Shown here: positions 1 through 64,000 of the stretch, piece after piece | Position numbering within the stretch: the stretch's first letter is position 1 | How the letters are laid out: every line of letters begins with the position of its first letter | Assembly: GCF_026410305.1 (NCBI RefSeq) | Contig: NZ_JAPMLQ010000001.1 | Span: 124,001 to 188,000, forward strand | Direction of reading: 5' to 3' | From: Sulfitobacter sp. F26204 | GTDB lineage: Bacteria > Pseudomonadota > Alphaproteobacteria > Rhodobacterales > Rhodobacteraceae | DNA length: 64,000 nt | The notes under the pieces: generated by a model | What the model saw: only the letters and a program-made list of their open reading frames with translations | Told to the model about the DNA's origin: nothing | Database searches by the model: none | Position numbers and translations under genes: made by a program

Positions 1-1006
1 CGATGTGCCCCTGCGCCTTTGCGGCACTCAATACCGCCTCGATCTGCGCCTGGGTTGCGGCGTCACAATCCAGAGTCATTTTCAAACCATCATCGCGTTT
101 GCGGAAATCGGCATTTTTTCCCACGATCCGCGCATAATGCCGGGCATCAAATTCACCCAGCTTGAAACCGGTGCGGATCAGCACCCAGGCAATGATTGAC
201 GCAAACATTGCCTTGCGCCAGGCCGCGCCCAAAGATCCCTTGCCGCGGCTGGCACGCGCCTCAAGCGACGCGCCTTTGTGCGGCCATCCAAACCCGGGGC
301 CATTTTCGGGCACCGGGTGGCCGCCCCGTTCCAACCCATGCGCCAGCGTTACCACGCGGTCATACAGCCGTGAAATTGCTTCGACCGGGGCATCTTCCAC
401 CGGTGTCACGAGAATCGACAGAATTGTTCCATTCCGCGCAGGCATCGGCGACCAGCGACAGGACAGACCCGTCAAATCGGGTTGTTCACCTTCGGGCGCA
501 AGCGGGATTGCATAATTTCCCGCCTTCATCTGGGCCTCGGCCCAGTGCAACCCGCCCCCGTCGAACATGGCATAATCCACCCCGTCCGAGACCTGGAACC
601 GTGCGACCCGCACGTCGCCGCCATGCGCATGGACATGGGCAACGGGAACCAGAGCCACCCGCATCTCGATGTCAAAGGAATCCTTTGCCCAGCGGGCAAC
701 CCGCGCCAGGGCATCGCGTGCTGCGGCCGCATCCGACGGCGGTACCGCAAAACCGGCACCATCCCCCCCGAACACAAAAGGAAAGGCGGCACCATCAAGC
801 GCATTCATCATGGCGGAAATCACTGCAGCACCGACCATGTTCACCGTCTTGTACCGTCCCTCCTTGATCAAACCGGTCGAGTTGACGATGTCGGTTGTAC
901 CCACCAGCCAATCCTGCGGTAGCGCGGTAAAGCGATCTGCCTGGGTCAATTGATCAAAGTCGCTGATACGCGGCAAATGATCGTAAAATGGATCGCGTGA
1001 TGTCAT
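1..1006 (-). CDS. DUF3095 family, nucleotide-cyclase-like protein (3' end off the window)
   Basis: A continuous minus-strand frame of 335 codons runs from an ATG at 1004-1006 to the left edge with no stop, so the C-terminus is missing. The sequence matches my memory of DUF3095 proteins. Visible blocks are TTDIVNSTGLIKEGRY (residues 37-52), VFGGDGAGFAVPP (78-90) and a C-terminal DDGLKMTLDCD segment (305-315). The TDIVNST block resembles the metal-binding start of class III adenylate cyclases, and GGDG resembles the GGDEF turn, so a cyclase-like fold is likely. Catalysis is unproven. It is divergent from asd with a 137-nt gap. Family call fairly sure; biochemical role unknown. Confidence 0.8.
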   Translation of the reverse strand, partial: MTSRDPFYDHLPRISDFDQLTQADRFTALPQDWLVGTTDIVNSTGLIKEGRYKTVNMVGAAVISAMMNALDGAAFPFVFGGDGAGFAVPPSDAAAARDALARVARWAKDSFDIEMRVALVPVAHVHAHGGDVRVARFQVSDGVDYAMFDGGGLHWAEAQMKAGNYAIPLAPEGEQPDLTGLSCRWSPMPARNGTILSILVTPVEDAPVEAISRLYDRVVTLAHGLERGGHPVPENGPGFGWPHKGASLEARASRGKGSLGAAWRKAMFASIIAWVLIRTGFKLGEFDARHYARIVGKNADFRKRDDGLKMTLDCDAATQAQIEAVLSAAKAQGHI

Positions 1007-1143
1007 CCTGCCAGCCTTGTTAGACGGCCAAGTCTAGCACGGTGCAAGTCACACAGACCAGCCATGTGCCGCCAAGGCCTTTTCACGGTCCGACAAGCGG
1101 TGTATGTGCCGCGAGCTATCCCTTTATACAACGGAGAAATAAG

Positions 1144-2166
1144 ATGGGTTATCGCGTCGCCGTCGTGGGCGCCACAGGCAATGTGGGCCGCGAAATGCTG
1201 AACATCCTGGCTGAACGCCAGTTCCCTGTGGACGAGATTGTGGCACTTGCCAGCCGTCGTTCTTTGGGTACGGAAGTCAGCTTTGGTGACAAGACGCTGA
1301 AATGCAAGGACCTCGATACGTTTGATTTCACGGGATGGGACATGGCACTTTTTGCTGTGGGCTCGGAAGCGACCAAGAAATACGCCCCCGGTGCGGCCAA
1401 GGCAGGCTGTGTAGTGATCGATAACTCTTCACTATACCGCTATGACAAGGATGTGCCGTTGATCGTGCCCGAGGTGAATCCGCAGGCCATACACGACTAT
1501 GCCAAAAAGAACATCATCGCGAATCCAAACTGCTCGACGGCGCAGATGGTTGTCGCGCTCAAGCCCCTGCATGACCGCGCGACGATCAAACGCGTTGTTG
1601 TCAGCACCTATCAATCGGTTTCGGGTGCCGGCAAGGAAGGCGCAGACGAGCTGTGGGATCAAACCAAATCAATCTATAATCCGACCTCGGATGTGCCGCC
1701 CAACAAGTTTACCAAACAGATCGCGTTCAATGTGATTCCGCATATTGATGTTTTTCTGGACGACGGTTCGACCAAAGAAGAATGGAAGATGGTCGCGGAA
1801 ACGAAAAAGATCGTCGACAAGAACATCAAGGTCACTGCAACCTGTGTGCGTGTTCCGGTCTTTGTCGGTCACTCCGAAGCGATCAATATCGAATTCGAAA
1901 ACCATCTTGACGAAGACGAGGCCCGCGACATCCTGCGCGAGGCACCCGGCGTCATGGTGATCGACAAGAGAGAGGACGGCGGTTACGTCACGCCGGTCGA
2001 ATGTGTCGGTGACTTTGCAACCTTCATCAGCCGGATCAGGCAAGACAGCACAATCGACAACGGCCTGAACCTGTGGTGCGTTTCCGATAACCTGCGCAAA
2101 GGTGCTGCTTTGAACGCAGTACAGATTGCGGAACTGTTGGGGCGCGAAGTTCTGAAAAAGGGTTAA
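1144..2166 (+). CDS. asd: Aspartate-semialdehyde dehydrogenase
   Basis: Makes L-aspartate 4-semialdehyde from aspartyl phosphate with NADPH, at the branch to lysine (diaminopimelate), threonine and methionine; cytosolic. The 340-residue product is full length. It has the N-terminal dinucleotide loop GATGNVG (9-15), catalytic cysteine 130 in NPNCSTAQ, the QSVSGAGKEG substrate loop (157-166) and histidine 243 in VGHSEAIN. The frame stays open to 1042, but the ATG at 1144 follows GGAG and starts exactly at the conserved MGYRVAVVGATG, so I chose it. A terminator follows the stop, so the gene appears monocistronic. Confidence 0.97.
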   Translation: MGYRVAVVGATGNVGREMLNILAERQFPVDEIVALASRRSLGTEVSFGDKTLKCKDLDTFDFTGWDMALFAVGSEATKKYAPGAAKAGCVVIDNSSLYRYDKDVPLIVPEVNPQAIHDYAKKNIIANPNCSTAQMVVALKPLHDRATIKRVVVSTYQSVSGAGKEGADELWDQTKSIYNPTSDVPPNKFTKQIAFNVIPHIDVFLDDGSTKEEWKMVAETKKIVDKNIKVTATCVRVPVFVGHSEAINIEFENHLDEDEARDILREAPGVMVIDKREDGGYVTPVECVGDFATFISRIRQDSTIDNGLNLWCVSDNLRKGAALNAVQIAELLGREVLKKG

Positions 2167-2185
2167 GTCCCGCATAAGGTATCAA

Positions 2186-2221
2186 GGCGTCCCGGTTCAC
2201 TCTCGGGGCGTCTTTTGTTTT
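2186..2221 (+). terminator. Rho-independent terminator of asd
   Basis: GGCGTCCCG (2186-2194) pairs with CGGGGCGTC (2204-2212) as a 9-bp stem with two G-U pairs. A T-rich run (TTTTGTTT) follows at once. It begins 19 nt after the asd stop. Confidence 0.85.
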
Positions 2222-2354
2222 CCCGCTTAGCGCAAACTACGACACCCTGCCGGGAAACCGGCACCCTGTTTCAATCTTTTCCGATCATGCCACCCGCGCC
2301 GACTGCCACCACGGTGCCTCTCGGTTCAGGGGGCAACCAGTTCAGCCCATCAAC

Positions 2355-2747
2355 TTATCCCGGCATATCGGTGCCAAAGCGGCACACCAGCTTGCGATAG
2401 GGAAAGCCAAGTTCGGACATTCTGCATACTTCCGTTTCACAAGGGACCTTGACCAAGGTGACGCCACCGATACCAGGTTGCAATTCATACCCCTGCACGG
2501 CCAGTCGCTCCCCAAGATCTTTCCAATTTGTTGCCTCGGCCATGTCGCGTGCAAGCAACGTCTGCAATGCCATGACAAGGCCTTGATCCCCCTCTTGTGT
2601 GGCATCCACATGAAGGCGGCGCGCGATCTCCCGTGCCAGCAAGCGGCGCACCAGATGCCCGATGCTGACATCCTGATGCGCTGTCACATATCGCGCGTTG
2701 TACAGCAGGGATTGAGGCGGCTCTATGGGGACGATCTCCGGTGGCAT
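2355..2747 (-). CDS. Conserved hypothetical protein, 130 aa
   Basis: I cannot give it a function. The N-terminal half (VSIGHLVRRLLAREIARRL) looks helical. The C-terminal half, TNWKDLGERLAVQGYELQ followed by a glycine-rich strand and CRMSELGFPYRKL, resembles a small module seen in Rhodobacterales hypothetical proteins and at the ends of some plasmid relaxases, where a wHTH-like helical part precedes 'ASELG'. That resemblance is from memory and weak. Codon use matches the neighbours. It lies alone between the asd terminator and the carbonic anhydrase gene. The upstream ribosome site is weak, so the start is uncertain. Confidence 0.6.
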   Translation of the reverse strand: MPPEIVPIEPPQSLLYNARYVTAHQDVSIGHLVRRLLAREIARRLHVDATQEGDQGLVMALQTLLARDMAEATNWKDLGERLAVQGYELQPGIGGVTLVKVPCETEVCRMSELGFPYRKLVCRFGTDMPG

Positions 2748-2805
2748 CAGACAAGGCTGAAAGAGAATCGATTAAAATCGCGTTAAGTCCGTATTACCCC
2801 TGCAG

Positions 2806-2834
2806 ACAGATACTGCGCGCCTGTGTATCTGTCC
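2806..2834. repeat. 9-bp perfect inverted repeat
   Basis: GACAGATAC (2806-2814) is repeated inverted as GTATCTGTC (2826-2834) around an 11-nt loop. It lies between the carbonic anhydrase stop and the start of the next minus-strand gene. It could be that gene's terminator stem (no T-run follows) or an operator for the downstream gene. Confidence 0.5.
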
Positions 2835-2899
2835 CGGGATGCCCCCCGCGCGGGACGACTGCGCCGCGCCCTCATGAACAGGCGCGGACAAGCCTCCCC

Positions 2900-3550
2900 T
2901 CAAACGGGAAGGAACGATTTGGATTCATGGCTATAATGTTCCAGGCCGCCTTCACCAATGTCTGTCCAAAGACCATGCAGGGTCAATTCACCACTGTCGA
3001 TTCGCTGTTGAACAAAGGGAAAGGTCAGCAGGTTCTCCAACGATACCATCACAGATTGTTTTTCCAGGGCGCGGGTCTGTTCTTCGGGGTCCTGCAGGTC
3101 TGCAACCATTTCGAATCCTGGCCGCAGAATGTCCATCCAACGCCCCACGAAACTCGATTTCTCTTCCATCTCGGGCGCATTGCCTTTGCACATATCGATG
3201 CATCCTTTGACGCCGCCGCAATTGGAATGCCCCAATACGATCAGATGGCTGACCTTCAGCACGCAAACCGCATATTCGACGGCTGCCGAAGTGCCGTGAT
3301 GATCGCCATCCGGTTCGTATGGCGGCACCAGATTGGCGATATTGCGGTGAATGAAAAACTCGCCCTGATCCGCACCAAAGATCGACGTCACATGTACCCG
3401 GCTGTCACAGCACGAGATCACCATCGCACGCGGATGCTGCCCGTCTGTTGCCAGGCGACGGTACCAGGCTTCATTGTCGGCATATCCGGTGGCCTTCCAG
3501 CCATGATAGCGTTGAACCAAATAGCTGGGCAGCGGCCGCACATTCTTCAT
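2900..3550 (-). CDS. Beta-class carbonic anhydrase
   Basis: Interconverts CO2 and bicarbonate; cytosolic zinc enzyme. The 216-residue protein has the expected zinc ligands Cys47 and Asp49 (CCDSRV), His108 and Cys111 (GHSNCGG), plus the conserved HRNIANLVPPY segment. The ATG at 3550 follows GAGGAACTGAAA and starts at the conserved MKNVRPLPSYL. An upstream ATG in frame at 3622 adds 24 unconserved residues and was rejected. It is divergent from the Hpt-like gene. Bicarbonate supply for carboxylases such as AccABCD is a plausible role. I leave the symbol open because can and cynT cannot be told apart here. Confidence 0.93.
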   Translation of the reverse strand: MKNVRPLPSYLVQRYHGWKATGYADNEAWYRRLATDGQHPRAMVISCCDSRVHVTSIFGADQGEFFIHRNIANLVPPYEPDGDHHGTSAAVEYAVCVLKVSHLIVLGHSNCGGVKGCIDMCKGNAPEMEEKSSFVGRWMDILRPGFEMVADLQDPEEQTRALEKQSVMVSLENLLTFPFVQQRIDSGELTLHGLWTDIGEGGLEHYSHESKSFLPV

Positions 3551-3699
3551 TTTCAGTTCCTCGTTCAGTGATATTGCGCAGGAAGTAACGCAATTTTTTG
3601 GCAGTTTCGAGAGAAAAGGCAATCAGGCCTCAACCATTTCATCATCACTTGTCGGCAAAAGACTGCGAGCCGTGGGGGCTGAATAATGGGTGACACATC

Positions 3700-4077
3700 A
3701 TGCAGCTTCTGCACATCAAACCGGTGGAAAACGTAAACCTCGATCAGAACCAACTGGGCGGATTGTATTCTCAACTGGGCCCCGCAGGGGCCGAAGACGT
3801 CCTATGCCGGGCCTTGGAGGAACTCTCCCTACGTCTGTCGCAAAGCGAAGAATTGTATCGGCAAGGACAGTGGCACGAATTGCGCAGAAACACGCGGTCA
3901 CTGATTGCGATTGCGGATCAGATCGGGATGCAGGCGCTCAGCCGGGTGGCAAACGACGTAATCCGGTGCATTGACCAAACCAATGGTGTGGCGATCGCCG
4001 CAACCCTGTCGCGTCTGATGCGTGTGGGGGACCGTTCCCTCTCGGCGATCTGGGAAAGTCAGGATGTAACAATCTGA
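3700..4077 (+). CDS. Hpt-like helical protein lacking the phosphorylatable histidine
   Basis: 125 residues, almost all helical by composition. The segment LYRQGQWHELRRNTRSLIAIADQIGM (quoted in part; residues 53-78) aligns by eye with the second helix of histidine-phosphotransfer domains, where H-x-L-K-G is expected. Here the position reads RNTRSLI, with no histidine. A four-helix Hpt-like fold is therefore possible, with a structural or regulatory role rather than phosphotransfer. It precedes the aminopeptidase gene by about 130 nt on the same strand. Coding potential is clear; the family assignment is tentative. Confidence 0.6.
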   Translation: MQLLHIKPVENVNLDQNQLGGLYSQLGPAGAEDVLCRALEELSLRLSQSEELYRQGQWHELRRNTRSLIAIADQIGMQALSRVANDVIRCIDQTNGVAIAATLSRLMRVGDRSLSAIWESQDVTI

Positions 4078-4205
4078 CGGCTTGGCAGTGGTTCTTACAG
4101 CACAAAAAGCGCGAAAAACCCGAACAGCGCTATTCCTGCACAAGCCATTGCAGGCCCGCGCAAAAGGCTTAGGCTATGTTCAACATAGTCACTTCAAGGT
4201 CTTTT

Positions 4206-5588
4206 ATGTCTCTTACCTTTGCCCCCGCTTCAGACACCGCCATTCCCCTGCATGTTCTTCCTGAGGATCAGGTTGAATCATGGCTCGCCCAGCAGCCCGC
4301 CGCCACAAAAAACCAACTGACCGGCCAGGGGTTCACCGGCGCTTTGGGACAGGCGGCCAGCATCGCAGGCCCCGACGGCACGCCAGCCAGTGCGGTTGTC
4401 GGCTTCGGCACCGAAGACACACGGCGGCGGGGCCGCTTTCATCTGGCGGCTGCCGTCGGCAAACTCCCCAAGGGGGACTACCGCATCATCAGCCAGGTTG
4501 ATACCGCCACCCTCTCTGTCGAATCGCTGGGCTGGTTACTCGCCGCTTACCGATTTGACCGCTATCGCAAACAACCCCCTTTGGCGGCCCGGCTGGTCGC
4601 ACCTGACGGGGTCGATATCACCCGGATCGAGGCACATGCAGCCGGCGAAGCTCTGACCCGTGACTTGATCAACACACCCGCCAATGACATGGGTCCGCCC
4701 GATCTGGAACAGGCTGCCCGCGATCTGGTCGACCGGCATGGCGCAGCAATCTCTGTCATCGCGGGTGATGAGCTGCTTACCCGGAACTTCCCGCTGATCC
4801 ACACCGTCGGCCGCGCAGCAGACCGCGCGCCCCGCCTGATCGATATGACCTGGGGTACCAAAGGGCCCAAGCTTACCTTGGTCGGAAAAGGCGTCTGTTT
4901 CGACACCGGTGGCCTGAATCTCAAACCCGGTGCCTCGATGGCACTGATGAAGAAAGACATGGGCGGTGCCGCCGCTGTGCTGGGCCTTGCGCATATGATC
5001 ATGGCCACCGGTCACGCCATCCAACTGCGCGTGTTGATCCCCGCGGTCGAAAACGCGGTGTCCGGCAATGCCTTCCGCCCGGGCGACATCCTGACCTCGC
5101 GCAAGGGGCTCACGGTCGAAATCAACAATACTGACGCTGAGGGACGCCTGGTGCTCGCTGATGCCCTGGCCCTCGCAGACGAAGAAAACCCAGACCAGAT
5201 CATCTCGATGGCTACGCTCACGGGGGCGGCCCGCGTTGCCGTCGGCCCTGATCTGGCCCCCTATTACAGCGCGGATCCCGCCTTTGTCGCAGCTCTCGAA
5301 AATGCCGCGCAACGGGAAAGCGACCCGGTCTGGCGCCTCCCCTTTCATGACCCCTACGAAACCCTGATCGAACCCGGTATCGCCGACATTGACAACGCCC
5401 CCAAGGGCGGCTTTGCCGGCAGTATCACCGCCGCCCTGTTCCTGCGCCGCTTTGTCACCCAGACACCCTATGCACATTTTGACATCTACGGCTGGCAACC
5501 CGGTGATGCGCCAGCACGACCCAAAGGCGGCGTTGGCCAGGCTACCCGTGCCCTTCACACTGCGATCTCAGAACTGATGATCCCATGA
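4206..5588 (+). CDS. M17 family leucyl aminopeptidase
   Basis: Two-metal exopeptidase that removes N-terminal residues from peptides; cytosolic. The 460-residue protein carries the metal and catalytic motifs: KGVCFDTGGLNLKP, MKKDMGGAA and the family signature NTDAEGRLVLADAL. The N-terminal macrodomain-like part is about 150 residues and more divergent, as usual. The ATG at 4206 (MSLTFAP) follows AAGG at a workable distance; an ATG ten codons upstream is less likely. The stop overlaps the start of the NlpC/P60 gene by 4 nt (ATGA), so the two are translationally coupled. Confidence 0.93.
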   Translation: MSLTFAPASDTAIPLHVLPEDQVESWLAQQPAATKNQLTGQGFTGALGQAASIAGPDGTPASAVVGFGTEDTRRRGRFHLAAAVGKLPKGDYRIISQVDTATLSVESLGWLLAAYRFDRYRKQPPLAARLVAPDGVDITRIEAHAAGEALTRDLINTPANDMGPPDLEQAARDLVDRHGAAISVIAGDELLTRNFPLIHTVGRAADRAPRLIDMTWGTKGPKLTLVGKGVCFDTGGLNLKPGASMALMKKDMGGAAAVLGLAHMIMATGHAIQLRVLIPAVENAVSGNAFRPGDILTSRKGLTVEINNTDAEGRLVLADALALADEENPDQIISMATLTGAARVAVGPDLAPYYSADPAFVAALENAAQRESDPVWRLPFHDPYETLIEPGIADIDNAPKGGFAGSITAALFLRRFVTQTPYAHFDIYGWQPGDAPARPKGGVGQATRALHTAISELMIP

Positions 5589-6358
5589 GCGATCCCCGCC
5601 AGACGCCCGATCCCGCTGTCGCGACCCTTGCCGATCCTGCGCAGATCATCCTGCCCGTGGTTGATCTCTGCCGCACCGCTTCGGGACCGCGCGACAGACA
5701 ACTCCTGTACGGAGAGACCATAACCATCCTCCACAGGACTGCTGGATGGTCCTATGTGCAAGCTGCCAAAGACGGCTATTGCGGCTACATTCCCGCCAAC
5801 AGCCATGCCGCCTTCGGGACCGCAACACATTTTGTCAGCGCCGCAGCAACCCATGCCTATGCCCGTGCGGATTTCAAATCACCCGACCTGACCAGCCTCA
5901 GTTTCGCAAGCCGCCTGTCCGTCACCGCCACAATCGGCGCTTTCGCGCAAACTTCCCTCGGTTTCATCCCCCGCGCCCATCTCGCCCCGCTGCCGCAGGC
6001 GGCACAGGATCCTGCCGCTATTGCTGCGCTTTTCCTCGGCACGCCCTATCTTTGGGGTGGCAACTCGCGCTGGGGAATCGACTGTTCCGGCCTTGTCCAG
6101 GCCGCCTTGCTGGCCTGCGGTATCCCCTGTCCCGGCGACAGCGACATGCAATTGGATCTGGGGCAAAAGGCCGAAGGCCCCTACAAACGCAATGATCTGC
6201 TGTTCTGGAAAGGCCATGTCGCCCTGGTCACCGACCCCGAAACGCTGATCCATGCCAATGCCCATGCCATGGCCGTCACCCATGAACCGGTCAAGGCTGC
6301 CATCAGTCGCATAGAAACCCAGGGCGACGGTCCCGTCACGGCGCACCGCAGGTTTTAA
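5585..6358 (+). CDS. NlpC/P60 family peptidoglycan endopeptidase with N-terminal SH3-like domains
   Basis: Probable cell-wall gamma-D-glutamyl-diamino acid endopeptidase. Residues about 20-135 look like two bacterial SH3-type domains (GETITILHRTAGWSYVQ and a second copy). The catalytic domain follows, with Cys167 in GIDCSGLVQ, His211 in GHVAL and His223 in LIHANA. No signal peptide is visible, which matches several alphaproteobacterial homologues whose targets are imported muropeptides. Coupling to an aminopeptidase by a 4-nt overlap fits a peptide-recycling role; that part is inference. Confidence 0.88.
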   Translation: MSDPRQTPDPAVATLADPAQIILPVVDLCRTASGPRDRQLLYGETITILHRTAGWSYVQAAKDGYCGYIPANSHAAFGTATHFVSAAATHAYARADFKSPDLTSLSFASRLSVTATIGAFAQTSLGFIPRAHLAPLPQAAQDPAAIAALFLGTPYLWGGNSRWGIDCSGLVQAALLACGIPCPGDSDMQLDLGQKAEGPYKRNDLLFWKGHVALVTDPETLIHANAHAMAVTHEPVKAAISRIETQGDGPVTAHRRF

Positions 6359-6373
6359 GACACCGCACTGATC

Positions 6374-6395
6374 CTCTTTTTGGCCTTATATACCG
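6374..6395. repeat. 22-nt intergenic motif, copy 1
   Basis: CTCTTTTTGGCCTTATATAC plus CG, 16 nt after the NlpC/P60 stop. It matches 20 of 22 positions with 62373-62394, which also sits just behind a stop codon (yhhQ). Function unknown. Confidence 0.5.
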
Positions 6396-6429
6396 TCCGC
6401 ACTCTCCACGAGCACCGCCCACATGCGGT

Positions 6430-6777
6430 CTATTCGACCGCACGGATCAACTTGCGCTCCAGCACCCGGAGCACCGATTTCAGGTCCGCGCCACGTTTCA
6501 ACACCTGACCCGCCGCGCCAATCACCGCATATTGCCCCTGCTTGCTACGCAACTTCGGCCGCTTTTCGATCCGGTAAAGCGGCATCTCGGCGGTGCGGCG
6601 GAACACGGAAAACACCGCCACTTCACGTAAACAGGATATGCCGTAATCGCGCCATTCTCCCGCGGCCACCATGCGACCGTACAGCGACAGGATGACCGAC
6701 AGTTCCGTCCTGTGAAAGGCAACCTGTTCGGGCGGACGTTCGAATGGCGTCACTTGAGGTGGAAGGTGGCATGTCAT
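6430..6777 (-). CDS. DUF2794 family protein
   Basis: Small alphaproteobacterial protein of unknown function, probably cytosolic. The conserved core is plain: AFHRTELSVILSLYGRMVA, then EWRDYGI, then VFSVFRRTAEMPLYRIEKRP, and the end QVLKRGADLKSVLRVLERKL. The ATG at 6777 gives 115 residues, close to the usual length. The frame stays open to an ATG at 6843, but those 22 extra residues have no family resemblance and no Shine-Dalgarno. It is convergent with the NlpC/P60 gene and divergent from paaI. Confidence 0.85.
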   Translation of the reverse strand: MTCHLPPQVTPFERPPEQVAFHRTELSVILSLYGRMVAAGEWRDYGISCLREVAVFSVFRRTAEMPLYRIEKRPKLRSKQGQYAVIGAAGQVLKRGADLKSVLRVLERKLIRAVE

Positions 6778-6893
6778 GCCCTCACAGTTGCGTTCTTTGC
6801 GCGTCAAATCAAGAGCGTGCAGGATCAAATCTGTTGATAGCATGACCCATTAGTGCAAGTGTTCAGGTTTACGAAACATGAAAGCAACCAACT

Positions 6894-7340
6894 ATGACCC
6901 CGCAGGACCGCGCCCGCAAATGCGCCGAATTGATGTTCGCGCAGGATCGCGCATCACCCGGGCTGGGAATGTCGATCGTTGATGTCGGACCAGGTCATGC
7001 CACGCTGACGATGACCGTGCGTCCCGACATGCTGAACGGGCATCACATTTGCCACGGCGGTTTTATTTTCACGCTGGCTGACAGCGCCTTTGCCTTTGCG
7101 TGCAACAGTTACAACCAGAACACTGTCGCCCAGCAAAACCAGATCACCTATCTGACTCCGGGCCAGGCAGGCGAAGTCTTGACCGCGACCGCCTGCGAGG
7201 TATCGCGCACAGGGCGTTCAGGCGTCTATGATGTGACTGTCACCGGCGAAGACGGTCGCAGCATCGCGCAGTTTCGCGGGCTCTCCCGTACGGTCAAAGG
7301 CCAGCACTTCGAAGAAAAGCAAGAAGGGAACACCTCATGA
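6894..7340 (+). CDS. paaI: Hydroxyphenylacetyl-CoA thioesterase PaaI
   Basis: Hot-dog fold thioesterase that hydrolyses CoA esters stalled in the phenylacetate pathway. The 148 residues include the PaaI signature NGHHICHGGFIFTLADSAFA and the following CNSYN. The motif's glycine and aspartate (HGG, LAD) are intact. Its stop overlaps the start of paaK by 4 nt, which strongly supports the pathway assignment. None of the ring epoxidase genes (paaABCDE) or paaZ lies in this window. Confidence 0.93.
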   Translation: MTPQDRARKCAELMFAQDRASPGLGMSIVDVGPGHATLTMTVRPDMLNGHHICHGGFIFTLADSAFAFACNSYNQNTVAQQNQITYLTPGQAGEVLTATACEVSRTGRSGVYDVTVTGEDGRSIAQFRGLSRTVKGQHFEEKQEGNTS

Positions 7341-8647
7341 AAGACCTGACCCCGGCACGCGACACGCTCGACCTCATTGAACTCGCCAGCCGTGATGAAA
7401 TCGCCGCCCTGCAACTCAAGCGTATGAAATGGTCCCTGCGCCACGCCTATGACAACGTGCCGTTCTACAAGGACAGCTTTGATGCCGCAGGCGTGCACCC
7501 CGATGATCTGCAAGATCTCAGCGATCTCTCCAAATTTCCCTTCACGGTCAAAACCGATTTGCGTGATAACTATCCGTTCAAGATGTTCGCCGTACCGCGT
7601 GAACAAGTTGCCCGCATTCATGCGTCTTCCGGCACCACTGGCCAGCCAACGGTTGTCGGATATACCCAGAATGACCTGAACAACTGGGGCAGCGTCGTGG
7701 CCCGATCCCTGCGGGCGGCTGGCATGCGCCCCGGTGACATGTTGCACAATGCTTATGGCTACGGGCTGTTCACTGGCGGCCTCGGAATCCATCTGGGCGC
7801 GGATGCTTTGGGTCTTTCAACCTATCCCATTTCAGGCGGCATGACCCCGCGTCAAGTCCGTTTGATCGAAGATTTCAAACCCAAGGGGATCACCGTCACC
7901 CCCTCCTATTCCCTGTCAATTCTTGATGAGTTCGCCGCTCAAGGCATTGATCCGCGTGACAGCTCGCTCGAGGTCGGCATCTTTGGCGCAGAACCCTGGA
8001 CCAATGCCATGCGCAATGAAATCGAACAGGCCTTTGATATGCATGCTGTTGATATTTATGGTCTTTCTGAAGTCATGGGACCGGGCGTTTCAATGGAATG
8101 TGTCGAAACCAAAGACGGGCTCCACATCTGGGAAGACCATTTTTATCCCGAGATCATCAATCCTGAAACCGGTGAGGTGGTCGCGGAGGGCGAGCAGGGT
8201 GAACTGGTTTTCACTTCGCTCACCAAAGAGGCCTTTCCGATCATCCGCTACCGTACCCGCGACCTGACACGCCTGTTACCCGGCACTGCCCGCAGCATGC
8301 GCAGGATGGAGAAAGTTACCGGACGCAGCGACGACATGATCATTCTGAGGGGCGTCAATGTATTCCCGACCCAGATCGAAGAAGCCTTGATGGCCACACC
8401 CGGCCTTGCCCCGCATTTCCAGATCGAACTGTCGCGTCCCGACCGCATGGACCAGATGTGCGTCTTTTGCGAATGCGCAGATGCAAATCTGAGCGCAGAA
8501 GCCCGTCAAGCTGCGGCCAAGGCAATGTCAGCCAAAATCAAACAGACCGTCGGCATCAGCGTCAAAATCGAGGTGGCAGACGTCGGCGGCGTGAAGCGCT
8601 CCGAAGGCAAAGCGGTTCGGATCATCGACAACCGGCCAAAGACATAA
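7337..8647 (+). CDS. paaK: Phenylacetate-CoA ligase
   Basis: Activates phenylacetate to phenylacetyl-CoA with ATP, the first step of aerobic phenylacetate breakdown. The 436-residue length is typical. Visible motifs are the P-loop SSGTTGQPTVVGYT (about 96-109), YGLSEVMGPGV, YRTRDLT and GRSDDMIILRGVNVFPTQIE, all classic for PaaK within the ANL superfamily. It is translationally coupled to paaI. A structured inverted repeat lies about 190 nt downstream. Confidence 0.96.
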   Translation: MKDLTPARDTLDLIELASRDEIAALQLKRMKWSLRHAYDNVPFYKDSFDAAGVHPDDLQDLSDLSKFPFTVKTDLRDNYPFKMFAVPREQVARIHASSGTTGQPTVVGYTQNDLNNWGSVVARSLRAAGMRPGDMLHNAYGYGLFTGGLGIHLGADALGLSTYPISGGMTPRQVRLIEDFKPKGITVTPSYSLSILDEFAAQGIDPRDSSLEVGIFGAEPWTNAMRNEIEQAFDMHAVDIYGLSEVMGPGVSMECVETKDGLHIWEDHFYPEIINPETGEVVAEGEQGELVFTSLTKEAFPIIRYRTRDLTRLLPGTARSMRRMEKVTGRSDDMIILRGVNVFPTQIEEALMATPGLAPHFQIELSRPDRMDQMCVFCECADANLSAEARQAAAKAMSAKIKQTVGISVKIEVADVGGVKRSEGKAVRIIDNRPKT

Positions 8648-9004
8648 TGCGGATCTGCCGACAACAGGTTCCCTGTCCGGAAATCGACGTTACAGCCAGT
8701 AAAGCAAATAAACCTCAATACTGCGCCAAAGCCGCGCCCGAATGTTGAGGAATTCAGACATCAGGCCGTGGATCTCATCAGAGGCTTGGGCCAGTTGCAC
8801 CTTGCCGCAGATCATACGGATTAAATTATCCGCCTATTGGGGGCATGCTATCTTTGCAATCAACTGGTGGATTTGCTGATCAAAGAAATCAAAGCCCCCA
8901 ATCATGCTGGAATATTGCATCTCAACCGACTCATTTCTGGGAAAGTAAAAGATATACTGATCTCCCCGCCGCCCCTACATCCGGGATTTGGCAATGCTGC
9001 CGGC
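8648..9004. other. 357-nt intergenic region between paaK and the I78-like gene
   Basis: No convincing gene on either strand; the short open frames here have no family resemblance. It is more AT-rich than the flanks. It contains a 65-nt inverted-repeat element (8837-8901), and a short imperfect palindrome, CGGATTAAATTATCCG, at 8817-8832. The two genes around it are convergent. Confidence 0.6.
8837..8901. repeat. 65-nt inverted-repeat element (possible sRNA or terminator)
   Basis: Outer arms TTGGGGGC (8837-8844) and GCCCCCAA (8894-8901) are perfectly complementary. Inside, CTTTG (8852-8856) pairs with CAAAG (8881-8885), and AATC with GATT further in. The nested arrangement suggests a folded RNA rather than chance. 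No strong T-run follows on either strand. Confidence 0.5.
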
Positions 9005-9295
9005 TCAACCGCAATCAATTGCAATGATCGTATCTGTATCGTCCAGCTTGATATTCAACCGCGCCGCATTGAAATCGGCCGTTACGGGATCACCCAGCCG
9101 ATAGGTCCGCTTGGGTTCCGGCAGGGACAAATCAACAACCGCATCCTGTCCGATGAGGTTCTGGTAGGCCGCTGCATTGCAACTGTCCTCCCCGCTTGCT
9201 TGTTGCCGGGCGGTGTTGCGGGGCGTCGGTGGGGTGGCGCAGCCGGCCAGCAACAGCCCTACCATCATCGCTGCGGTCATTGAGGTAATTTTCAT
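9005..9295 (-). CDS. Peptidase inhibitor I78-like lipoprotein
   Basis: 96-residue predicted lipoprotein: a hydrophobic signal ending LLLAGC with lipidated Cys19. The mature part, CNAAAYQNLIGQDA followed by TYRLGDPVTADFNAARLNI and a closing IIAIDCG, matches the I78 family layout (C-x-A, IGQ, a DYRPDRL-like loop, final CG) as I remember it. I78 proteins include small serine-protease inhibitors; inhibition here is inference. The ATG at 9295 follows GGAGAAAGCAG; upstream in-frame residues were rejected. Confidence 0.75.
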   Translation of the reverse strand: MKITSMTAAMMVGLLLAGCATPPTPRNTARQQASGEDSCNAAAYQNLIGQDAVVDLSLPEPKRTYRLGDPVTADFNAARLNIKLDDTDTIIAIDCG

Positions 9296-9387
9296 CTGCT
9301 TTCTCCTTTGTTGCTTCGTTGCGAACGCTCGTCTTGATGCACCAGTTGTCACTATCTGGGGTGCGCGTGGGGAGCCACATTTCACAT

Positions 9388-10020
9388 CTACTTCGGGGTT
9401 TTGTCGGTGCCGTAGCGGGCAATGAACATTTCAACGGCACCGTCGACTACATGGCTGATTTCCGCCTCGGTAACAGATTTGCTAACCCCAAAGATCAGGC
9501 GCGGCCATAGGTCCGCCTTGCACAATTCACCAAACTGATCTGCAGCAAGGGTATAGTCATCTATCTTCAATTCACCACGGGCCTCGGCACCTTGGAAATA
9601 TTCCGCCATCTTCCGGCGCATCAACGCAGGACCAGAGTTATAAAAACTGCGCCCGATTTCAGGAAACCGATCCGATTCCGCCACACAGATGCGGAAAATC
9701 TGCAAGCCGAAGGTTGAGGTGATAAAGCGCAAAAAGTGGTGGGCCGCTTGTGACAAAACTTTGCGTGGTGCCGATTCCATATGGATGCTGTCAAGCGCTT
9801 CTTGAGCTTGCCGCGCACATTCCGCGTTGGCAACCTCCATAAATAACAAGCGCTTGTCGGGGAAATAACTGTAAAGTGTCGCCTTGGATACCGCCGCCAC
9901 CCGCGCGATCTCGTCCACGCTGGCCCCCTCAAAACCGTCCGCCATGAACACAGTGCGGGCACCACTGAGCACCTGGTCAAACTTTCGGCCCTTGCGAACT
10001 TTGGGGGTCGTTACGTTCAT
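9388..10020 (-). CDS. TetR/AcrR family transcriptional regulator
   Basis: 210 residues. The N-terminal helix-turn-helix is clear: ARTVFMADGFEGASVDEIA, then VSKATLYSYFPDKRLLF. The C-terminal ligand domain (about 75-200) resembles the AefR-like type (FGLQIFRICVAESDRFPEIG). The start at 10020 follows AAGGAGCGCCC; the in-frame ATG 66 nt upstream was rejected. It is divergent from mbfA, with 125 nt between the starts holding an Irr-like palindrome. The ligand is unknown and the palindrome is not obviously a TetR site. Confidence 0.9.
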   Translation of the reverse strand: MNVTTPKVRKGRKFDQVLSGARTVFMADGFEGASVDEIARVAAVSKATLYSYFPDKRLLFMEVANAECARQAQEALDSIHMESAPRKVLSQAAHHFLRFITSTFGLQIFRICVAESDRFPEIGRSFYNSGPALMRRKMAEYFQGAEARGELKIDDYTLAADQFGELCKADLWPRLIFGVSKSVTEAEISHVVDGAVEMFIARYGTDKTPK

Positions 10021-10115
10021 GGGCGCTCCTTGGTTCAGACAGGCAGAATATAAACCGTTTCGTTCAGTTCCAAGCGCTAATTGCATTGGTACCTTGTGAT
10101 AGGTGAGCCAGATTA

Positions 10116-10130
10116 TTAGAATGATTCTAA
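10116..10130. promoter_or_regulatory. Irr-type iron control element before mbfA
   Basis: A perfect 15-bp palindrome, TTAGAATGATTCTAA (7-1-7), ends 15 nt before the mbfA start. It matches the published iron-control-element pattern of alphaproteobacterial Irr (TTAGAA-N3-TTCTAA). Irr is known to repress mbfA in rhizobia under low iron. Binding here is inferred. Confidence 0.72.
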
Positions 10131-10145
10131 CTAGAGGGATTCATC

Positions 10146-11120
10146 ATGCGCTTTTCACTGAACCGCAAACGTTTCAAGGACCTGTCAGAGCAAGAAATAC
10201 TGGCCTTGGCCATCTCATCCGAGGAAGACGATGCCCAAATCTATCGCGGCTACGCGGAAACCCTGCGTAGCGATTTTCCGGCATCAGCCACTGTTTTTGA
10301 CGGCATGGCCGCCGAAGAAGACAGCCACCGCCAGTTGTTGATCGACCTGCACCAAACACGTTTTGGCTCAGTCATTCCTCTGATCCGGCGTGAACATGTG
10401 TCGGGCTTTTATGCGCGCCGGCCGGTTTGGTTGATCGAAAATCTGTCGCTGGAACGTATCCGCACCGAAGCAGGTGCCATGGAGCGGGACGCAGAACGCT
10501 TTTACCTCGCGGCTGCGGCGCGCACCTCTGACGCGGCAACCCGCAAACTGCTGGGAGATCTGGCGGCTGCGGAGGCCGGGCATCAGACCACGGCCGAAGA
10601 CCTTTCCGCCCAACATCTGGACAAGGAAACCACTGCATCCGAAGACGAACAGGCACATCGCCAGTTTTTGCTGACCTGGGTGCAGCCTGGTCTGGCAGGG
10701 TTGATGGATGGTTCTGTTTCAACCCTTGCTCCGATCTTTGCCACCGCTTTCGCAACTCAGGACACCTGGACCACCTTCCTTGTCGGTCTTGCCGCCTCTG
10801 TGGGTGCCGGTATCTCCATGGGCTTTACCGAGGCCGCGTCGGACGATGGTGCCTTGTCAGGTCGCGGATCACCGTGGAAGCGGGGGTTTGCCTCGGGTAT
10901 CATGACAACACTGGGCGGTCTGGGGCATGCATTGCCCTATTTGATCCCCGATTTCTGGACGGCGACAATCGTGGCCTTTGTCGTGGTTTTTGTCGAACTC
11001 TGGGCAATTGCCTGGATACAAAACAAATTTATGGAGACCCCGTTTTTCCGTGCGGCAATGCAAGTGGTCCTGGGTGGGGCGCTGGTCTTTGCTGCCGGGG
11101 TGTTGATCGGGTCAGGATGA
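10146..11120 (+). CDS. mbfA: Membrane-bound ferritin / iron exporter MbfA
   Basis: Fusion of an N-terminal ferritin-like (erythrin) domain with a C-terminal VIT1/CCC1-type membrane domain; exports excess iron. The di-iron E-x-x-H pairs are visible at Glu58/His61 and Glu143/His146, with further acidic residues at 26-29 and 108-116. Membrane segments fill residues about 170-324, including GLMDGSVSTLAPIFATAFA and VGLAASVGAGISMGFTEAAS, which are typical of VIT1. Length (324) is normal. The Irr-like palindrome overlaps its promoter region, suggesting expression when iron is plentiful. Confidence 0.92.
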   Translation: MRFSLNRKRFKDLSEQEILALAISSEEDDAQIYRGYAETLRSDFPASATVFDGMAAEEDSHRQLLIDLHQTRFGSVIPLIRREHVSGFYARRPVWLIENLSLERIRTEAGAMERDAERFYLAAAARTSDAATRKLLGDLAAAEAGHQTTAEDLSAQHLDKETTASEDEQAHRQFLLTWVQPGLAGLMDGSVSTLAPIFATAFATQDTWTTFLVGLAASVGAGISMGFTEAASDDGALSGRGSPWKRGFASGIMTTLGGLGHALPYLIPDFWTATIVAFVVVFVELWAIAWIQNKFMETPFFRAAMQVVLGGALVFAAGVLIGSG

Positions 11121-11158
11121 ACCTTGTACTGATCTGCATTGCTGGCTAATCCTGAAGT

Positions 11159-12088
11159 ATGCTTGCGATTTTCCTAAAAACGCTGCCGTTCTTTGCCCTG
11201 ATCGGGTTGGGGTATTGGGCCGGACGCACCCGGTTCTTCACCGCCGAAGCAACTGCGTTCCTCACCAAGTTCGTGTTCTACTTCGCGCTTTCGGCAATGT
11301 TGTTTCGTTTTTCGGCCAACCTGTCGCTTAGCGAACTCTGGGATACGCGCCTGTTTGCCGCCTATCTCTGGGGAACGGCATTCGTCTATGGCATTGCGAC
11401 CCTTGTGGGCTTCCTGCGTGGACTCGACATCGCCACGACCGCGATTGAATCGCAATGCGCGGTGATCGGGAACACGGGTTTTCTCGGCGTGCCGATGCTG
11501 ACCTTGCTACTCGGGCCGGAAGCGATCGGCCCGGTTCTGCTGGCCCTGGCCATCGACCTGATCGTATTCTCCAGTCTCATCGTCATTCTGATAACTGGTT
11601 CACGTGATGGTCAGGTCAGCCTGCGCATGTTGCGCAACATCTGTCTTGGCCTGATCAAGAACCCGATGATCGTGGCGATTTCAACAGGGTTTATCTGGTC
11701 AGGCCTTCATATTCCCATTCCTGATCCGATGAACGAATTCCTTGCCATCCTGGGTGGAGCAGCGACGCCGGGCGCACTTTTTGCCATCGGCGCGTCGCTG
11801 GCCTTTACCCGTCCTGACAACATGCCTGTCGCCGGTTGGCTCACCCTGTGCAAACTGGTCTTGCACCCGGTTTTTGTCGGATTTGCCGCGCTGTTTCTGT
11901 TTGGCGTGGATCCGTTCAAGGCCGGTGTGATTATCGCTGTTGCAGCCCTTCCTGTTGCGGGCAATGTCTATATGCTGGCCCAACACTACGGCGTCGCACC
12001 GGTGCGTGTCTCTACTGCCATCCTCGTATCGACCGCTCTTAGTATTCTCACTGTCAGCCTTGTGATCGGCTGGATCACCACGCCCTGA
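11159..12088 (+). CDS. AEC family transporter (auxin efflux carrier-like)
   Basis: 309-residue inner-membrane protein with about ten hydrophobic segments and the family pattern: an N-terminal FFALIGLGYWAGR, a central CAVIGNTGFLGVPM and a C-terminal PVAGNVYMLAQHYGV. Bacterial members carry malate/malonate or other small organic anions, but the substrate cannot be read here. It starts 38 nt after mbfA. No strong ribosome site is visible. Confidence 0.88.
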   Translation: MLAIFLKTLPFFALIGLGYWAGRTRFFTAEATAFLTKFVFYFALSAMLFRFSANLSLSELWDTRLFAAYLWGTAFVYGIATLVGFLRGLDIATTAIESQCAVIGNTGFLGVPMLTLLLGPEAIGPVLLALAIDLIVFSSLIVILITGSRDGQVSLRMLRNICLGLIKNPMIVAISTGFIWSGLHIPIPDPMNEFLAILGGAATPGALFAIGASLAFTRPDNMPVAGWLTLCKLVLHPVFVGFAALFLFGVDPFKAGVIIAVAALPVAGNVYMLAQHYGVAPVRVSTAILVSTALSILTVSLVIGWITTP

Positions 12089-12120
12089 AACACCAAACCC
12101 AACACCAAAGGAATTGCGCT

Positions 12121-12954
12121 ATGAAAACCTTGTCAGAGAATGTCTGCTTTGGCGGCACCCAGGGGGTTTATTCGCATACCTCGACCGTATGCAATTGCGA
12201 GATGACCTTCGGTCTTTTCTTGCCAACGGAAGCACGCGATGGTCCTGTACCCGTCCTGTGGTTTCTGGCCGGTCTGACCTGCACCCATGAAAACGCAATG
12301 ACCAAAGCAGGCGCACAATCCTGGGCCGCCGAACATGGCATCGCCGTTGTCTTTCCCGACACTTCCCCAAGGGGCGATGATGTCGCGGACGACGACGCAT
12401 ATGATCTGGGCAAAGGTGCCGGTTTCTATGTAAACGCGACCCAGGACCCATGGTCTCCCCATTTCCAGATGTGGGATTATATTGCCACGGAATTGCCTGC
12501 GCTTCTGGGTGACAACTTTTCTCTCGACATGGAGCGTCAGGGCATAACTGGTCACTCCATGGGCGGGCATGGTGCCTTGACGCTGGCGATGAACCTGCCG
12601 GGGCGGTATCTCTCTGTTTCTGCCTTTGCACCCATCGCCAACCCCACCGGCAGCGATTGGGGGCGCAAACAACTTTCTGCCTATCTTGGGGATGACGAGA
12701 GCACCTGGACCAAACATGATGCCAGCCTGTTGATGGCCGAAACCGGTTTCGACGGTCCGCTGCTGATCGACCAGGGAAACGCGGATCAGTTCATTGACCT
12801 GCTGAAACCCGAAGCCCTTGCTGCGGCCATTGCCAGCAAGCGCCAGCAAGGCACCTTTCGTCTCCAGCCCGGTTATGACCACAGCTATTTCTTTGTCTCA
12901 ACCTTCATGGAAGACCATATCGCCTTCCACGCCGAGGCGCTTTATGGCGGATAG
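12121..12954 (+). CDS. fghA: S-formylglutathione hydrolase
   Basis: Hydrolyses S-formylglutathione to formate and glutathione, the second step of glutathione-dependent formaldehyde oxidation; cytosolic esterase-D family. The 277 residues include nucleophile Ser146 in GHSMGGHGAL, acid Asp222 in NADQF and His254 in GYDHSYFF, plus the family stretch WFLAGLTCTHENAM. The first-step alcohol dehydrogenase gene is not in the window. The next gene starts 3 nt after its stop. Confidence 0.95.
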   Translation: MKTLSENVCFGGTQGVYSHTSTVCNCEMTFGLFLPTEARDGPVPVLWFLAGLTCTHENAMTKAGAQSWAAEHGIAVVFPDTSPRGDDVADDDAYDLGKGAGFYVNATQDPWSPHFQMWDYIATELPALLGDNFSLDMERQGITGHSMGGHGALTLAMNLPGRYLSVSAFAPIANPTGSDWGRKQLSAYLGDDESTWTKHDASLLMAETGFDGPLLIDQGNADQFIDLLKPEALAAAIASKRQQGTFRLQPGYDHSYFFVSTFMEDHIAFHAEALYGG

Positions 12955-12957
12955 GCC

Positions 12958-13410
12958 GTGACCGCGCTCTACATTGACGCCGATGCCTGCCCTGTCAAGG
13001 CCGAGGCCGAACGTGTTGCCACCCGACACAAGCTGCGCATGTTCGTTGTGTCCAATGGCGGCTTGCGCCCCTCGCAAAACCCCTATGTCGAAACGGTGAT
13101 CGTCGCTGACGGTCCGGACGTGGCCGATATGTGGATCGCCGACCGTTGCGGCACAGGAGATGTGGTGGTGACAGGCGACATTCCATTAGCGGCAAAATGC
13201 GTCGAGGCGGGCGCGAAAGTGCTCAAACACAATGGCGAGGCCCTGACGGCCGCCAATATCGGAAATGTTCTGGCTACCCGTGATCTGATGACGGACCTGC
13301 GGGCGGCGGACCCCTTCCGGCAAGGCGGCGGCAAGAGCTTTACAAAGGCGGATCGGTCGCGTTTTCTGGATGCCTTGGAACGCGAATTACGCGCCGCGAT
13401 GCGGCAGTAG
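12958..13410 (+). CDS. YaiI/YqxD family (DUF188) protein
   Basis: 150-residue protein of the UPF0178/DUF188 family, predicted to have a PIN-like nuclease fold. The family start [14 protein letters not shown] and later [14 protein letters not shown] are clear, with conserved aspartates in both. It starts with GTG, 3 nt after fghA, so it probably shares that transcript. The biochemical function of the family is not established. Confidence 0.9.
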
Positions 13411-13476
13411 TCATTTTCCTTGTAAGAAAGCGGTCGGAAACTCACAAAGTCTCCGATCCCAGTTGGAGAGAAAGGC

Positions 13477-14097
13477 ATGACTCCTCAAGCGGTAGTCTTT
13501 GACATCGGGAATGTCCTGATCGAATGGCAGCCCGAACGCTTTTTCGATAGTGTGATCGGGCCGGACCATCGCCGGGCCATGTTTGCCGCGATCGACCTGC
13601 ATGGCATGAATGACCGAGTGGACAGTGGTGAAACCTTTCGTGACGTTATCGACGAAACCATCCACCGTTTTCCCGATTGGACAGCCGAATTAAACATTTG
13701 GCACGACCGCTGGCTTGACATGGCCGCCCCGGCGATCCCGCATTCTGTTCGCTTGATGTCGGCCTTGCAGGCCAGTGGCGTGCCGGTTTTTTCCCTCACC
13801 AATTTCGGCATCCAGACCTACGACCTTGCGGCGACGAAATACCCTTTCCTGACGCAGTTCGACCGCGATTTCATCTCAGGCCATATCGGTATCATCAAAC
13901 CGGACCCAGGCATCTACGAAACGGCAGAACGCATCAGCGGTATCAGACCCGAAGCCTTGCTTTTTACCGATGATCGCATCGACAATATCACTGCCGCCGC
14001 CGCACGCGGCTGGCAGACACATCATTTCAAAGATCCGCAAGGCTGGGCTGACCGCCTCATCGCTGAAGGCCTGCTGGACGCAAAGGACGCGACATGA
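13477..14097 (+). CDS. HAD superfamily (subfamily IA) phosphatase
   Basis: 206 residues, similar in layout to YihX-type sugar-phosphate phosphatases. All four HAD motifs are present: FDIGNVLIEW (I, nucleophile Asp8), SLTNF (II), KPDPGIYE (III, Lys) and FTDDRIDNI (IV). Its stop overlaps the following cyclodeaminase-like gene by 4 nt. The substrate is unknown. AGTTGGAGAG precedes the ATG. Confidence 0.92.
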   Translation: MTPQAVVFDIGNVLIEWQPERFFDSVIGPDHRRAMFAAIDLHGMNDRVDSGETFRDVIDETIHRFPDWTAELNIWHDRWLDMAAPAIPHSVRLMSALQASGVPVFSLTNFGIQTYDLAATKYPFLTQFDRDFISGHIGIIKPDPGIYETAERISGIRPEALLFTDDRIDNITAAAARGWQTHHFKDPQGWADRLIAEGLLDAKDAT

Positions 14098-15008
14098 GTA
14101 TCCCGATGATCCCCTTCGACGCTGGCGAAAAACTTCTGGACTGGATCGGCCTCACCGATGCTCTCGCCGCTGGGCACAGCCTGCCCAAGGCCGAAATCGG
14201 TGATACCTTTCTCTATCGTGGCAAGGACACGGTGCTCAGCCGCGCCGCCTGGATTGACGGGCTTGGCCTTGCGGTGAAAACGGCAACTATCTTTCCGGGG
14301 AACCCGGCCAATGGTTCACCAATGGTCAATGGTGGGCTGAACTTGTATGATGATGCGGATGGCACCCTTGCCGCCATTGTCGATTTCCACCTCGTCACCA
14401 AATGGAAAACCGCTGGCGACAGCCTCCTCGCCGCCCGTCGCCTTGCCCGGCCCGATAGTCGCAAGATCACGATCATCGGCGCAGGCAACCAGGGTCGCGC
14501 CCTCCATGCCGCCTATGCCGCCGCTTTTCCACAGGCGGAATTCACCGTCTGGAACCGCACCCGTGCCAATGCCGATGCGATGGCACGTGAATTACCTGAA
14601 CTCAGTGTCTCCGACGATCTAGAGACCGCCGTGCGACAGGCAGACATCATTACCAGCGCAACCATGTCAACCGATCCACTGATAAAGGGCGCATGGTTGC
14701 GTGCGGGACAGCATGTGGACCTGATCGGTGCCTACCGACCCGACATGCGCGAAGTGGACGACGAAGCCTTGAAAAAATGCCGGGTCTTTGTCGACAGTTT
14801 TGAAACCACAGTCGACCATATCGGCGAAATCAGCATTCCGCTTGAGAAAGGTGTCATCACCCCTGCGCATCTGATCGCGGACTATTACGATCTGGAAAAG
14901 TTCACCCGCGCCCCTGACGACATCACCCTGTTCAAAAATGGGGGAGGTGCCCACCTGGACCTGATGACTTCGCGGTATATTCTTGACCGGTGGACCGCCC
15001 CGGCATGA
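14094..15008 (+). CDS. Ornithine cyclodeaminase / mu-crystallin family protein
   Basis: 304-residue NAD(P)-dependent enzyme. The Rossmann loop is IIGAGNQGRALHAAYAA (about 125-141). An active-site-like VDLIGAYRPDMREVDDEAL follows, where ornithine cyclodeaminases have GAYRPDMREVD. The family contains ornithine cyclodeaminase, alanine dehydrogenase, pyrroline-2-carboxylate reductase and ketimine reductases; the substrate cannot be settled here. It is coupled to the HAD gene upstream and the hydrolase gene downstream by 4-nt overlaps. Confidence 0.88.
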   Translation: MSIPMIPFDAGEKLLDWIGLTDALAAGHSLPKAEIGDTFLYRGKDTVLSRAAWIDGLGLAVKTATIFPGNPANGSPMVNGGLNLYDDADGTLAAIVDFHLVTKWKTAGDSLLAARRLARPDSRKITIIGAGNQGRALHAAYAAAFPQAEFTVWNRTRANADAMARELPELSVSDDLETAVRQADIITSATMSTDPLIKGAWLRAGQHVDLIGAYRPDMREVDDEALKKCRVFVDSFETTVDHIGEISIPLEKGVITPAHLIADYYDLEKFTRAPDDITLFKNGGGAHLDLMTSRYILDRWTAPA

Positions 15009-15925
15009 TCTGGTTGCTGTTCCTTGGAGCATTGGTTGCCGCGCCTTTGGTGATCGAACACCGACGGCAAACGATGGACGATGCCATCCGTGGATCGGCC
15101 ACCGGAAACTTCGTCGAACTATCACAGGGGGTAACCCATTTCGAATGGCACGGCCCTCAACGCGGGCCGGTTCTCGTTTGTGTGCATGGCCTGACAACGC
15201 CCGGTTTTGTCTGGCGCGGTCTGGCGCGTGCGCTTGCGAAATCCGGGTATCGCGTTCTGACTTATGATCTCTACGGCCGCGGCTATTCCAGCAAACCCAA
15301 AGGCCTCCAAGACCGCGCCTTCTTTGTCAATCAACTGGCGGAACTCCTGGCGTATGAGGGAGTCAGTGACAGGTTTACGCTGGTCGGCTATTCGATGGGT
15401 GGTGCTATTGCGACCTGTTTTGCCCGGGCCTATCCCGCACGCATTCACCAACTTGTCCTGATCGCGTCAGCCGGAATGCATGTGCCCCAAGCCGGTCTCG
15501 TCGGTTTCATCAAGGATACGCCGCTGATCGGTGATTGGCTCATGCTCGCCCTGTACCCCTTCGTCTTGCGGCGCGGTCTCAAGGCGGAACGATCGTTGCC
15601 TACATCCGTACCTCACATCAACGATCTGCAATTGGGAGAGCTTGAATTAAAAGGTTTTGTCCCCGCCGTTCTGGCCAGTCTGCGCGGCATCCTGAGCGAG
15701 GACCTGTCTCACGACCATCGTGCCATCGCCGCACAAGGCACACCCGTTCTGGCAATCTGGGGGCGCGAGGACGACATGATCCACTCCTCCGCTCTGGGCA
15801 CCCTCGCCGCATGGAATCGCGACGTACAGCATGAGATGATCGAAGGCGCGGGCCACGGGTTGACCTATACCCACACCGACCAGGTATTCCAGATCATGAA
15901 CGACTGGCTGAACCCCCCTGCCTGA
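15005..15925 (+). CDS. Alpha/beta hydrolase with N-terminal membrane anchor
   Basis: 306 residues. The N-terminal MIWLLFLGALVAAPLVI is a likely signal anchor. The hydrolase core has the oxyanion motif HGLTTPG (61-67), nucleophile Ser130 in GYSMGG, acid in WGREDDMI and histidine in GAGHGLTY. The start at 15005 forms an ATGA overlap with the previous stop; an in-frame ATG 15 nt upstream is possible. Substrate unknown. It is the last gene of the coupled trio. Confidence 0.88.
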   Translation: MIWLLFLGALVAAPLVIEHRRQTMDDAIRGSATGNFVELSQGVTHFEWHGPQRGPVLVCVHGLTTPGFVWRGLARALAKSGYRVLTYDLYGRGYSSKPKGLQDRAFFVNQLAELLAYEGVSDRFTLVGYSMGGAIATCFARAYPARIHQLVLIASAGMHVPQAGLVGFIKDTPLIGDWLMLALYPFVLRRGLKAERSLPTSVPHINDLQLGELELKGFVPAVLASLRGILSEDLSHDHRAIAAQGTPVLAIWGREDDMIHSSALGTLAAWNRDVQHEMIEGAGHGLTYTHTDQVFQIMNDWLNPPA

Positions 15926-16102
15926 GGTCAGGGTCAAGGGTAGGCAGCCAACCACTCCAACCCGGTTTCCAGACCCCACGCAAGACGGGAAAGCCACTGT
16001 ACATCACGAACGACACCCTCACGCCAAGGACTATCAACAGCGCCGTTGTTCCCTACAGCTCAGACGAGCCATACTGGCCAGACCGTGCAGGAAATACAGG
16101 TG

Positions 16103-17344
16103 CTATGCCGTGACCAACCCTTCGAGACGCCGCTCCCGGATCGGTAGATGCACGACTGCGCTGAACGCGCCGATTGCCACACCAATCCACCACACCGCCG
16201 TATAGCTGCCAAATGCATCATACATCCGCCCGCCCAACCAGACGCCAAGGAAACTACCCAATTGGTGACTGAAAAATACAATGCCATAGAGCGTGCCCAT
16301 ATAACGCAGACCATAGATATGCGCGACCAGCCCCGAGGTCAGCGGCACTGTCGCCAGCCACAGTGAACCCATCGCAATTGAAAACAGGATGACCGTGACA
16401 GGTGTGATCGGAAACATGATAAACAGTGCAGCGACAATCGTTCGCCCGGTATAGATCCCCGCCAGCAGGTATTTCTTTGAATAACGCTTGCCCGCCCATC
16501 CTGCCGCCAAAGTACCGGCGATATTTGCCAGCCCGATCAGGGAAATCGCCACCGCACCAAGTGCCGAAGTCGTGGTGATCCCGATATTATGCAACACACC
16601 GCCCGCCAATATCGGGCCACATAACTCGGTCACGAAGGCCGGGAAATGGGCGGTGATAAAGGCCAACTGATAGCCACAGGAAAAGAAACCCAGAAAAATC
16701 AGTGTGTAGGAGGGGTCCTTGAAAGCCTTGATCAGGATCTGTCCCAGGCTTTCTTCCAACTCTGCCTTGCTTGCCATTTCAGGTGCCCGCATCAACGGCA
16801 GGGTCAGGATCAACGACACAACGACACCTGCAAACACCAGAAACGTGCTTTGCCAGGTCAGAAAGGTAAGCAACCATTCCGCCACGGGCGCACCGAACAC
16901 CTGACCGCCACTGCCCGCTGCGGTCACAATCGCCAGGGACATTGAACGGTTTTCTTCGGAAGACGCGCGCCCAACCACCGCCAGTATCACGCCAAACCCC
17001 GTGCCCGCGATGCCGAACCCTACCAGCCAGGCATAGGCCTGATGTTCTATCGGCGTTGTCGAATTGGCCGACAGGATCAGACCCGCAGCATAGACCAACG
17101 CCCCGATCACAATCGCCCGTCTGTCCCCGATCTTTTCCGCAAGCGCGCCGAAAATCGGCTGGCCGATACCCCAGGCAAGGTTCTGTATCGCAATCGCCAG
17201 CGAAAACTCCGCTCTGAGCCAGTTGAACTCTTCTGCAATCGGGATCTGGAACACCCCGAAAGAAGCACGCACCGCAAAGCTGATCAAGATGATCACGCAG
17301 CTGACAATCAGGACGGGGGTGATGAGGGGTGTGCGTGCTTGCAT
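16103..17344 (-). CDS. Major facilitator superfamily transporter
   Basis: 413-residue, 12-segment inner-membrane carrier. GQPIFGALAEKIGDRRAIVIGA (quoted in part) carries the MFS loop 2-3 motif G-x-x-x-D-R. Overall layout, with LASGFGIAGTGFGVIL-like residues in segment 4, resembles monocarboxylate/oxalate-type (OFA) carriers. The ATG at 17344 follows AAAGGAAACCCA. It is divergent from zapE. The substrate is not deducible. Confidence 0.88.
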   Translation of the reverse strand: MQARTPLITPVLIVSCVIILISFAVRASFGVFQIPIAEEFNWLRAEFSLAIAIQNLAWGIGQPIFGALAEKIGDRRAIVIGALVYAAGLILSANSTTPIEHQAYAWLVGFGIAGTGFGVILAVVGRASSEENRSMSLAIVTAAGSGGQVFGAPVAEWLLTFLTWQSTFLVFAGVVVSLILTLPLMRAPEMASKAELEESLGQILIKAFKDPSYTLIFLGFFSCGYQLAFITAHFPAFVTELCGPILAGGVLHNIGITTTSALGAVAISLIGLANIAGTLAAGWAGKRYSKKYLLAGIYTGRTIVAALFIMFPITPVTVILFSIAMGSLWLATVPLTSGLVAHIYGLRYMGTLYGIVFFSHQLGSFLGVWLGGRMYDAFGSYTAVWWIGVAIGAFSAVVHLPIRERRLEGLVTA

Positions 17345-17477
17345 TGGGTTTCCTTTGATCTGTGTCAGTCGTGACGCAGAACGACCGGACCGTCAAATAA
17401 AGCCTTGTGATGGATCCGACACCAAAGGGAATACCCATGGCTTTTCAAACCCATGCCGCATGGGATAAGGCTGTGCC

Positions 17478-18551
17478 ATGACCAGTTTGCGCGAAACATA
17501 TGATGCGATGATTGAAAACGGCACCCTACATGCCGACGATGCGCAACTGGCTGTGCTGTCCGAATTCGACCGCATACGCGACGCCCTTCTGCACCCTGTC
17601 AAAAGAGGCCTGTTTCGCAAAGCTCCGGAACCACCAAAAGGCCTGTACCTCTGGGGCGGTGTCGGACGTGGCAAATCCATGCTGATGGATATGTTTGTCG
17701 ACCATCTGGACGGTATCCCGACGCGACGCGTGCATTTTCATGCCTTTATGCAGGAAATTCATGGTGCAATGCACGAAGCCCGTAAAACCGGTGTCGATGA
17801 TGCGATTGCCCCTGTCGCCGCAGAGGTTGCGGCCTCTGTTCGTTTGCTGGCCTTTGACGAAATGCAGATCACCGACATCACCGATGCGATGATCGTCGGG
17901 CGTTTGTTTGAGGCCCTGTTCTCTGCCGGGGTCGTCGTCGTCACTACCTCCAACCGATTGCCAGACGCGCTTTACAAAGACGGGTTGAACCGCAACCTCT
18001 TTGTCCCATTCATCGAATTGATCAAAGCCAAAATGGTGGTGCATGAACTCGCCAGCCCCAAAGACTACCGCCAGGACCGACTGGCGGGCACACAGGTTTA
18101 CTTTACCCCTGTGAATGCAGAGGCACGCCGTGCCATGGATGCTGTCTGGCAGGATCTGGCAGGCAGTGCAGGCAGCCCGCTTGTTCTGCGGGTCAAGGGC
18201 CGCGATGTCGAGATCCCCCAATACCACAACGGCATGGCGCGGGCCCGGTTTCATGACCTTTGTGGCACTGCCCTCGGACCTGCAGATTACCTTGCACTGG
18301 CCGAAGCGGTGCGGGTCTTGCTGCTGGACGGGATACCGTCACTGGGTCGGAGCAATTTCAACGAGGCAAAGCGGTTCGTCACCCTGATCGATGCTCTTTA
18401 TGAAGCCAGGGTCAGGTTGATCTGTTCCGCCGCCGCAGCGCCGGAAATGTTGTATCTTGAGGGGGAAGGCACCTTCGAATTCGAACGCACGGCCTCACGG
18501 TTGCGCGAAATGCAGTCAGATGGCTGGGGCGTAGATGCTAATCAGCGATGA
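17478..18551 (+). CDS. zapE: Cell division protein ZapE (AFG1-like ATPase)
   Basis: 357-residue P-loop ATPase; in E. coli ZapE associates with the Z ring and modulates FtsZ bundles. Walker A is GGVGRGKS (60-67), Walker B LLAFDEMQITD, and the sensor region VVTTSNRLPDALYKDGLNR is typical of the AFG1 family. The mitochondrial relative LACE1 supports the family call. A small minus-strand gene overlaps its last 14 nt. Confidence 0.93.
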   Translation: MTSLRETYDAMIENGTLHADDAQLAVLSEFDRIRDALLHPVKRGLFRKAPEPPKGLYLWGGVGRGKSMLMDMFVDHLDGIPTRRVHFHAFMQEIHGAMHEARKTGVDDAIAPVAAEVAASVRLLAFDEMQITDITDAMIVGRLFEALFSAGVVVVTTSNRLPDALYKDGLNRNLFVPFIELIKAKMVVHELASPKDYRQDRLAGTQVYFTPVNAEARRAMDAVWQDLAGSAGSPLVLRVKGRDVEIPQYHNGMARARFHDLCGTALGPADYLALAEAVRVLLLDGIPSLGRSNFNEAKRFVTLIDALYEARVRLICSAAAAPEMLYLEGEGTFEFERTASRLREMQSDGWGVDANQR

Positions 18552-18729
18552 GTGAGAAACTGCCGCGCGTCACCTGATCCTCTGGGTGATAGGGGGCGTC
18601 GTTCATATAGAGCGACCAAACCCCGCCTGCGATGATCGCAAGGCCAATCAACACGAAAACCATCTGTGAAAACCCCTTTTTCTGGGACGAATCGTCAGGT
18701 TTCCTTACCGTTTTTACAGGTTTTTTCAT
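18538..18729 (-). CDS. Small single-pass membrane protein, 63 aa
   Basis: A basic N-terminus (MKKPVKTVRKPDDSSQKKG) is followed by one membrane segment, MVFVLIGLAIIAGGVWSLYM, and a short polar tail. AGGAAGAGCGTG lies before the ATG at 18729; two upstream ATGs at 18744 and 18747 are alternatives. Its 3' end overlaps the zapE 3' end tail-to-tail by 14 nt. I do not recognise a family. The positive-inside layout supports a real gene. Confidence 0.55.
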   Translation of the reverse strand: MKKPVKTVRKPDDSSQKKGFSQMVFVLIGLAIIAGGVWSLYMNDAPYHPEDQVTRGSFSLIAD

Positions 18730-18835
18730 CACGCTCTTCCTCATCACATATCAGCTATCGCGCCGCACGGGCACTTCTGAATTTTGAGGAATCTTAAACC
18801 ACCGTTTTGTGACTGTAGAGTAACGGCTCGGAAAA

Positions 18836-20110
18836 TTATCCGTTCTGACGCAAAACGGCACCAGCCAGATAAAGCGACCCGCAAATCAGTATCTTGGCCA
18901 GTGGATCCACCTTGATGATGCTGCGCAGGGCAGTCTCGACACTGTCTGCTTCCGTTGCTGCAATGCCCACGGCACGCGCCGCTTGGGCAGTTTCTGCCGC
19001 GGACAAGGTCGCCGCCTCACCCGGAATCGAAACCGCTTGCAGGCTTTGCACATGCTCGGCAAGAGGGCGCATATACCCTGTGATGTCCTTGGTGTTCAGC
19101 ATGCCGCAAATCAAATGCGTCGGGCGCGCGCCACCCTGTGCCAATACCGCCGCCAGGGCCTGCCCCGCCGCCGCATTATGTCCGCCATCAAGCCAAAGTT
19201 CGGCAGTACCTGCAATCTCTATCAATGGGCCAGTTCGCAATCTCTGCATCCGCGCGGGCCACTGGGCGGTGGTGACAGCTGCCTCGCAGGCTTTCGCATC
19301 CATACCGAACAACCGTAGCGCCGCCAACGCAGCACCGGCATTTTGTACCTGATGTGCCCCCAGCAGATTAGGCAACGGCAGATCCAGCAGTCCATGATCG
19401 TCCTGATAGACCATGCGTTCCCCTTCAATCCCGACGTGCCAATGCTGCCCATAGACCATCAGCGGCGCGCCCTTTTTTGCCGCCACCGCCTCGATTACCT
19501 CAAGCGCTTCGTCCTGTTGCGGGCCAACGACGCAGGGCACATTGCGCTTGATGATCCCGGCCTTTTCGCCTGCGATTTCGGCCAATGTTTCCCCTAGATA
19601 TTGCTGGTGATCCAGCGATACAGGGGTGATGATGCTCAGCGTCACTTTGTCGGTGACATTCGTCGCGTCCAGCCGCCCGCCCAGGCCGACCTCAAGCAAG
19701 GTGAAATCTGCTGGCATGCGGGCAAAAGCCAACAAGGCGGCTGCGGTAGTGATTTCGAAATAGGTGATCATCTGGTCCGCGTTGACCGCGTAACATTCAT
19801 CCAGAACAGCCGCCAGCGCCTCTTCATCGATCAAGGTACCCGCCAGCCGAATGCGTTCATGAAACCGTGCCAGGTGCGGTGAGGTATAGGCGTGCACCGT
19901 TTTTCCCGCCGCCTCAAGGCCCGCACGGATCATCGCCTGGGTTGACCCCTTGCCATTGGTACCCGCAAGATGGACGATCGGCGGCAGGCGCTCTTGCGGA
20001 TTGTCCAGCGCCGCAAGCAACCTGAACATCCGATCCAAGGTCAGATCCATCACCTTGGGGTGCAAGGCCATCATCCGTTCCAGAATGACATCCGAGGTTT
20101 GTGCGTTCAT
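18836..20110 (-). CDS. folC: Bifunctional folylpolyglutamate synthase / dihydrofolate synthase
   Basis: Adds glutamate to dihydropteroate and to folates; cytosolic Mur-ligase-like enzyme. The P-loop is GTNGKGST (50-57), the DHF-binding stretch [15 protein letters not shown] follows, and later [14 protein letters not shown] and [22 protein letters not shown] are diagnostic. The length of 424 residues is normal. Its start overlaps the accD stop by 4 nt, the common alphaproteobacterial accD-folC order. Confidence 0.97.
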
Positions 20111-21054
20111 TTAGATTTGCTGCCCTGATCCACGGCCGTTTCGGTCAATGCATTGTCCAGTTCACCGCCCTTGTCAGGGGGCGGCAGATCCCCGCGCACA
20201 GCAGGCGGCAAGCCAAGCAACATACGCGTGATACTGATCAGTTCATCACGCAAGGCGGTGCGGTGTGTAACACGGTCCAGCATGCCGTGATCCAGCAAAT
20301 ACTCCGCCCGCTGAAAGCCATCGGGCAGTTTTTCACGGATGGTCTGTTCGATCACCCGTGGTCCGGCGAAGCAGATCAGCGCGTTAGGTTCGGCGATATG
20401 AACATCACCCAGCATCGCATAGCTTGCCGTCACACCACCGGTAGTCGGATGGGTCAGCACCACGATATAGGGCAGCCCCGCCTCCTTTAGCATTTGCACC
20501 GCGACCGTCGTGCGCGGCATCTGCATAAGGGACAAGATCCCTTCTTGCATCCGCGCCCCGCCAGCCGCCGAAAACAGGATCAGCGGGCGCTTCAGCTTTA
20601 CGGCTTCTTCTGCCGCTGCAACAATAGCATTGCCGACATACATCCCCATGGATCCCGCCATAAACGAAAAATCCTGACAGGCCGCGACAATCGGTGTGCG
20701 CCCCATCTCGCCCGTGGCGACCAACATGGCCTCGGCCTCTCCGGTTTCCTTTTGGGCCGCTTTCAAACGGTCCGGGTATTTTTTCTGATCTCGAAAATGC
20801 AGCGGATCAGGCGTCGGTGATGGCACCTCGACCTCGACAAAAACGCCCCCATCAAAAAGCGCGGTCAACCGTTCACGCGGACTGATCTGCATGTGATGGT
20901 CGCAGTTCGTACAGACGTTCAGGTTGTCCGAGACTTCGCGGTGAAACAGCATGGTGCCGCAATCATCACATTTGGTCCACAGATTGTCTGGCGTCTCGCG
21001 CCGAGAAAAGATCGAGTTGATCCGAGGACGGACATAGTTGTTGATCCAGTTCAT
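20107..21054 (-). CDS. accD: Acetyl-CoA carboxylase carboxyltransferase subunit beta
   Basis: With AccA transfers the carboxyl group from biotin to acetyl-CoA, the committed step of fatty acid synthesis. The N-terminal zinc ribbon has Cys29, Cys32, Cys48 and Cys51. Crotonase-fold motifs include [27 protein letters not shown] and [18 protein letters not shown]. 315 residues, with a Gly/Pro-rich C-terminal tail. Translationally coupled to folC. The ABC-like gene lies 142 nt upstream on the same strand, separated by a hairpin. Confidence 0.97.
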
Positions 21055-21170
21055 GCGGGGTTCCTGATGCTTTGGTTGGTACCGAGATAAGCCTAGCCCA
21101 GCGAAAATGCAATCAACGGCTGATGTCCATCTGCACGACCGGGCACAGCCACGGTTTGATGCTTATCGCC

Positions 21171-21192
21171 GCCCTTCAAGCCATAGAAGGGC
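21171..21192 (-). terminator. Hairpin between the ABC-like gene and accD
   Basis: GCCCTTC (21171-21177) and GAAGGGC (21186-21192) form a perfect 7-bp stem around an 8-nt loop, 4 nt beyond the stop of the ABC-like gene. On the minus strand no T-run follows; on the plus strand CCCGTTATTTTTC does. It may mark the end of the ABC-like transcript. Weak as a factor-independent terminator. Confidence 0.4.
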
Positions 21193-21196
21193 CCCG

Positions 21197-24100
21197 TTAT
21201 TTTTCGGCGTCATCCGGTTTGTCCGTCGGCGAGGGCAATGGCGTGTCGCGGGGCACATCGATCCCTTGGGTAATCAGAATATCCGCTACCCCCGTCAAAT
21301 AACCAGCGACGGTCCGCAGCAAGCTCAGCAAAACCACCTTGTCGCTTTCAATCACTGATCTGAACTGCTCTGCCCCGATGCGCAGGAATCTGGTCTCCTC
21401 GACGGCAGTCAGGTCCAACTGGCGCGGCTCGTCCAGAATGATCGAAAGATCACCAATCAACCGTCCTGGCACCACATCTGAAACATGGCGAAACACGCCA
21501 TCCTCGCCGGTATTTCCCAGTACCGCCTGCCCCGATAGACACAGATATGCAGCATCCGGGCGCTCCGCGGCCGAAAAGATCCGCTGCCCCGCCTCGGCGG
21601 TGTACCATTGCGCTGCAAATGCCAGCAACCGCTGACTGCGCCGGTCCAGGGAGGCGAACAATTCGTTTTCTGAGATAATCTGTAGTTTGCGGCGCAGATC
21701 GTTAGAGGCCGGATCTTCGTATTCGAATTGATCCGAGGTCTCGACCCCGTTGATCTGTCCGTTCTTGATCTCAACATGCAGGTCGAAATCCTGCGGTGCC
21801 GCAAATGTGTCGTTGATATAGATCTGTGTTGTTTGAGGCAGCAACTCACTCAGCTGATTGCGCACCTGCGCCTGTGCCTTTACGTCCTTACCGACAAGCA
21901 ATTGGTTCAGAACCAATACATCCGGACGTTTGATCGCCGCACGCCCAAAGGCGGCACGTTGTTGAAATGCCGCTGGCAGATTTGTGCCACCGATGGCAGT
22001 GGGGACATCAAACAGGTTCTGCGACACCTGTTGTTTCAGATCGTGTTTTTCCAACACCTGCGTCACCACGTCCCGCACCAGATCGGCTTGAAGACCGGCC
22101 ATGGCAGAAATACGTCCATAAAGCAGGTTTTCCAGCACCGTCGCCCGCGGCATATAGGTCTCTGGTTCGATCGCGATGAACAAATCCTTTGCCTGTTCGC
22201 GCAAACGCGCCCCATTGGTTTTGCGAACATGCAGGATTTCCTGTTTGAAGCTCTCCGGAAAGGACGGGCCGATCTGTTCGGCCGTCAGGGCAAAAGGCAC
22301 CGTCAACAGCAGCGCGAATTCACGCGAAGACAGCGCATGATCACCCCGTTCGCGGCGACGCTGCGCAATATCGACCAATTGTTCATAAAGCGATTCATCA
22401 ATACCCAAGGCTGTGAACAGCGGATGGTCTGTGCCGTCCAGACCAAATGTCCGGTGCAGCGTTTCCACCAGGGTCTGGGATATACCGATGCCCTGTTCGG
22501 CCAGACCCTGATCCATGACCATGGCCAGAAAACCACCTTCGGCCACCAGCTCTTCCTGAGTGATGGCGTATCTTGGGGCGGCAAACATCAGGTTGCCTCC
22601 CAAAGGAACAGCCGGATTGAACAACGCGGGATCAAAACGGTAAACCACCTTGTCCAGCCCTTCGGCCACCAACTGTTTGTGCACTTCATCGCGCAAACCG
22701 ACAATGCGGCGGGCCAGCTCTGGATGGTTTTCGGGCACCATTATCGCATCCAGCATGCGGTCGAATATCGTATCAGCGGTGCCAAGCGCCTGTGTGATCT
22801 CATACCAAAAGGCCATGACCTCTTCCTTGGTGCTCAGATCGGCGATTGCCGGGTCCAGCCAATCAGCGCGGGTGCTGTCGGGACTATTGCCGCTGCGTTG
22901 CGCCTCGATTGAAAAACGGTCCTTGTGGTTGGGGTCCCACAACACGGTTTTCGGGCTGGTGCGCAACGGCATCAACAGGTTGCTGCCAACATCTCCTTGA
23001 AACAGATAGGGCTGCGACTGCGCGTATCCGATCCGCGCCGCGACCACCGCCTGATGCAGACCGGCAAGGTCATGACCCGCCATCGTGACATGGCCCCGCG
23101 TCGGATTGATCTCACGGGTCAGGACTTCTGACAGGGCGGTGCGTTCTGACTGGTTGTTGACCTGCAACGCGACATGACTGCCCACGGGTATGGTCAGTGA
23201 AATGTCGCGCAACACCATGTCACCACCACCATTGCGCACCGAAACATTGGATAATTCTATGTCACCGCGCAGATGCGGCGCAGTTTCGGGCGCATCGTCA
23301 AACAACTTTTGATCGATCATATTGATCGGGTCGAACCGTTCGATCACCACGTCCCAGCGCAACGCCATATCCTGGGTCTGGTTGTAATAGACCAGCAGTT
23401 CCTTCCACGGGCTGGACAGGTCCTTGTATGCCGCCAGGGCAGCAACCAGCGCACCAACGGTAATATCTCCCTTGATCGCCAGGTATCCACCAACGGAGTA
23501 AAAGAAAAACGGGGTCATTTGGGTGATGAAGTTGTTGATGAACTTCATAAAGAACTTTTTTTGATAGATTCGAAAGCGCACCTCGAACAGCCGTCCCAAA
23601 CGATCCGTAAACGCCGCCTGACGGTATCGCCAGCCGCCATTGGTGCGCAGATCGGTGATCCCAGCCGCCGTTTCGCCGATCTCAGACGCAAAATGGCGCA
23701 CTTCCTTGATGCGTTCCTTGTTCAACAGGTTGATCTGGCGTTGCAACATCGGGATCAACCAGGCTTGCAACGGAATCAGCGCCACACCCGCCAGCCCGAA
23801 CCACGGGCTTTGCAAAAACAGGAAAAACACGATGATCAGCATCTGACCGGCCTGAAACACCGGTTGCGCCACAGCGTCACCCATCAGTCCCCCCATCGGC
23901 TCTGCCTCGGACGTGACCATCGACACCAATTCCCCCTGACTGGTGTTCTGGAAATAACTGCGCGGAAACCGCATCATCCGGCTAACCAATTGGTAGCGAA
24001 ACCGGCGCAACATGCGTTCGGCAACCACACCTTTCAAGGTGTTCAGCCGCATCTTGAGCAGCCCATGCACCAATACCGCCCCGAGATAGCCAAAACAGAG

Positions 24101-24304
24101 CGTCAGCAGGAATTGGACCTGCGTGAACTCCATGCCCAGGACATCGACCACATCGCTTTCGGATCCGATGGCATCGTTGATGATCCGCTTGGGCAGTTCC
24201 AGAGTGGCATAGAGGAATGGAAAGGTGACAAGGGTGAACGCCAGCAGGATCATCTGTTCGCGGCGTGAATACTTCCAGATGAAGGAAAAGATGCTGGGTT
24301 CCAT
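21197..24304 (-). CDS. ABC-exporter-like protein with degenerate ATPase domain, long insert and cyclic-nucleotide-binding-like domain
   Basis: 1035 residues. Residues 1-320 are an ABC exporter membrane domain (type I fold; YFQNTSQGELVSMVTSEAEP is typical). The nucleotide-binding domain starts near 348 (IELSNVSV, VLRDISLTIPVG) but each ATP motif is changed: Walker A reads VNNQSERTAL (381-390) with no GKS/T, the signature reads GGTNLPAAFQQR (772-783) instead of LSGGQ, Walker B ends LVLNQ (797-801) instead of DE, and the switch-histidine position is YINDTF. An insert of about 280 residues (440-720), charged and helical, splits the domain. Residues 880-1000 resemble a CRP-type cNMP-binding domain (ERPDAAYLCLSGQAVL, GRLIGDLSIILDEPRQ). 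One half-transporter gene is expected to dimerise; ATP hydrolysis is unlikely. Function unknown. Confidence 0.85.
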   Translation of the reverse strand: MEPSIFSFIWKYSRREQMILLAFTLVTFPFLYATLELPKRIINDAIGSESDVVDVLGMEFTQVQFLLTLCFGYLGAVLVHGLLKMRLNTLKGVVAERMLRRFRYQLVSRMMRFPRSYFQNTSQGELVSMVTSEAEPMGGLMGDAVAQPVFQAGQMLIIVFFLFLQSPWFGLAGVALIPLQAWLIPMLQRQINLLNKERIKEVRHFASEIGETAAGITDLRTNGGWRYRQAAFTDRLGRLFEVRFRIYQKKFFMKFINNFITQMTPFFFYSVGGYLAIKGDITVGALVAALAAYKDLSSPWKELLVYYNQTQDMALRWDVVIERFDPINMIDQKLFDDAPETAPHLRGDIELSNVSVRNGGGDMVLRDISLTIPVGSHVALQVNNQSERTALSEVLTREINPTRGHVTMAGHDLAGLHQAVVAARIGYAQSQPYLFQGDVGSNLLMPLRTSPKTVLWDPNHKDRFSIEAQRSGNSPDSTRADWLDPAIADLSTKEEVMAFWYEITQALGTADTIFDRMLDAIMVPENHPELARRIVGLRDEVHKQLVAEGLDKVVYRFDPALFNPAVPLGGNLMFAAPRYAITQEELVAEGGFLAMVMDQGLAEQGIGISQTLVETLHRTFGLDGTDHPLFTALGIDESLYEQLVDIAQRRRERGDHALSSREFALLLTVPFALTAEQIGPSFPESFKQEILHVRKTNGARLREQAKDLFIAIEPETYMPRATVLENLLYGRISAMAGLQADLVRDVVTQVLEKHDLKQQVSQNLFDVPTAIGGTNLPAAFQQRAAFGRAAIKRPDVLVLNQLLVGKDVKAQAQVRNQLSELLPQTTQIYINDTFAAPQDFDLHVEIKNGQINGVETSDQFEYEDPASNDLRRKLQIISENELFASLDRRSQRLLAFAAQWYTAEAGQRIFSAAERPDAAYLCLSGQAVLGNTGEDGVFRHVSDVVPGRLIGDLSIILDEPRQLDLTAVEETRFLRIGAEQFRSVIESDKVVLLSLLRTVAGYLTGVADILITQGIDVPRDTPLPSPTDKPDDAEK

Positions 24305-24437
24305 TAGGGGCTTTCAAATGCGCTTTGGTTCAAACTAGGTCCGTGGCACAGGCATTACAACATTACCACTTGGCCTTGCAGCGCAGCACCTGCACGACTA
24401 TTCCGTTCTAGACAAGATTTTCCGAGGGAGCCATCAG

Positions 24438-26204
24438 ATGTCCAGCAACCAGCGTTTTGATAAAACCAGACTGCCCAGCCGTCATGTGACCGAAGGGCCA
24501 GCGCGTGCACCGCATCGGTCCTATTATTACGCGATGGGCATGACAGAAGAAGAGATTCACCAGCCGCTGGTCGGCGTCGCTACTTGCTGGAATGAAGCCG
24601 CACCATGCAATATCGCACTGTCGCGTCAGGCCCAGGCAGTCAAGGCCGGCGTCAAGGACGAACAGGGCACACCGCGCGAATTCACCACCATTACCGTCAC
24701 TGACGGGATCGCTATGGGCCATGAAGGCATGCGTTCGTCACTCGCATCACGCGATGCCATTGCCGATACTGTTGAGCTGACCATGCGCGGGCATTGCTAT
24801 GACGCGCTTGTCGGCTTGGCAGGATGCGACAAATCCCTTCCCGGCATGATGATGGCAATGCTGCGCCTGAACACGCCTTCGGTTTTTCTTTACGGTGGAT
24901 CGATCTTGCCCGGCAAAGCGCCTAAAGGTGCGGATGTACCGCAAAGTTTCGCGGAACGTGACCTGACGGTTCAGGACATGTTCGAGGCCGTCGGCAACTA
25001 TCAGTCCGGCACCATGACCGAAGCGGAACTCGAAATTCTTGAACGTGTTGCCTGCCCTTCAGCGGGGGCCTGTGGTGGTCAGTTCACGGCCAATACCATG
25101 GCCTGTGTCTCTGAAGCGATTGGCCTCGCCTTGCCCAACTCCTCAGGCATGCCCGCGCCGTACAAGGATCGCGACGAATATGGCCGCGCTTCCGGTGCCG
25201 CTGTCATGAACCTGATCGAAAAGAACATCCGTGCCCGCGACATCTGTACCCGCGAAGCCTTTGAAAACGCGGCGCGCATCGTGGCCTGCACCGGCGGGTC
25301 CACCAACGCGGGTCTGCACCTGCCCGCCATGGCGCATGAAGCCGGCATCGAGTTCTTCCTTGAAGATGTCTGCGCAATCTTCCGCGACACGCCGCACTTT
25401 GTCGATATGAAACCGGGCGGTGCCTATGTCGCCAAAGACCTGTACGACGCGGGCGGTGTGCCGGTTGTAATGAACGAGTTGCGCAAGGCTGGTCTGATCC
25501 ATACCGACTGTATGACGGCCACCGGCTATTCCATCGGTGAGGAACTGGACAAGATCACCCGCGAGGCCGACGGCAAGGTCATCCACGCCATCGACAACCC
25601 GATCAGCAAAACCGGCGGCGTTGTCGGGCTCAAAGGGAACCTTGCCCCGGAAGGGGCCATCGTGAAAATCGCGGGCATGTCCGAAGATGACATTGTCTTT
25701 ACCGGCCCTGCACTGATATTTGAATGTGAACAGGATGCCTTTGAAGCGGTGCAAAACCGCACCTATTCCGAAGGCGACGTCTTTGTGATCCGCAACGAAG
25801 GTCCGCGTGGTGGGCCCGGCATGCGCGAAATGCTGGCGACAACCGCCGCACTCTCCGGTCAAGGCATGGGCAAAAAAGTAGCGCTCATCACGGACGGTCG
25901 TTTCTCCGGTGCGACCCGTGGTTTCTGTGTCGGTCACGTCGGCCCCGAAGCGGCACTAGGCGGCCCGATCGGCCTTCTCCAGAATGGCGACATGATCACC
26001 CTGAATGCCATCGAAGGGAGCATCACCGTAGACTTGACGGACGAGGAACTGGCCGCCCGCAAGGCAAAGTGGACCGGCCCGCGTCCCACAAACTATGCCT
26101 CTGGTGCCCTGTGGAAATATGCGCAACTGGTCGGCCCAACCTATCTGGGTGCGGTCACACATCCCGGCGCTGCGGCAGAAACCCATGATTACATGGAACT
26201 ATAA
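24438..26204 (+). CDS. ilvD: Dihydroxy-acid dehydratase
   Basis: Dehydrates 2,3-dihydroxy-isovalerate and 2,3-dihydroxy-3-methylvalerate in valine/isoleucine synthesis; iron-sulfur enzyme. The 588 residues carry the cluster cysteines in WNEAAPCN (Cys57), GCDKSLPG (Cys130) and [15 protein letters not shown] (Cys211), and the C-terminal motif [16 protein letters not shown]. The ATG follows GAGGGAGCCATCAG. Its last 20 nt overlap the following lipoprotein gene. It is divergent from the ABC-like gene. Confidence 0.97.
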
Positions 26205-26763
26205 GGGCGCGCTTGCCGCTCTCGCCCTGATCTCGCTTGCGGCATGCGAAGAAGGTCAGGGCGGTGCATTCCCACAAACATCGACCGCAACAAGACCGGT
26301 CGCGCTGTCACAGGCAAAAATGGCCTTTGGTGCCGTCACGCTGATGGCTCCTATCGGGTTTTGCATCGACAAGAGTTCATTGAAACAGAACTTTGCCTTG
26401 ATGGCACGCTGTGACGCCTTGGGTGCGCCCTCTGCCTCTGCGGGGGCACCTACGGCTATTCTGACGGCCAGCTTTTCACGCGCAAGCACAACGATCCCAA
26501 CCGCGCTTGATACCACAACCGCTCTTGGCCTTGATGCGCCATCGGATGCGGTTGAATACGAAAACAGTGTGACATTTCGTGCCAGGGGTCCGTCTCCTGC
26601 CAAGGGGTTAAGCGGCACCCACTGGCGCGGGACCGCACGAGTCGGCACACAGATGATGGGCCTTGCGCTTTATGGTCCCGCAGGCGGGCGCGCCGTCAGT
26701 GCCGAAGGCCGTGCATTGCTGGTTGCCCTGATTGCCAAGATGAGTTCAGAAACACAGGACTGA
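26185..26763 (+). CDS. Hypothetical lipoprotein
   Basis: 192 residues with a lipoprotein signal, [13 protein letters not shown] (lipid Cys21), and a mature domain without a family I recognise. The start at 26185 lies inside ilvD (20-nt overlap) and is the only ATG giving a signal peptide in this frame. It has one later cysteine pair (FCIDKSS, MARCDA). Expression is probably coupled to ilvD translation; a functional link is not implied. Confidence 0.72.
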
Positions 26764-26882
26764 TTGTTTCGACTTTGGCAACACAGCAGAATAATGCCTG
26801 TGATTGTCGCCTATTTATTTGAATGAAACCAATCGCACCGATAAGCTGCGCAAACACCAAGAACCATCAAGGCACAGGCGTC

Positions 26883-27656
26883 ATGTCCAAAATTTCATTC
26901 GGCTTTCTGGATGGCAAGATGTTCTCAAGGAATATCCAGCGATGGGCGCGTGCGGCCCGCCGCGCGCACCTGACCGAACTGCCGGTTCTGCGTCGGCAGC
27001 GCAATCGCGCACGCGTGTTGAAAACCCATCTGGACAAGCTGATCCATACCGCTGACGAACGCCTTGCCTTGCCGATGATTGGCTCGACCAGCTTTGCCAA
27101 ACCGCATAACGCCGATTGGGCCTGGCGCCCGGAACTCTGGCGGGGGCCACTGGCAACGCCGGGCTTCTCTGCCGTACAGACCAAATCAATGCTGGGCAAT
27201 GAAGTCACCTTGTTTCATGACTGTGAATTCTCCGAATTGACCCTGCGCCAGTTGCGCAACCTACGCGAGGAAGACCTGGCACCATATGGCCTGCGTCTGG
27301 ACGTTTTCCAGTTTGACGGCTCGTTCCTGTCACTGGTGATTGATCTGCCTGCCGAAGGCACAGACAACCTCAAGCGCACACATCTGTTGCGGATGGATGC
27401 GTTGGTCGAGATGGAAAAACCGCTTGAGATATTCGCCAGACTCAACATCAAACACGGGCCCAACACCGAACAGATCGTTCGTGAACTGCCTCTACACGAG
27501 GAAAACCACCGCGTCGAATTTGACCTGGCCTATTCCAATCTCAACGAAAAACGGGTTGAGCGGGCGTGGGTCGATCTGATCTTTGAGGGGCCGCAGATGA
27601 ACCAGGTGATCCTGCGCGATCTCACCTTTTCACGTCGTCCCCGTGCGCATCTATAG
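26883..27656 (+). CDS. DUF6478 family protein
   Basis: 257 residues; I recognise it as a Rhodobacterales conserved protein of the DUF6478 type. Features are a basic N-terminus (RWARAARRAHL), a GSTSFAKPHNADWAWRPELW block and strand-rich segments (EVTLFHDCEFSELTLRQ, FDGSFLSLVIDLP) that look like a beta-sandwich. An in-frame ATG 60 nt upstream exists; the internal MSKISFGFL start fits better. It is followed 15 nt later by a small gene on the same strand. Function unknown. Confidence 0.7.
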   Translation: MSKISFGFLDGKMFSRNIQRWARAARRAHLTELPVLRRQRNRARVLKTHLDKLIHTADERLALPMIGSTSFAKPHNADWAWRPELWRGPLATPGFSAVQTKSMLGNEVTLFHDCEFSELTLRQLRNLREEDLAPYGLRLDVFQFDGSFLSLVIDLPAEGTDNLKRTHLLRMDALVEMEKPLEIFARLNIKHGPNTEQIVRELPLHEENHRVEFDLAYSNLNEKRVERAWVDLIFEGPQMNQVILRDLTFSRRPRAHL

Positions 27657-27671
27657 AAAGGGCCGAACGCC

Positions 27672-28049
27672 ATGTCATCGTTGCAACTGACCAAAACCAA
27701 GATGAAAGAAGGCGTCTGGCAAGGTATCATCACCGGCCTTACAGATGATGATGCGAAGCCTAAGATCGAGGTGACGCTTGAGGGCATCGCCGTTCCAGAC
27801 ATCCTGCTGACCTACAATCAAAGCGCGGATCACTGGACCCTGTCCGTGCCGATCCCTGCACGGGCGATTGCCGATGGTGTTCAAACCCTGATCATTTCAG
27901 ATTCCGATACAAACACGAAAATCGGCCACATTACCTTGATTTCAGGTGAAGCATTGGCAGATGATATTCGCGCCGAAATGGACCTGCTACGGGCCGAACT
28001 CGACATGCTCAAAAGCGCATTCCGGCGTCATTGCGTCGAAACCGGCTAA
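27672..28049 (+). CDS. Conserved hypothetical protein, 125 aa
   Basis: Beta-rich N-terminal part (GVWQGIITGLTDD, KIEVTLEGIAVPDI, HWTLSVPIPARAI) and a C-terminal amphipathic helix with heptad-like leucines (ADDIRAEMDLLRAELDMLK) that could form a coiled coil. AAAGGGCCGAACGCC precedes the ATG. Its place 15 nt behind the DUF6478 gene suggests one operon and a joint role. No family recognised. Confidence 0.65.
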   Translation: MSSLQLTKTKMKEGVWQGIITGLTDDDAKPKIEVTLEGIAVPDILLTYNQSADHWTLSVPIPARAIADGVQTLIISDSDTNTKIGHITLISGEALADDIRAEMDLLRAELDMLKSAFRRHCVETG

Positions 28050-28099
28050 CGCTGCGCGCTAACTCATGCGCACCAAATACTGGCCCTGCCTGTGGCCAG

Positions 28100-28648
28100 C
28101 TATGCTTGGAAAAAATGAACTTCCGGCCCGGTGATCCGGCTGATCGCATTCCCCGTGTTGATCGCACTATAGACGGACCATGGCGGTCGCGCTGTCTCGT
28201 TCACATTACGATACACCCAGCTTCTGTCTTCCATTATCCTTAGCGATTGCGACAAGGCCCGGTCGGTGATCGAGCTGAGGTTACGCTTGATCTCATTAAA
28301 CCGGCAGGGTGTATGGAGCGACGTCAGTATCGGCACCGTCCATGTCCGGCGCAACAGGTCGTGATCTTCCTTGCCTGCCGCGTTCAAGATCTTGCTCGCC
28401 ATTGCCGCTGCCGGAATGCCCGCCGCCGTGAGGCGGAACTCCGGACGCAGCGGATGCCCATGCCCCGGATTTCGCTCCATCAGTCCGATCCTGACAAGAT
28501 GCTCCATGCTTTGCGCAAACGCGGCCCGGCCCGCACCGGTGGCGGCAAGCAATGTGGCCTGACGCCCCGCCACACCCTCATGCAGGCTCGACAATATGGG
28601 CAATGCCCAAGCCTTTGATGTGATATTGACAAGTGAATCAATGTACAT
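28100..28648 (-). CDS. Transcriptional regulator with two winged-helix (HxlR-like) domains
   Basis: 182 residues. Two segments look like repeats of one wHTH fold: SKAWALPILSSLHEGVAGR (11-29) with MEHLVRIGLMERN, and RRTWTVPILTSLHTPCRFNE (99-118) with LSQSLRIMEDRSWVYRNVN. Both have the W-x-x-P-I-L-x-S-L start typical of HxlR-type regulators. It is divergent from a VOC-family gene, and a dyad-symmetric sequence lies in the 39-nt gap and its own first codons. Autoregulation and control of the VOC gene are inferred. Confidence 0.75.
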   Translation of the reverse strand: MYIDSLVNITSKAWALPILSSLHEGVAGRQATLLAATGAGRAAFAQSMEHLVRIGLMERNPGHGHPLRPEFRLTAAGIPAAAMASKILNAAGKEDHDLLRRTWTVPILTSLHTPCRFNEIKRNLSSITDRALSQSLRIMEDRSWVYRNVNETARPPWSVYSAINTGNAISRITGPEVHFFQA

Positions 28649-28676
28649 AAAGTATAGTTAATACATTTTTACTTGT
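28629..28676. promoter_or_regulatory. Candidate operator dyad between the HxlR-like and VOC genes
   Basis: The left half ACAAGTGAATCAATGTA (28629-28645) and the inverse of the right half, ACAAGTAAAAATGTA (28662-28676), share ACAAGT and ATGTA with slightly different spacing. The left half covers the first codon of the regulator. AT-rich centre with no gene. Confidence 0.4.
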
Positions 28677-28687
28677 TAGGAAAGCCC

Positions 28688-29065
28688 ATGTCACTTGTTT
28701 CAGTCGATCAGACCATCACCATTGCCCTTTCTGTGACTGACCGCCACGCAAGCGCCAAATGGTACGGCGACATGCTGGGGTTCGAAACGCTCTATCATGC
28801 GGACGAGGCAGGCTGGAGCGAGCTGCAAACCAACACCCCCGGCGTGGCACTGGGCCTTGGGGAACATACCAAACCCGCGCCGGGAAACTGCGTTCCGGTT
28901 TTTGGCATCGCGGATCTGGACAGCGCGCGCGCGAAACTGGAACAGGCAAATGTGAAATTCGACGGTGAAACCGATGTGGTCGAAGGCATGGTCAAAACCG
29001 CCACATTCTATGACCCTGACAACAACGCCCTCATGCTCGCTCAGGATCTGACAACCGGCACCTGA
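28688..29065 (+). CDS. VOC family protein (glyoxalase/dioxygenase-like)
   Basis: 125 residues with the paired beta-alpha-beta-beta-beta layout: ITIALSVTDRHASAKWYGDM, LGFETLYHADEAGWSEL, and the second half VPVFGIADLDSARAKLEQA, ending TATFYDPDNNALMLAQ. The last stretch is a typical VOC metal-site end. The ATG at 28688 follows AGGAAAGCCC. Divergent from the double winged-helix regulator. Substrate unknown; members include glyoxalase I and resistance proteins. Confidence 0.85.
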   Translation: MSLVSVDQTITIALSVTDRHASAKWYGDMLGFETLYHADEAGWSELQTNTPGVALGLGEHTKPAPGNCVPVFGIADLDSARAKLEQANVKFDGETDVVEGMVKTATFYDPDNNALMLAQDLTTGT

Positions 29066-29079
29066 CCCCCCCCCTGAAA

Positions 29080-29113
29080 AAATGGCCCCGCTGTCACCAG
29101 CGAGGCCCCATTT
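29080..29113 (-). terminator. Terminator of the gpmI-envC-ctpA operon
   Basis: AAATGG (29080-29085) pairs with CCATTT (29108-29113), and CGCTG pairs with CAGCG around a TCAC loop. On the minus strand the stem is followed by a run of T (complement of the A-run 29076-29082). It may also serve the convergent VOC gene. Confidence 0.7.
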
Positions 29114-29131
29114 CCAACCAAATATCGGACT

Positions 29132-30466
29132 TTATTCTTTCGGACCAAGCGCCGAAAGGCCTTTCAGAATATCAATGGCATATGCCAACTGATAATCTTC
29201 TTCACGCAAATCCGCCGCGGCTTCGGCCTTGGCGCGGTCATCCATGATCTGTTTGATCTGGTCCTCTGTCAGGCTGTCGTTGTTCAGGCTGCCGCGCAGA
29301 TCCGCTTCGGAACGGCGTGGACGCAAGGCCGATTCTTCCTCTGCTGTCTCAACCTTGGGACGCGGCTGCGCCACAACGATGTCCGGAGACACGCCCAGCG
29401 CCTGGATCGAACGGCCCGAAGGTGTATAGTAGCGTGCCGTGGTCAGGCGCATCGCGCTGTTGCCCCGCAACGGCATCACAGTCTGCACCGAACCTTTGCC
29501 GAAACTCTTGGTCCCGACAATAATCGCCCGGCGGTGATCCTGCAACGCACCTGCAACAATCTCGGATGCGCTGGCCGAACCGCCGTTGATCAGCACGACA
29601 ATCGGTTTGCCCATGCTCAAATCACCCGGCGTGGCGTTCACACGGTCGCCATCACTCAATTCACGACCACGGGTTGAAACAATCTCGCCTTCTTCAAGGA
29701 AAGCATCCGAAATCGCGATGGCCTGGTTCAACAACCCACCAGGGTTATTGCGCAGGTCAAGCACGATACCGTTGATATTTTCAATACCACCCGCCGCTTC
29801 GAACTGCGCTTCCAGACCTTCTTTCATTTTCGGGTAGGTCTGTTCGTTGAAGGTGGTCAGGCGCAAGACGGCTGTTTGCCCCACAGTGCGGGCAGTGGCT
29901 GCAGTCAACTGGATCGTGTCACGAATAATCGCGACATCAAACGGCTCTGCCTCTCCTTCACGCACAACGGTGATCACGATCTCGGATCCCACAGGCCCGC
30001 GCATCAATTCGACTGCATCATCCAGCACCAGACCCAACAGGCTCTCTCCATCTACATGGGTGATGAAATCGCCCGCTTCGATGCCCGCTTCGTCCGCCGG
30101 TGTGCCGTCAATCGGCGATACGACCTTTACGAAACCTTCCTCCTGCGTCACCTCGATTCCCAAACCGCCAAATTCGCCCCGTGTCTGCTCGCGCATTTTG
30201 GCAGCGTCCTTGGGTGACAGATAGCTGGAATGAGGATCAAGCGAGGTCAACATGCCGTTGATGGCCGCCTCAATCAATTCGCTGCTGTCGGTCTCGGTCA
30301 CATATTGCGCACGAATGCGTTCAAAAATGTCACCGAAAAGATCCAGTTGCTCATAGACATTTTCGGTCTTGGCGCTTTCTTGTGCCAACAGGGGGGCTGC
30401 AATCTGGGTCGTAGCGATTACACCCAGTACCGTGCCACCGACCGCAGCCATTACAAATTTCTTCAT
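29132..30466 (-). CDS. ctpA: C-terminal processing protease CtpA (S41 family)
   Basis: Periplasmic serine/lysine protease. MKKFVMAAVGGTVLGVIATT begins a signal peptide or anchor; a PDZ domain spans about 100-180; the catalytic Ser299 lies in NGGSASASEI and Lys324 in TKSFGKGSVQ. The ATG at 30466 is preceded by GGA seven nt upstream; an ATG at 30478, overlapping the envC stop, is the alternative. Last gene of the gpmI-envC-ctpA run, in which homologues of EnvC/CtpA manage peptidoglycan hydrolases. Confidence 0.93.
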   Translation of the reverse strand: MKKFVMAAVGGTVLGVIATTQIAAPLLAQESAKTENVYEQLDLFGDIFERIRAQYVTETDSSELIEAAINGMLTSLDPHSSYLSPKDAAKMREQTRGEFGGLGIEVTQEEGFVKVVSPIDGTPADEAGIEAGDFITHVDGESLLGLVLDDAVELMRGPVGSEIVITVVREGEAEPFDVAIIRDTIQLTAATARTVGQTAVLRLTTFNEQTYPKMKEGLEAQFEAAGGIENINGIVLDLRNNPGGLLNQAIAISDAFLEEGEIVSTRGRELSDGDRVNATPGDLSMGKPIVVLINGGSASASEIVAGALQDHRRAIIVGTKSFGKGSVQTVMPLRGNSAMRLTTARYYTPSGRSIQALGVSPDIVVAQPRPKVETAEEESALRPRRSEADLRGSLNNDSLTEDQIKQIMDDRAKAEAAADLREEDYQLAYAIDILKGLSALGPKE

Positions 30467-30470
30467 CTTG

Positions 30471-31604
30471 CTATCCATCCTCGTCCGTTCGGAACCAAAG
30501 CTCTGGGTCCTGTGGCGTATTGTTTTCTCTTACTTCTATATAGAGCGTTTCTGAACGCTCGTTGCCAGACCCTTCACGAAGGGGTGACCATTCGGTGCCG
30601 TCTTGCGGCAATGCGCCGCCCATCAACCCGATGGGCGTGCCCCCCGCGATCACCTGCCCTGTTTCGCCATAGACCACATCAAGCCCTGCAATAACAAATA
30701 GCGTATCGGCCTGCGGTTCAAGTATGACAACATTGCCGAAATCCAGCAACACACCCGCATAGCGAATCGTCGCCGCCGTCGGGCTGGTGACAATCGCCCC
30801 GGGCCGCGTGGCAAGGATCAGACCGGGGCGCCGCACACCCACCGCATCCGCCTCGTTTGCACGTCGCAGGACCAGACCTTGCGCCGGCAAGGGCAAGGCA
30901 CCGATTTGCCCATCAAGCGTGGCAGGTGCCGGTTCAACTTCATCCGTGATGATTTCAGACAGGCCGCTGGCAAAACCGTCCAGCGTTTCGGTCGAAGCGA
31001 TCAGGATACCGGTGCGCACAGGGTCCGCGGTAAAGCGCATGGGCAAGTCGGTTCTGTTCGCCATCGCCTGATTCAATGCGGCACGCGCTTCCTGCACCTG
31101 CGTCAACCCCACCTGCAGACGCTTGGCCGCATCCGCCTGCAGGGCACGCAGGGTCTGTACATTCTCCAGATCGGTGCGCAGGGCATCAGCGCGCTTGTTC
31201 AATGCCGGCGTCAGTTCCGCCAGCAACATGCCCGCCCGTGCCGTGCCGGTCGGCCCATCAGGATGCAACAAGATCACCGGCGAGGGCACGCCCCCCATGC
31301 TTTGCAACACCCCAAGAAGTTCAGCAACCTCCTCATCACGTGATTGCAGTTTCGCGGTCAGCTGCGCTTCGTTGATCGCAGCACCGCGCAGCCCGGCACG
31401 CATTGCACCCAGCCCGGATTCGAAGGCTTGAATGGTTGTGGTCAACGCCCGCACTCGATCCCGCGCGCTCTCGGCCTCGTCCAACATGGCAGACGCCTCT
31501 TCCAGGGCCTGCGCCGCCTCGCGTGCCAGCTCCGCCGTCGGCGACTGCCCCAGCAGGCAACCTGGCCATAACAGGGCCATTATCAGTCCAAGGTGCTTCA
31601 TCAT
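30471..31604 (-). CDS. Murein hydrolase activator, EnvC family
   Basis: 377 residues: signal peptide (MKHLGLIMALLWPGCLLG), a long coiled coil (about 25-215, e.g. LAREAAQALEEASAMLDEAE) and a C-terminal LytM/M23 domain. The LytM zinc ligands are absent: the expected H-x-G-x-D position reads VRRPGLILATRPGA, and the later H-x-H reads GLDVVYGE. This matches EnvC-type activators, which switch on amidases without own activity. Its start overlaps the gpmI stop (ATGA). Confidence 0.87.
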   Translation of the reverse strand: MMKHLGLIMALLWPGCLLGQSPTAELAREAAQALEEASAMLDEAESARDRVRALTTTIQAFESGLGAMRAGLRGAAINEAQLTAKLQSRDEEVAELLGVLQSMGGVPSPVILLHPDGPTGTARAGMLLAELTPALNKRADALRTDLENVQTLRALQADAAKRLQVGLTQVQEARAALNQAMANRTDLPMRFTADPVRTGILIASTETLDGFASGLSEIITDEVEPAPATLDGQIGALPLPAQGLVLRRANEADAVGVRRPGLILATRPGAIVTSPTAATIRYAGVLLDFGNVVILEPQADTLFVIAGLDVVYGETGQVIAGGTPIGLMGGALPQDGTEWSPLREGSGNERSETLYIEVRENNTPQDPELWFRTDEDG

Positions 31605-33118
31605 ATGATCAAGGAAACGCCGGTCATTTCAGAAGGAGGTTCCAGCCCCATCAGCGCCAGAAGCGTCGGTGCGAGATCTGCCAGCCGCCCATCCCGCAAT
31701 TGCACCCCCTCTGGCCCGCCAACCAATATCACCGGCACAGGATTCAGCGTATGCGCCGTATGCGCTCCCCCGGTTTCAGGATCGATCATCACTTCGCAAT
31801 TGCCGTGATCCGCCGTTACAATCATGGCACCGCCAGCAGCCTCCAGCGCCGCCAACACCCGTCCCAAACCGGCATCTACCGCCGCACAGGCCGCCATCGC
31901 CGCGGCCAGGTCCCCCGTATGACCGACCATGTCGGGATTGGCATAGTTCACGACAATCAGGTCATAACCTTCCTTGATCGCCTGGACAAAATGATCCGTT
32001 ACCTCGCCGGATGACATCTCCGGTTGCAAATCATAGGTCGCAACTGAAGGTGATTTCGGCATCTGACGCACTTCTCCCGCAAAGACCGTTTCTTCGCCAC
32101 CATTCAGGAAGAATGTCACATGCGGGTATTTTTCAGTTTCGGCCAACCGGAACTGGCGCAGTCCATGTTTTGCCACCCAATCGCCCAACGTATTGGGCAA
32201 TTCAGGCTTGTGATACATCGTTGACATATAGGCGGCATGATCGGCCGAATATTGCGCCATGCCCATGACCGCCGCCCACGTCGGGCGTGCCCCGACCTCA
32301 AAAGCGGCAAAGAACGGATCTGCCAGCGCCGCCATGATCTCGCGCGCCCGATCCGCACGAAAGTTCAAACAGAACAAACCATCGCCATCCTGCGCACCGG
32401 CATAGCCTTTCAACGCCGTGGCCTGAATGAACTCATCGTCCTCTCCCCTGCGATAGGCGTTTTCCACAGCCCCCTGCGCCGAGGTCCCGCCCAGCCCACC
32501 GCCATGTAATACCGCATCGGCCGCCTGCGCGATTCGCTCCCAGCGATTGTCGCGGTCCATTGCAAAATAACGCCCCGTGACGGTGACAATTTCCACCGCC
32601 TCCGGCAAGGCCGCCTGCAAGATCTCGAAATACCCCAGGGCCGACCGGGGTGCCACGTCGCGCCCATCGGTCAGCGCATGGATCTTCACCGGCACACCGG
32701 CCACATCCAGGGCATGGGCCGCCGCGATCATATGGTTTATATGCCCGTGCACACCACCATCGGAAACGACCCCCAAAAGATGCGCAGTGCCACCTGAGCC
32801 CTTCATCTTGCCAATAAACTCATTCAACGGTGGCTGCCGCGCAAAGCTCCCGTCTTCGATCGCCAGATCGATCTGGCCCAGGTCCATCGCAACGACACGC
32901 CCCGCACCAATGTTGGTATGCCCCACTTCGGAATTGCCCATCTGCCCTCGGGGCAGACCGACGTCGGGGCCGTGGGTGATCAGCGCTGCCTTGGGGCAGG
33001 TTGCCATGATCTTGTCCATGTTCGGCGTATCTGCCAGCACGGGCGCATTACCCACACGCCGGTCGCTCAGGCCCCAGCCATCCAGAATGCACAGAACCAC
33101 AGGTCTTGGAGCGCTCAT
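31601..33118 (-). CDS. gpmI: 2,3-bisphosphoglycerate-independent phosphoglycerate mutase
   Basis: Interconverts 3- and 2-phosphoglycerate in glycolysis/gluconeogenesis; manganese-dependent, cytosolic. 505 residues. The alkaline-phosphatase-like metal site begins CILDGWGLSDRR (Asp13), and the phosphoserine Ser63 lies in GQMGNSEVGHTNIGAGR. The C-terminal metal half has ADHGNCEVMIDPETGGAHTAH. The ATG at 33118 follows GAGGCAGAACAA; 27 upstream in-frame residues were rejected. First gene of the operon with envC and ctpA, a known alphaproteobacterial order. Confidence 0.96.
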   Translation of the reverse strand: MSAPRPVVLCILDGWGLSDRRVGNAPVLADTPNMDKIMATCPKAALITHGPDVGLPRGQMGNSEVGHTNIGAGRVVAMDLGQIDLAIEDGSFARQPPLNEFIGKMKGSGGTAHLLGVVSDGGVHGHINHMIAAAHALDVAGVPVKIHALTDGRDVAPRSALGYFEILQAALPEAVEIVTVTGRYFAMDRDNRWERIAQAADAVLHGGGLGGTSAQGAVENAYRRGEDDEFIQATALKGYAGAQDGDGLFCLNFRADRAREIMAALADPFFAAFEVGARPTWAAVMGMAQYSADHAAYMSTMYHKPELPNTLGDWVAKHGLRQFRLAETEKYPHVTFFLNGGEETVFAGEVRQMPKSPSVATYDLQPEMSSGEVTDHFVQAIKEGYDLIVVNYANPDMVGHTGDLAAAMAACAAVDAGLGRVLAALEAAGGAMIVTADHGNCEVMIDPETGGAHTAHTLNPVPVILVGGPEGVQLRDGRLADLAPTLLALMGLEPPSEMTGVSLII

Positions 33119-33284
33119 TTGTTCTGCCTCACCGCTTGATTTGCCGTCTTTTACCCTGTTGCGGGGATGGCGGGAACCACTTTGTGTACAGCTTTGCAAG
33201 ATGTGATTTGATCATCTCCCCCTTGCTGCGCTGTGACCCTTTGGGCATAAGAGTTCACAGCTTAGTTCAACCCAAGGAAACCCC

Positions 33285-33464
33285 ATGAGCCAGCCCGCGC
33301 CAGAGACACGGATCGTGAACACCTATCGCATTGCCTGTGACGGCAGCGAAGGTCCGCTTGGCCATCCCCGCGTCTGGTTGCAGATTCCCAGGGATGTCGG
33401 CTTCGTCGAATGCGGCTATTGTGATTGCAAATTTGTTCATGCGGATTTCGAAGGCAAGGTCTGA
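33285..33464 (+). CDS. Zinc-finger domain protein (CHCC / NDUFS6-like), 59 aa
   Basis: A 59-codon gene. The product has one cysteine in IACDGSEG, a histidine in [10 protein letters not shown], and the pair CGYCDCKFV; this C-H-C-C pattern is that of the zf-CHCC family, related to the zinc subunit NDUFS6 of respiratory complex I. AAGGAAACCCC precedes the ATG. The leader holds a perfect 7-bp inverted repeat, GCTGTGA (33230-33236) and TCACAGC (33255-33261). Alone on its strand, divergent from gpmI. Confidence 0.85.
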
Positions 33465-33519
33465 ACCCCAGCAGGCGGTTCGCGCCCGTGGCACCGGTGG
33501 ATGAGTTTAGAGGCAAGAT

Positions 33520-33566
33520 GAAGCAACAGGAGGGGCGCAAACCCCTCTGGTAGCACCTGCTGCTTC
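33520..33566 (+). other. Structured hairpin between the zinc-finger gene and polA
   Basis: Three nested helices: GAAGCA/TGCTTC, CAGG/CCTG and AGGGG/CCCCT around a CGCAAA loop, with a 9-nt bulge on the 3' side. No T-run follows, so it is either a poor terminator or part of the polA leader, 37 nt before its start. Confidence 0.55.
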
Positions 33567-33602
33567 GTGGCAAAAGACAGCATGCACCGAGGGAGAACGC
33601 GC

Positions 33603-36395
33603 ATGACATTCGGCAAAGGCCACCACCTGCATCTGATTGACGGTTCTGCGTTCATCTTTCGCGCCTATCACGCGCTGCCTCCCTTGACGCGCAAATCCGA
33701 CGGCTTGCCCATCGGGGCAGTTGCCGGTTTCTGCAATATGTTACACCGCTATGTAGAGGGGAACAGCGGCCCAGACGCGCCGACCCATGCGGCGGTGATT
33801 TTCGACAAGGGCAGCCATACTTTTCGCAATGATATGTACGACCTGTACAAGGCCAACCGCGATGCGATGCCCGAAGATCTGCGCCCGCAGATGCCCTTGA
33901 CCCGCGCGGCGACCCAGGCCTTCAATATTGCCTGCGAGGAGAAAGAGGGTTTCGAGGCGGACGACATTATTGCCACCCTTGCCGTGCAGGCCCGCACCGC
34001 GGGGGGGCGCTGTACCATCATCAGCTCCGACAAAGATTTGATGCAATTGGTGGGTGACGGGGTCGAGATGCTCGACGCGATGAAGAACAACCGCATCGAC
34101 CGCGACGGGGTATTTGCAAAATTCGGCGTCTACCCGGAACGGGTCGTCGATGTGCAGGCCCTGGCAGGTGACAGCGTCGACAACGTGCCCGGCGCACCCG
34201 GCATCGGGATCAAGACGGCGGCCCTGTTGATCAATGAATATGGCGATCTTGACAGTCTGCTGGAACGGGCGGGCGAAATCAGGCAACCCAAGCGCCGGCA
34301 AACATTGATCGACCATGCCGATCAAATCCGTTTGTCGCGCAGGTTGGTGTTGCTGGATGAAAACACGCCGCTTGATTTTACTCTCGACGACCTTGAGGTG
34401 CGCGCCCCTGATCCCGACAGGCTTCTTGCCTTTCTTGCCGAGATGGAATTCCGCACCCTGTCCAAACGTATCGCAGAGCAATTGGGCCGGGAAGCGCCGG
34501 TGATTGCCGATGCGCCACCGGCACCGGATGCGCCGCAACTCTCGGAGGTGGCCTTTGATCCCGCAGCATACGAGAAAATCAGTGACGCCGCCGCGCTGCA
34601 GGATTGGCTGGATGCGATTTACGAGCTTGGCCATGTCGCCGTCGACACCGAAACCACGGGTCTGGATGAAATGACCGCTGAACTGGTCGGTATTTCCCTC
34701 TCAACCGAAGCGGGCAAAGCCTGTTACATCCCACTGATCCACAAATCCAGAGGTACCGATGATCTGTTCGGTTCTGATGAACTTGCCAAAGGACAGATGA
34801 AAACCGAAGAGGTCTTGTGCATGCTGACCCCGATGCTGGAGGACCCAGCGATCCTCAAGATCGGGCAGAACATGAAATATGATGCCAAGATCTTTGCCCA
34901 ACTCGGCATCACACTGGCCCCCTTCGACGATACAATGCTGATGTCCTACGCCCAGCACGCTGGCCTGCACAGTCACGGCATGGACACCCTGTCGGAACGC
35001 TATCTCAGCCACACGCCGATCCCGATCAAGCCGCTGCTTGGATCCGGCAAATCGGCCATCACCTTTGACAAGGTCCCCCTGGAAGACGCCGTGGCCTATG
35101 CCGCGGAGGACGCCGACATTACTCTGCGGCTGTGGCAGGTGTTAAAACCGCAATTGCACAGCGCACAGGTCACCAGGGTGTATGAAACACTTGAACGCCC
35201 GCTGGTTCCTGTACTTGCGGATATGGAACGCACCGGCATCAAGGTCGACCGGGATACCCTGTCACGCATGTCCAACGCCTTTGCTCAAAAGATGGCAGGC
35301 CTCGAAGACGAAATCTATCAGATCGTCGGCCGCAAGTTCAACGTGGGCTCACCAGCGCAACTGGGCGAGATATTGTTCGACGAAATGGGCATCGACGGGG
35401 GAAAGAAGGGGAAAAACGGAAAGTATTCGACCGGTATCGACGTTCTTGAGGATCTTGCAACGGAACACGAACTTCCCGCTCGGGTTCTGGACTGGCGCCA
35501 ATTGAGCAAGCTCAAGTCCACCTATACCGATGCGCTGCAGACGCATATCAATCGCGAAACAGGCCGTGTTCATACGTCCTATTCCATCGCTGGTGCCTCC
35601 ACCGGGCGTCTTGCCTCGACCGATCCCAACTTGCAAAATATCCCGATCCGCTCCGAAGAAGGCCGCCGCATCCGCGAGGCCTTTATCGCGGAGGAGGGCA
35701 AGACACTGGTCGCGCTTGACTATTCCCAGATCGAATTGCGCATTCTGGCACATATCGCGGATATTCCCGCGCTCAAGGAAGCCTTTGAGCGTGGCGATGA
35801 CATCCACGCCATGACCGCTTCTGAAATGTTCGATGTGCCGATGGACGAAATGACACCCGACATTCGCCGGCGTGCCAAGGCGATCAATTTTGGTGTGATC
35901 TATGGCATTTCCGGCTTTGGGTTGGCCCGCAACCTGCGCATCCCGCGCGGTGAGGCACAGGGGTTCATCGACCGTTATTTCGAACGTTTCCCCGGCATCC
36001 GGACCTATATGGAGGACACCAAGGCATTTGCCAAAGAACACGGCTTTGTCCAAACCCTGTTTGGGCGCAAAATTCATACACCCAATATCACTGCCAAGGG
36101 ACCACATGCCGGGTTCGCCGCCCGCGCTGCAATCAACGCACCGATACAAGGTACCGCCGCCGATGTCATCCGGCGTGCGATGATCCGCATGCCCGATGCG
36201 ATCAAGGATCTGCCCGCGACGATGCTGTTGCAGGTGCACGACGAACTCTTGTTCGAGGTCGATCAGGGGCATGAGGAGGCGCTGATCACAGCCGCGCGTG
36301 ATGTCATGGAAAACGCCAATGATCCTGTGGTCAAGCTTGCCGTGAAGCTTACCGTTGACGCAGGGCAAGGGGCCAATTGGGCAGAGGCGCATTAG
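33603..36395 (+). CDS. polA: DNA polymerase I
   Basis: 930 residues with all three activities: 5'-3' exonuclease (about 1-295, with EADDIIATLA and the helix-hairpin-helix around VPGAPGIGIKTA), 3'-5' proofreading exonuclease with an intact D-x-E (VDTETTGLDE), NMKYDAKIF and YAAEDADITL, and polymerase motifs A (ALDYSQIELRILAHI), B (RRRAKAINFGVIYGIS) and C (LQVHDELLFEV). Gap filling and primer removal in replication and repair. GGGAGAACGCGC precedes the ATG at 33603; 12 upstream residues were rejected. Confidence 0.98.
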   Translation: MTFGKGHHLHLIDGSAFIFRAYHALPPLTRKSDGLPIGAVAGFCNMLHRYVEGNSGPDAPTHAAVIFDKGSHTFRNDMYDLYKANRDAMPEDLRPQMPLTRAATQAFNIACEEKEGFEADDIIATLAVQARTAGGRCTIISSDKDLMQLVGDGVEMLDAMKNNRIDRDGVFAKFGVYPERVVDVQALAGDSVDNVPGAPGIGIKTAALLINEYGDLDSLLERAGEIRQPKRRQTLIDHADQIRLSRRLVLLDENTPLDFTLDDLEVRAPDPDRLLAFLAEMEFRTLSKRIAEQLGREAPVIADAPPAPDAPQLSEVAFDPAAYEKISDAAALQDWLDAIYELGHVAVDTETTGLDEMTAELVGISLSTEAGKACYIPLIHKSRGTDDLFGSDELAKGQMKTEEVLCMLTPMLEDPAILKIGQNMKYDAKIFAQLGITLAPFDDTMLMSYAQHAGLHSHGMDTLSERYLSHTPIPIKPLLGSGKSAITFDKVPLEDAVAYAAEDADITLRLWQVLKPQLHSAQVTRVYETLERPLVPVLADMERTGIKVDRDTLSRMSNAFAQKMAGLEDEIYQIVGRKFNVGSPAQLGEILFDEMGIDGGKKGKNGKYSTGIDVLEDLATEHELPARVLDWRQLSKLKSTYTDALQTHINRETGRVHTSYSIAGASTGRLASTDPNLQNIPIRSEEGRRIREAFIAEEGKTLVALDYSQIELRILAHIADIPALKEAFERGDDIHAMTASEMFDVPMDEMTPDIRRRAKAINFGVIYGISGFGLARNLRIPRGEAQGFIDRYFERFPGIRTYMEDTKAFAKEHGFVQTLFGRKIHTPNITAKGPHAGFAARAAINAPIQGTAADVIRRAMIRMPDAIKDLPATMLLQVHDELLFEVDQGHEEALITAARDVMENANDPVVKLAVKLTVDAGQGANWAEAH

Positions 36396-36400
36396 ACGTC

Positions 36401-37039
36401 ATGCCACCGGTTTTTTACTCCTTTCGACGATGCCCTTATGCCATGCGGGCACGCCTTGCCCTTGCCAGTTCCGGCGTTCAGGTAGAGTTGCGCGAGATCC
36501 TGTTGCGCGACAAACCGCAGGCCTTTCTTGATACTTCGCCCAGTGGCACGGTTCCTTGTTTGTCAGTACAGCCCGGCGTGGATGCGCAGTCCCATGTCAT
36601 CGACGAAAGCCTGGACATCATGTTATGGGCGCTTGATCGCGCCGATCCACAGGAGTGGTTGGACATGCCCCAGGACGGTCATGCGCTGATCAACCGCGTG
36701 GACGGAGAGTTCAAAACCGCCCTCGATCGCACCAAATATGCCACACGCTATCCCGATGAAGACCCGCAGGAACACCGCGCCATCGCCGCCGGCATCCTAA
36801 ACGAGCTGAACCAACAAATTGACGGATACATCTACGGCAAACCAACGCTTGCCGATTTCGCAACCTTGCCCTTCGTCCGCCAATTCGCCTTTATCGACAA
36901 GCCGTGGTTTGACGCGCAACCATGGCCGAAGCTTCAGGCGTGGCTTGCCGCATTTCTGGACTCTGCCGCCTTTGCACAAATCATGTCAAAATACCCTCCT
37001 TGGCAGTCCGGTGACGCGCCGTTCTATTTCCCTGAATAA
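36401..37039 (+). CDS. Glutathione S-transferase family protein
   Basis: 212 residues. The N-terminal thioredoxin-like domain opens VFYSFRRCPYAMRARLAL, with an active-site cysteine in RCPYA as in omega-type or glutaredoxin-2-like GSTs, and PSGTVPCL gives the cis-proline glutathione site. The C-terminal part is helical. The start is 5 nt after polA; an overlapping in-frame start at 36377 is less likely. Substrate unknown. Confidence 0.87.
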   Translation: MPPVFYSFRRCPYAMRARLALASSGVQVELREILLRDKPQAFLDTSPSGTVPCLSVQPGVDAQSHVIDESLDIMLWALDRADPQEWLDMPQDGHALINRVDGEFKTALDRTKYATRYPDEDPQEHRAIAAGILNELNQQIDGYIYGKPTLADFATLPFVRQFAFIDKPWFDAQPWPKLQAWLAAFLDSAAFAQIMSKYPPWQSGDAPFYFPE

Positions 37040-37060
37040 ACCACCGGGCGTTGGCATGTC

Positions 37061-37135
37061 GTTAACGCAACACCGGCGCATGCCGGGTTAACCCCTGCCC
37101 GATACCGCAAAAGCTGCACTGCAGAGTGTATCGGG
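37061..37135. repeat. Two hairpins in a convergent intergenic region
   Basis: Hairpin one: GTTAAC (37061-37066) and GTTAAC (37087-37092) enclose CCGGC-GCAT-GCCGG. Hairpin two: CCCGATAC (37098-37105) and GTATCGGG (37128-37135) are perfectly complementary and enclose CTGCACTGCAG. They lie between the GST and hyi-like genes, which converge here, so transcription termination in both directions is likely. Confidence 0.55.
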
Positions 37136-37219
37136 GGTGTACGCATGGCACAGCCGATTCGCCCTTGAAAACAAAGGTGTTAACCAAATTCAGGTTGAGA
37201 CCCTCTCTGGGTGGCCGGG

Positions 37220-37978
37220 TTAGCGGACCATCCAGCCCAAACTTTCCTCGCTCGACCCATTGGGAGAATATTCACCACTGATCCAACCGGCATATTCTGC
37301 CGCCCTGATCCGGTCAAACAGCCCGTCGAAATCCACCTCACCGGTTCCCGGTGCCCCACGATCCGGCGAGTCCCCGATCTGAATATGCCGGATCAGGGAC
37401 AGGTACTGATCAAACACCGTCACCGCATCACCATGGATCATCTGCGCATGATAGCTGTCGTATTGCAGCCCCACATTCGGCGCATCCACCGCTGCCAGCA
37501 CCTCTGCAGCCAGAGCGTAATCATTCAGGAAATACCCCGGCTGCGCCACCGCGTTCAGCGGCTCCAGCGTCAGGATCAGTCCCTCGGGTGCCTCTGACGC
37601 CGCCCATTTCAGATTGTCGATCAAGGTCTGTTTCGCAGCCTCCCCTTCGGCCATGCCGGTCATGACGTGCACAAAAGAGACCTCCAATACTTCACAATAG
37701 CGAAAAACGCGCCGCATATCATATTGAAAACGCTCCACCATTTCCGGCTGCGCCGCAAATCCGCGTGCGCCACCCGTATAGTTGGGAGGCGGTGCATTTA
37801 TCAAAATCAGCTTTAGCCCCTGCGCCATCAGGGCCCGTTTGGTTTCCTTGGCCGCAATATCGTAGGGGAACAACACCTCCACCGCCTCGAAACCCGCTGT
37901 GGCTGCGGCTTCAAACCGGTCCAGATAGGGCAGTTCGGGCCAAAGATGGCTGAGGTTGGCAGCAAATTTCAGGCCCAT
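37220..37978 (-). CDS. Hydroxypyruvate isomerase family TIM-barrel protein
   Basis: 252 residues of the Hyi/OtnI family, which isomerises hydroxypyruvate to tartronate semialdehyde or acts on 2-oxo-tetronate. The N-terminal FAANLSHLWPELPYLDRF and the glutamates in LTLEPLNAV and ISGEYSP (metal-binding) are typical. It follows the DUF1285 gene directly. Assignment to Hyi versus OtnI cannot be made from sequence here; the genes next door do not help. Confidence 0.85.
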   Translation of the reverse strand: MGLKFAANLSHLWPELPYLDRFEAAATAGFEAVEVLFPYDIAAKETKRALMAQGLKLILINAPPPNYTGGARGFAAQPEMVERFQYDMRRVFRYCEVLEVSFVHVMTGMAEGEAAKQTLIDNLKWAASEAPEGLILTLEPLNAVAQPGYFLNDYALAAEVLAAVDAPNVGLQYDSYHAQMIHGDAVTVFDQYLSLIRHIQIGDSPDRGAPGTGEVDFDGLFDRIRAAEYAGWISGEYSPNGSSEESLGWMVR

Positions 37979-38575
37979 TCAAATCTCACCGGGCAGTTCA
38001 TTCGAGGGGATCATACCAAAGAACTGGCCATCGGACCAAACCCCGAACCAACCGTTACGATGGGTGCCCAGTTCAACCAACCGGTAAAAACTCTTGCGGT
38101 CGATGAGCGCCTCAAGGTTTCGACGGACAAGGACATAGGGCGACGGTTCACCGTTATCGGGGTCACGTTCTACGCGGATCGGATTGGCCACACCAGCCAT
38201 CGCCCGGTCGCCCACATTGGTCACAAAGGTCAGCTTTTGCGCCTCGCCTTCGCCCTCGGTATCGAAATCCACGGCGACAAAGGGCACATCCTCGACCTTT
38301 ATGCCTACCTTCTCTACCGGCGTCACGAGGAAATACTTGTCGTCCTCGCGCCATAGAATCGTTGAAAAAAGTCTGACCAATGCAGGCCGCCCAATCGGGG
38401 TTCCCTGATAGAACCACGTCCCGTCCCGCTTGATGTGCATGTCCAGATCGCCACTAAACGGCGGGTTCCATTTCTCTAACGGCGGCAAACCGCGTGTTTT
38501 TGCAGCTCTTACCGCTTCTGCCAGCGTATCGGCCGTTGGGGTAACGGTTTTTTGTCCACTCATTGCTTTTGCCAT
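37979..38575 (-). CDS. DUF1285 family protein
   Basis: 198 residues. DUF1285 core: LPPLEKWNPPFSGDLDMHIK, then GTWFYQGTPIGRPALVRLFS and ILWREDDKYFLVTPVEKVGI. Function unknown. It is divergent from the moxR operon and ends immediately before the hyi-like start, so both are probably cotranscribed. An internal ATG at 38563 is an alternative start. Confidence 0.88.
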   Translation of the reverse strand: MAKAMSGQKTVTPTADTLAEAVRAAKTRGLPPLEKWNPPFSGDLDMHIKRDGTWFYQGTPIGRPALVRLFSTILWREDDKYFLVTPVEKVGIKVEDVPFVAVDFDTEGEGEAQKLTFVTNVGDRAMAGVANPIRVERDPDNGEPSPYVLVRRNLEALIDRKSFYRLVELGTHRNGWFGVWSDGQFFGMIPSNELPGEI

Positions 38576-38633
38576 TTCCAGTTATAGAGATAGGTTTACA
38601 CTAACGACATATAATCGCGAGGAAGCAATTGTC

Positions 38634-39641
38634 ATGACCCAAGCCGACGACATGGTGGCACGGATCGAAAATCTGGGCGAAAAACTTGCCCAAGCCAAGC
38701 AATCTATCACAAACCGCTTCATCGGACAGGAGCGGGTTGTGGATCTGACGCTGACCGCTTTGTTGTGTGGGGGGCATGGTCTGCTGATAGGACTTCCCGG
38801 ACTGGGCAAGACCCGCCTCGTTGAAACCCTGAGCACCGTCATGGGTCTGGATGGCAACCGCGTTCAATTTACTCCTGACCTGATGCCTGCCGATATTCTG
38901 GGATCAGAGGTGCTGGACACAGCCCAGGATGGCACGCGCGTGTTCCGCTTTGTCGAAGGGCCTGTGTTTTGTCAGTTGTTGATGGCGGACGAGATCAACC
39001 GTGCCTCACCCCGAACACAGTCTGCGCTGTTGCAGGCCATGCAGGAACAGACCGTTACCGTCGCGGGCCAGGATCGGACACTTGGCATCCCTTTTCACGT
39101 TTTGGCGACCCAAAACCCCATCGAACAGGAAGGCACCTATCCGCTGCCCGAAGCACAGTTAGACCGGTTTCTTGTACAAATTGATGTCGCCTATCCTGAT
39201 CGCGACACCGAACGTGATATTCTGCTGGCGACAACCGGCGACTCCGATGCCCAGGCAACCCAGGTGTTTACAAGCCAGGAATTGCTGGATGCGCAGCGTT
39301 TGTTGCGGCGCATGCCCGTAGGGGAGTCGGTGGTCGAAATGATTCTGGATCTGGTCCGTGCCTTCCGTCCCGAAGAAGAAGGGGCAAGCCAGCGTGTTCG
39401 TGAAACCGTTGCCTGGGGGCCCGGCCCGCGGGCGGCACAGGCCCTGATGCTGGCGGTGCGCGCTCGTGCCCTGTTGCAGGGACGGCTCGCCCCCTCAGCC
39501 GAGGATGTGCTGGATATGGCCCGGCCGGTGCTGTCGCACCGGATGGCATTGAACTTTGCCGCACGGGCGCGTGGTGATAGCCTGCAAGGGCTGATTGACG
39601 AAACAGCCGCTCGTCTGACCGGAACGAAAGCCGCCGCGTGA
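38634..39641 (+). CDS. MoxR family AAA+ ATPase
   Basis: 335 residues. Walker A GLPGLGKT, Walker B LMADEINRASPRTQSALLQAM and sensor LATQNPIEQEGTYPLPEAQLD (quoted in part) are diagnostic for MoxR. These ATPases are thought to assemble or activate partner protein complexes. GAGGAAGC lies before the ATG at 38634; in-frame residues far upstream overlap the DUF1285 gene and were rejected. It is first of four overlapping genes: moxR, DUF58, BatA/DUF4159 and a further membrane protein. Confidence 0.93.
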   Translation: MTQADDMVARIENLGEKLAQAKQSITNRFIGQERVVDLTLTALLCGGHGLLIGLPGLGKTRLVETLSTVMGLDGNRVQFTPDLMPADILGSEVLDTAQDGTRVFRFVEGPVFCQLLMADEINRASPRTQSALLQAMQEQTVTVAGQDRTLGIPFHVLATQNPIEQEGTYPLPEAQLDRFLVQIDVAYPDRDTERDILLATTGDSDAQATQVFTSQELLDAQRLLRRMPVGESVVEMILDLVRAFRPEEEGASQRVRETVAWGPGPRAAQALMLAVRARALLQGRLAPSAEDVLDMARPVLSHRMALNFAARARGDSLQGLIDETAARLTGTKAAA

Positions 39642-40522
39642 CTACACCCATCACCCTTCGTGCCGCGGCCGAGGATCAGGCCACCCGTTTGCCTGTCCTT
39701 CTGGCCCGTGCGGAACAATTGGCCGGAGCCGTTCTGTGGGGTGCCCACGGTCGGCGCCGCGCAGGTGTCGGCGATGATTTCTGGCAATATCGCCCCTCTC
39801 AACAAGGCGACAGCCGCCGGATGATCGACCATCGCCGGTCAGCAATGGGTGATCAGGAATTTGTACGCGAACGCGAATGGCAAATCGCACAATCGGTGAT
39901 GCTCTGGGTCGATCAGGGGGCATCAATGCGATTTACTTCTGACAAGAGCCTGCCACAGAAGGCAGATCGCGCAAGGCTACTGGCGCTGGCGCTTGCCATC
40001 ATGTTGTTGCGTGGCGGTGAACGTGTCGGTTTGACCGGCACCGCCCTGCCTGCGCGCAGCGGCAATGCGCAGGTGCTGCGGCTGGCCGAAATGTTCTGCC
40101 AGGATGATGAAACCGACTACAGCCCGCCGGAACATCGCGCCATGATTCCGCACGCGCGGGCAGTATTCGTATCAGATTTCATGGGGGATATGGAAGGCGT
40201 GACAACCGCCCTGACCAAGGCTGCGGACCGGGGGGTGCGCGGTATCATTTATCATCTGCTTGATCCTACCGAGGAAGCCTTCCCCTTCACTGGACGTACC
40301 ATATTTGAAAGCATCGGCGGCACGCTCAGCCATGAAACCCTCAAGGCAAATGATCTCAAAGGGCGCTATCTGGAGCGGCTTGCGGCGCGCAAGGCCGAGT
40401 TGCAACGGCTCTGCACGCTGACAGGGTGGCAATACGGATTGCACCACACAGACGCATCGCCTCAATCCGCGTTGTTGTGGCTTTACGCTGCTCTTGATGC
40501 ACGTGCAGGAGTTGCAGCATGA
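39638..40522 (+). CDS. DUF58 domain protein
   Basis: 294 residues. The DUF58 core RPSQQGDSRRMIDHRRSA, with VREREWQIAQSVMLWVDQGASM, is clear. DUF58 proteins pair with MoxR ATPases and carry a degenerate von Willebrand-like fold. It starts with GTG overlapping the moxR stop (GTGA) and its stop overlaps the next ATG, so the set is tightly coupled. Role inferred: assembly of an envelope complex. Confidence 0.92.
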   Translation: MTTPITLRAAAEDQATRLPVLLARAEQLAGAVLWGAHGRRRAGVGDDFWQYRPSQQGDSRRMIDHRRSAMGDQEFVREREWQIAQSVMLWVDQGASMRFTSDKSLPQKADRARLLALALAIMLLRGGERVGLTGTALPARSGNAQVLRLAEMFCQDDETDYSPPEHRAMIPHARAVFVSDFMGDMEGVTTALTKAADRGVRGIIYHLLDPTEEAFPFTGRTIFESIGGTLSHETLKANDLKGRYLERLAARKAELQRLCTLTGWQYGLHHTDASPQSALLWLYAALDARAGVAA

Positions 40523-43290
40523 CGGTTCTGGGTGGCATCGGATTCACAGCGCCCTGGCTGTTGCTGGCATTATTGGTCCTACCGATCCTCTGGCTGATCT
40601 TGCGGGCAGTGCCCCCTGCACCGGTGCGGCGGCGATTCCCCGGCGTCGCGTTGCTGTTGGGCCTGAACGATGACGACACGGTATCGGATCGCACACCCTG
40701 GTGGCTATTGTTGCTGCGCATGCTGGCAGTGGCAGCAGTCATTCTGGGGTTGGCCGGTCCGGTCATCAATCCAGAGACAGATCAGACAGCGGGAGAGGGT
40801 CCGCTTTTGATAGCGCTGGATGGCACATGGGCCGGTGCAACACGCTGGCCACAGCAAATCGCCGCGATCGAGGCACAATTGACCCGAGCAGGCCGTGCCG
40901 GGCGTCCGGTCGGTTTCCTGTCGCTCAGTCGCCCCGACACACCATCATTCCAGAGCGCGGATGTCTGGCGAACACGACTTGCCGGGTTCACACCCGCCCC
41001 TTGGCAACCCTCAGAAGCGAATGTCGCCAAAGCGGTCGAAATCATGGCGGGTCTTGATGCCTTTGACACTCTTTGGTTCAGCGATGCCTTGGACTATTCT
41101 GGCCGCGATGCGCTATTGGATACAATGCAGGCTCGTGGATCCGTCGAAGTCTATCAAACCGCTGCGAATGTTCTGGCCATTGCACCCGCGACTTACGAAG
41201 ACAGCCTTGTTCAACTGAAACTTTCGCGCGCTGCACCCGCATTTGAACGCGAGGTCGTGGTGCAGGCCGAAGGACGCGACCCGGCAGGTAATGCACGTAT
41301 ACTGGCAACGGCTACCACAGTTTTCGAGGCGGGCAGCACCGAAGCCGAAACACAGCTTTCCCTTCCATCAGAGTTACGCGCCCGTATCACAGGCTTTACC
41401 ATCGCGGGGCAACGGTCTGCCGGCGCGACCACGCTTGTAGATGATGGATTGCGCCGCCGCGAGGTCGCCTTGATCAGCAGCGACAGTGATCAGGAAGGTT
41501 TGCAGCTTCTGACTCCATTGCACTATATCGAACAGGCGCTGGCCCCGACAGCGGACCTGATCAAGGGGTCGATAACTGATGTGCTTCCGGCCAATCCCAA
41601 CGTGATTGTCCTTGCAGATGTGGCCACCCTCTCGGATGCAGAGGCGGAACCGCTCAGTGAATGGATCACAGAAGGTGGCATGCTGGTGCGCTTTGCGGGG
41701 CCACGCGTTGCCGCCAGCGACATCAGCCGCTTTGACGAAGATCCGCTGATGCCCGTGCGCCTGCGCGCTGGCGGGCGCAGCGTGGGCGGTGCAATGTCCT
41801 GGGGCGAACCGAAATCGCTTGATTCATTCAAAAACACTTCGCCGTTCTTTGGTCTGACTGTCCCCGATGACGTCGTTGTTTCGGCCCAGGTGGTGGCACA
41901 GCCCGACCCGACACTGGCAGATCGCGTCATTGCGTCCCTGAGCGATGGCACACCACTTGTGACGCGCAAGATTGTCGGCCAGGGCCAGATCGTTTTGTTT
42001 CATGTGACTGCAACAGCGGAATGGTCTACCCTGCCCCTGTCGGGCCTGTTTGTCAGCATGTTGGAACGGCTTGCCGTGTCCTCTGCTGCGGCATCGCCGG
42101 AACCGGGTGATCTGGCGGGCACCACCTGGACGCCACAACGGGTGATGGATGGCTATGGTGTATTGTCAGATGCTGGGAGTCTGCCCGGCGTAGATGGTGA
42201 AAAACTGGTGTCCGATGCCGCTGGCCCTGCCCTGCGTCCAGGCATCTACAGCAACGGGGACAGGCGGTTGGCACGAAATGTCTTTACGACCAAAAGCACC
42301 CTTTCCCTTGCGACCTGGCCGCGTGACGTACCAGTGCGCGGTCTGGCTATCGCCCCGGAACAACCGGTTGCCGGATGGTTGCTCAGCCTGTCAATCCTGC
42401 TGTTGCTTGCGGATGTGGTGGCTTCTCTCGCTTTGTCGGGGCGCCTGCTGAACCGTAGCAATTCCGCTGCCGCAATCCTGTTCGCCCTGCCATTTTTGGG
42501 ACTGACGACCCCCGGCGAGGCACAAAGCGATGCGGACAGATTTGCGCTGGCAGCCACCGCCGAAGTGTCGCTTGCAAATGTCATTACCGGAAATTCACGT
42601 GTGGATGAAATTGCAGCCGCCGGTCTTCGGGGTCTATCAGACACGCTGTTCTTCCGAACCTCTATTGAACCCGCGCCATCGACTTCCGTTGATCTGGAAA
42701 CCGACGAACTTGCGTTCTTTCCGATCCTTTATTGGCCTGTCACACCCGATCAACCCCGCCCCTCGGCAGAGGCCTATGTCAAACTGAACGATTATTTGCG
42801 GTCGGGCGGGTTGATCCTGTTTGACACGCGTGACGCGGATATTGCCAAATTTGGGGCCTCAAGCCCAAATGGCCGCAAATTGCAGGAACTTGCAGCGTCG
42901 CTCGACATTCCACCGTTGGAACCGTTACCCGGCGATCACGTCCTGACACGTACATTCTATTTGCTGCAGGACTTTCCCGGCCGTCACAACAGCCGTGACA
43001 TTTGGGTTGAGGCCGCGCCGCCAAACGCCGAACGGATCGAAGGCATGCCCTTTCGCAACCTCAATGATGGTGTCACGCCGGTAGTGATCGGCGGAAACGA
43101 TTGGGCCGCAGCCTGGGCCGTGCGCGACAACGGCGCACCCTTGCTCCCTATTGGACGCGGCTATGCCGGTGAACGCCAGCGCGAACTGGCCAACCGGTTT
43201 GGAGTGAACCTGATCATGCATGTGCTGACAGGGAATTATAAGTCGGATCAGGTCCATGTCCCTGCGCTGCTGGATCGGTTGGGCCAATGA
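40519..43290 (+). CDS. BatA-like / DUF4159 membrane protein
   Basis: 923 residues. The N-terminal BatA domain (PWLLLALLVLPILWLILRA and a second segment near 65-85) has two membrane helices; a third segment (about 615-635, LSILLLLADVVASLAL) leads to a C-terminal DUF4159 domain (about 690-915; SVDLETDELAFFPILYWPVT). The middle part resembles a von Willebrand-type domain without a clear metal site. Third gene of the moxR operon. Confidence 0.87.
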   Translation: MTVLGGIGFTAPWLLLALLVLPILWLILRAVPPAPVRRRFPGVALLLGLNDDDTVSDRTPWWLLLLRMLAVAAVILGLAGPVINPETDQTAGEGPLLIALDGTWAGATRWPQQIAAIEAQLTRAGRAGRPVGFLSLSRPDTPSFQSADVWRTRLAGFTPAPWQPSEANVAKAVEIMAGLDAFDTLWFSDALDYSGRDALLDTMQARGSVEVYQTAANVLAIAPATYEDSLVQLKLSRAAPAFEREVVVQAEGRDPAGNARILATATTVFEAGSTEAETQLSLPSELRARITGFTIAGQRSAGATTLVDDGLRRREVALISSDSDQEGLQLLTPLHYIEQALAPTADLIKGSITDVLPANPNVIVLADVATLSDAEAEPLSEWITEGGMLVRFAGPRVAASDISRFDEDPLMPVRLRAGGRSVGGAMSWGEPKSLDSFKNTSPFFGLTVPDDVVVSAQVVAQPDPTLADRVIASLSDGTPLVTRKIVGQGQIVLFHVTATAEWSTLPLSGLFVSMLERLAVSSAAASPEPGDLAGTTWTPQRVMDGYGVLSDAGSLPGVDGEKLVSDAAGPALRPGIYSNGDRRLARNVFTTKSTLSLATWPRDVPVRGLAIAPEQPVAGWLLSLSILLLLADVVASLALSGRLLNRSNSAAAILFALPFLGLTTPGEAQSDADRFALAATAEVSLANVITGNSRVDEIAAAGLRGLSDTLFFRTSIEPAPSTSVDLETDELAFFPILYWPVTPDQPRPSAEAYVKLNDYLRSGGLILFDTRDADIAKFGASSPNGRKLQELAASLDIPPLEPLPGDHVLTRTFYLLQDFPGRHNSRDIWVEAAPPNAERIEGMPFRNLNDGVTPVVIGGNDWAAAWAVRDNGAPLLPIGRGYAGERQRELANRFGVNLIMHVLTGNYKSDQVHVPALLDRLGQ

Positions 43291-45329
43291 CCGCAACAAT
43301 CATATTTGATCCACTGATCCCGGTGCCCCTGCTGATCGTGGTGACGATCATCGCCTTGATGGGGTTGATTCTGGCGATCTTGCGGGCGCTGAACGGCTGG
43401 CCTTTGCGAGGTCTGGCCGCCGCTGTCGTTCTGGGGGCTCTGGCGAACCCCTCCTATCAACAAGAAGACCGAGCGCCGCTAAGCGACATCGTTCTTCTGG
43501 TCGAAGATGAGAGCGCCAGCCAGCGGCTGGGCGCACGGCCGGATCAAACTGCAGGTGCCGCATCGACGCTGGCCGCGCAAATCGCAGCCCGACCAAATAC
43601 AGAAGTCCGCCGTGTCACGGTGCCCGACGGAGCAGGCGACGCTGGCACACAGGTCATGGCCGCGATTTCGGATGCATTGGCCGAAGAACCGCGCGCACGT
43701 ATCGCAGGGATCCTTGCGATTAGTGACGGACGTGTGCATGACGCTGATCTGCCCATTGATCTTCCCGCGCCGCTGCATTTGTTGATGACAGGGGAAACCG
43801 AAGACTGGGATCGACGATTGACCGTTCGCAATGCGCCTGCCTTTGCGATTATCGGCGAAGCGGTGACGCTGACCCTGCGGATCGATGATCTGGGGGCCGC
43901 GCCTGCGGGTGAAACCCTTGCGCCTCTGGACATTTCCATTGACGGTGAACCGCCGCAGACCTTTCGTGTTCCGATTGGTCAGGACCTTGAGCTACCGATT
44001 ACCCTGCCCCATGGAGGGCGCAATGTGATCCGCTTCTCCCTGCCCGAAGCCGCCGGTGAACTGACCGACCGTAACAACGCCGCCCTGATCCAAATGAACG
44101 GCGTTCGCGACAGGTTGCGGGTCTTGCTGGTAAGTGGCGAACCGCATCCTGGCGGGCGCACCTGGCGCAACCTTCTGAAATCGGACAGTTCCGTTGATCT
44201 GGTGCATTTCACCATTCTGCGACCGCCGGAAAAACAGGACGGCGTGCCGGTAAACGAATTGTCGCTCATCGCATTTCCCACCCGCGAATTGTTCATGGAA
44301 AAGATCGAGGACTTCGATCTGATCATTTTTGACCGATACAAACGACGCGGAATCCTGCCTGCCCTCTATCTGGACAATGTCGCGCAATATGTTCGTAACG
44401 GCGGTGCCGTTCTTGTTGCTGCCGGACCTGACTTTGCAACTGCTGACAGTATCTACCGTTCGCCACTTGGCAGCGTCCTGCCTGCCATGCCAACGGCGCG
44501 TGTGCTGGAACAACCCTACAGGCCTACAATTACCGAACTTGGACAGCGCCATCCCGTCACCACCGATATGCCCGGCAACGGCGACTGGGGCCGCTGGCTG
44601 CGACAGGTCGACGTGGCGCAACCGCAAGGCAATGTCGTGATGGAAGGGATCGATGGACGGCCTTTGTTGGTGCTCAACCGCGTTGAGGAGGGGCGTGTCG
44701 CGCTTTTGGCCTCGGACCACGCATGGTTATGGAGTCGCGGTTTTGAGGGCGGAGGGCCGCAGTTGGAACTGTTGCGCCGACTGGCACATTGGATGATGAA
44801 AGAACCCGAACTGGAAGAAGAAGCGCTGACCGCGACCGCAGAGGGCCAAACCATGCGCGTGACCCGCAGGACCTTGGCCATGACCACACCACCCGTGACG
44901 ATCACAGCACCCGATGGCAAGACATTTGATCTGCCGTTGACCGAAGGTGCCACAGGCGTTTTTGAAGGTGTGTTCGACGGACCCGAAATGGGGCTTTACC
45001 GCTTGGACAACGGGGATCAGACGGCGGTGATTGGCCTCGGCCCTGCCGCCCCGCGCGAATTTGTCGAAACGATTGCAAGCGACGAAATGCTAGAACCACA
45101 GATTTCTGCCCTGCGCGGGGGCGTTGTGCGACTTGAGGACGGATTGCCCCGGTTGCGCAATGTGCGGGCGGGACGCCCTGCTGCCGGGCGCGGATGGTTG
45201 GGGATCACCCCACGGGGTGCCTATGAAACCCGCGATATTCGGCAGACAGCGCTTTTGCCTGGATGGTTGGTATTGGTGTTATCGGCAGGTTTGATCACTG
45301 CGGCTTGGCTGCGCGAAGGCCGCCGCTAA
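43287..45329 (+). CDS. Membrane protein with GATase1-like domain, moxR operon
   Basis: 680 residues. Two N-terminal membrane segments (LLIVVTIIALMGLILAIL, GLAAAVVLGALANP), a large periplasmic part, and a C-terminal segment (GWLVLVLSAGLITAAWL). A domain near 270-420 (RVLLVSGEPHPGGRTWRNLL, DLIIFDRYK, VRNGGAVLVAAGP) resembles a class I glutamine-amidotransferase fold without the catalytic cysteine. Fourth gene of the operon; convergent with the NicO gene (4-nt overlap of ends). Confidence 0.82.
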   Translation: MTATIIFDPLIPVPLLIVVTIIALMGLILAILRALNGWPLRGLAAAVVLGALANPSYQQEDRAPLSDIVLLVEDESASQRLGARPDQTAGAASTLAAQIAARPNTEVRRVTVPDGAGDAGTQVMAAISDALAEEPRARIAGILAISDGRVHDADLPIDLPAPLHLLMTGETEDWDRRLTVRNAPAFAIIGEAVTLTLRIDDLGAAPAGETLAPLDISIDGEPPQTFRVPIGQDLELPITLPHGGRNVIRFSLPEAAGELTDRNNAALIQMNGVRDRLRVLLVSGEPHPGGRTWRNLLKSDSSVDLVHFTILRPPEKQDGVPVNELSLIAFPTRELFMEKIEDFDLIIFDRYKRRGILPALYLDNVAQYVRNGGAVLVAAGPDFATADSIYRSPLGSVLPAMPTARVLEQPYRPTITELGQRHPVTTDMPGNGDWGRWLRQVDVAQPQGNVVMEGIDGRPLLVLNRVEEGRVALLASDHAWLWSRGFEGGGPQLELLRRLAHWMMKEPELEEEALTATAEGQTMRVTRRTLAMTTPPVTITAPDGKTFDLPLTEGATGVFEGVFDGPEMGLYRLDNGDQTAVIGLGPAAPREFVETIASDEMLEPQISALRGGVVRLEDGLPRLRNVRAGRPAAGRGWLGITPRGAYETRDIRQTALLPGWLVLVLSAGLITAAWLREGRR

Positions 45330-46219
45330 AGCGCACGCAACAGCAATCCACCCGCAAGAAACATGACAACCGTTCCGGCAAGCAGTTCAACCCCCGCAGC
45401 AACCCGCGCAAGCTGCGGTGATCCGCTGAAGCTGGCTAACATACCGCCGCGCAAACCACCTGCGACAAGGCCTACAAAAATGGTCACCAGCGCAGTGCCA
45501 AACGCCATCGCAAAGGCGCCTGCAATCCCCAATCCTCCGATTCCCATTTGCCAGGTAATGATCAGCACAAACAAAGCGCCCGTACAGGGACGCATCGCAA
45601 TTCCCGCGATCAAGGCTGCAATCTCACGCAGATTGCCGACCTGTTCGATCTGATCAAGGGAGGGTCCATGGGCATGTCCGCAGCTTGAACAGTGATTTCC
45701 CTCGCCTTGATGGTCATGATCATGGGCGCGCTGCAACAACCTGCGTAGACCTCGCCACGCCAACCACAGGCCGATCAAGGCGATGGCGGCATAGCTCACG
45801 GGGGCAATGATCGCCTCGGTCAGATCAACCATCGCCTCACGCCCTAGGTTCAAAACCAACACCCCGGCATAGACCAACAGCACCGCGGTAACCGCCTGCC
45901 CCAACGACGCCGCCAAGGCAATCAGGGACAGGCGCAGCATCGGCACCCGACGGGCAAAACCATACCCGCCGATCAACACCTTGCCATGCCCCGGACCCGC
46001 CGCATGGGCAACACCATAAGCAAAACACGCACCAAGCACGGTAACTGCCGCCGCGATGTCACCCGTCCGCACCCGGCGCAACCCGCCAGCAATCGCATTC
46101 TGAAAATCCCTTTGCCAGGACGCCGCCCAGACGGCCAGGCTGTCAAAGCCACCGCTGAGCCAGAACCAGCCCAGGATGCCGATCACCAGCAGCGCCACGA
46201 TGCTCAGGAAATATCGCAT
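45326..46219 (-). CDS. NicO/RcnA-type nickel-cobalt transporter
   Basis: 297-residue inner-membrane protein. AAGPGHGKVLIGGYG holds the family's conserved H-A-A-G-P-G-H. A cytoplasmic histidine/cysteine-rich loop, HDHDHQGEGNHCSSCGHAHG, is a likely metal-binding site. The first segment, YFLSIVALLVIGILGWF, and six further helices are visible. It follows a DUF1007 gene with a 16-nt overlap, the usual pair for this export system. Metal specificity is not proven. Confidence 0.9.
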   Translation of the reverse strand: MRYFLSIVALLVIGILGWFWLSGGFDSLAVWAASWQRDFQNAIAGGLRRVRTGDIAAAVTVLGACFAYGVAHAAGPGHGKVLIGGYGFARRVPMLRLSLIALAASLGQAVTAVLLVYAGVLVLNLGREAMVDLTEAIIAPVSYAAIALIGLWLAWRGLRRLLQRAHDHDHQGEGNHCSSCGHAHGPSLDQIEQVGNLREIAALIAGIAMRPCTGALFVLIITWQMGIGGLGIAGAFAMAFGTALVTIFVGLVAGGLRGGMLASFSGSPQLARVAAGVELLAGTVVMFLAGGLLLRAL

Positions 46220-46845
46220 GTCACGGTCACCGTGCTGGCCAGAAGGATGCCAACATCCGGCAGATCATCATCCGACATATCCTCCATGGCGGCCAATTGG
46301 TCGCCCAGTTCCTGAAGCCGCGCCGCGACATCAGGCACGTCAATGGATTCTTTACAGGCGGGGTTTCCTTCCAGACGCACAGGCAGGGAAATGTCGTAGG
46401 CGGTGTAATAGGTGGGGTCGTAGGGCTTGATCTCGATCACTCCGCGCCCGGACTGCGCCTGATCGACCCGACGCACATGAGTGGTGGTGATACGGGAATC
46501 CTCATATACCGCAGTCGCCTCCAGCGGCGCAGAAAGCGTCAGGTTCTGTCCGTCCTGCATCACCACCAGATCGCCGTTGAAACCCGGGGTCCATTGCATG
46601 TCAAACCCTTGCAAATCCGCCAGTTCCTCAGGCGTCATCTTGCCATCGAAATCTTGGTCCAGGCCGCGGTCTTCGGTGATCAACAAGGAATAAAATTCGT
46701 CATAGGCCCAAGTGACGCGCACTTCGGTCAGCCGCCCGTCATCATCAAAATGCAGATCCAGACCCGTATCGACAAAGATATGCGGATGCGCAGTCACCGG
46801 GACGGCACCACAAAGGGCAAGGATCAAGGCGAGCAGATTTTTCAT
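46204..46845 (-). CDS. DUF1007 family periplasmic protein
   Basis: 213 residues. A signal peptide (MKNLLALILALCGAVPVTA) is followed by HPHIFVDTGLDLHFDD, the DUF1007 start. An EF-hand-like loop, DQDFDGKMTPEEL, may bind calcium. Known family context: these proteins accompany NicO-type metal transporters, here with a 16-nt overlap. The start at 46845 gives a clean signal peptide; the in-frame ATG at 46866 is the alternative. Confidence 0.87.
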   Translation of the reverse strand: MKNLLALILALCGAVPVTAHPHIFVDTGLDLHFDDDGRLTEVRVTWAYDEFYSLLITEDRGLDQDFDGKMTPEELADLQGFDMQWTPGFNGDLVVMQDGQNLTLSAPLEATAVYEDSRITTTHVRRVDQAQSGRGVIEIKPYDPTYYTAYDISLPVRLEGNPACKESIDVPDVAARLQELGDQLAAMEDMSDDDLPDVGILLASTVTVTCDIS

Positions 46846-46885
46846 TGTTCTGTTGAGATAGGCCATCGCAACAAGAGCGACAAGA

Positions 46886-48910
46886 TCATCTTGATTGCAA
46901 TCTGATCTGGACGCTTGCAGACTGCCCTCGGGCGTCGATCACCGAAATGCGGGAAAAACCCGGCTCTCCCATGGACAACAGCGTTTCACGCCGGTTCAGA
47001 CCGGTCACTACAGGCACGCCATCCACAAGCACCGTAAGCGGGAGAACGCCTGCGGCAAGTTTGAGCGACAGCGTTTCGTCATCCCGCCGCAGCACCGCGC
47101 CATCGGGCGGGAAACGGACCTCTGGCGCGCTGGCAGGTTTCGCAAACAGCGCGTCTCGCGACCGAAAGCGCTGCAGGGGCACCGGCAAGGCGGCGGTGCT
47201 GAGCAGCAGTGTATCCGGAGGTGGCGGTGGCAAGGGTGTTGGCTGCGACGCGATCCTTCCAAAGGCCTCGAACAGCAGCGGGGCTGCGAGAGCACCGCCA
47301 AAGGCACCGGGTACCGGCGTGCCATCGGGTCGTCCCAACCAGACTCCAATCACATGGGCACCATCAAACCCCACAGCCCAAGCATCACGATGGCCATAGG
47401 AAGTGCCGGTTTTATAGGCAATGTCACGGGTGGTTGCGGCGCCAGCGGGCGGCGCGATGCTGGCGAGGATATGGCTGACCTGCCAAGCGGCCTTTTGCGA
47501 TAGAATGCGTCGGACGGGATGCGTTTGTCCCTGCTCCCAGATCAACGGGTGCACCACGCCGCCCTGTGCCAACCCGCCATAGAGCTGCACCAGATCGTTC
47601 AATGTAAGCCCGACACCGCCCAACACCACCGCCAACCCCGGCTTGCCGGTGAGTTGCGGTACCGCCCCGCCCTGACGCATCAGACCCATGAGGCGCGCGG
47701 GGCCGAGTTCCTGCATCAACATGACGGGCGGGATATTAAGCGACAGTTGCAGAGCCTCGCGCACGGTGAGTTCACCGCGAAACTGACCATCAAAATTTTG
47801 CGGCGCATAACGGCCAAAAACGGTTGGGGAATCATCAATCAAGGTATCAGGCTGGGCAAGACCCTGATCAAAGGCCATTGCATAGACAAAGGGTTTGAGT
47901 GTCGATCCGGGAGAGCGCAGGCTGCGTGTCATGTCAACAAAACCCAAGGCACCGCCGCGGGCTGAATAAGCGGGTGATCCCACCGAGGCGAGGACCTCTC
48001 CGCTGCGGTGGTCGGCGACCACGACAGCAGCAGAAACTCCCGCAACCTGCCCACGCACCGCACGGGCTGCCAGTTCTTCCATCTGTTCTTGCAACCGGGC
48101 ATCCAAGGTCACATCGTGCCGTCCCGCCAATGGATTGCTTGCCCGCAGTTGATCCGCCAAATGCGGGGCGCGGCGCACAAAGGGGCGCATCTGCCGTGGA
48201 ACCGGGGCAAGCCTTGATTGCGCCGGTGCATCAGCACGGGCAAGGACAAGGGCTCTGGCGGTTTCCGCTGCCTTTGCATATCTGTCCGGTCTGCGGCTTT
48301 CCGGTGCCTGTGGCAAGGCAACCAACAGCGCTGCCTCGGCCATGGTCAGACGGCGGGGCTCCTTGCCAAACCAGGCAAGGCTTCCCGCACGCAATCCCTC
48401 AAGCGCCCCACCATAGGGCGCATGGGTCAGATACAGCGTCAGGATCTCTTCCTTGCTCAACCTTCGTTCCAGCGCAAGCGCCAGCCGGATCTGACGAAGC
48501 TTGCCTGCCCAACGTCCGGTACCGGAATTTTCCAACAGACGCGCTGTTTGCATTGTTAAGGTCGACCCGCCCGAAACAACCCTGCCTGACATCAACGCCT
48601 GTCCTGCCGCCCGCATCAATGCAAGAACATCCACTCCCTTGTGCCTGAAAAACCTCTTGTCCTCGTAGGCGACCAGCATCTTCAGATATGCCGGATCCAC
48701 CTGATCAAGCCGTAGCGCCAGACGTACCCGCCCATCCTCAACCGGAAATACCCGCATCAGGGCACCGGTCCTGTCGCGCATCTCAACCGATGTTTCGATC
48801 AGGAACGGCGGCAGGCGGGCTGAATCAACCCAGGTATCCAGCCTGTCGCGCAGGACCGCCCCTCCCCAAAGCGCTAAAACAAGAACAATCAAAGCAACCC
48901 GCCGGATCAT
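46886..48910 (-). CDS. pbpC: Penicillin-binding protein 1C
   Basis: 674 residues, bifunctional: N-terminal membrane anchor (ALIVLVLALWGGAVL), GT51 transglycosylase with catalytic Glu83 in EDKRFFRHKGVD, then transpeptidase with Ser336/Lys339 in PGSTLKPF and KTGTSYGHRDAWA. A C-terminal PBP1C-type domain closes it (residues about 580-674). Partner of the alpha-2-macroglobulin gene upstream, whose stop overlaps its start by 4 nt, as in E. coli pbpC-yfhM. Confidence 0.95.
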   Translation of the reverse strand: MIRRVALIVLVLALWGGAVLRDRLDTWVDSARLPPFLIETSVEMRDRTGALMRVFPVEDGRVRLALRLDQVDPAYLKMLVAYEDKRFFRHKGVDVLALMRAAGQALMSGRVVSGGSTLTMQTARLLENSGTGRWAGKLRQIRLALALERRLSKEEILTLYLTHAPYGGALEGLRAGSLAWFGKEPRRLTMAEAALLVALPQAPESRRPDRYAKAAETARALVLARADAPAQSRLAPVPRQMRPFVRRAPHLADQLRASNPLAGRHDVTLDARLQEQMEELAARAVRGQVAGVSAAVVVADHRSGEVLASVGSPAYSARGGALGFVDMTRSLRSPGSTLKPFVYAMAFDQGLAQPDTLIDDSPTVFGRYAPQNFDGQFRGELTVREALQLSLNIPPVMLMQELGPARLMGLMRQGGAVPQLTGKPGLAVVLGGVGLTLNDLVQLYGGLAQGGVVHPLIWEQGQTHPVRRILSQKAAWQVSHILASIAPPAGAATTRDIAYKTGTSYGHRDAWAVGFDGAHVIGVWLGRPDGTPVPGAFGGALAAPLLFEAFGRIASQPTPLPPPPPDTLLLSTAALPVPLQRFRSRDALFAKPASAPEVRFPPDGAVLRRDDETLSLKLAAGVLPLTVLVDGVPVVTGLNRRETLLSMGEPGFSRISVIDARGQSASVQIRLQSR

Positions 48911-51900
48911 GGCGTGACGGTAATCGAGGTTGTTGCCGTGTTGGCGCGATACTCAGGACGGTACATGTCTTCGACTGTGGCCGCAGGATGGTGGTATGTG
49001 CCCGGCGTCACCGCCCGCAGCATATAGGCAAGCCGAAACGGATCTGCCTCTGCGTGATTCACCGCGGCGACAAAGCGGTCACTGCGGAATTCAGCATTTT
49101 CGGCTGCCGTGGTTTGCAGCCAATCGAGTGTCCCGGTGTCGCCACTGCGTAACAGATTGGGATTGTCGATCTCGAACCCTGCGGGTAGCGGATCATCTAT
49201 GATCAATCGTGCACCAACATCCTCGAACGGGGTCACGGTCAGCACGGCGACAATGCGTGTTCCCGACTCAACTGGACCGGCGACAGGCACGCCCTCGGTC
49301 GAAAAGAACTGCCGTGTGATCTGATAGCCGTAACCATCCGCTGCAGGCGCAGTTTCGGGCACACCAAAAGCGGTCATTGTCACGTCCAGAGATGCAGCAC
49401 TTGTGTTCTGAATGACAGAACGCCTGCCGCTGCGATCATCCAGCCGCTGTACAACAGGTCCGCCTGCCGCTATTCCGTCAACACTCAGCCCCGCCACTGC
49501 GTTTTGTGTGCCAAGCGCATGCGCTGCCAGGACAACCTGTGCGGCTTCCTGCGTCGACAAACGGTGATTACCCCTATGTATCAAGGTAACAAGGCTCGCC
49601 GGATCAATCGCGGTGCTGCCTGCTTCCGCCGAGAGCTTCAGCACCGCCGCGGCGTCGCGCAGATGCGTGCCAAAATCGGCGCGCAGCCCGCGTTGTTCTG
49701 CCTTGGCCACCAGCATTGCTCCTGAACGTCGGAACAACGCGTCGGCACGCAACGGGTCCCCATAGGCGGCCAGCGCCGCCCCCAGTTGCGCCAGGGCAAG
49801 CGGCGTCGCAAATTCCTGTGCTTTGGTATCAGCGTAATAGCGCAGATCCCCCATGCTTGCCGCTCCCTCACGGGCCAGCACCAATAGCGCATAGGCAATG
49901 TCTTCTCCGCCGTGGTCAAAATCGGGGGCATAGTTGATCCGGTTGCGCAGATTGTCCATCGCCAGCGAAAAGGCGAGGTCAGGGACGGCCTGTCCCTGCG
50001 CACGGGCACGTGACAAAAAGTCCGTGACATAGGCATCCAGCCAGAATTCACCGGACTGGGCCTGCCACAAACCAAAGGCACCATTGCTGGATTGTCGCGT
50101 CATGATGCGGGCAATGGCCCGGCTGATCTTGTCGTTGATCTGCTCCGGTTCACCCAGTCCTGCATCTTGGGCCAGCGATCCCAAGTAAAGCAACGGCATC
50201 GCTGCCGATGCGATCTGTTCGGTGCATCCATGAGGGTATCGGTCAAGCTGTTGCAACAAGCCCGGTACGTCGAAACGAGACAGCGGACCCGCCGTGAGTG
50301 TCGCATGCCCCGTCCCCAGTCGAAGACCTGCAAAAACATTGCTGTCAAAGGTGAAACTCTCGTCCGGTCCAAGCGAGAATTGGCGCGTCACGGCCACTTC
50401 GGGATCATTGTCACGTACGGGCATATTCAGCCCCTTGCGCAGTTCGGTGCCCTCAGGGGTCGTCAGGACAACCGTGACCAGATTATCGCCGATTTCACGC
50501 GCCGTGAGCGGGATATTGAGCCGCGTCGTCGAACCCTTCGAGATGGTCACCGCTGCCGGCACATCGCCAAGCGCAATGCCTGCATCCGCATGAACCTGCA
50601 GGGCAATGTCACCTGCCGGCCCTTCCCCATGGATCAGTTCCAACAACAGTCTGCTCCTATCACCGGGGGCGAGGAACCGCGGGAGCGAGGCGGTGACGAC
50701 TACAGGATCTTTCGCAACAATGTCCCGACTTGCGTCGCCAACTGCGTCCTGCGACCAGGCCACCGCCATCAGCTTGATGGTACCGTTAAAGGCAGGTTTG
50801 ATGATGTCGATCTCGGTGCGGCCATCCGCACCAACCCTGACTGGCCCCGAAAAGAATGCCATCAACTTTTCCGTCGGCGGTGGCGATTGAACCTGCGCAG
50901 CGGCACCAGCATCGCCACCTGAACGAACGGTTCCCAAGGCACCGTTCAAGCCGTCGATCAAACGGCCGTAGATGTCGCGTATTTCGACCCCCAGACGACG
51001 TTGACCAAAGTAGTGATCGGTAACTTCGGGTGGGGTAAATCCGGTGAGGTTCAGGATTCCCACATCAACTGCAGCAAGGGTGAGATAGGCCTCCTGCCCT
51101 TCTTTCACGCCTTCCACGCGCAGGGCGACCCGCAATGTGCCTGCCTGGCCATCCACCTGCGCTGGCGCTTCAAAGCTGACCTTGAGTTCCTTTTGTGCAG
51201 GTGCGACGGCGGCATGTACCAGACCCATATGGCGGCTCGGGTTCGTGCCCGTTGCCACATCCATACCGCGCAGCACAGATGCGGTGACATAGGCACCCGT
51301 GCCCCAATCACTGCCCACGGTCAGGTTCAGTGTATTTTCCCCCGCGGTGACCGGGACCACGCGCCGTTCAATCACGCGGTTGGACAAGACATTGATCATC
51401 GCGACACCGGCGCCCTCCGCAACAAGGCGCAGGGTTGCGGTATCACCGGTCTCATAGCTGTCGGCATCCAGCGACATCTCCAGACGGTCCGGCGTGTCTG
51501 TGGCTCCATCACCGCCATACCACCCTGATGCAAAATCAACAGAAGACACCGCATAGGGCGTGCCTATCCGTTCAACAACAATCTCATATGCGCCCCAGTC
51601 TGTCGGGGATGTCACCCTTGTCGGAGTGCCACTCAGGTTCGCTTCGCCCGTCGCCACACGCACCCGGCGGGTTACCGGTTCCCATTCCCAATTACCGTAA
51701 AGTTGATACCATTGATAACGGGTGTCGACCCTGTTCACCGTCCAGCGGACCGGCATCTGTACGCCGGCTCCTACCGGGCCAAGCGCGATCAGGTCGAATC
51801 CTGCTTCCGCGCCCTCGGCCAGCACATCGTCAAACAATGGCTTGATCCCGATCATTGCTGCATCCGCTGTCACCGCCTTTTCGATCCGGCGCTCCACCGG

Positions 51901-54342
51901 GCGGCCTGATCCTTCGGCAACGCGCAGGATTACCTGTGCCTTCAGCGGTTGGCCTGGCTCCTCATCAAGTTCCGGCAGGTTGAGCGCCAGGGTGGCCAGG
52001 CCATCAGCATCTGTTACAGCATCATCAATGCTGCGCGTTTGTGTACGGAAACCGGCGTCATACCGCCCGAACTGATACCCTTCCCATCCATCGATGTGGC
52101 GCGTTGCACTCAGCCGCACATCGCCTTCTACCTTCAAATCTGCGCCTGGTGCCCCGAAAAGATACCGGACATTCACCGTTATCGGCGGGCTTTGCGTCAG
52201 GCGCAGCGGTGCCTCCGGCAGGGCAATGTCGAAATCTATCCGTTCTGGCAGAAAATCCTCGACCAGCACGGTCTGGCTCGCCAGCGCCGGCGCTTTGAGA
52301 TCGCTGAAAATATCGACCCGCCAAGCCCCGCGTGGCACATCCACCCCCAGGGGCAAAGCAAAGACATGTCCACCGGCCTTGGCATCCATGCTCAACTGAC
52401 GGCTGTATTCAACGCCGTCAGGACGTTTGAGGACGGCGGTCACGGGCAGACCTTCCAAAGCCTGCGCCTGTCCATTCCGCGTCAGTGCCGTGACAAAAAT
52501 TGTCTCGCCTACACGGTAGGCACCGCGATCCGTTGTGAGGAACGTGTCGATCGGAGGGGCCGGCGGATGTCCTTCGACGCCACGATCCGACAGATCAAAT
52601 GCAGGGTCGGTGAGCGCCAGAAACGCAACGTCGGCCTCTCCCTCCTGCGCCATCAACAAAGCGGGCTGTGCCGCTCCAGTACCACGGATCAGGCCGGGCG
52701 GGAAACGGGCAAATCCATCAGCATCGGTAAACGCCGTCCCCAATACGGCATTGGCGCGGCTTACCAGGGTGACCTCGATGCCTTGTTTGGCCGTTGCATC
52801 CGCCAAACCGCGCACCGCTAGCTGCATGCCATCGGTTCCTGACCAGGTAGACAGCCCCAGATCCGACAGCACAAACCACTGCATTGCAGAGGGCGATTCA
52901 TAGCGGTCCTGCCCGGGTACAGCCGCACTGAGCGTATAGATCCCGGCGGGTTGATCGCCCAGCGCCATGCCCAGGGGCAAACGTGTGGTCATGTCGACGT
53001 TCAATTCGTTTTGCACCGCCGCTGTACCCGTCCAAACCTCCTGGGCAAGGCTGTCTGCAAAACGGTCATCCTCATAGGCGCTGAGCGGGCGACCGAAATA
53101 ACTTTCTCGGATCGCACCTACAAGATTGCGGTCGCTGACACGGCGCAGGGTCAAGTCAAGCGTGGAGACATTCACCGTTTCAACCGGCAAGGCAGCATCA
53201 GCACTGCGCGGCAACACATATGCTCGGCCAGCAAACCGAACAGCGGGGCCACGGTCGCGCACATAGAGGTTCAATGAAACGTCTTTATGCAACACCTCGC
53301 CGCTCGCTGCGGGCAACCCGGCGCGCAGGGTCAAACCATATCGCGCACCATGTTCAACACCATCAATACAAATCTGTTGCCCCTCTGCCTGAACGACAAG
53401 ACCCCGCCCCTCGATCCGCACAAAGGGTTCATAATCCACACCAAGCTGCACCAGGTTTTCGGAAAATTCTGCGCAGATACGCGGGGCGGCCGCATCATTA
53501 TCCACGCGATGTTCGGTCACCCGAAACCCGTATTTCCCGATGGCCTGCTCAAGCATCTGTTCCAGATCGTTCCGGGGCGTTATGCCAAGCGCCAGCCGCA
53601 AGGCAGGAATCATACCTCGACCGCGTCGATTGGCATCCAGAGCGCGGGCGAGCACCCGCAATGCCTCAACTTGGACACCGGATTGGTCAGCCCGCAAATA
53701 GGCGTTAATTGCCGCCAGAAGCGCTTCGCGGCGGTGCATTTCGCGATTGTCATTCTTTCCGCTCTGGGCATTGATCAAGGCCAGCCGCGCATAGGACGTC
53801 CAGACATCAGCCCGATCAGACAGTGCCACGGCCCTACCCGCCAGCCCCAGCGCCCGCCGCGTTTCATTTGATTGTTCCGCCGTGGTCATCGCTGCCGCCA
53901 AATCTTCCAGCGGGGCACCATCCAGATCATACCGCTGAGCGTTGATCGCGACAAAAGCGCGGGTCGCATCGAAATCTTCCTCGGTAAGAAAGCCTAGATC
54001 TTTCTGGCGTTTGCCCTGTGCTGCGACAACTTGTCGATCGGTTGCGATTTTTCGAGCCGAGAGCGCGCCGGTATAAGGCTGCTGCTCCGTCACGCCGGAT
54101 TTGGGAAAACAGGCATTGTTGCGCGTGTTGTAGGTGAAGGCCACGCAGGTATCCTGAGCCGAACATGCACGGGCACAAGCCGCTTGGCTGGTGTCGAAAA
54201 GCTTGGTCAGATCGGCACCATAGAAATCCATGTCGCGGGTATAAAGATAACGATGATCCGGCACTGCATTCTGGGCAACCACCGCACCCGAAGAAAATGT
54301 CAGAAGCGCCCAAGACAATCCCGCAGCCAAAAATGCACGCAT
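48907..54342 (-). CDS. Bacterial alpha-2-macroglobulin with thioester motif and N-terminal PAN-like domain
   Basis: 1811 residues. Signal peptide MRAFLAAGLSWALLTFSSGA; PAN/Apple-like cysteine-rich segment near 45-95 (MDFYGADLTKLFDTSQAACA, CVAFTYN); then a series of beta-sandwich MG domains; an intact thioester GCTEQ with Cys1373; and a helical TED domain around it. It traps proteases by covalent capture; in bacteria it is thought to protect the envelope alongside PBP1C. The ATG at 54342 follows AGGGAGTCGTGCG; 33 upstream residues were rejected. Confidence 0.93.
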   Translation of the reverse strand: MRAFLAAGLSWALLTFSSGAVVAQNAVPDHRYLYTRDMDFYGADLTKLFDTSQAACARACSAQDTCVAFTYNTRNNACFPKSGVTEQQPYTGALSARKIATDRQVVAAQGKRQKDLGFLTEEDFDATRAFVAINAQRYDLDGAPLEDLAAAMTTAEQSNETRRALGLAGRAVALSDRADVWTSYARLALINAQSGKNDNREMHRREALLAAINAYLRADQSGVQVEALRVLARALDANRRGRGMIPALRLALGITPRNDLEQMLEQAIGKYGFRVTEHRVDNDAAAPRICAEFSENLVQLGVDYEPFVRIEGRGLVVQAEGQQICIDGVEHGARYGLTLRAGLPAASGEVLHKDVSLNLYVRDRGPAVRFAGRAYVLPRSADAALPVETVNVSTLDLTLRRVSDRNLVGAIRESYFGRPLSAYEDDRFADSLAQEVWTGTAAVQNELNVDMTTRLPLGMALGDQPAGIYTLSAAVPGQDRYESPSAMQWFVLSDLGLSTWSGTDGMQLAVRGLADATAKQGIEVTLVSRANAVLGTAFTDADGFARFPPGLIRGTGAAQPALLMAQEGEADVAFLALTDPAFDLSDRGVEGHPPAPPIDTFLTTDRGAYRVGETIFVTALTRNGQAQALEGLPVTAVLKRPDGVEYSRQLSMDAKAGGHVFALPLGVDVPRGAWRVDIFSDLKAPALASQTVLVEDFLPERIDFDIALPEAPLRLTQSPPITVNVRYLFGAPGADLKVEGDVRLSATRHIDGWEGYQFGRYDAGFRTQTRSIDDAVTDADGLATLALNLPELDEEPGQPLKAQVILRVAEGSGRPVERRIEKAVTADAAMIGIKPLFDDVLAEGAEAGFDLIALGPVGAGVQMPVRWTVNRVDTRYQWYQLYGNWEWEPVTRRVRVATGEANLSGTPTRVTSPTDWGAYEIVVERIGTPYAVSSVDFASGWYGGDGATDTPDRLEMSLDADSYETGDTATLRLVAEGAGVAMINVLSNRVIERRVVPVTAGENTLNLTVGSDWGTGAYVTASVLRGMDVATGTNPSRHMGLVHAAVAPAQKELKVSFEAPAQVDGQAGTLRVALRVEGVKEGQEAYLTLAAVDVGILNLTGFTPPEVTDHYFGQRRLGVEIRDIYGRLIDGLNGALGTVRSGGDAGAAAQVQSPPPTEKLMAFFSGPVRVGADGRTEIDIIKPAFNGTIKLMAVAWSQDAVGDASRDIVAKDPVVVTASLPRFLAPGDRSRLLLELIHGEGPAGDIALQVHADAGIALGDVPAAVTISKGSTTRLNIPLTAREIGDNLVTVVLTTPEGTELRKGLNMPVRDNDPEVAVTRQFSLGPDESFTFDSNVFAGLRLGTGHATLTAGPLSRFDVPGLLQQLDRYPHGCTEQIASAAMPLLYLGSLAQDAGLGEPEQINDKISRAIARIMTRQSSNGAFGLWQAQSGEFWLDAYVTDFLSRARAQGQAVPDLAFSLAMDNLRNRINYAPDFDHGGEDIAYALLVLAREGAASMGDLRYYADTKAQEFATPLALAQLGAALAAYGDPLRADALFRRSGAMLVAKAEQRGLRADFGTHLRDAAAVLKLSAEAGSTAIDPASLVTLIHRGNHRLSTQEAAQVVLAAHALGTQNAVAGLSVDGIAAGGPVVQRLDDRSGRRSVIQNTSAASLDVTMTAFGVPETAPAADGYGYQITRQFFSTEGVPVAGPVESGTRIVAVLTVTPFEDVGARLIIDDPLPAGFEIDNPNLLRSGDTGTLDWLQTTAAENAEFRSDRFVAAVNHAEADPFRLAYMLRAVTPGTYHHPAATVEDMYRPEYRANTATTSITVTP

Positions 54343-54471
54343 CGCACGACTCCCTAATCCCGTTGGCATCAGCCTGACATGCGTGCTGCAATCGGGCAAG
54401 CCTTGCGCATGGTTTACAAATTCAAACAAGTCGGCAGGCAAAGACGGCCCGACGGCATTGCCGCCCTCAGA

Positions 54472-55251
54472 TCAGGTCGCCGGATAATCGCGCATAAAAA
54501 CCGGCTTGTCCGGTGTCGAGACATCCGCCTGATAGGCATAGCCTCCGGTATCAAAATCATTGATGCCTTCGACAGATGTCAACCGGTTCTGGATGATGAA
54601 ACGGGCCATCGCGCCGCGTGCTTTCTTGGCGAAAAAGCTCACCATCTTGGGGCCTTTGCCGTCACGCTTGTCTTCCAGAAACTGTGGTGTCACGACCCTG
54701 AGTTTCAGTGCTTTGGGGGCAACCGCACCAAAGTATTCCTGGCTCGCACAGTTGATCAAGACCTCGCTGCCAATCTGTTCTGCCTGGGCATTCAACGCCT
54801 TGGACAATTGATCACCCCAATAATCGTAGAGCGTTGCGCCACGTCGCGTCTTCAGCTTGCTGCCCATTTCCAGACGATATGGCTGAATCGCGTCCAGCGG
54901 ACGCAATACCCCGTAAAGACCGGACAAAATGCGCAGATGATCCTGTGCCCAAGCCATTTCATCCGCGTCGAGACTGCCTGCCTCCAGCCCTTGATAGGTA
55001 TCACCCGCAAAAGCCAGCGCGGCAGGCCGCGTCGATTCTGCGGTTGGCTCTGCCTCGAACGACCGGAACCTGTCGCGATTGAGCCGCGCCAGATCATCGC
55101 TGAGGTGCATCAGTGCCTTCAGTTTTGTCAGGGACAGATTGCGTGCGGTTGTGGCCAGACGCATGGCATCCGTCAGGAAATCCGGCTCGGTGACCGTTGC
55201 ATCACTTGCGCCCCAATCCAGTTTCTTGGCAGGCGAAATCACAACCAGCAT
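54472..55251 (-). CDS. yaaA: Peroxide stress protein YaaA
   Basis: 259 residues of the DUF328/UPF0246 family; in E. coli YaaA lowers free iron during hydrogen peroxide stress. Clear blocks are MLVVISPAKKLDWGA, SGLYGVLRPLDAIQPYRLEMG (quoted in part) and VVTPQFLEDKRDGKGPKMVS. The C-terminal KKARGAMARFIIQNRL is typical. It lies between the macroglobulin and recQ genes on the same strand, 63 nt from recQ. Confidence 0.94.
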   Translation of the reverse strand: MLVVISPAKKLDWGASDATVTEPDFLTDAMRLATTARNLSLTKLKALMHLSDDLARLNRDRFRSFEAEPTAESTRPAALAFAGDTYQGLEAGSLDADEMAWAQDHLRILSGLYGVLRPLDAIQPYRLEMGSKLKTRRGATLYDYWGDQLSKALNAQAEQIGSEVLINCASQEYFGAVAPKALKLRVVTPQFLEDKRDGKGPKMVSFFAKKARGAMARFIIQNRLTSVEGINDFDTGGYAYQADVSTPDKPVFMRDYPAT

Positions 55252-55314
55252 CTTTGTCCCCCAATTTGATTTAATTCATCTGATAACGTCATGTTCCGGG
55301 ATCACAAGAGCGTT

Positions 55315-57360
55315 TCAACCCACAGCGCGCAGCACGTTCAGGAACGCCGTCCCAAACCGTGCAGCGCGCCTGTCGCCCAGCAGATTTTCCAGGGTGCTTT
55401 CGTCCGCATGGCGCAGTTGTGCTACCTTGGCCAATAATGACGCCGAACAGCTTAGGGGTTTCTCGGTGCCCGCTTCGCCCCGCGTCAGGTCGGCCTGGAT
55501 CTGCAACAGCTGATCGTAGACATTACCCGCTGCACGACCCGCGAGCTTGCGCCGCGTCGGGTGCATGCTGGCGGCCTCACCGTTGATCACTTCAAGGAAT
55601 GCCTTGCCGTAGGTTTCAAGTTTCTTGGCCCCCACGCCACTGATCCCCGCCATCCCGTCCAGGGTGCGGGGCCTTTTTTCGGCCATTTCGATCAATGTCC
55701 GGTCGGTAAAGATGATATAAGCAGGCACCTTGGCCGCCTCGGCCAACCCGCGCCGCTTGGCCTTGAGCGCCGAAAGCAAGGGCGCATCTTCCTCGGACAC
55801 CATCTGCTTGACGGCTGGACGGCGTGTCGCGCCCGCGGTCCTGATGCTATCACGGCGCAGGTTGATGCGGGCCTCGTCGCGCAATATCGGGAGAGCGGCA
55901 TCGGTCATGCGCAATGCACCGTGACGTTCAGGATCCGGCCGGATCAGATCATGCCCCATCATCTGACGAAAAATCGCCTGCCACTGCCGACGGTCATATT
56001 CTCCGCCCACTCCGAAAGTAGGCAGGCTGGCATGCCCTCTCTGTTTCACCTTGTCCGTCTCGATACCCAGCAAGATGTCGATCAAATGACCGGCGCCAAA
56101 CCATTCCTCGGTTCGCAGGATTGCGGAAAGCGCCTTGCGCACGGCAGTGGTGCCGTCGAACACATCCGCAGGGGTATCGCAGAGATCGCAACGCCCACAG
56201 GCGATACCGCTTTCGTCAAAGTAACCCAGCAAGGTCTTGCGTCGACATTCCAGCGCCTCGGCCAGCCCAAGCAAGGCATTCAGTCTGGCGTGATCGGCGG
56301 CGCGGCGTTCAGGTGGGGCCAAACCTTCGTCAATCTGACTGCGCCTCAGCCGGATGTCATCGGGGCCGAACAAAGTAAGCGTTTCAGCCGGTGCACCGTC
56401 ACGGCCAGCGCGCCCGATTTCCTGATAATAGGCCTCAATACTCTTGGGCAGGTCGGCATGGGCGACCCATCGGATATCGGGTTTGTCGACACCCATCCCA
56501 AAGGCAACCGTGGCACAAACGATCAATCCGTCCTCTTGCTGAAACTGGCGTTCCGCGATGCGGCGGTCTTCGGCCTCCATACCGCCATGATAGTGGATTG
56601 CCTTCTGTCCCACCTCGCGCAGCGCCCGTGCAATGCCTTCGGTCTTGGCGCGTGTGCCGCAATAGACGATGCCCGATTGCCCCTTGCGAGCGGCGGCGAA
56701 ATTCAGGATCTGCTCGCGCGGCTTGTTCTTTGCGCTGAAGGCCAGATGAATGTTAGGACGGTCAAACCCTCCAAGAAAGACAGTGGGATCTGATCCATCA
56801 AACAGCTTTTGCACAATCTCGGCACGGGTTTCGGCATCGGCCGTCGCGGTAAAAGCCGCAAGCGGAACATCAAGATTGCGACGCAATTCACCGATACGCA
56901 GATAGTCCGGACGAAAATCGTGGCCCCACTGGCTGACGCAATGGGCCTCGTCCACCGCGATCAGGCCTACGCCAATGCGTTTCAGCATCGCCGCGACCGA
57001 TCCTGCGGCCAGACGCTCGGGCGCCATGTAAAGCAGGCGCAGCGTGCCGTCTTCCAATCCTTGCCAAACCGCGTCGGTTTCTTCTTCGGTATTGCCGGAG
57101 GTCAGAGCACCGGCACCTACGCCTGCTTCCTGCAAGCTGCGCACTTGATCCCGCATCAGAGCAATCAGCGGCGAAATCACCACGGTGACGCCATCGCGCA
57201 TTAGCGCAGGCAATTGAAAACACAAGGATTTGCCGCCGCCAGTGGGCATTATAGCCAAAACGTTTTCGCCGACGGTTACCGCCTCAACAATCTCTTGCTG
57301 ACCGGGGCGGAATCCGTCAAATCCGAATACGTCACGGAGAAGCGTGGCAGCGCCTGTCAT
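55315..57360 (-). CDS. recQ: ATP-dependent DNA helicase RecQ
   Basis: 681 residues. Walker A PTGGGKSLCFQLP (Lys44), DEAH box at 137-140 in VDEAHCVSQWGHDFRPDY, helicase motif VI EIGRAGRDG, zinc-binding cysteines in CRRKTLLGYF and CGRCDLC, and an HRDC domain near 515-590 with LDGMAGISGVGAKKLETYG. The C-terminal end (about 615-681) looks like a further small helical domain. Recombination repair. Upstream lies yggT. Confidence 0.96.
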   Translation of the reverse strand: MTGAATLLRDVFGFDGFRPGQQEIVEAVTVGENVLAIMPTGGGKSLCFQLPALMRDGVTVVISPLIALMRDQVRSLQEAGVGAGALTSGNTEEETDAVWQGLEDGTLRLLYMAPERLAAGSVAAMLKRIGVGLIAVDEAHCVSQWGHDFRPDYLRIGELRRNLDVPLAAFTATADAETRAEIVQKLFDGSDPTVFLGGFDRPNIHLAFSAKNKPREQILNFAAARKGQSGIVYCGTRAKTEGIARALREVGQKAIHYHGGMEAEDRRIAERQFQQEDGLIVCATVAFGMGVDKPDIRWVAHADLPKSIEAYYQEIGRAGRDGAPAETLTLFGPDDIRLRRSQIDEGLAPPERRAADHARLNALLGLAEALECRRKTLLGYFDESGIACGRCDLCDTPADVFDGTTAVRKALSAILRTEEWFGAGHLIDILLGIETDKVKQRGHASLPTFGVGGEYDRRQWQAIFRQMMGHDLIRPDPERHGALRMTDAALPILRDEARINLRRDSIRTAGATRRPAVKQMVSEEDAPLLSALKAKRRGLAEAAKVPAYIIFTDRTLIEMAEKRPRTLDGMAGISGVGAKKLETYGKAFLEVINGEAASMHPTRRKLAGRAAGNVYDQLLQIQADLTRGEAGTEKPLSCSASLLAKVAQLRHADESTLENLLGDRRAARFGTAFLNVLRAVG

Positions 57361-57442
57361 TTTGCCCTCGTGTAAGATTATCTGCTCTTTTCATGCAGAA
57401 TCCCACACTAACAAACGATGAACAAGGCCAAAGGCAGGATGA

Positions 57443-57730
57443 TCAGTAGAAGGCCGCAGCGTTGTTCACCAAAACAATTCGCGCCACGGCGACACCGATC
57501 AACACGACCAATGGTGCGAGATCAAGCCCGCCCATATTGGGCACAACCCGGCGCACGCGGCTGTAGACCGGCTCCAGCAATCGGTTCAGGCCGTCCCAGA
57601 TTTGCGCCACAAGCGGCTGACGAAGGTTCAAAACCTGAAAATTGATCAGCCATGACATGATGACATGCGCAATCACGATGAAGTAAACAATGTTCAGCAA
57701 CAGCATCAGAATTTCAAAAATCGAGGTCAT
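57443..57730 (-). CDS. YggT family membrane protein
   Basis: 95 residues with two membrane segments: IVYFIVIAHVIMSWLIN and LAPLVVLIGVAVARIVLVN, separated by LVAQIWDGLNRLLEPVYSRV (quoted in full at 20), which is the family core. Function not settled; members are linked to cell division and osmotic stress. No strong ribosome site is visible. Confidence 0.9.
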   Translation of the reverse strand: MTSIFEILMLLLNIVYFIVIAHVIMSWLINFQVLNLRQPLVAQIWDGLNRLLEPVYSRVRRVVPNMGGLDLAPLVVLIGVAVARIVLVNNAAAFY

Positions 57731-57860
57731 GTCGCGCCCTTTTATGAACTATTGAGGCCCAATTAAGCGCGCCGTGCGCATTTCGCAAGGGTGCCGCAAG
57801 GTTCACGGTTGACGTAGCGCCCCATTGGGTCACTTGAGTAGGGCAAAGGAGACCGCAGTT

Positions 57861-58403
57861 ATGTTCCCGTTCTTTCGTGTCCTCAAGGATGTCTGGCTCG
57901 CCAGCCGCCAACCCCGTTTCGATACCCTGACTGATACGCACGTCAGCCGGCATATTTGCTGGCCTCACGATCTGGACTTCTTTCTTGAGTTGAACAATGG
58001 CCGCGCCATGTCGCTTTATGACATTGGGCGTACTGCCATGGCACAGCGGGCCGGACTGATTGCCACATTGCGACGCGAAAAATGGGGGCTGACGATCGCC
58101 GGATCATCAACCCGTTTCCGCCGGCGGATCTTTGGCTTTGAACGATTCGAAATGCGCAGCCGTGCCAATTGCTGGGACGACAGGTTCATCTATCTTGAGC
58201 AAAGCATGTGGAAGAGAAACGGCGAATGCGCCAGCCATGTGATGTTTCGGGCGGCGGTGACGGACAAGAACGGACTCGTCGACCCGCGAAAGGTCCTGTT
58301 GGCCATGGGCCGGGAGGAAGCTTCGCCTGAAATGCCGGACTGGGTCAAGGCATGGTGCCTCGCCGAAGACAAACGCGCCTGGCCGCCGATGCAGGACAGT
58401 TGA
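57861..58403 (+). CDS. Hot-dog acyl-CoA thioesterase family protein
   Basis: 180 residues. The thioesterase helix DLDFFLELNNGRAMSLYDIG (about 36-55) matches the 4HBT/THEM6 type (D-x-N-x-H-x-N replaced by ELNNG). EQSMWKRNGECASHVMFRAA is the strand near the end. AAAGGAGACCGCAGTT precedes the ATG at 57861. Substrate unknown. Divergent from yggT; the MFS gene follows 72 nt later. Confidence 0.82.
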   Translation: MFPFFRVLKDVWLASRQPRFDTLTDTHVSRHICWPHDLDFFLELNNGRAMSLYDIGRTAMAQRAGLIATLRREKWGLTIAGSSTRFRRRIFGFERFEMRSRANCWDDRFIYLEQSMWKRNGECASHVMFRAAVTDKNGLVDPRKVLLAMGREEASPEMPDWVKAWCLAEDKRAWPPMQDS

Positions 58404-58475
58404 AGCAACGACAGTCTTTGCTTGCGCGAACGCGGTCCGCCTGTTTTACCAGAGCAAACGCTATGGGGACAGCAG

Positions 58476-59843
58476 ATGGCAGAGATTTCCGCGCGCAAAC
58501 GCATTTGGGGCTGGTACTTTTTCGATTGGGCCAGCCAGCCGTATCATACAGTCCTGAACACCTTTATCTTCGGCCCGTTCTTTGCCGCAATCGCGGCAAG
58601 CTATTTTCTGGGTATGGGTCTCGAAGAAGGTGCCGCCGACGCCCGTGCTCAGGCAACATGGGCCTGGAGCACCGCAACCTATGGCATCATCATCGCCCTG
58701 GCCGCGCCCATATTCGGTGCAATGGCCGACAGCACGGGGCGCAAGATGCCCTGGATCATCGTCTTTAGCGCGATGTATGTCGCCGGTGCCTCGCTGTTGT
58801 GGTTCACCGATCCTGCGGCTGGCAATCTTTACTGGATGCTTGCGGCATTTGGCCTCGGTTTCATCGGCGGGGAATACGCTCTTATTTTCATCAATTCACA
58901 ACTGCCCGGGTTGGGAACAAAGGAAGAAATCGGCAAGATTTCCGGCTCCGGTTTCGCCTTTGGTTATCTCGGCGGTCTGGTCTGTTTGATTCTGGTCCTC
59001 GGCTTTGTTGTGGAACAGGGTGACGGCAAGACGCTGCTTGGGTTTGATCCAGCCCTTGGGTTGGACGCTGCAGCGCGTGAAGGGACCCGTCTGACCGGCC
59101 CCATCACCGCGCTTTGGTATGTGGTTTTCATGATCCCCTACTTCTTGTGGGTACGCGAGGTTCATACCAGCCATCTCCGCGCAAGCTTTTCCGCAGCCGT
59201 GGGCAGTGTCGTCACCTCGATCAAAGGTCTGGTTCACCGCAAGAGTCTCGGCTTCTTTCTGGTTTCATCGATGTTCTACCGTGACGGACTCAACGGGCTT
59301 TATGCCTTTGGCGGGGTCTATGCCAATCTGGTGCTGGATTGGGAAGTTGCGCAAATCGGAGCTTTTGGTGTTGTTGCCGCGCTGGGTGCGTCGGTCTTCA
59401 GCTTTCTGGGCGGCTTTGCCGACCGTCGCTTTGGCCCAAAACCGGTGATCCTGGTCTCGATCTGGGTCTTGATGTTCATCTGTCTGACCATCGTCAATCT
59501 TACCCCCAACAGCATCTACGGCATGGAACTTGCCACCGGAACCAACACCCCGAACCTGATATTCATGGTCTGCGGTGTGTTGATCGGCGGTTTCGGCGGT
59601 ATTTTACAGGCCTCCAGCCGCTCTCTCATGGTGCGCCACTGCTCTGAGGAAAACTCAACCGAGTATTTTGGCCTCTACGGCCTCTCCGGGCGCGCTACGG
59701 CATTCCTTGCGCCTATTCTGATCGGCATTGCTACCACACTCTCGGGCAGCGCACGGATTGGCATTTCACCGGTCATATTTTTGTTTCTCTTGGGTCTGAT
59801 CCTGTTAGCATGGGTGAAACGAGACGGAGATACTGCAAAATGA
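58476..59843 (+). CDS. MFS transporter, UMF1 (Atg22-like) type
   Basis: 455 residues. The N-terminal IWGWYFFDWASQPYHTVLNT matches the UMF1/Atg22 family, and MADSTGRKMPWIIVFSAMYVAG shows the loop 2-3 motif. About twelve segments. The start at 58476 (MAEISARKRIWGW) is preferred; 18 upstream residues have no support. Its stop overlaps the mepA ATG by 4 nt. Substrate unknown. Confidence 0.88.
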   Translation: MAEISARKRIWGWYFFDWASQPYHTVLNTFIFGPFFAAIAASYFLGMGLEEGAADARAQATWAWSTATYGIIIALAAPIFGAMADSTGRKMPWIIVFSAMYVAGASLLWFTDPAAGNLYWMLAAFGLGFIGGEYALIFINSQLPGLGTKEEIGKISGSGFAFGYLGGLVCLILVLGFVVEQGDGKTLLGFDPALGLDAAAREGTRLTGPITALWYVVFMIPYFLWVREVHTSHLRASFSAAVGSVVTSIKGLVHRKSLGFFLVSSMFYRDGLNGLYAFGGVYANLVLDWEVAQIGAFGVVAALGASVFSFLGGFADRRFGPKPVILVSIWVLMFICLTIVNLTPNSIYGMELATGTNTPNLIFMVCGVLIGGFGGILQASSRSLMVRHCSEENSTEYFGLYGLSGRATAFLAPILIGIATTLSGSARIGISPVIFLFLLGLILLAWVKRDGDTAK

Positions 59844-60781
59844 TCCTTTCCCGCATACTGACCTGTGCCGCCCTCGGTCTTGCGCTCGCCTCCTGTGGTG
59901 GTGGCGGGGAGCGCGACATCAGTGGTGCCAGACAGGTTCTGCCAACCATTGGATCTTCCGGCGGCGCGTTAAGCAATGTGCAGGCGAAAAAGCTGTTTGG
60001 CGTCAAGTCCGGGCCATCGCGACAATCCTCTGCCGCCTTCGGCAGCTACGCCAAAGGCTGCATGGCCGGTGGGGCGCAACTGCCCGAAACCGGCCCGACA
60101 TGGCAGGCGATGCGGCTGTCGCGCAACCGCAACTGGGCCCATCCTGAAACGATAGATTTTGTCAAGAAACTGTCGGCGTTCGCTGCGACCCAACCCGGTT
60201 GGGAGGGTCTTTATGTCGGGGACATGAGCCAGCCCCGGGGCGGGCCGATGCTGACAGGGCATCGCAGTCACCAGATCGGCCTTGATGCGGACATCTGGAT
60301 GTTACCGCCGAAATCACTGAACCTCAGCCAGAAGCAACGCGAGAACATCTCGTCCATTTCCATGCGCAAATCCAGGGGAGCCTATGTGAACAGCTCCTGG
60401 ACGGCTGCGCATCACAATATTCTCAAGGCCGCTGCCAAGGATCCGCGCACCGCACGCATCTTTGTCTTTCCCGGTGCCAAGGTACAAATGTGCGCCGACG
60501 AAAACGGCGACCGAAGCTGGTTGAACAAGATCCGGCCTTGGTACGGGCACCACTATCATTTCCATGTACGCCTGAAATGCCCCAAAGGGGCCAGCGGCTG
60601 CGTGAACCAAAGCCCGCCCCACGCCGGTGACGGCTGTGCCGATGCGCGCAAATGGCAACGCGACATCCTGAACCCGCCCCCGCCCAAGCCAAAGGATCCC
60701 AACGCCAAGCCCAAGCCGCCGCGGCGCGAGCTGCTCTTGGCCGATCTACCCGCACAATGCAAAGCGGTGCTGGAGAACTGA
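59840..60781 (+). CDS. mepA: Penicillin-insensitive murein endopeptidase (lipoprotein)
   Basis: 313 residues; cuts D,D-peptide cross-links in peptidoglycan. Lipoprotein signal ending GLALASC (Cys19). The zinc motifs are GHRSHQIGLDADIW (H and D ligands) and GHHYHFHVRLKCP (final H-x-H), with cysteines near 220-270 expected for disulfides. A proline-rich stretch (PPPPKPKDPNAKPKPPRR) lies before the end. Coupled to the MFS gene by ATGA. Confidence 0.93.
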   Translation: MILSRILTCAALGLALASCGGGGERDISGARQVLPTIGSSGGALSNVQAKKLFGVKSGPSRQSSAAFGSYAKGCMAGGAQLPETGPTWQAMRLSRNRNWAHPETIDFVKKLSAFAATQPGWEGLYVGDMSQPRGGPMLTGHRSHQIGLDADIWMLPPKSLNLSQKQRENISSISMRKSRGAYVNSSWTAAHHNILKAAAKDPRTARIFVFPGAKVQMCADENGDRSWLNKIRPWYGHHYHFHVRLKCPKGASGCVNQSPPHAGDGCADARKWQRDILNPPPPKPKDPNAKPKPPRRELLLADLPAQCKAVLEN

Positions 60782-61653
60782 AACATCTTGTTCTTGCCAT
60801 CGGCCTTGCTCTCTGGGGCAGCTACTTGCCTGGGCAGTCGAAACTGACGCTGGTGCAAACCTCCAATGTTGTCTGGAAACTGCCCCATGCCTGGTTCGGC
60901 GGTTTCTCTGGCATCGAGACCAACGACAATGGGGAAACCCTGTATTTGTTGTCAGACCGGGGCACGCTGGCCCAGGCCCGCCTGTTCCGGGAGCATGACA
61001 AGATCACAAGCATCCAGCTGCTGTCACAGGTCACCCTGCGCAATGCAAATGGTGCTCCGCTGCAGGGTGCCTTTCGCGATGCCGAAGGCCTTGCTATCGC
61101 CAGCGATGGCAGGGCCTTTGTCTCGTTTGAATTTCGCCACCGTGTTGCCAGGCTGAACCTGATCACCGGCAGAACGACGCGCCTGCCCGATCATGCGGAT
61201 TTTGCCGACTTTTCGACAAACTCCGGCCTGGAAGCGCTGGCGATACATCCAGACGGGCGGCTTTTCACCCTGGCCGAAAGCCGGGCAAGTGTTCCCGATA
61301 AACTGCCGCTTTACGCCTTTGATCACGGCGCCTGGCGCATCGTCGATAATCTTGAGGCCAGCGGCGGTTTCCGCCCGGTGGGCGCGGACATCGACAGCCA
61401 CGGCTATCTCTACCTGCTCGAACGCGCCATCACCCCATTGGGATTCCGCAGCCAGATCCGGCGTTTTGATCTGAACCGAACACCCGCACCCTCTGTGACC
61501 CTGCTCAGCAGCCTGCCTGCGACCTATGACAATCTGGAATCCCTAAGTGTTTGGCAAGACAGCAATGGCCGAACCCGTCTGACATTGATCTCGGATGACA
61601 ACTTTTTCTCGCTCCAGGCCACCCAGATCGTCGAGTTCCTGTTAACGGAATGA
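60757..61653 (+). CDS. Esterase-like activity of phytase family protein
   Basis: 298 residues from the ATG at 60757, inside the mepA 3' end (25-nt overlap). A hydrophobic HLVLAIGLALWGSYLPGQ suggests a secreted or anchored protein. The core has a six-bladed-propeller look: FSGIETNDNGETLYLLSDRG, then GAFRDAEGLAIASDGRAFVS, LEALAIHPDGRLFTLAESR, and the end NLESLSVWQDSNG. This is the pattern of phytase-like esterase domains. Substrate unknown. The start is uncertain because no other in-frame start gives a good signal. Confidence 0.75.
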   Translation: MQSGAGELKHLVLAIGLALWGSYLPGQSKLTLVQTSNVVWKLPHAWFGGFSGIETNDNGETLYLLSDRGTLAQARLFREHDKITSIQLLSQVTLRNANGAPLQGAFRDAEGLAIASDGRAFVSFEFRHRVARLNLITGRTTRLPDHADFADFSTNSGLEALAIHPDGRLFTLAESRASVPDKLPLYAFDHGAWRIVDNLEASGGFRPVGADIDSHGYLYLLERAITPLGFRSQIRRFDLNRTPAPSVTLLSSLPATYDNLESLSVWQDSNGRTRLTLISDDNFFSLQATQIVEFLLTE

Positions 61654-61744
61654 CTTGCGCCCGGCCCCACTAAAGCCTAAAGCGCCCCTGTCTGCGATAG
61701 CCGCAGGCCAAGTCGCCGCACCCTTGCACAAAACGGTTCAGATT

Positions 61745-62365
61745 ATGACATACAAAACGCTTCCCGGCATCCTTGCCATGGCTACCATCGTCGTGGCCTC
61801 GAATATCCTTGTTCAATTCCTTTACGGTCAATGGTTGACGCTGGGTGCCTTCACCTATCCTCTGGCCTTTCTGGTCACCGATGTGATGAACCGAGTTTAC
61901 GGAGCAGCGGCGGCCCGTCGTGTTGTGCTGGCCGGGTTCCTGGCCGGTCTGGTCTGTTCCCTGATCGGCACACAGATCACCGGCGCATTCGGCCCATTGG
62001 TCACATGGCGCATTGCGATCGCGTCAGGGCTGGCTTTTCTGGTGGCGCAATTGGTCGACATCGGCATCTTTGCCGCATTGCGTGGCGGCAGCTGGTGGCG
62101 GGCACCGTTGGTCAGCACCCTGATCGGCAGCCTGATCGACACGATGCTGTTTTTTTCCATCGCTTTTTCCGCGAGTTTCAGTTTCATCCACCGCGCCACG
62201 GATGTCAGTTGGGCGGCAGAGACCCTGCCCCTGCTTGGTACCGGACCCGTCGCCCCACTCTGGGTATCGCTTGCGGTTGCGGACTGGGCCGTGAAACTCA
62301 GCATCGCGATACTGGCCTTGATCCCGTTTCGCCTGATCACCACCCGCTTGAGGCGCTCCAACTGA
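61745..62365 (+). CDS. Queuosine precursor transporter (YhhQ/DUF165)
   Basis: 206 residues with about six membrane segments. The family motif WLTLGAFTYPLAFLVTDVMN, with a later GSLIDTMLFFSIAF and AQLVDIGIF, is clear. Known role: uptake of queuosine precursors (preQ0/preQ1), giving Q-modified tRNA. The ATG at 61745 gives MTYKTLPGILAMAT; 30 upstream residues were rejected. I see no preQ1 riboswitch in the 91-nt leader. Confidence 0.9.
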   Translation: MTYKTLPGILAMATIVVASNILVQFLYGQWLTLGAFTYPLAFLVTDVMNRVYGAAAARRVVLAGFLAGLVCSLIGTQITGAFGPLVTWRIAIASGLAFLVAQLVDIGIFAALRGGSWWRAPLVSTLIGSLIDTMLFFSIAFSASFSFIHRATDVSWAAETLPLLGTGPVAPLWVSLAVADWAVKLSIAILALIPFRLITTRLRRSN

Positions 62366-62372
62366 AACCACT

Positions 62373-62394
62373 CTCTTTATGGCCTTAAATACCG
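62373..62394. repeat. 22-nt intergenic motif, copy 2
   Basis: CTCTTTATGGCCTTAAATAC plus CG, 8 nt behind the yhhQ stop. It matches 20 of 22 positions with 6374-6395. Function unknown. Confidence 0.5.
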
Positions 62395-62400
62395 CGGGGT

Positions 62401-62417
62401 TTGGGGCAGAGCCCCAA
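62401..62417 (+). terminator. Hairpin after yhhQ
   Basis: TTGGGGC (62401-62407) and GCCCCAA (62411-62417) form a 7-bp stem with an AGA loop, 36 nt after the yhhQ stop. TAAAAC follows, so the U-tract is poor. Likely the end of the yhhQ transcript. Confidence 0.55.
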
Positions 62418-62542
62418 TAAAACAACAACTTGCGAATCTGCCTACGCGATAATCTACAGGTGCGGCAAAAATTCACTTTGCGATTTGACAAACCTGTGCA
62501 ACGTTTCAAGGTGAGTTCAACAAATGCAAAGGAGGTGATCTA

Positions 62543-62599
62543 GTGTCAGGAAAGGTACTGGAGCGAGGTGTCGGAACAGCTTGGGAGGAATCCTGTTAG
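62543..62599 (+). CDS. Leader peptide or mini-protein, 18 aa, with an extreme Shine-Dalgarno
   Basis: GTG start seven nt behind GGAGG. The stretch AAAGGAGGTGATC (62528-62540) is complementary to the 16S rRNA 3' end over 13 nt, far beyond a normal ribosome site. The product, 18 residues, reads SGKVLERGVGTAWEESC after the start, ending TAG. The reading frame is short, so its coding status is uncertain, but the signal before it is the strongest ribosome site I noticed in the window. The codons for LER pair alternatively with the downstream hairpin. Confidence 0.45.
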   Translation: MSGKVLERGVGTAWEESC

Positions 62600-62670
62600 G
62601 GCAGCCCCTGACGGGTGATCATCCCGAGTGGATCCCGGTCTAACCGATCCCCTCCTCAAGCCATTCGTTT

Positions 62671-62696
62671 GGGCCGCTCCGGCAACGGAGCGGCCC
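62671..62696 (+). terminator. GC-rich hairpin before arfB (terminator or attenuator)
   Basis: GGGCCGCTCCG (62671-62681) pairs perfectly with CGGAGCGGCCC (62686-62696) around a GCAA tetraloop. ATTGTGCTT follows, so the U-tract is weak. It stands 62 nt before the arfB start, and its 5' arm can pair instead with CTGGAGCG (62558-62565) in the mini-ORF. Confidence 0.65.
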
Positions 62697-62758
62697 ATTG
62701 TGCTTCCCGGCCCAAGGCGGATTTTGACCTTGGATCGGCAGAATGCAACAAAGGGCCC

Positions 62759-63181
62759 ATGCTTCATATTACCGATACCATCAACATTCACGACTGGGAG
62801 CTGACGGAACAGTTCGTGCGTGCATCAGGGCCAGGTGGCCAGAATGTCAACAAGGTGTCCTCGGCTGTCGAATTACGGTTCGAGGCCGAGAGTTCGCCCT
62901 CCCTGTCCGCACCCGTCAAGACCCGGTTGCGGCGTTTGGCAGGCCGGCGCTGGACCAACGAAGGTGCCCTGGTCATTCAATGTGACGAAACCCGCAGCCA
63001 GGCCCGCAACCGCGACATTGCACGCGAACGTCTGGCTGCGTTGATCAAACAGGCCCTGACCCCCCCCAAACGGCGGATCGCAACCCGCCCGACACTGGGC
63101 TCCAAAAAGCGGCGCCTCAAGGCAAAGAAACTGCGTGGTGATGTCAAGGCGATGCGCGGAAAGGTTGATCCAGAATCCTAG
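62759..63181 (+). CDS. arfB: Alternative ribosome-rescue factor B
   Basis: 140 residues; a peptidyl-tRNA hydrolase related to class I release factors that frees ribosomes stalled at the end of an mRNA without a stop codon. The GGQ motif is at 26-28 in RASGPGGQNVNKVSS; the C-terminal tail (about 105-135) is very basic, KRRIATRPTLGSKKRRLKAK, as needed to enter the empty mRNA channel. AAAGGGCCC precedes the ATG at 62759. In-frame residues upstream run through the leader and were rejected. Confidence 0.95.
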   Translation: MLHITDTINIHDWELTEQFVRASGPGGQNVNKVSSAVELRFEAESSPSLSAPVKTRLRRLAGRRWTNEGALVIQCDETRSQARNRDIARERLAALIKQALTPPKRRIATRPTLGSKKRRLKAKKLRGDVKAMRGKVDPES

Positions 63182-63264
63182 ATTCTGCTGGTCTTTGCGT
63201 GCTATTTCAACACTTTAACAACTATCGTCATGATTTTATTCACTTTGCCTCGCGGGGACAAATC

Positions 63265-64000
63265 TCAGGCCGTGCGGCGCAGAATATAGATGTCCATGAT
63301 CCAACCGTGATCTGACCGCGCCTTGGCTCGTATCTCGATGATCCTGGCGCCGACTTCGTCCAGGGGCCCTTCACGGATGATCTGTTCCTGCATGCCAACA
63401 TAGGCACCCCACCAGATGTGCAGGCCACGGGGCGGCAGTTCCTGAAAGGCGTAGTCTCCATCCAGCATCACAACAATCGTATCAACCCCTTCTGGCCAGC
63501 CCTCATCCCGCAACCGCCGTCCGGTGGTCACAAGAAACGGCGCGCCGATTTCGTTGACGGGGAGCGCATGAGCGGCGGTTAATGCCTGCAACGATGTGAT
63601 GCCGGGGATTACTTCGATCTGGGGGGGGGGTCAACCTTGCCGCAATGCGCAGCGTACTGTCATAGAGCGACGGATCCCCCCAGACCAGTAGCGCCACCTT
63701 TTCGGCCTGATGCCCCGCCATCGCCTGCTGCCAGGTCTTGGCAATGGCATCATGCCAATCATCCACGCGCTGCTTGTAATCGGCTGTAGCTTCATCGCGC
63801 ACCGGTAATTCAAATTCAACAATGCGCGTTCGAGTATCGGTCAGCACCTCATCGCAGATCGTACGGCGCAATTCAGCAAGATCGGCCTTTCCCGCACCCT
63901 TGCGCGGAATCAGGATCAGGTCCTGTGCATTGATTGCGCGGATTGCCTGCAACGTCAGATGTTCGGGATTTCCGGTGCCAATGCCTATCAACGTCAGTTG
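63265..64000 (-). pseudogene. cobF: Precorrin-6A synthase (deacetylating), frameshifted and cut by the right edge
   Basis: Cobalamin-pathway methyltransferase (SAM-dependent, tetrapyrrole methylase fold). The N-terminal part, LTLIGIGTGNPEHLTLQAIR onward, runs to ARLTPPP in one frame, and the rest (IEVIPGITSLQALTAAHALP to DIYILRRTA) is in another. The break lies in a run of nine G (63621-63629; C on the coding strand). Removing one base restores LTPPQIEVIPGITS. The true start lies beyond 64000. It is a real frameshift, a variable homopolymer, or a sequencing error. Confidence 0.85.

Follow-up and report, generated by a model that had tools for sequence, protein, structure and literature searches.

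ATP hydrolysis is the defining activity of ABC transporters, and their fold also serves non-pumping roles in CFTR and SUR, both of which bind ATP. Degenerate ATP sites are common in heterodimeric exporters, every motif of site 1 is changed in Pdr5, and ABCG5/G8 carries, like the protein described here, a Lys to Arg replacement (available text of PMC7756269). Here, we describe an exporter-type protein with a degenerate ATP site, encoded in the window (the whole 64,000-nucleotide stretch of Sulfitobacter sp. F26204 DNA that was analysed). We assign a probability of about one half to the reading that this pseudo-ABC exporter acts, without ATP hydrolysis, in an envelope-glycan system conserved among Alphaproteobacteria, as a component under cyclic-nucleotide control.

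The pseudo-ABC gene (21197..24304, on the minus strand, as are all the features of the protein given below) is an intact ORF of 1035 aa. It starts with an ABC-exporter-type membrane domain (residues 1-330, 23315..24304), recognised by Pfam ABC_membrane (PF00664, residues 54-290, E 3.8e-22) and by structure match. Alignment A1 (27 rows) has 40 invariant columns, 31 of them in this domain. Among named NCBIfam models, the nearest is MsbA (TIGR02203, E 2.6e-40 for the window protein and 1.2e-55 for the relative L176), both matches falling far below the model's cut-off. The N-lobe of the nucleotide-binding domain (NBD) follows, with the Walker A and Q-loop region (residues 345-445, 22970..23272), and is supported by Pfam, the AF2 model and structure match, the Pfam ABC_tran match being confined to residues 365-459 (E 1.9e-5) and scoring 25.7 bits, with the cut-off at 25. 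The AF2 model has a mean pLDDT of 81.7, with residues 341-850 mostly at 80-95, and the modelled NBD (343-855) aligns over 222 residues with that of ComA (3vx4; Z 23.3, rmsd 2.6 A) and over 227 residues with that of TAP1 (4k8o; Z 22.4, rmsd 2.7 A). SUR2 also appears in the VIA structure-match list of the model. A preliminary description of this gene had called the membrane domain intact; it is indeed recognisable, but residues 134-145 and most of 298-319 are modelled with a pLDDT below 50. The same description had placed some 280 extra residues inside the ATPase fold and a cNMP-binding-like domain after it, and both are borne out: the insert comprises about 277 residues, with the NBD fold whole around it in the model, and the C-terminal domain matches Pfam cNMP_binding (PF00027) at residues 904-988 (E 2.3e-12).

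The insert lies inside the helical subdomain of the NBD (residues 446-722, 22139..22969). No Pfam family matched it at E values of 1 or below, a PDB sequence search gave best values of only E 0.49 and 1.4, and a Foldseek search of the PDB with a separate model of residues 440-728 gave a best E of 0.9. A first internal repeat, detected by hhalign, spans residues ~523-579 (22568..22738) and comprises a helix, a strand, FDPxxFNP and an ENLLF-like motif, and a second copy, supported by hhalign and secondary structure, spans residues ~680-734 (22103..22267) and continues into the normal C-part of the NBD. The two copies matched each other by hhalign at 98.9%, with 30 control comparisons at or below 1.8%. 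Part of the insert thus consists of repeats related to the NBD's own helical segment. An equivalence of the insert copies with the true signature and Walker B region was unsupported by sequence (hhalign 0.2 and 0.5%). The order of a helix plus a strand is similar in the two.

Only 1 of the 12 canonical ATP-site residues is retained in the window protein, T389, which occupies the Ser/Thr position of Walker A, in line with the preliminary description of altered Walker A, signature, Walker B and switch His motifs. The degenerate Walker A (residues 378-395, VALQVNNQSERTALSEVL, 23120..23173) reads VNNQSERT, with Arg at the Lys388 position, and the Q-loop residue is S430. The degenerate signature and Walker B, located by alignment columns (residues 771-805, 21890..21994), read NLPAAF, with LPAAF where LSGGQ is expected, and N800-Q801, and D832 takes the His position of the H-loop (residues 826-841, 21782..21829). 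A pattern scan for GxxxxGK[ST] across the whole protein found none, leaving no functional P-loop of this pattern elsewhere. Three ABC exporters from the same genome scored 12/12 in these columns; they were chosen by Walker A and LSGG[QE], three of four loci being used and L007, without LSGG[QE], omitted, so this control tests the alignment and not motif frequency. The degenerate motifs are themselves conserved in the roseobacter clade, aligned with one short ORF and identical sequences omitted: the Lys of Walker A and the catalytic Glu of Walker B are absent from all 104 members, position 388 is Arg in 95/104, E387 is kept in 90/104 and A390 in 102/104. Asp at 800 is retained in 75/104 members, though it is Asn in the window protein. 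Judged from these alignments, the loss of the ATP site in the clade is old and conserved, and the window protein is predicted to lack ATPase activity.

By contrast with the ATP site, the C-terminal domain (residues ~880-1005, 21290..21667) keeps its predicted cyclic-nucleotide pocket. The Gly, acid and Arg of the phosphate-binding cassette are the key pocket residues of cNMP domains, and they lie here at G951, D952 and R961 (cassette residues 947-967, 21404..21466). Among rows from ORFs longer than 700 aa, one of which (L122) is a different cNMP-containing protein, G951, D/E952 and R961 are each conserved in 113/113. The acid is Asp in 96/113 rows instead of the usual Glu, which counts against the cyclic-nucleotide reading. 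In many relatives, the cNMP protein is a separate gene next door, and the shorter cNMP ORFs of the same loci have Glu in 55/59 and Arg in 58/59. The putative ligand would probably be cAMP.

What glycan system might such a protein serve? Of 289 alphaproteobacterial genomes sampled, 96 gave a match to the family, and the distribution of the family follows that of a MurG-like glycosyltransferase: 90 genomes have both, 6 the protein only, 3 the enzyme only and 190 neither (phi 0.93). A control gene, LamB/YcsF, was present in 39 of the 96 genomes that carry the protein (phi 0.35) and also co-occurred above chance (odds ratio 5.6); values of this kind therefore include a contribution from genome size or kinship. 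Within the window's family, the enzyme is present in all 31 genomes that have the protein, and it occurs without the protein in 9 of 40 genomes, 4 of which gave weak matches. The start-to-start distance between protein and enzyme is below 6 kb in 63/90 genomes, adjacency being counted on contigs, with fragmented assemblies scored as not adjacent. We conclude that the family is tied near-obligately, and often as a neighbour, to a conserved glycosyltransferase operon. The window gene itself is not adjacent to this operon, which counts against the link: seven operon genes lie on contig C22, away from the contig of the window gene, which adjoins accD-folC, so that here the operon is linked by profile and paralogy. 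In 8 genomes of the window's family, 20-41 kb separate a second paralogue from the enzyme, and the remaining 20 of the 28 places tested are farther away or on other contigs.

Locus tags guessed from the gene order of pSymB led to a locus that allows comparison with published work. Gene order suggests that the rhizobial counterpart cluster is probably the PPP surface-polysaccharide locus of Sinorhizobium, an identity obtained by counting genes back from SM_b21272, the pseudo-ABC gene not being named in the available text of the paper. That text places the S. meliloti PPP (phazolicin-protecting polysaccharide) locus at smb21252-smb21271, reports that glycosyltransferase mutants smb21252 and smb21265 drop from a phazolicin MIC of 1.47 to 0.18 ug/ml, lists the adenylate cyclase gene cyaA as depleted in the phazolicin screen, and cites cAMP as a reported regulator of genes potentially involved in PPP (PMC10128002). 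In the parts available of the Clr regulon paper, the cAMP-controlled polysaccharide cluster is nodP2-smb21248, outside smb21252-smb21271, a placement that counts against the proposed reading, and the main text there has no SMb2125x, SMb2126x or SMb2127x tags (PMC5498481). By gene order, the PPP locus would share with the window genome an orthologous MurG-like glycosyltransferase, 45% identical to that of the window genome, and would hold a GT4 and a second MurG-like enzyme, a pseudo-ABC protein with 30% identity to the window protein, and a cNMP protein, there encoded by a separate gene, in contrast to the fused roseobacter gene, which has moved away from the operon. The pseudo-ABC gene is split by a frameshift in the deposited sequence of S. 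meliloti 1021, the strain of PMC10128002, which counts against the proposed reading; it is intact in strains 2011, ml46 and RMO17. The text seen of a pSymB reduction study mentions msbA2, another exporter (PMC12239276), that of PMC10130141 has nothing on the pseudo-ABC gene, and our literature searches returned no paper on this protein or family among the matches listed. The family is a likely source of a component for a surface polysaccharide, itself uncharacterised, that confers protection from an antimicrobial peptide, and it points to a direct, non-transcriptional route of cyclic-nucleotide control over envelope glycans.

In the mechanism that we propose, the protein would dimerise, presumably as a homodimer or with a paralogue, and the C-terminal domain would bind a cyclic nucleotide, probably cAMP. 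Binding would shift the body formed by the NBD and the insert, and this shift, replacing ATP, would set the state of the membrane domain, which may in turn dock or gate the glycosyltransferases of the cytoplasm and the step in which their product is passed on at the membrane. The preliminary description had proposed a cyclic-nucleotide-controlled membrane sensor, scaffold or channel; the conserved motif loss and the kept pocket support part of this view, and these three roles themselves are hypothetical. The graded series in distant relatives, the insert repeats, the separate cNMP genes and the tie to the glycosyltransferase operon go beyond that description. The TMD-only paralogue L003, tried as a partner, sits among copper genes and therefore looks like another function. 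A bolder version, tentative and in our estimate rather unlikely, makes these proteins an ABC-exporter-fold class in which a cyclic-nucleotide signal has replaced ATP: the fused cNMP domain would drive or gate glycolipid movement, no ATP would be bound or hydrolysed, and additional copies of part of the NBD's helical segment would have remodelled that domain.

Among the alternatives, the one that survives best, a possibility well short of even odds, is that the protein is still a translocator, an ATP-independent, cyclic-nucleotide-gated flippase, scramblase or channel for the operon's glycolipid or glycan. The concentration of invariant columns in the membrane domain and the proximity to MsbA, even far below cut-off, are consistent with transport, and no dedicated glycan exporter was recognised among the neighbouring genes examined. 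However, a glycolipid can move downhill only towards a sink, and none was identified; the low-confidence parts of the membrane model also weigh against it.

It is less likely that the protein is an exporter with its ATPase in trans, for instance through pairing with another NBD, or with an unusual use of nucleotide such as binding without hydrolysis. Distant alphaproteobacterial relatives form a graded series that keeps 1-9 of the 12 residues, with the Walker A Lys and Walker B Glu together in 21/67 and Lys, Ser/Thr, Asp and Glu together in 3/67, so part of the site persists in some members, and degenerate sites in heterodimeric exporters offer a precedent. Yet these last three members lack LSGGQ and the H-loop His, none of the 104 roseobacter members has the Lys or Glu, both full-length members of the window's genome (the window protein and paralogue L002) are degenerate, and in the annotated clusters examined only importer-type ABC genes were recognised beside the family gene.

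Alternatively, the window paralogue could have left the glycan system to serve the accD-folC neighbourhood, in membrane lipid homeostasis, with an Rce1-like protease, which we regard as improbable. Downstream lie genes for an accD-like acetyl-CoA carboxylase carboxyltransferase beta (20107..21054, minus strand) and a folC-like protein of the Mur-ligase family (18836..20110, minus strand), and an ilvD-like dihydroxy-acid dehydratase gene is divergent (24438..26204, plus strand). This neighbourhood is conserved, with folC-like genes in 58, ilvD-like in 50 and Rce1-like membrane protein genes in 43 of 81 stretches, rough counts from crude gene calling and clustering, with a Pfam check on two of the 43 Rce1-like proteins, and in L038 the first possible start of the Rce1-like gene overlaps the pseudo-ABC stop by 4 bases. 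Against such a role, the window lacks the Rce1-like gene at the corresponding position, accD and the pseudo-ABC gene are 142 bases apart, and the glycosyltransferase accompanies the protein in every genome of the window's family that has it.

Relatives were collected from profile-matching ORFs, 171/227 of which were kept (model start <30, end >820, summed score >300, distinct sequence), a filter that excludes the partial second type of L223 and L224; thinning at 68% identity left 82 of the 171 for one alignment, and 60 and 56 of 80 related loci, each set with the window protein added, entered the structure alignments. Pattern-matching stretches among genome contigs encode a relative in 333/346 cases, and 79 of the 80 relatives kept matched from residue 1 to at least 1005. 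Whole-gene dN/dS (NG86, five pairs) is 0.08-0.15, a value of about 0.1 that argues against decay. A decaying transporter gene or annotation artefact, suggested by the loss of nearly all catalytic residues and by frameshifts in 3/7 Sinorhizobium records of the rhizobial counterpart, is thus very improbable for the roseobacter clade, and clade-wide loss, near-full-length relatives, purifying selection and conserved replacement residues rule out a single damaged copy, in line with the early view of a full-length gene that is not decaying. RefSeq names these sequences 'ABC transporter transmembrane domain-containing protein', 'ABC transporter ATP-binding protein' or 'cyclic nucleotide-binding domain-containing protein'; the label 'ATP-binding' is doubtful, and the labels leave the dead site unmentioned.

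Since the family is found near-always with one surface-sugar gene set and has lost its motor, it may show how a pump fold works without one, and its ATP sites, lost to differing degrees with selection kept, offer a natural series for such an exporter fold. The window protein has the membrane-domain and NBD folds of the Type IV (type I exporter) half-transporters MsbA, PCAT1, TmrAB and TAP, but, unlike them, it retains a single canonical ATP-site residue and carries a long insert and a C-terminal cNMP domain. As in TM287/288, TmrAB, Pdr5 and ABCG5/G8, degeneration is conserved and non-random; these exporters, however, keep one working site, whereas the genome of the window has two full-length members, both degenerate. 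Finally, CFTR and SUR bind ATP, whereas the roseobacter protein has no recognisable site for it.

The open reading frame of the pseudo-ABC protein is intact (21197-24304, minus strand, 1035 aa). Pfam assigns an ABC membrane region to residues 54-290, the first part only of an ABC nucleotide-binding domain (NBD) to residues 365-459, barely above cut-off, and a cNMP-binding domain to residues 904-988. The AlphaFold2 model, built from 61 sequences (the window protein and 60 related loci), had a mean pLDDT of 81.7 and a pTM of 0.68, with residues 341-850 mostly at pLDDT 80 to 95; parts of the membrane domain were modelled weakly. Whole-chain VIA-align matches of this model were ABC exporters, with Z up to 24 but large rmsd. 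The NBDs of ComA (Z 23.3, 2.6 A, 222 residues) and TAP1 (Z 22.4, 2.7 A, 227 residues) superposed on residues 343-855 and 334-854, respectively. Since these two NBDs align across residues 334-855, the predicted NBD fold is complete and encloses the extra residues.

The target keeps one of 12 ATP-site residues, Thr389; three exporters from the same genome, chosen by their motifs as a test of the 12 alignment columns, score 12/12. Across the 104 distinct rows of its roseobacter clade, 0-3 of these residues are retained, and neither the Walker A Lys nor the catalytic Glu occurs in any row. The Walker B Asp, absent from the target, is present in 75 of the 104. Replacement residues in the Walker A region are conserved in the clade (E387, 90/104; R388, 95/104; A390, 102/104), and K792 and P794 occur in all 104 rows. 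The 67 distant alphaproteobacterial rows score 1 to 9 of 12: Lys and Glu are both present in 21, and Lys, Ser/Thr, Asp and Glu in three, which are devoid of LSGGQ and of the H-loop His. The S. meliloti and R. johnstonii members have lost Lys and Glu, with replacements of their own (SGGGEA and FNQ, and SGAEA and FNR, respectively). Because these rhizobial replacements differ, and rows of similar pattern are found in the tree's other half, both residues were probably lost on at least two occasions. Among the distant rows, 54/67 have Asp/Glu in place of the Walker A Ser/Thr and 40/67 have Asn in place of the Walker B Asp, with both changes in 36/67; of the 6 rows with a Walker A Ser, 5 retain the Walker B Asp, versus 7 of the 54 with an acid. 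The two Mg ligands look exchanged in these rows, on counts uncorrected for kinship.

In a tree of 82 rows (midpoint root for drawing only, support below 80 on 23 of 79 inner branches), the roseobacter fused proteins group together with support of 95-100 and form two paralogue groups, the ATP site being degenerate in both. Three rows from the window's family (L036, L118, L119) are placed in the other half. Overall dN/dS was 0.08-0.15 (NG86, 5 pairs), with dS above 1. Homologues of 54-55% identity on two Moritella-labelled contigs (L110, L113) are possibly alphaproteobacterial contamination of those assemblies.

The insert (residues 446-722) matched no Pfam family, and a search of PDB sequences gave nothing better than E 0.49. 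Residues 440-728 were modelled separately with AF2 (pLDDT 85, 57 rows), and Foldseek of this model against PDB gave no match below E 0.9. In profile comparisons within the family, the segment 'LARxIxxxRxxV...FDPxxFNP...ENLLF' at ~523-579 is repeated at 680-734 (98.9%), and the helical 'ENLLFG...GL' segments following each copy match each other (98.2%). The segment right behind the Q-loop matches the repeats at 90.3% over just 19 columns and at 88.6% over 54, versus at most 1.8% in 30 control comparisons against slices of the membrane domain and the N-lobe. Because of these matches, the insert seems to consist in part of additional copies of the helical segment of the same NBD; the repeat copies did not match the true signature/Walker B segment (0.2-0.5%). 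A second protein type (L223 and L224, family f70) shares the insert and the NBD C-part, with an N-terminal part that the family profile does not match; by eye, its first module follows the Q-loop much as the helical segment of an ordinary NBD would.

In many alphaproteobacterial relatives, a protein of ~900 aa is followed by a separate cNMP-binding ORF of ~150 aa. Roseobacters have the domain fused, as do nine rows outside the clade. Among 113 rows of ORFs >700 aa, counting the target and one unrelated cNMP protein (L122), Gly951 and Arg961 are invariant, and position 952 carries Asp (96 rows) or Glu (17 rows). The 59 shorter cNMP ORFs from the same loci have this Glu in 55 and the Arg in 58. 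Since Gly951, Asp/Glu952 and Arg961 are kept in 113/113 rows, the predicted cyclic-nucleotide pocket, unlike the ATP site, is under constraint. Rhizobium sp. N621 and S. meliloti RCAM1115 have a gene for an adenylate/guanylate cyclase close to the cluster.

At the alphaproteobacterial loci examined, the pseudo-ABC gene is often beside, or divergent from, a conserved glycan operon encoding two MurG-like and two GT4 glycosyltransferases, a histidine phosphatase, a deacetylase-like protein and a PF12692 methyltransferase. The MurG-like PF04101 match is above cut-off in locus L176 and slightly below in the window's genome; the deacetylase-like label was assigned by eye (no Pfam family for the L176 copy; DUF2334, E 0.018, for that of L249, in the window's genome). 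Among 289 genomes of the class, 96 have the pseudo-ABC protein (E<=1e-30), 93 have the first MurG-like enzyme (E<=1e-50) and 90 have both, covering 48 families; their starts lie within 6 kb in 63 of the 90, farther apart on the same contig in 7 and on different contigs in 20. The control gene LamB/YcsF was present in 39 of the 96, giving a phi of 0.35 and an odds ratio of 5.6, versus 0.93 and 950 for the MurG-like enzyme. The pseudo-ABC protein is present in 31 of the 149 genomes of the window's family, all of them with the enzyme, and 9 more have the enzyme alone, four by weak matches.

In the window's genome the operon is on contig C22, where an MscS-type mechanosensitive channel gene (L250:707-3172), divergent to it, occupies the place often held by the pseudo-ABC gene in other Alphaproteobacteria. 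The second paralogue lies 20-41 kb from the MurG-like enzyme in 8 genomes of the family. The window-type paralogue is flanked by ilvD-like and accD-like genes, with an Rce1-like membrane protein gene between it and accD in many relatives; this gene is absent from that position in the window. Comparison of six loci (L249 and L250 on C22, L251, L252, L253, L254) placed an oligopeptide-type ABC importer set, its binding protein weakly Opp4A-like, near the operon in Rhizobium, Sinorhizobium and the window's genome, and adjoining the pseudo-ABC gene in Azospirillum. The binding protein from the window's genome is 44% identical to its counterpart beside the S. meliloti cluster. Relatives of ~400-470 aa with the membrane domain and no NBD (L003/L124, own genome C1:26364-27290, its ABC_membrane match below cut-off; L125, L126, L235, L236; L255, Phaeobacter plasmid pP30_b) adjoin copper genes such as those for cupredoxin-like proteins, and for L255 also a copper oxidase and TolC; those of ~340 aa in other loci had no consistent neighbours.

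The cluster on pSymB of S. meliloti runs MurG-like, GT4, MurG-like, methyltransferase, pseudo-ABC, cNMP protein, FkbM methyltransferase and LacI regulator. Counting back from the LacI regulator, SM_b21272 in the portion available of PMC11387232, we infer that the first MurG-like gene is smb21265, mapping the cluster to the phazolicin-protecting polysaccharide (PPP) locus. The accessible part of PMC10128002 assigns smb21265 to PPP biosynthesis as a 'glycosyltransferase family protein', states that an uncharacterised surface polysaccharide protecting against phazolicin requires nine genes in the range smb21252 to smb21271, and names cAMP as a reported regulator of genes potentially involved in PPP; the pseudo-ABC gene was not found named in this part. 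Seven of the nine genes are up-regulated upon Myxococcus attack (PMC10315480, in part), and the cAMP-controlled cluster of the Clr paper ends at smb21248 (PMC5498481, in part). Of 7 Sinorhizobium pSymB-type records, 3 (1021, ml56, RCAM1115; L252, L256, L257) have a frameshift that splits the pseudo-ABC gene, and 4 (2011, ml46, RMO17 and S. medicae WSM419; L258, L259, L260, L261) have it intact; sequencing error, strain decay and switching are candidate causes.

Since neither full-length paralogue has an ATP site, the state of the membrane domain would be set by something other than ATP, and the cNMP domain, the sole conserved ligand pocket pointed to, would be the switch. The most economical reading is that the target is a cyclic-nucleotide-switched membrane component of a glycan machine, and we give a probability of about 0.5 to its docking and regulating the glycosyltransferases. 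That it instead lets their lipid-linked product equilibrate seems rather unlikely. In the literature searched, we have seen no precedent that combines an entire ATP site lost throughout a clade in both full-length paralogues, an NBD to whose enlargement self-repeats contribute, and a cNMP pocket under constraint. Asymmetric ABC pairs, in which a degenerate site makes up one half, are well known (PMC7756269, as far as its text was available).
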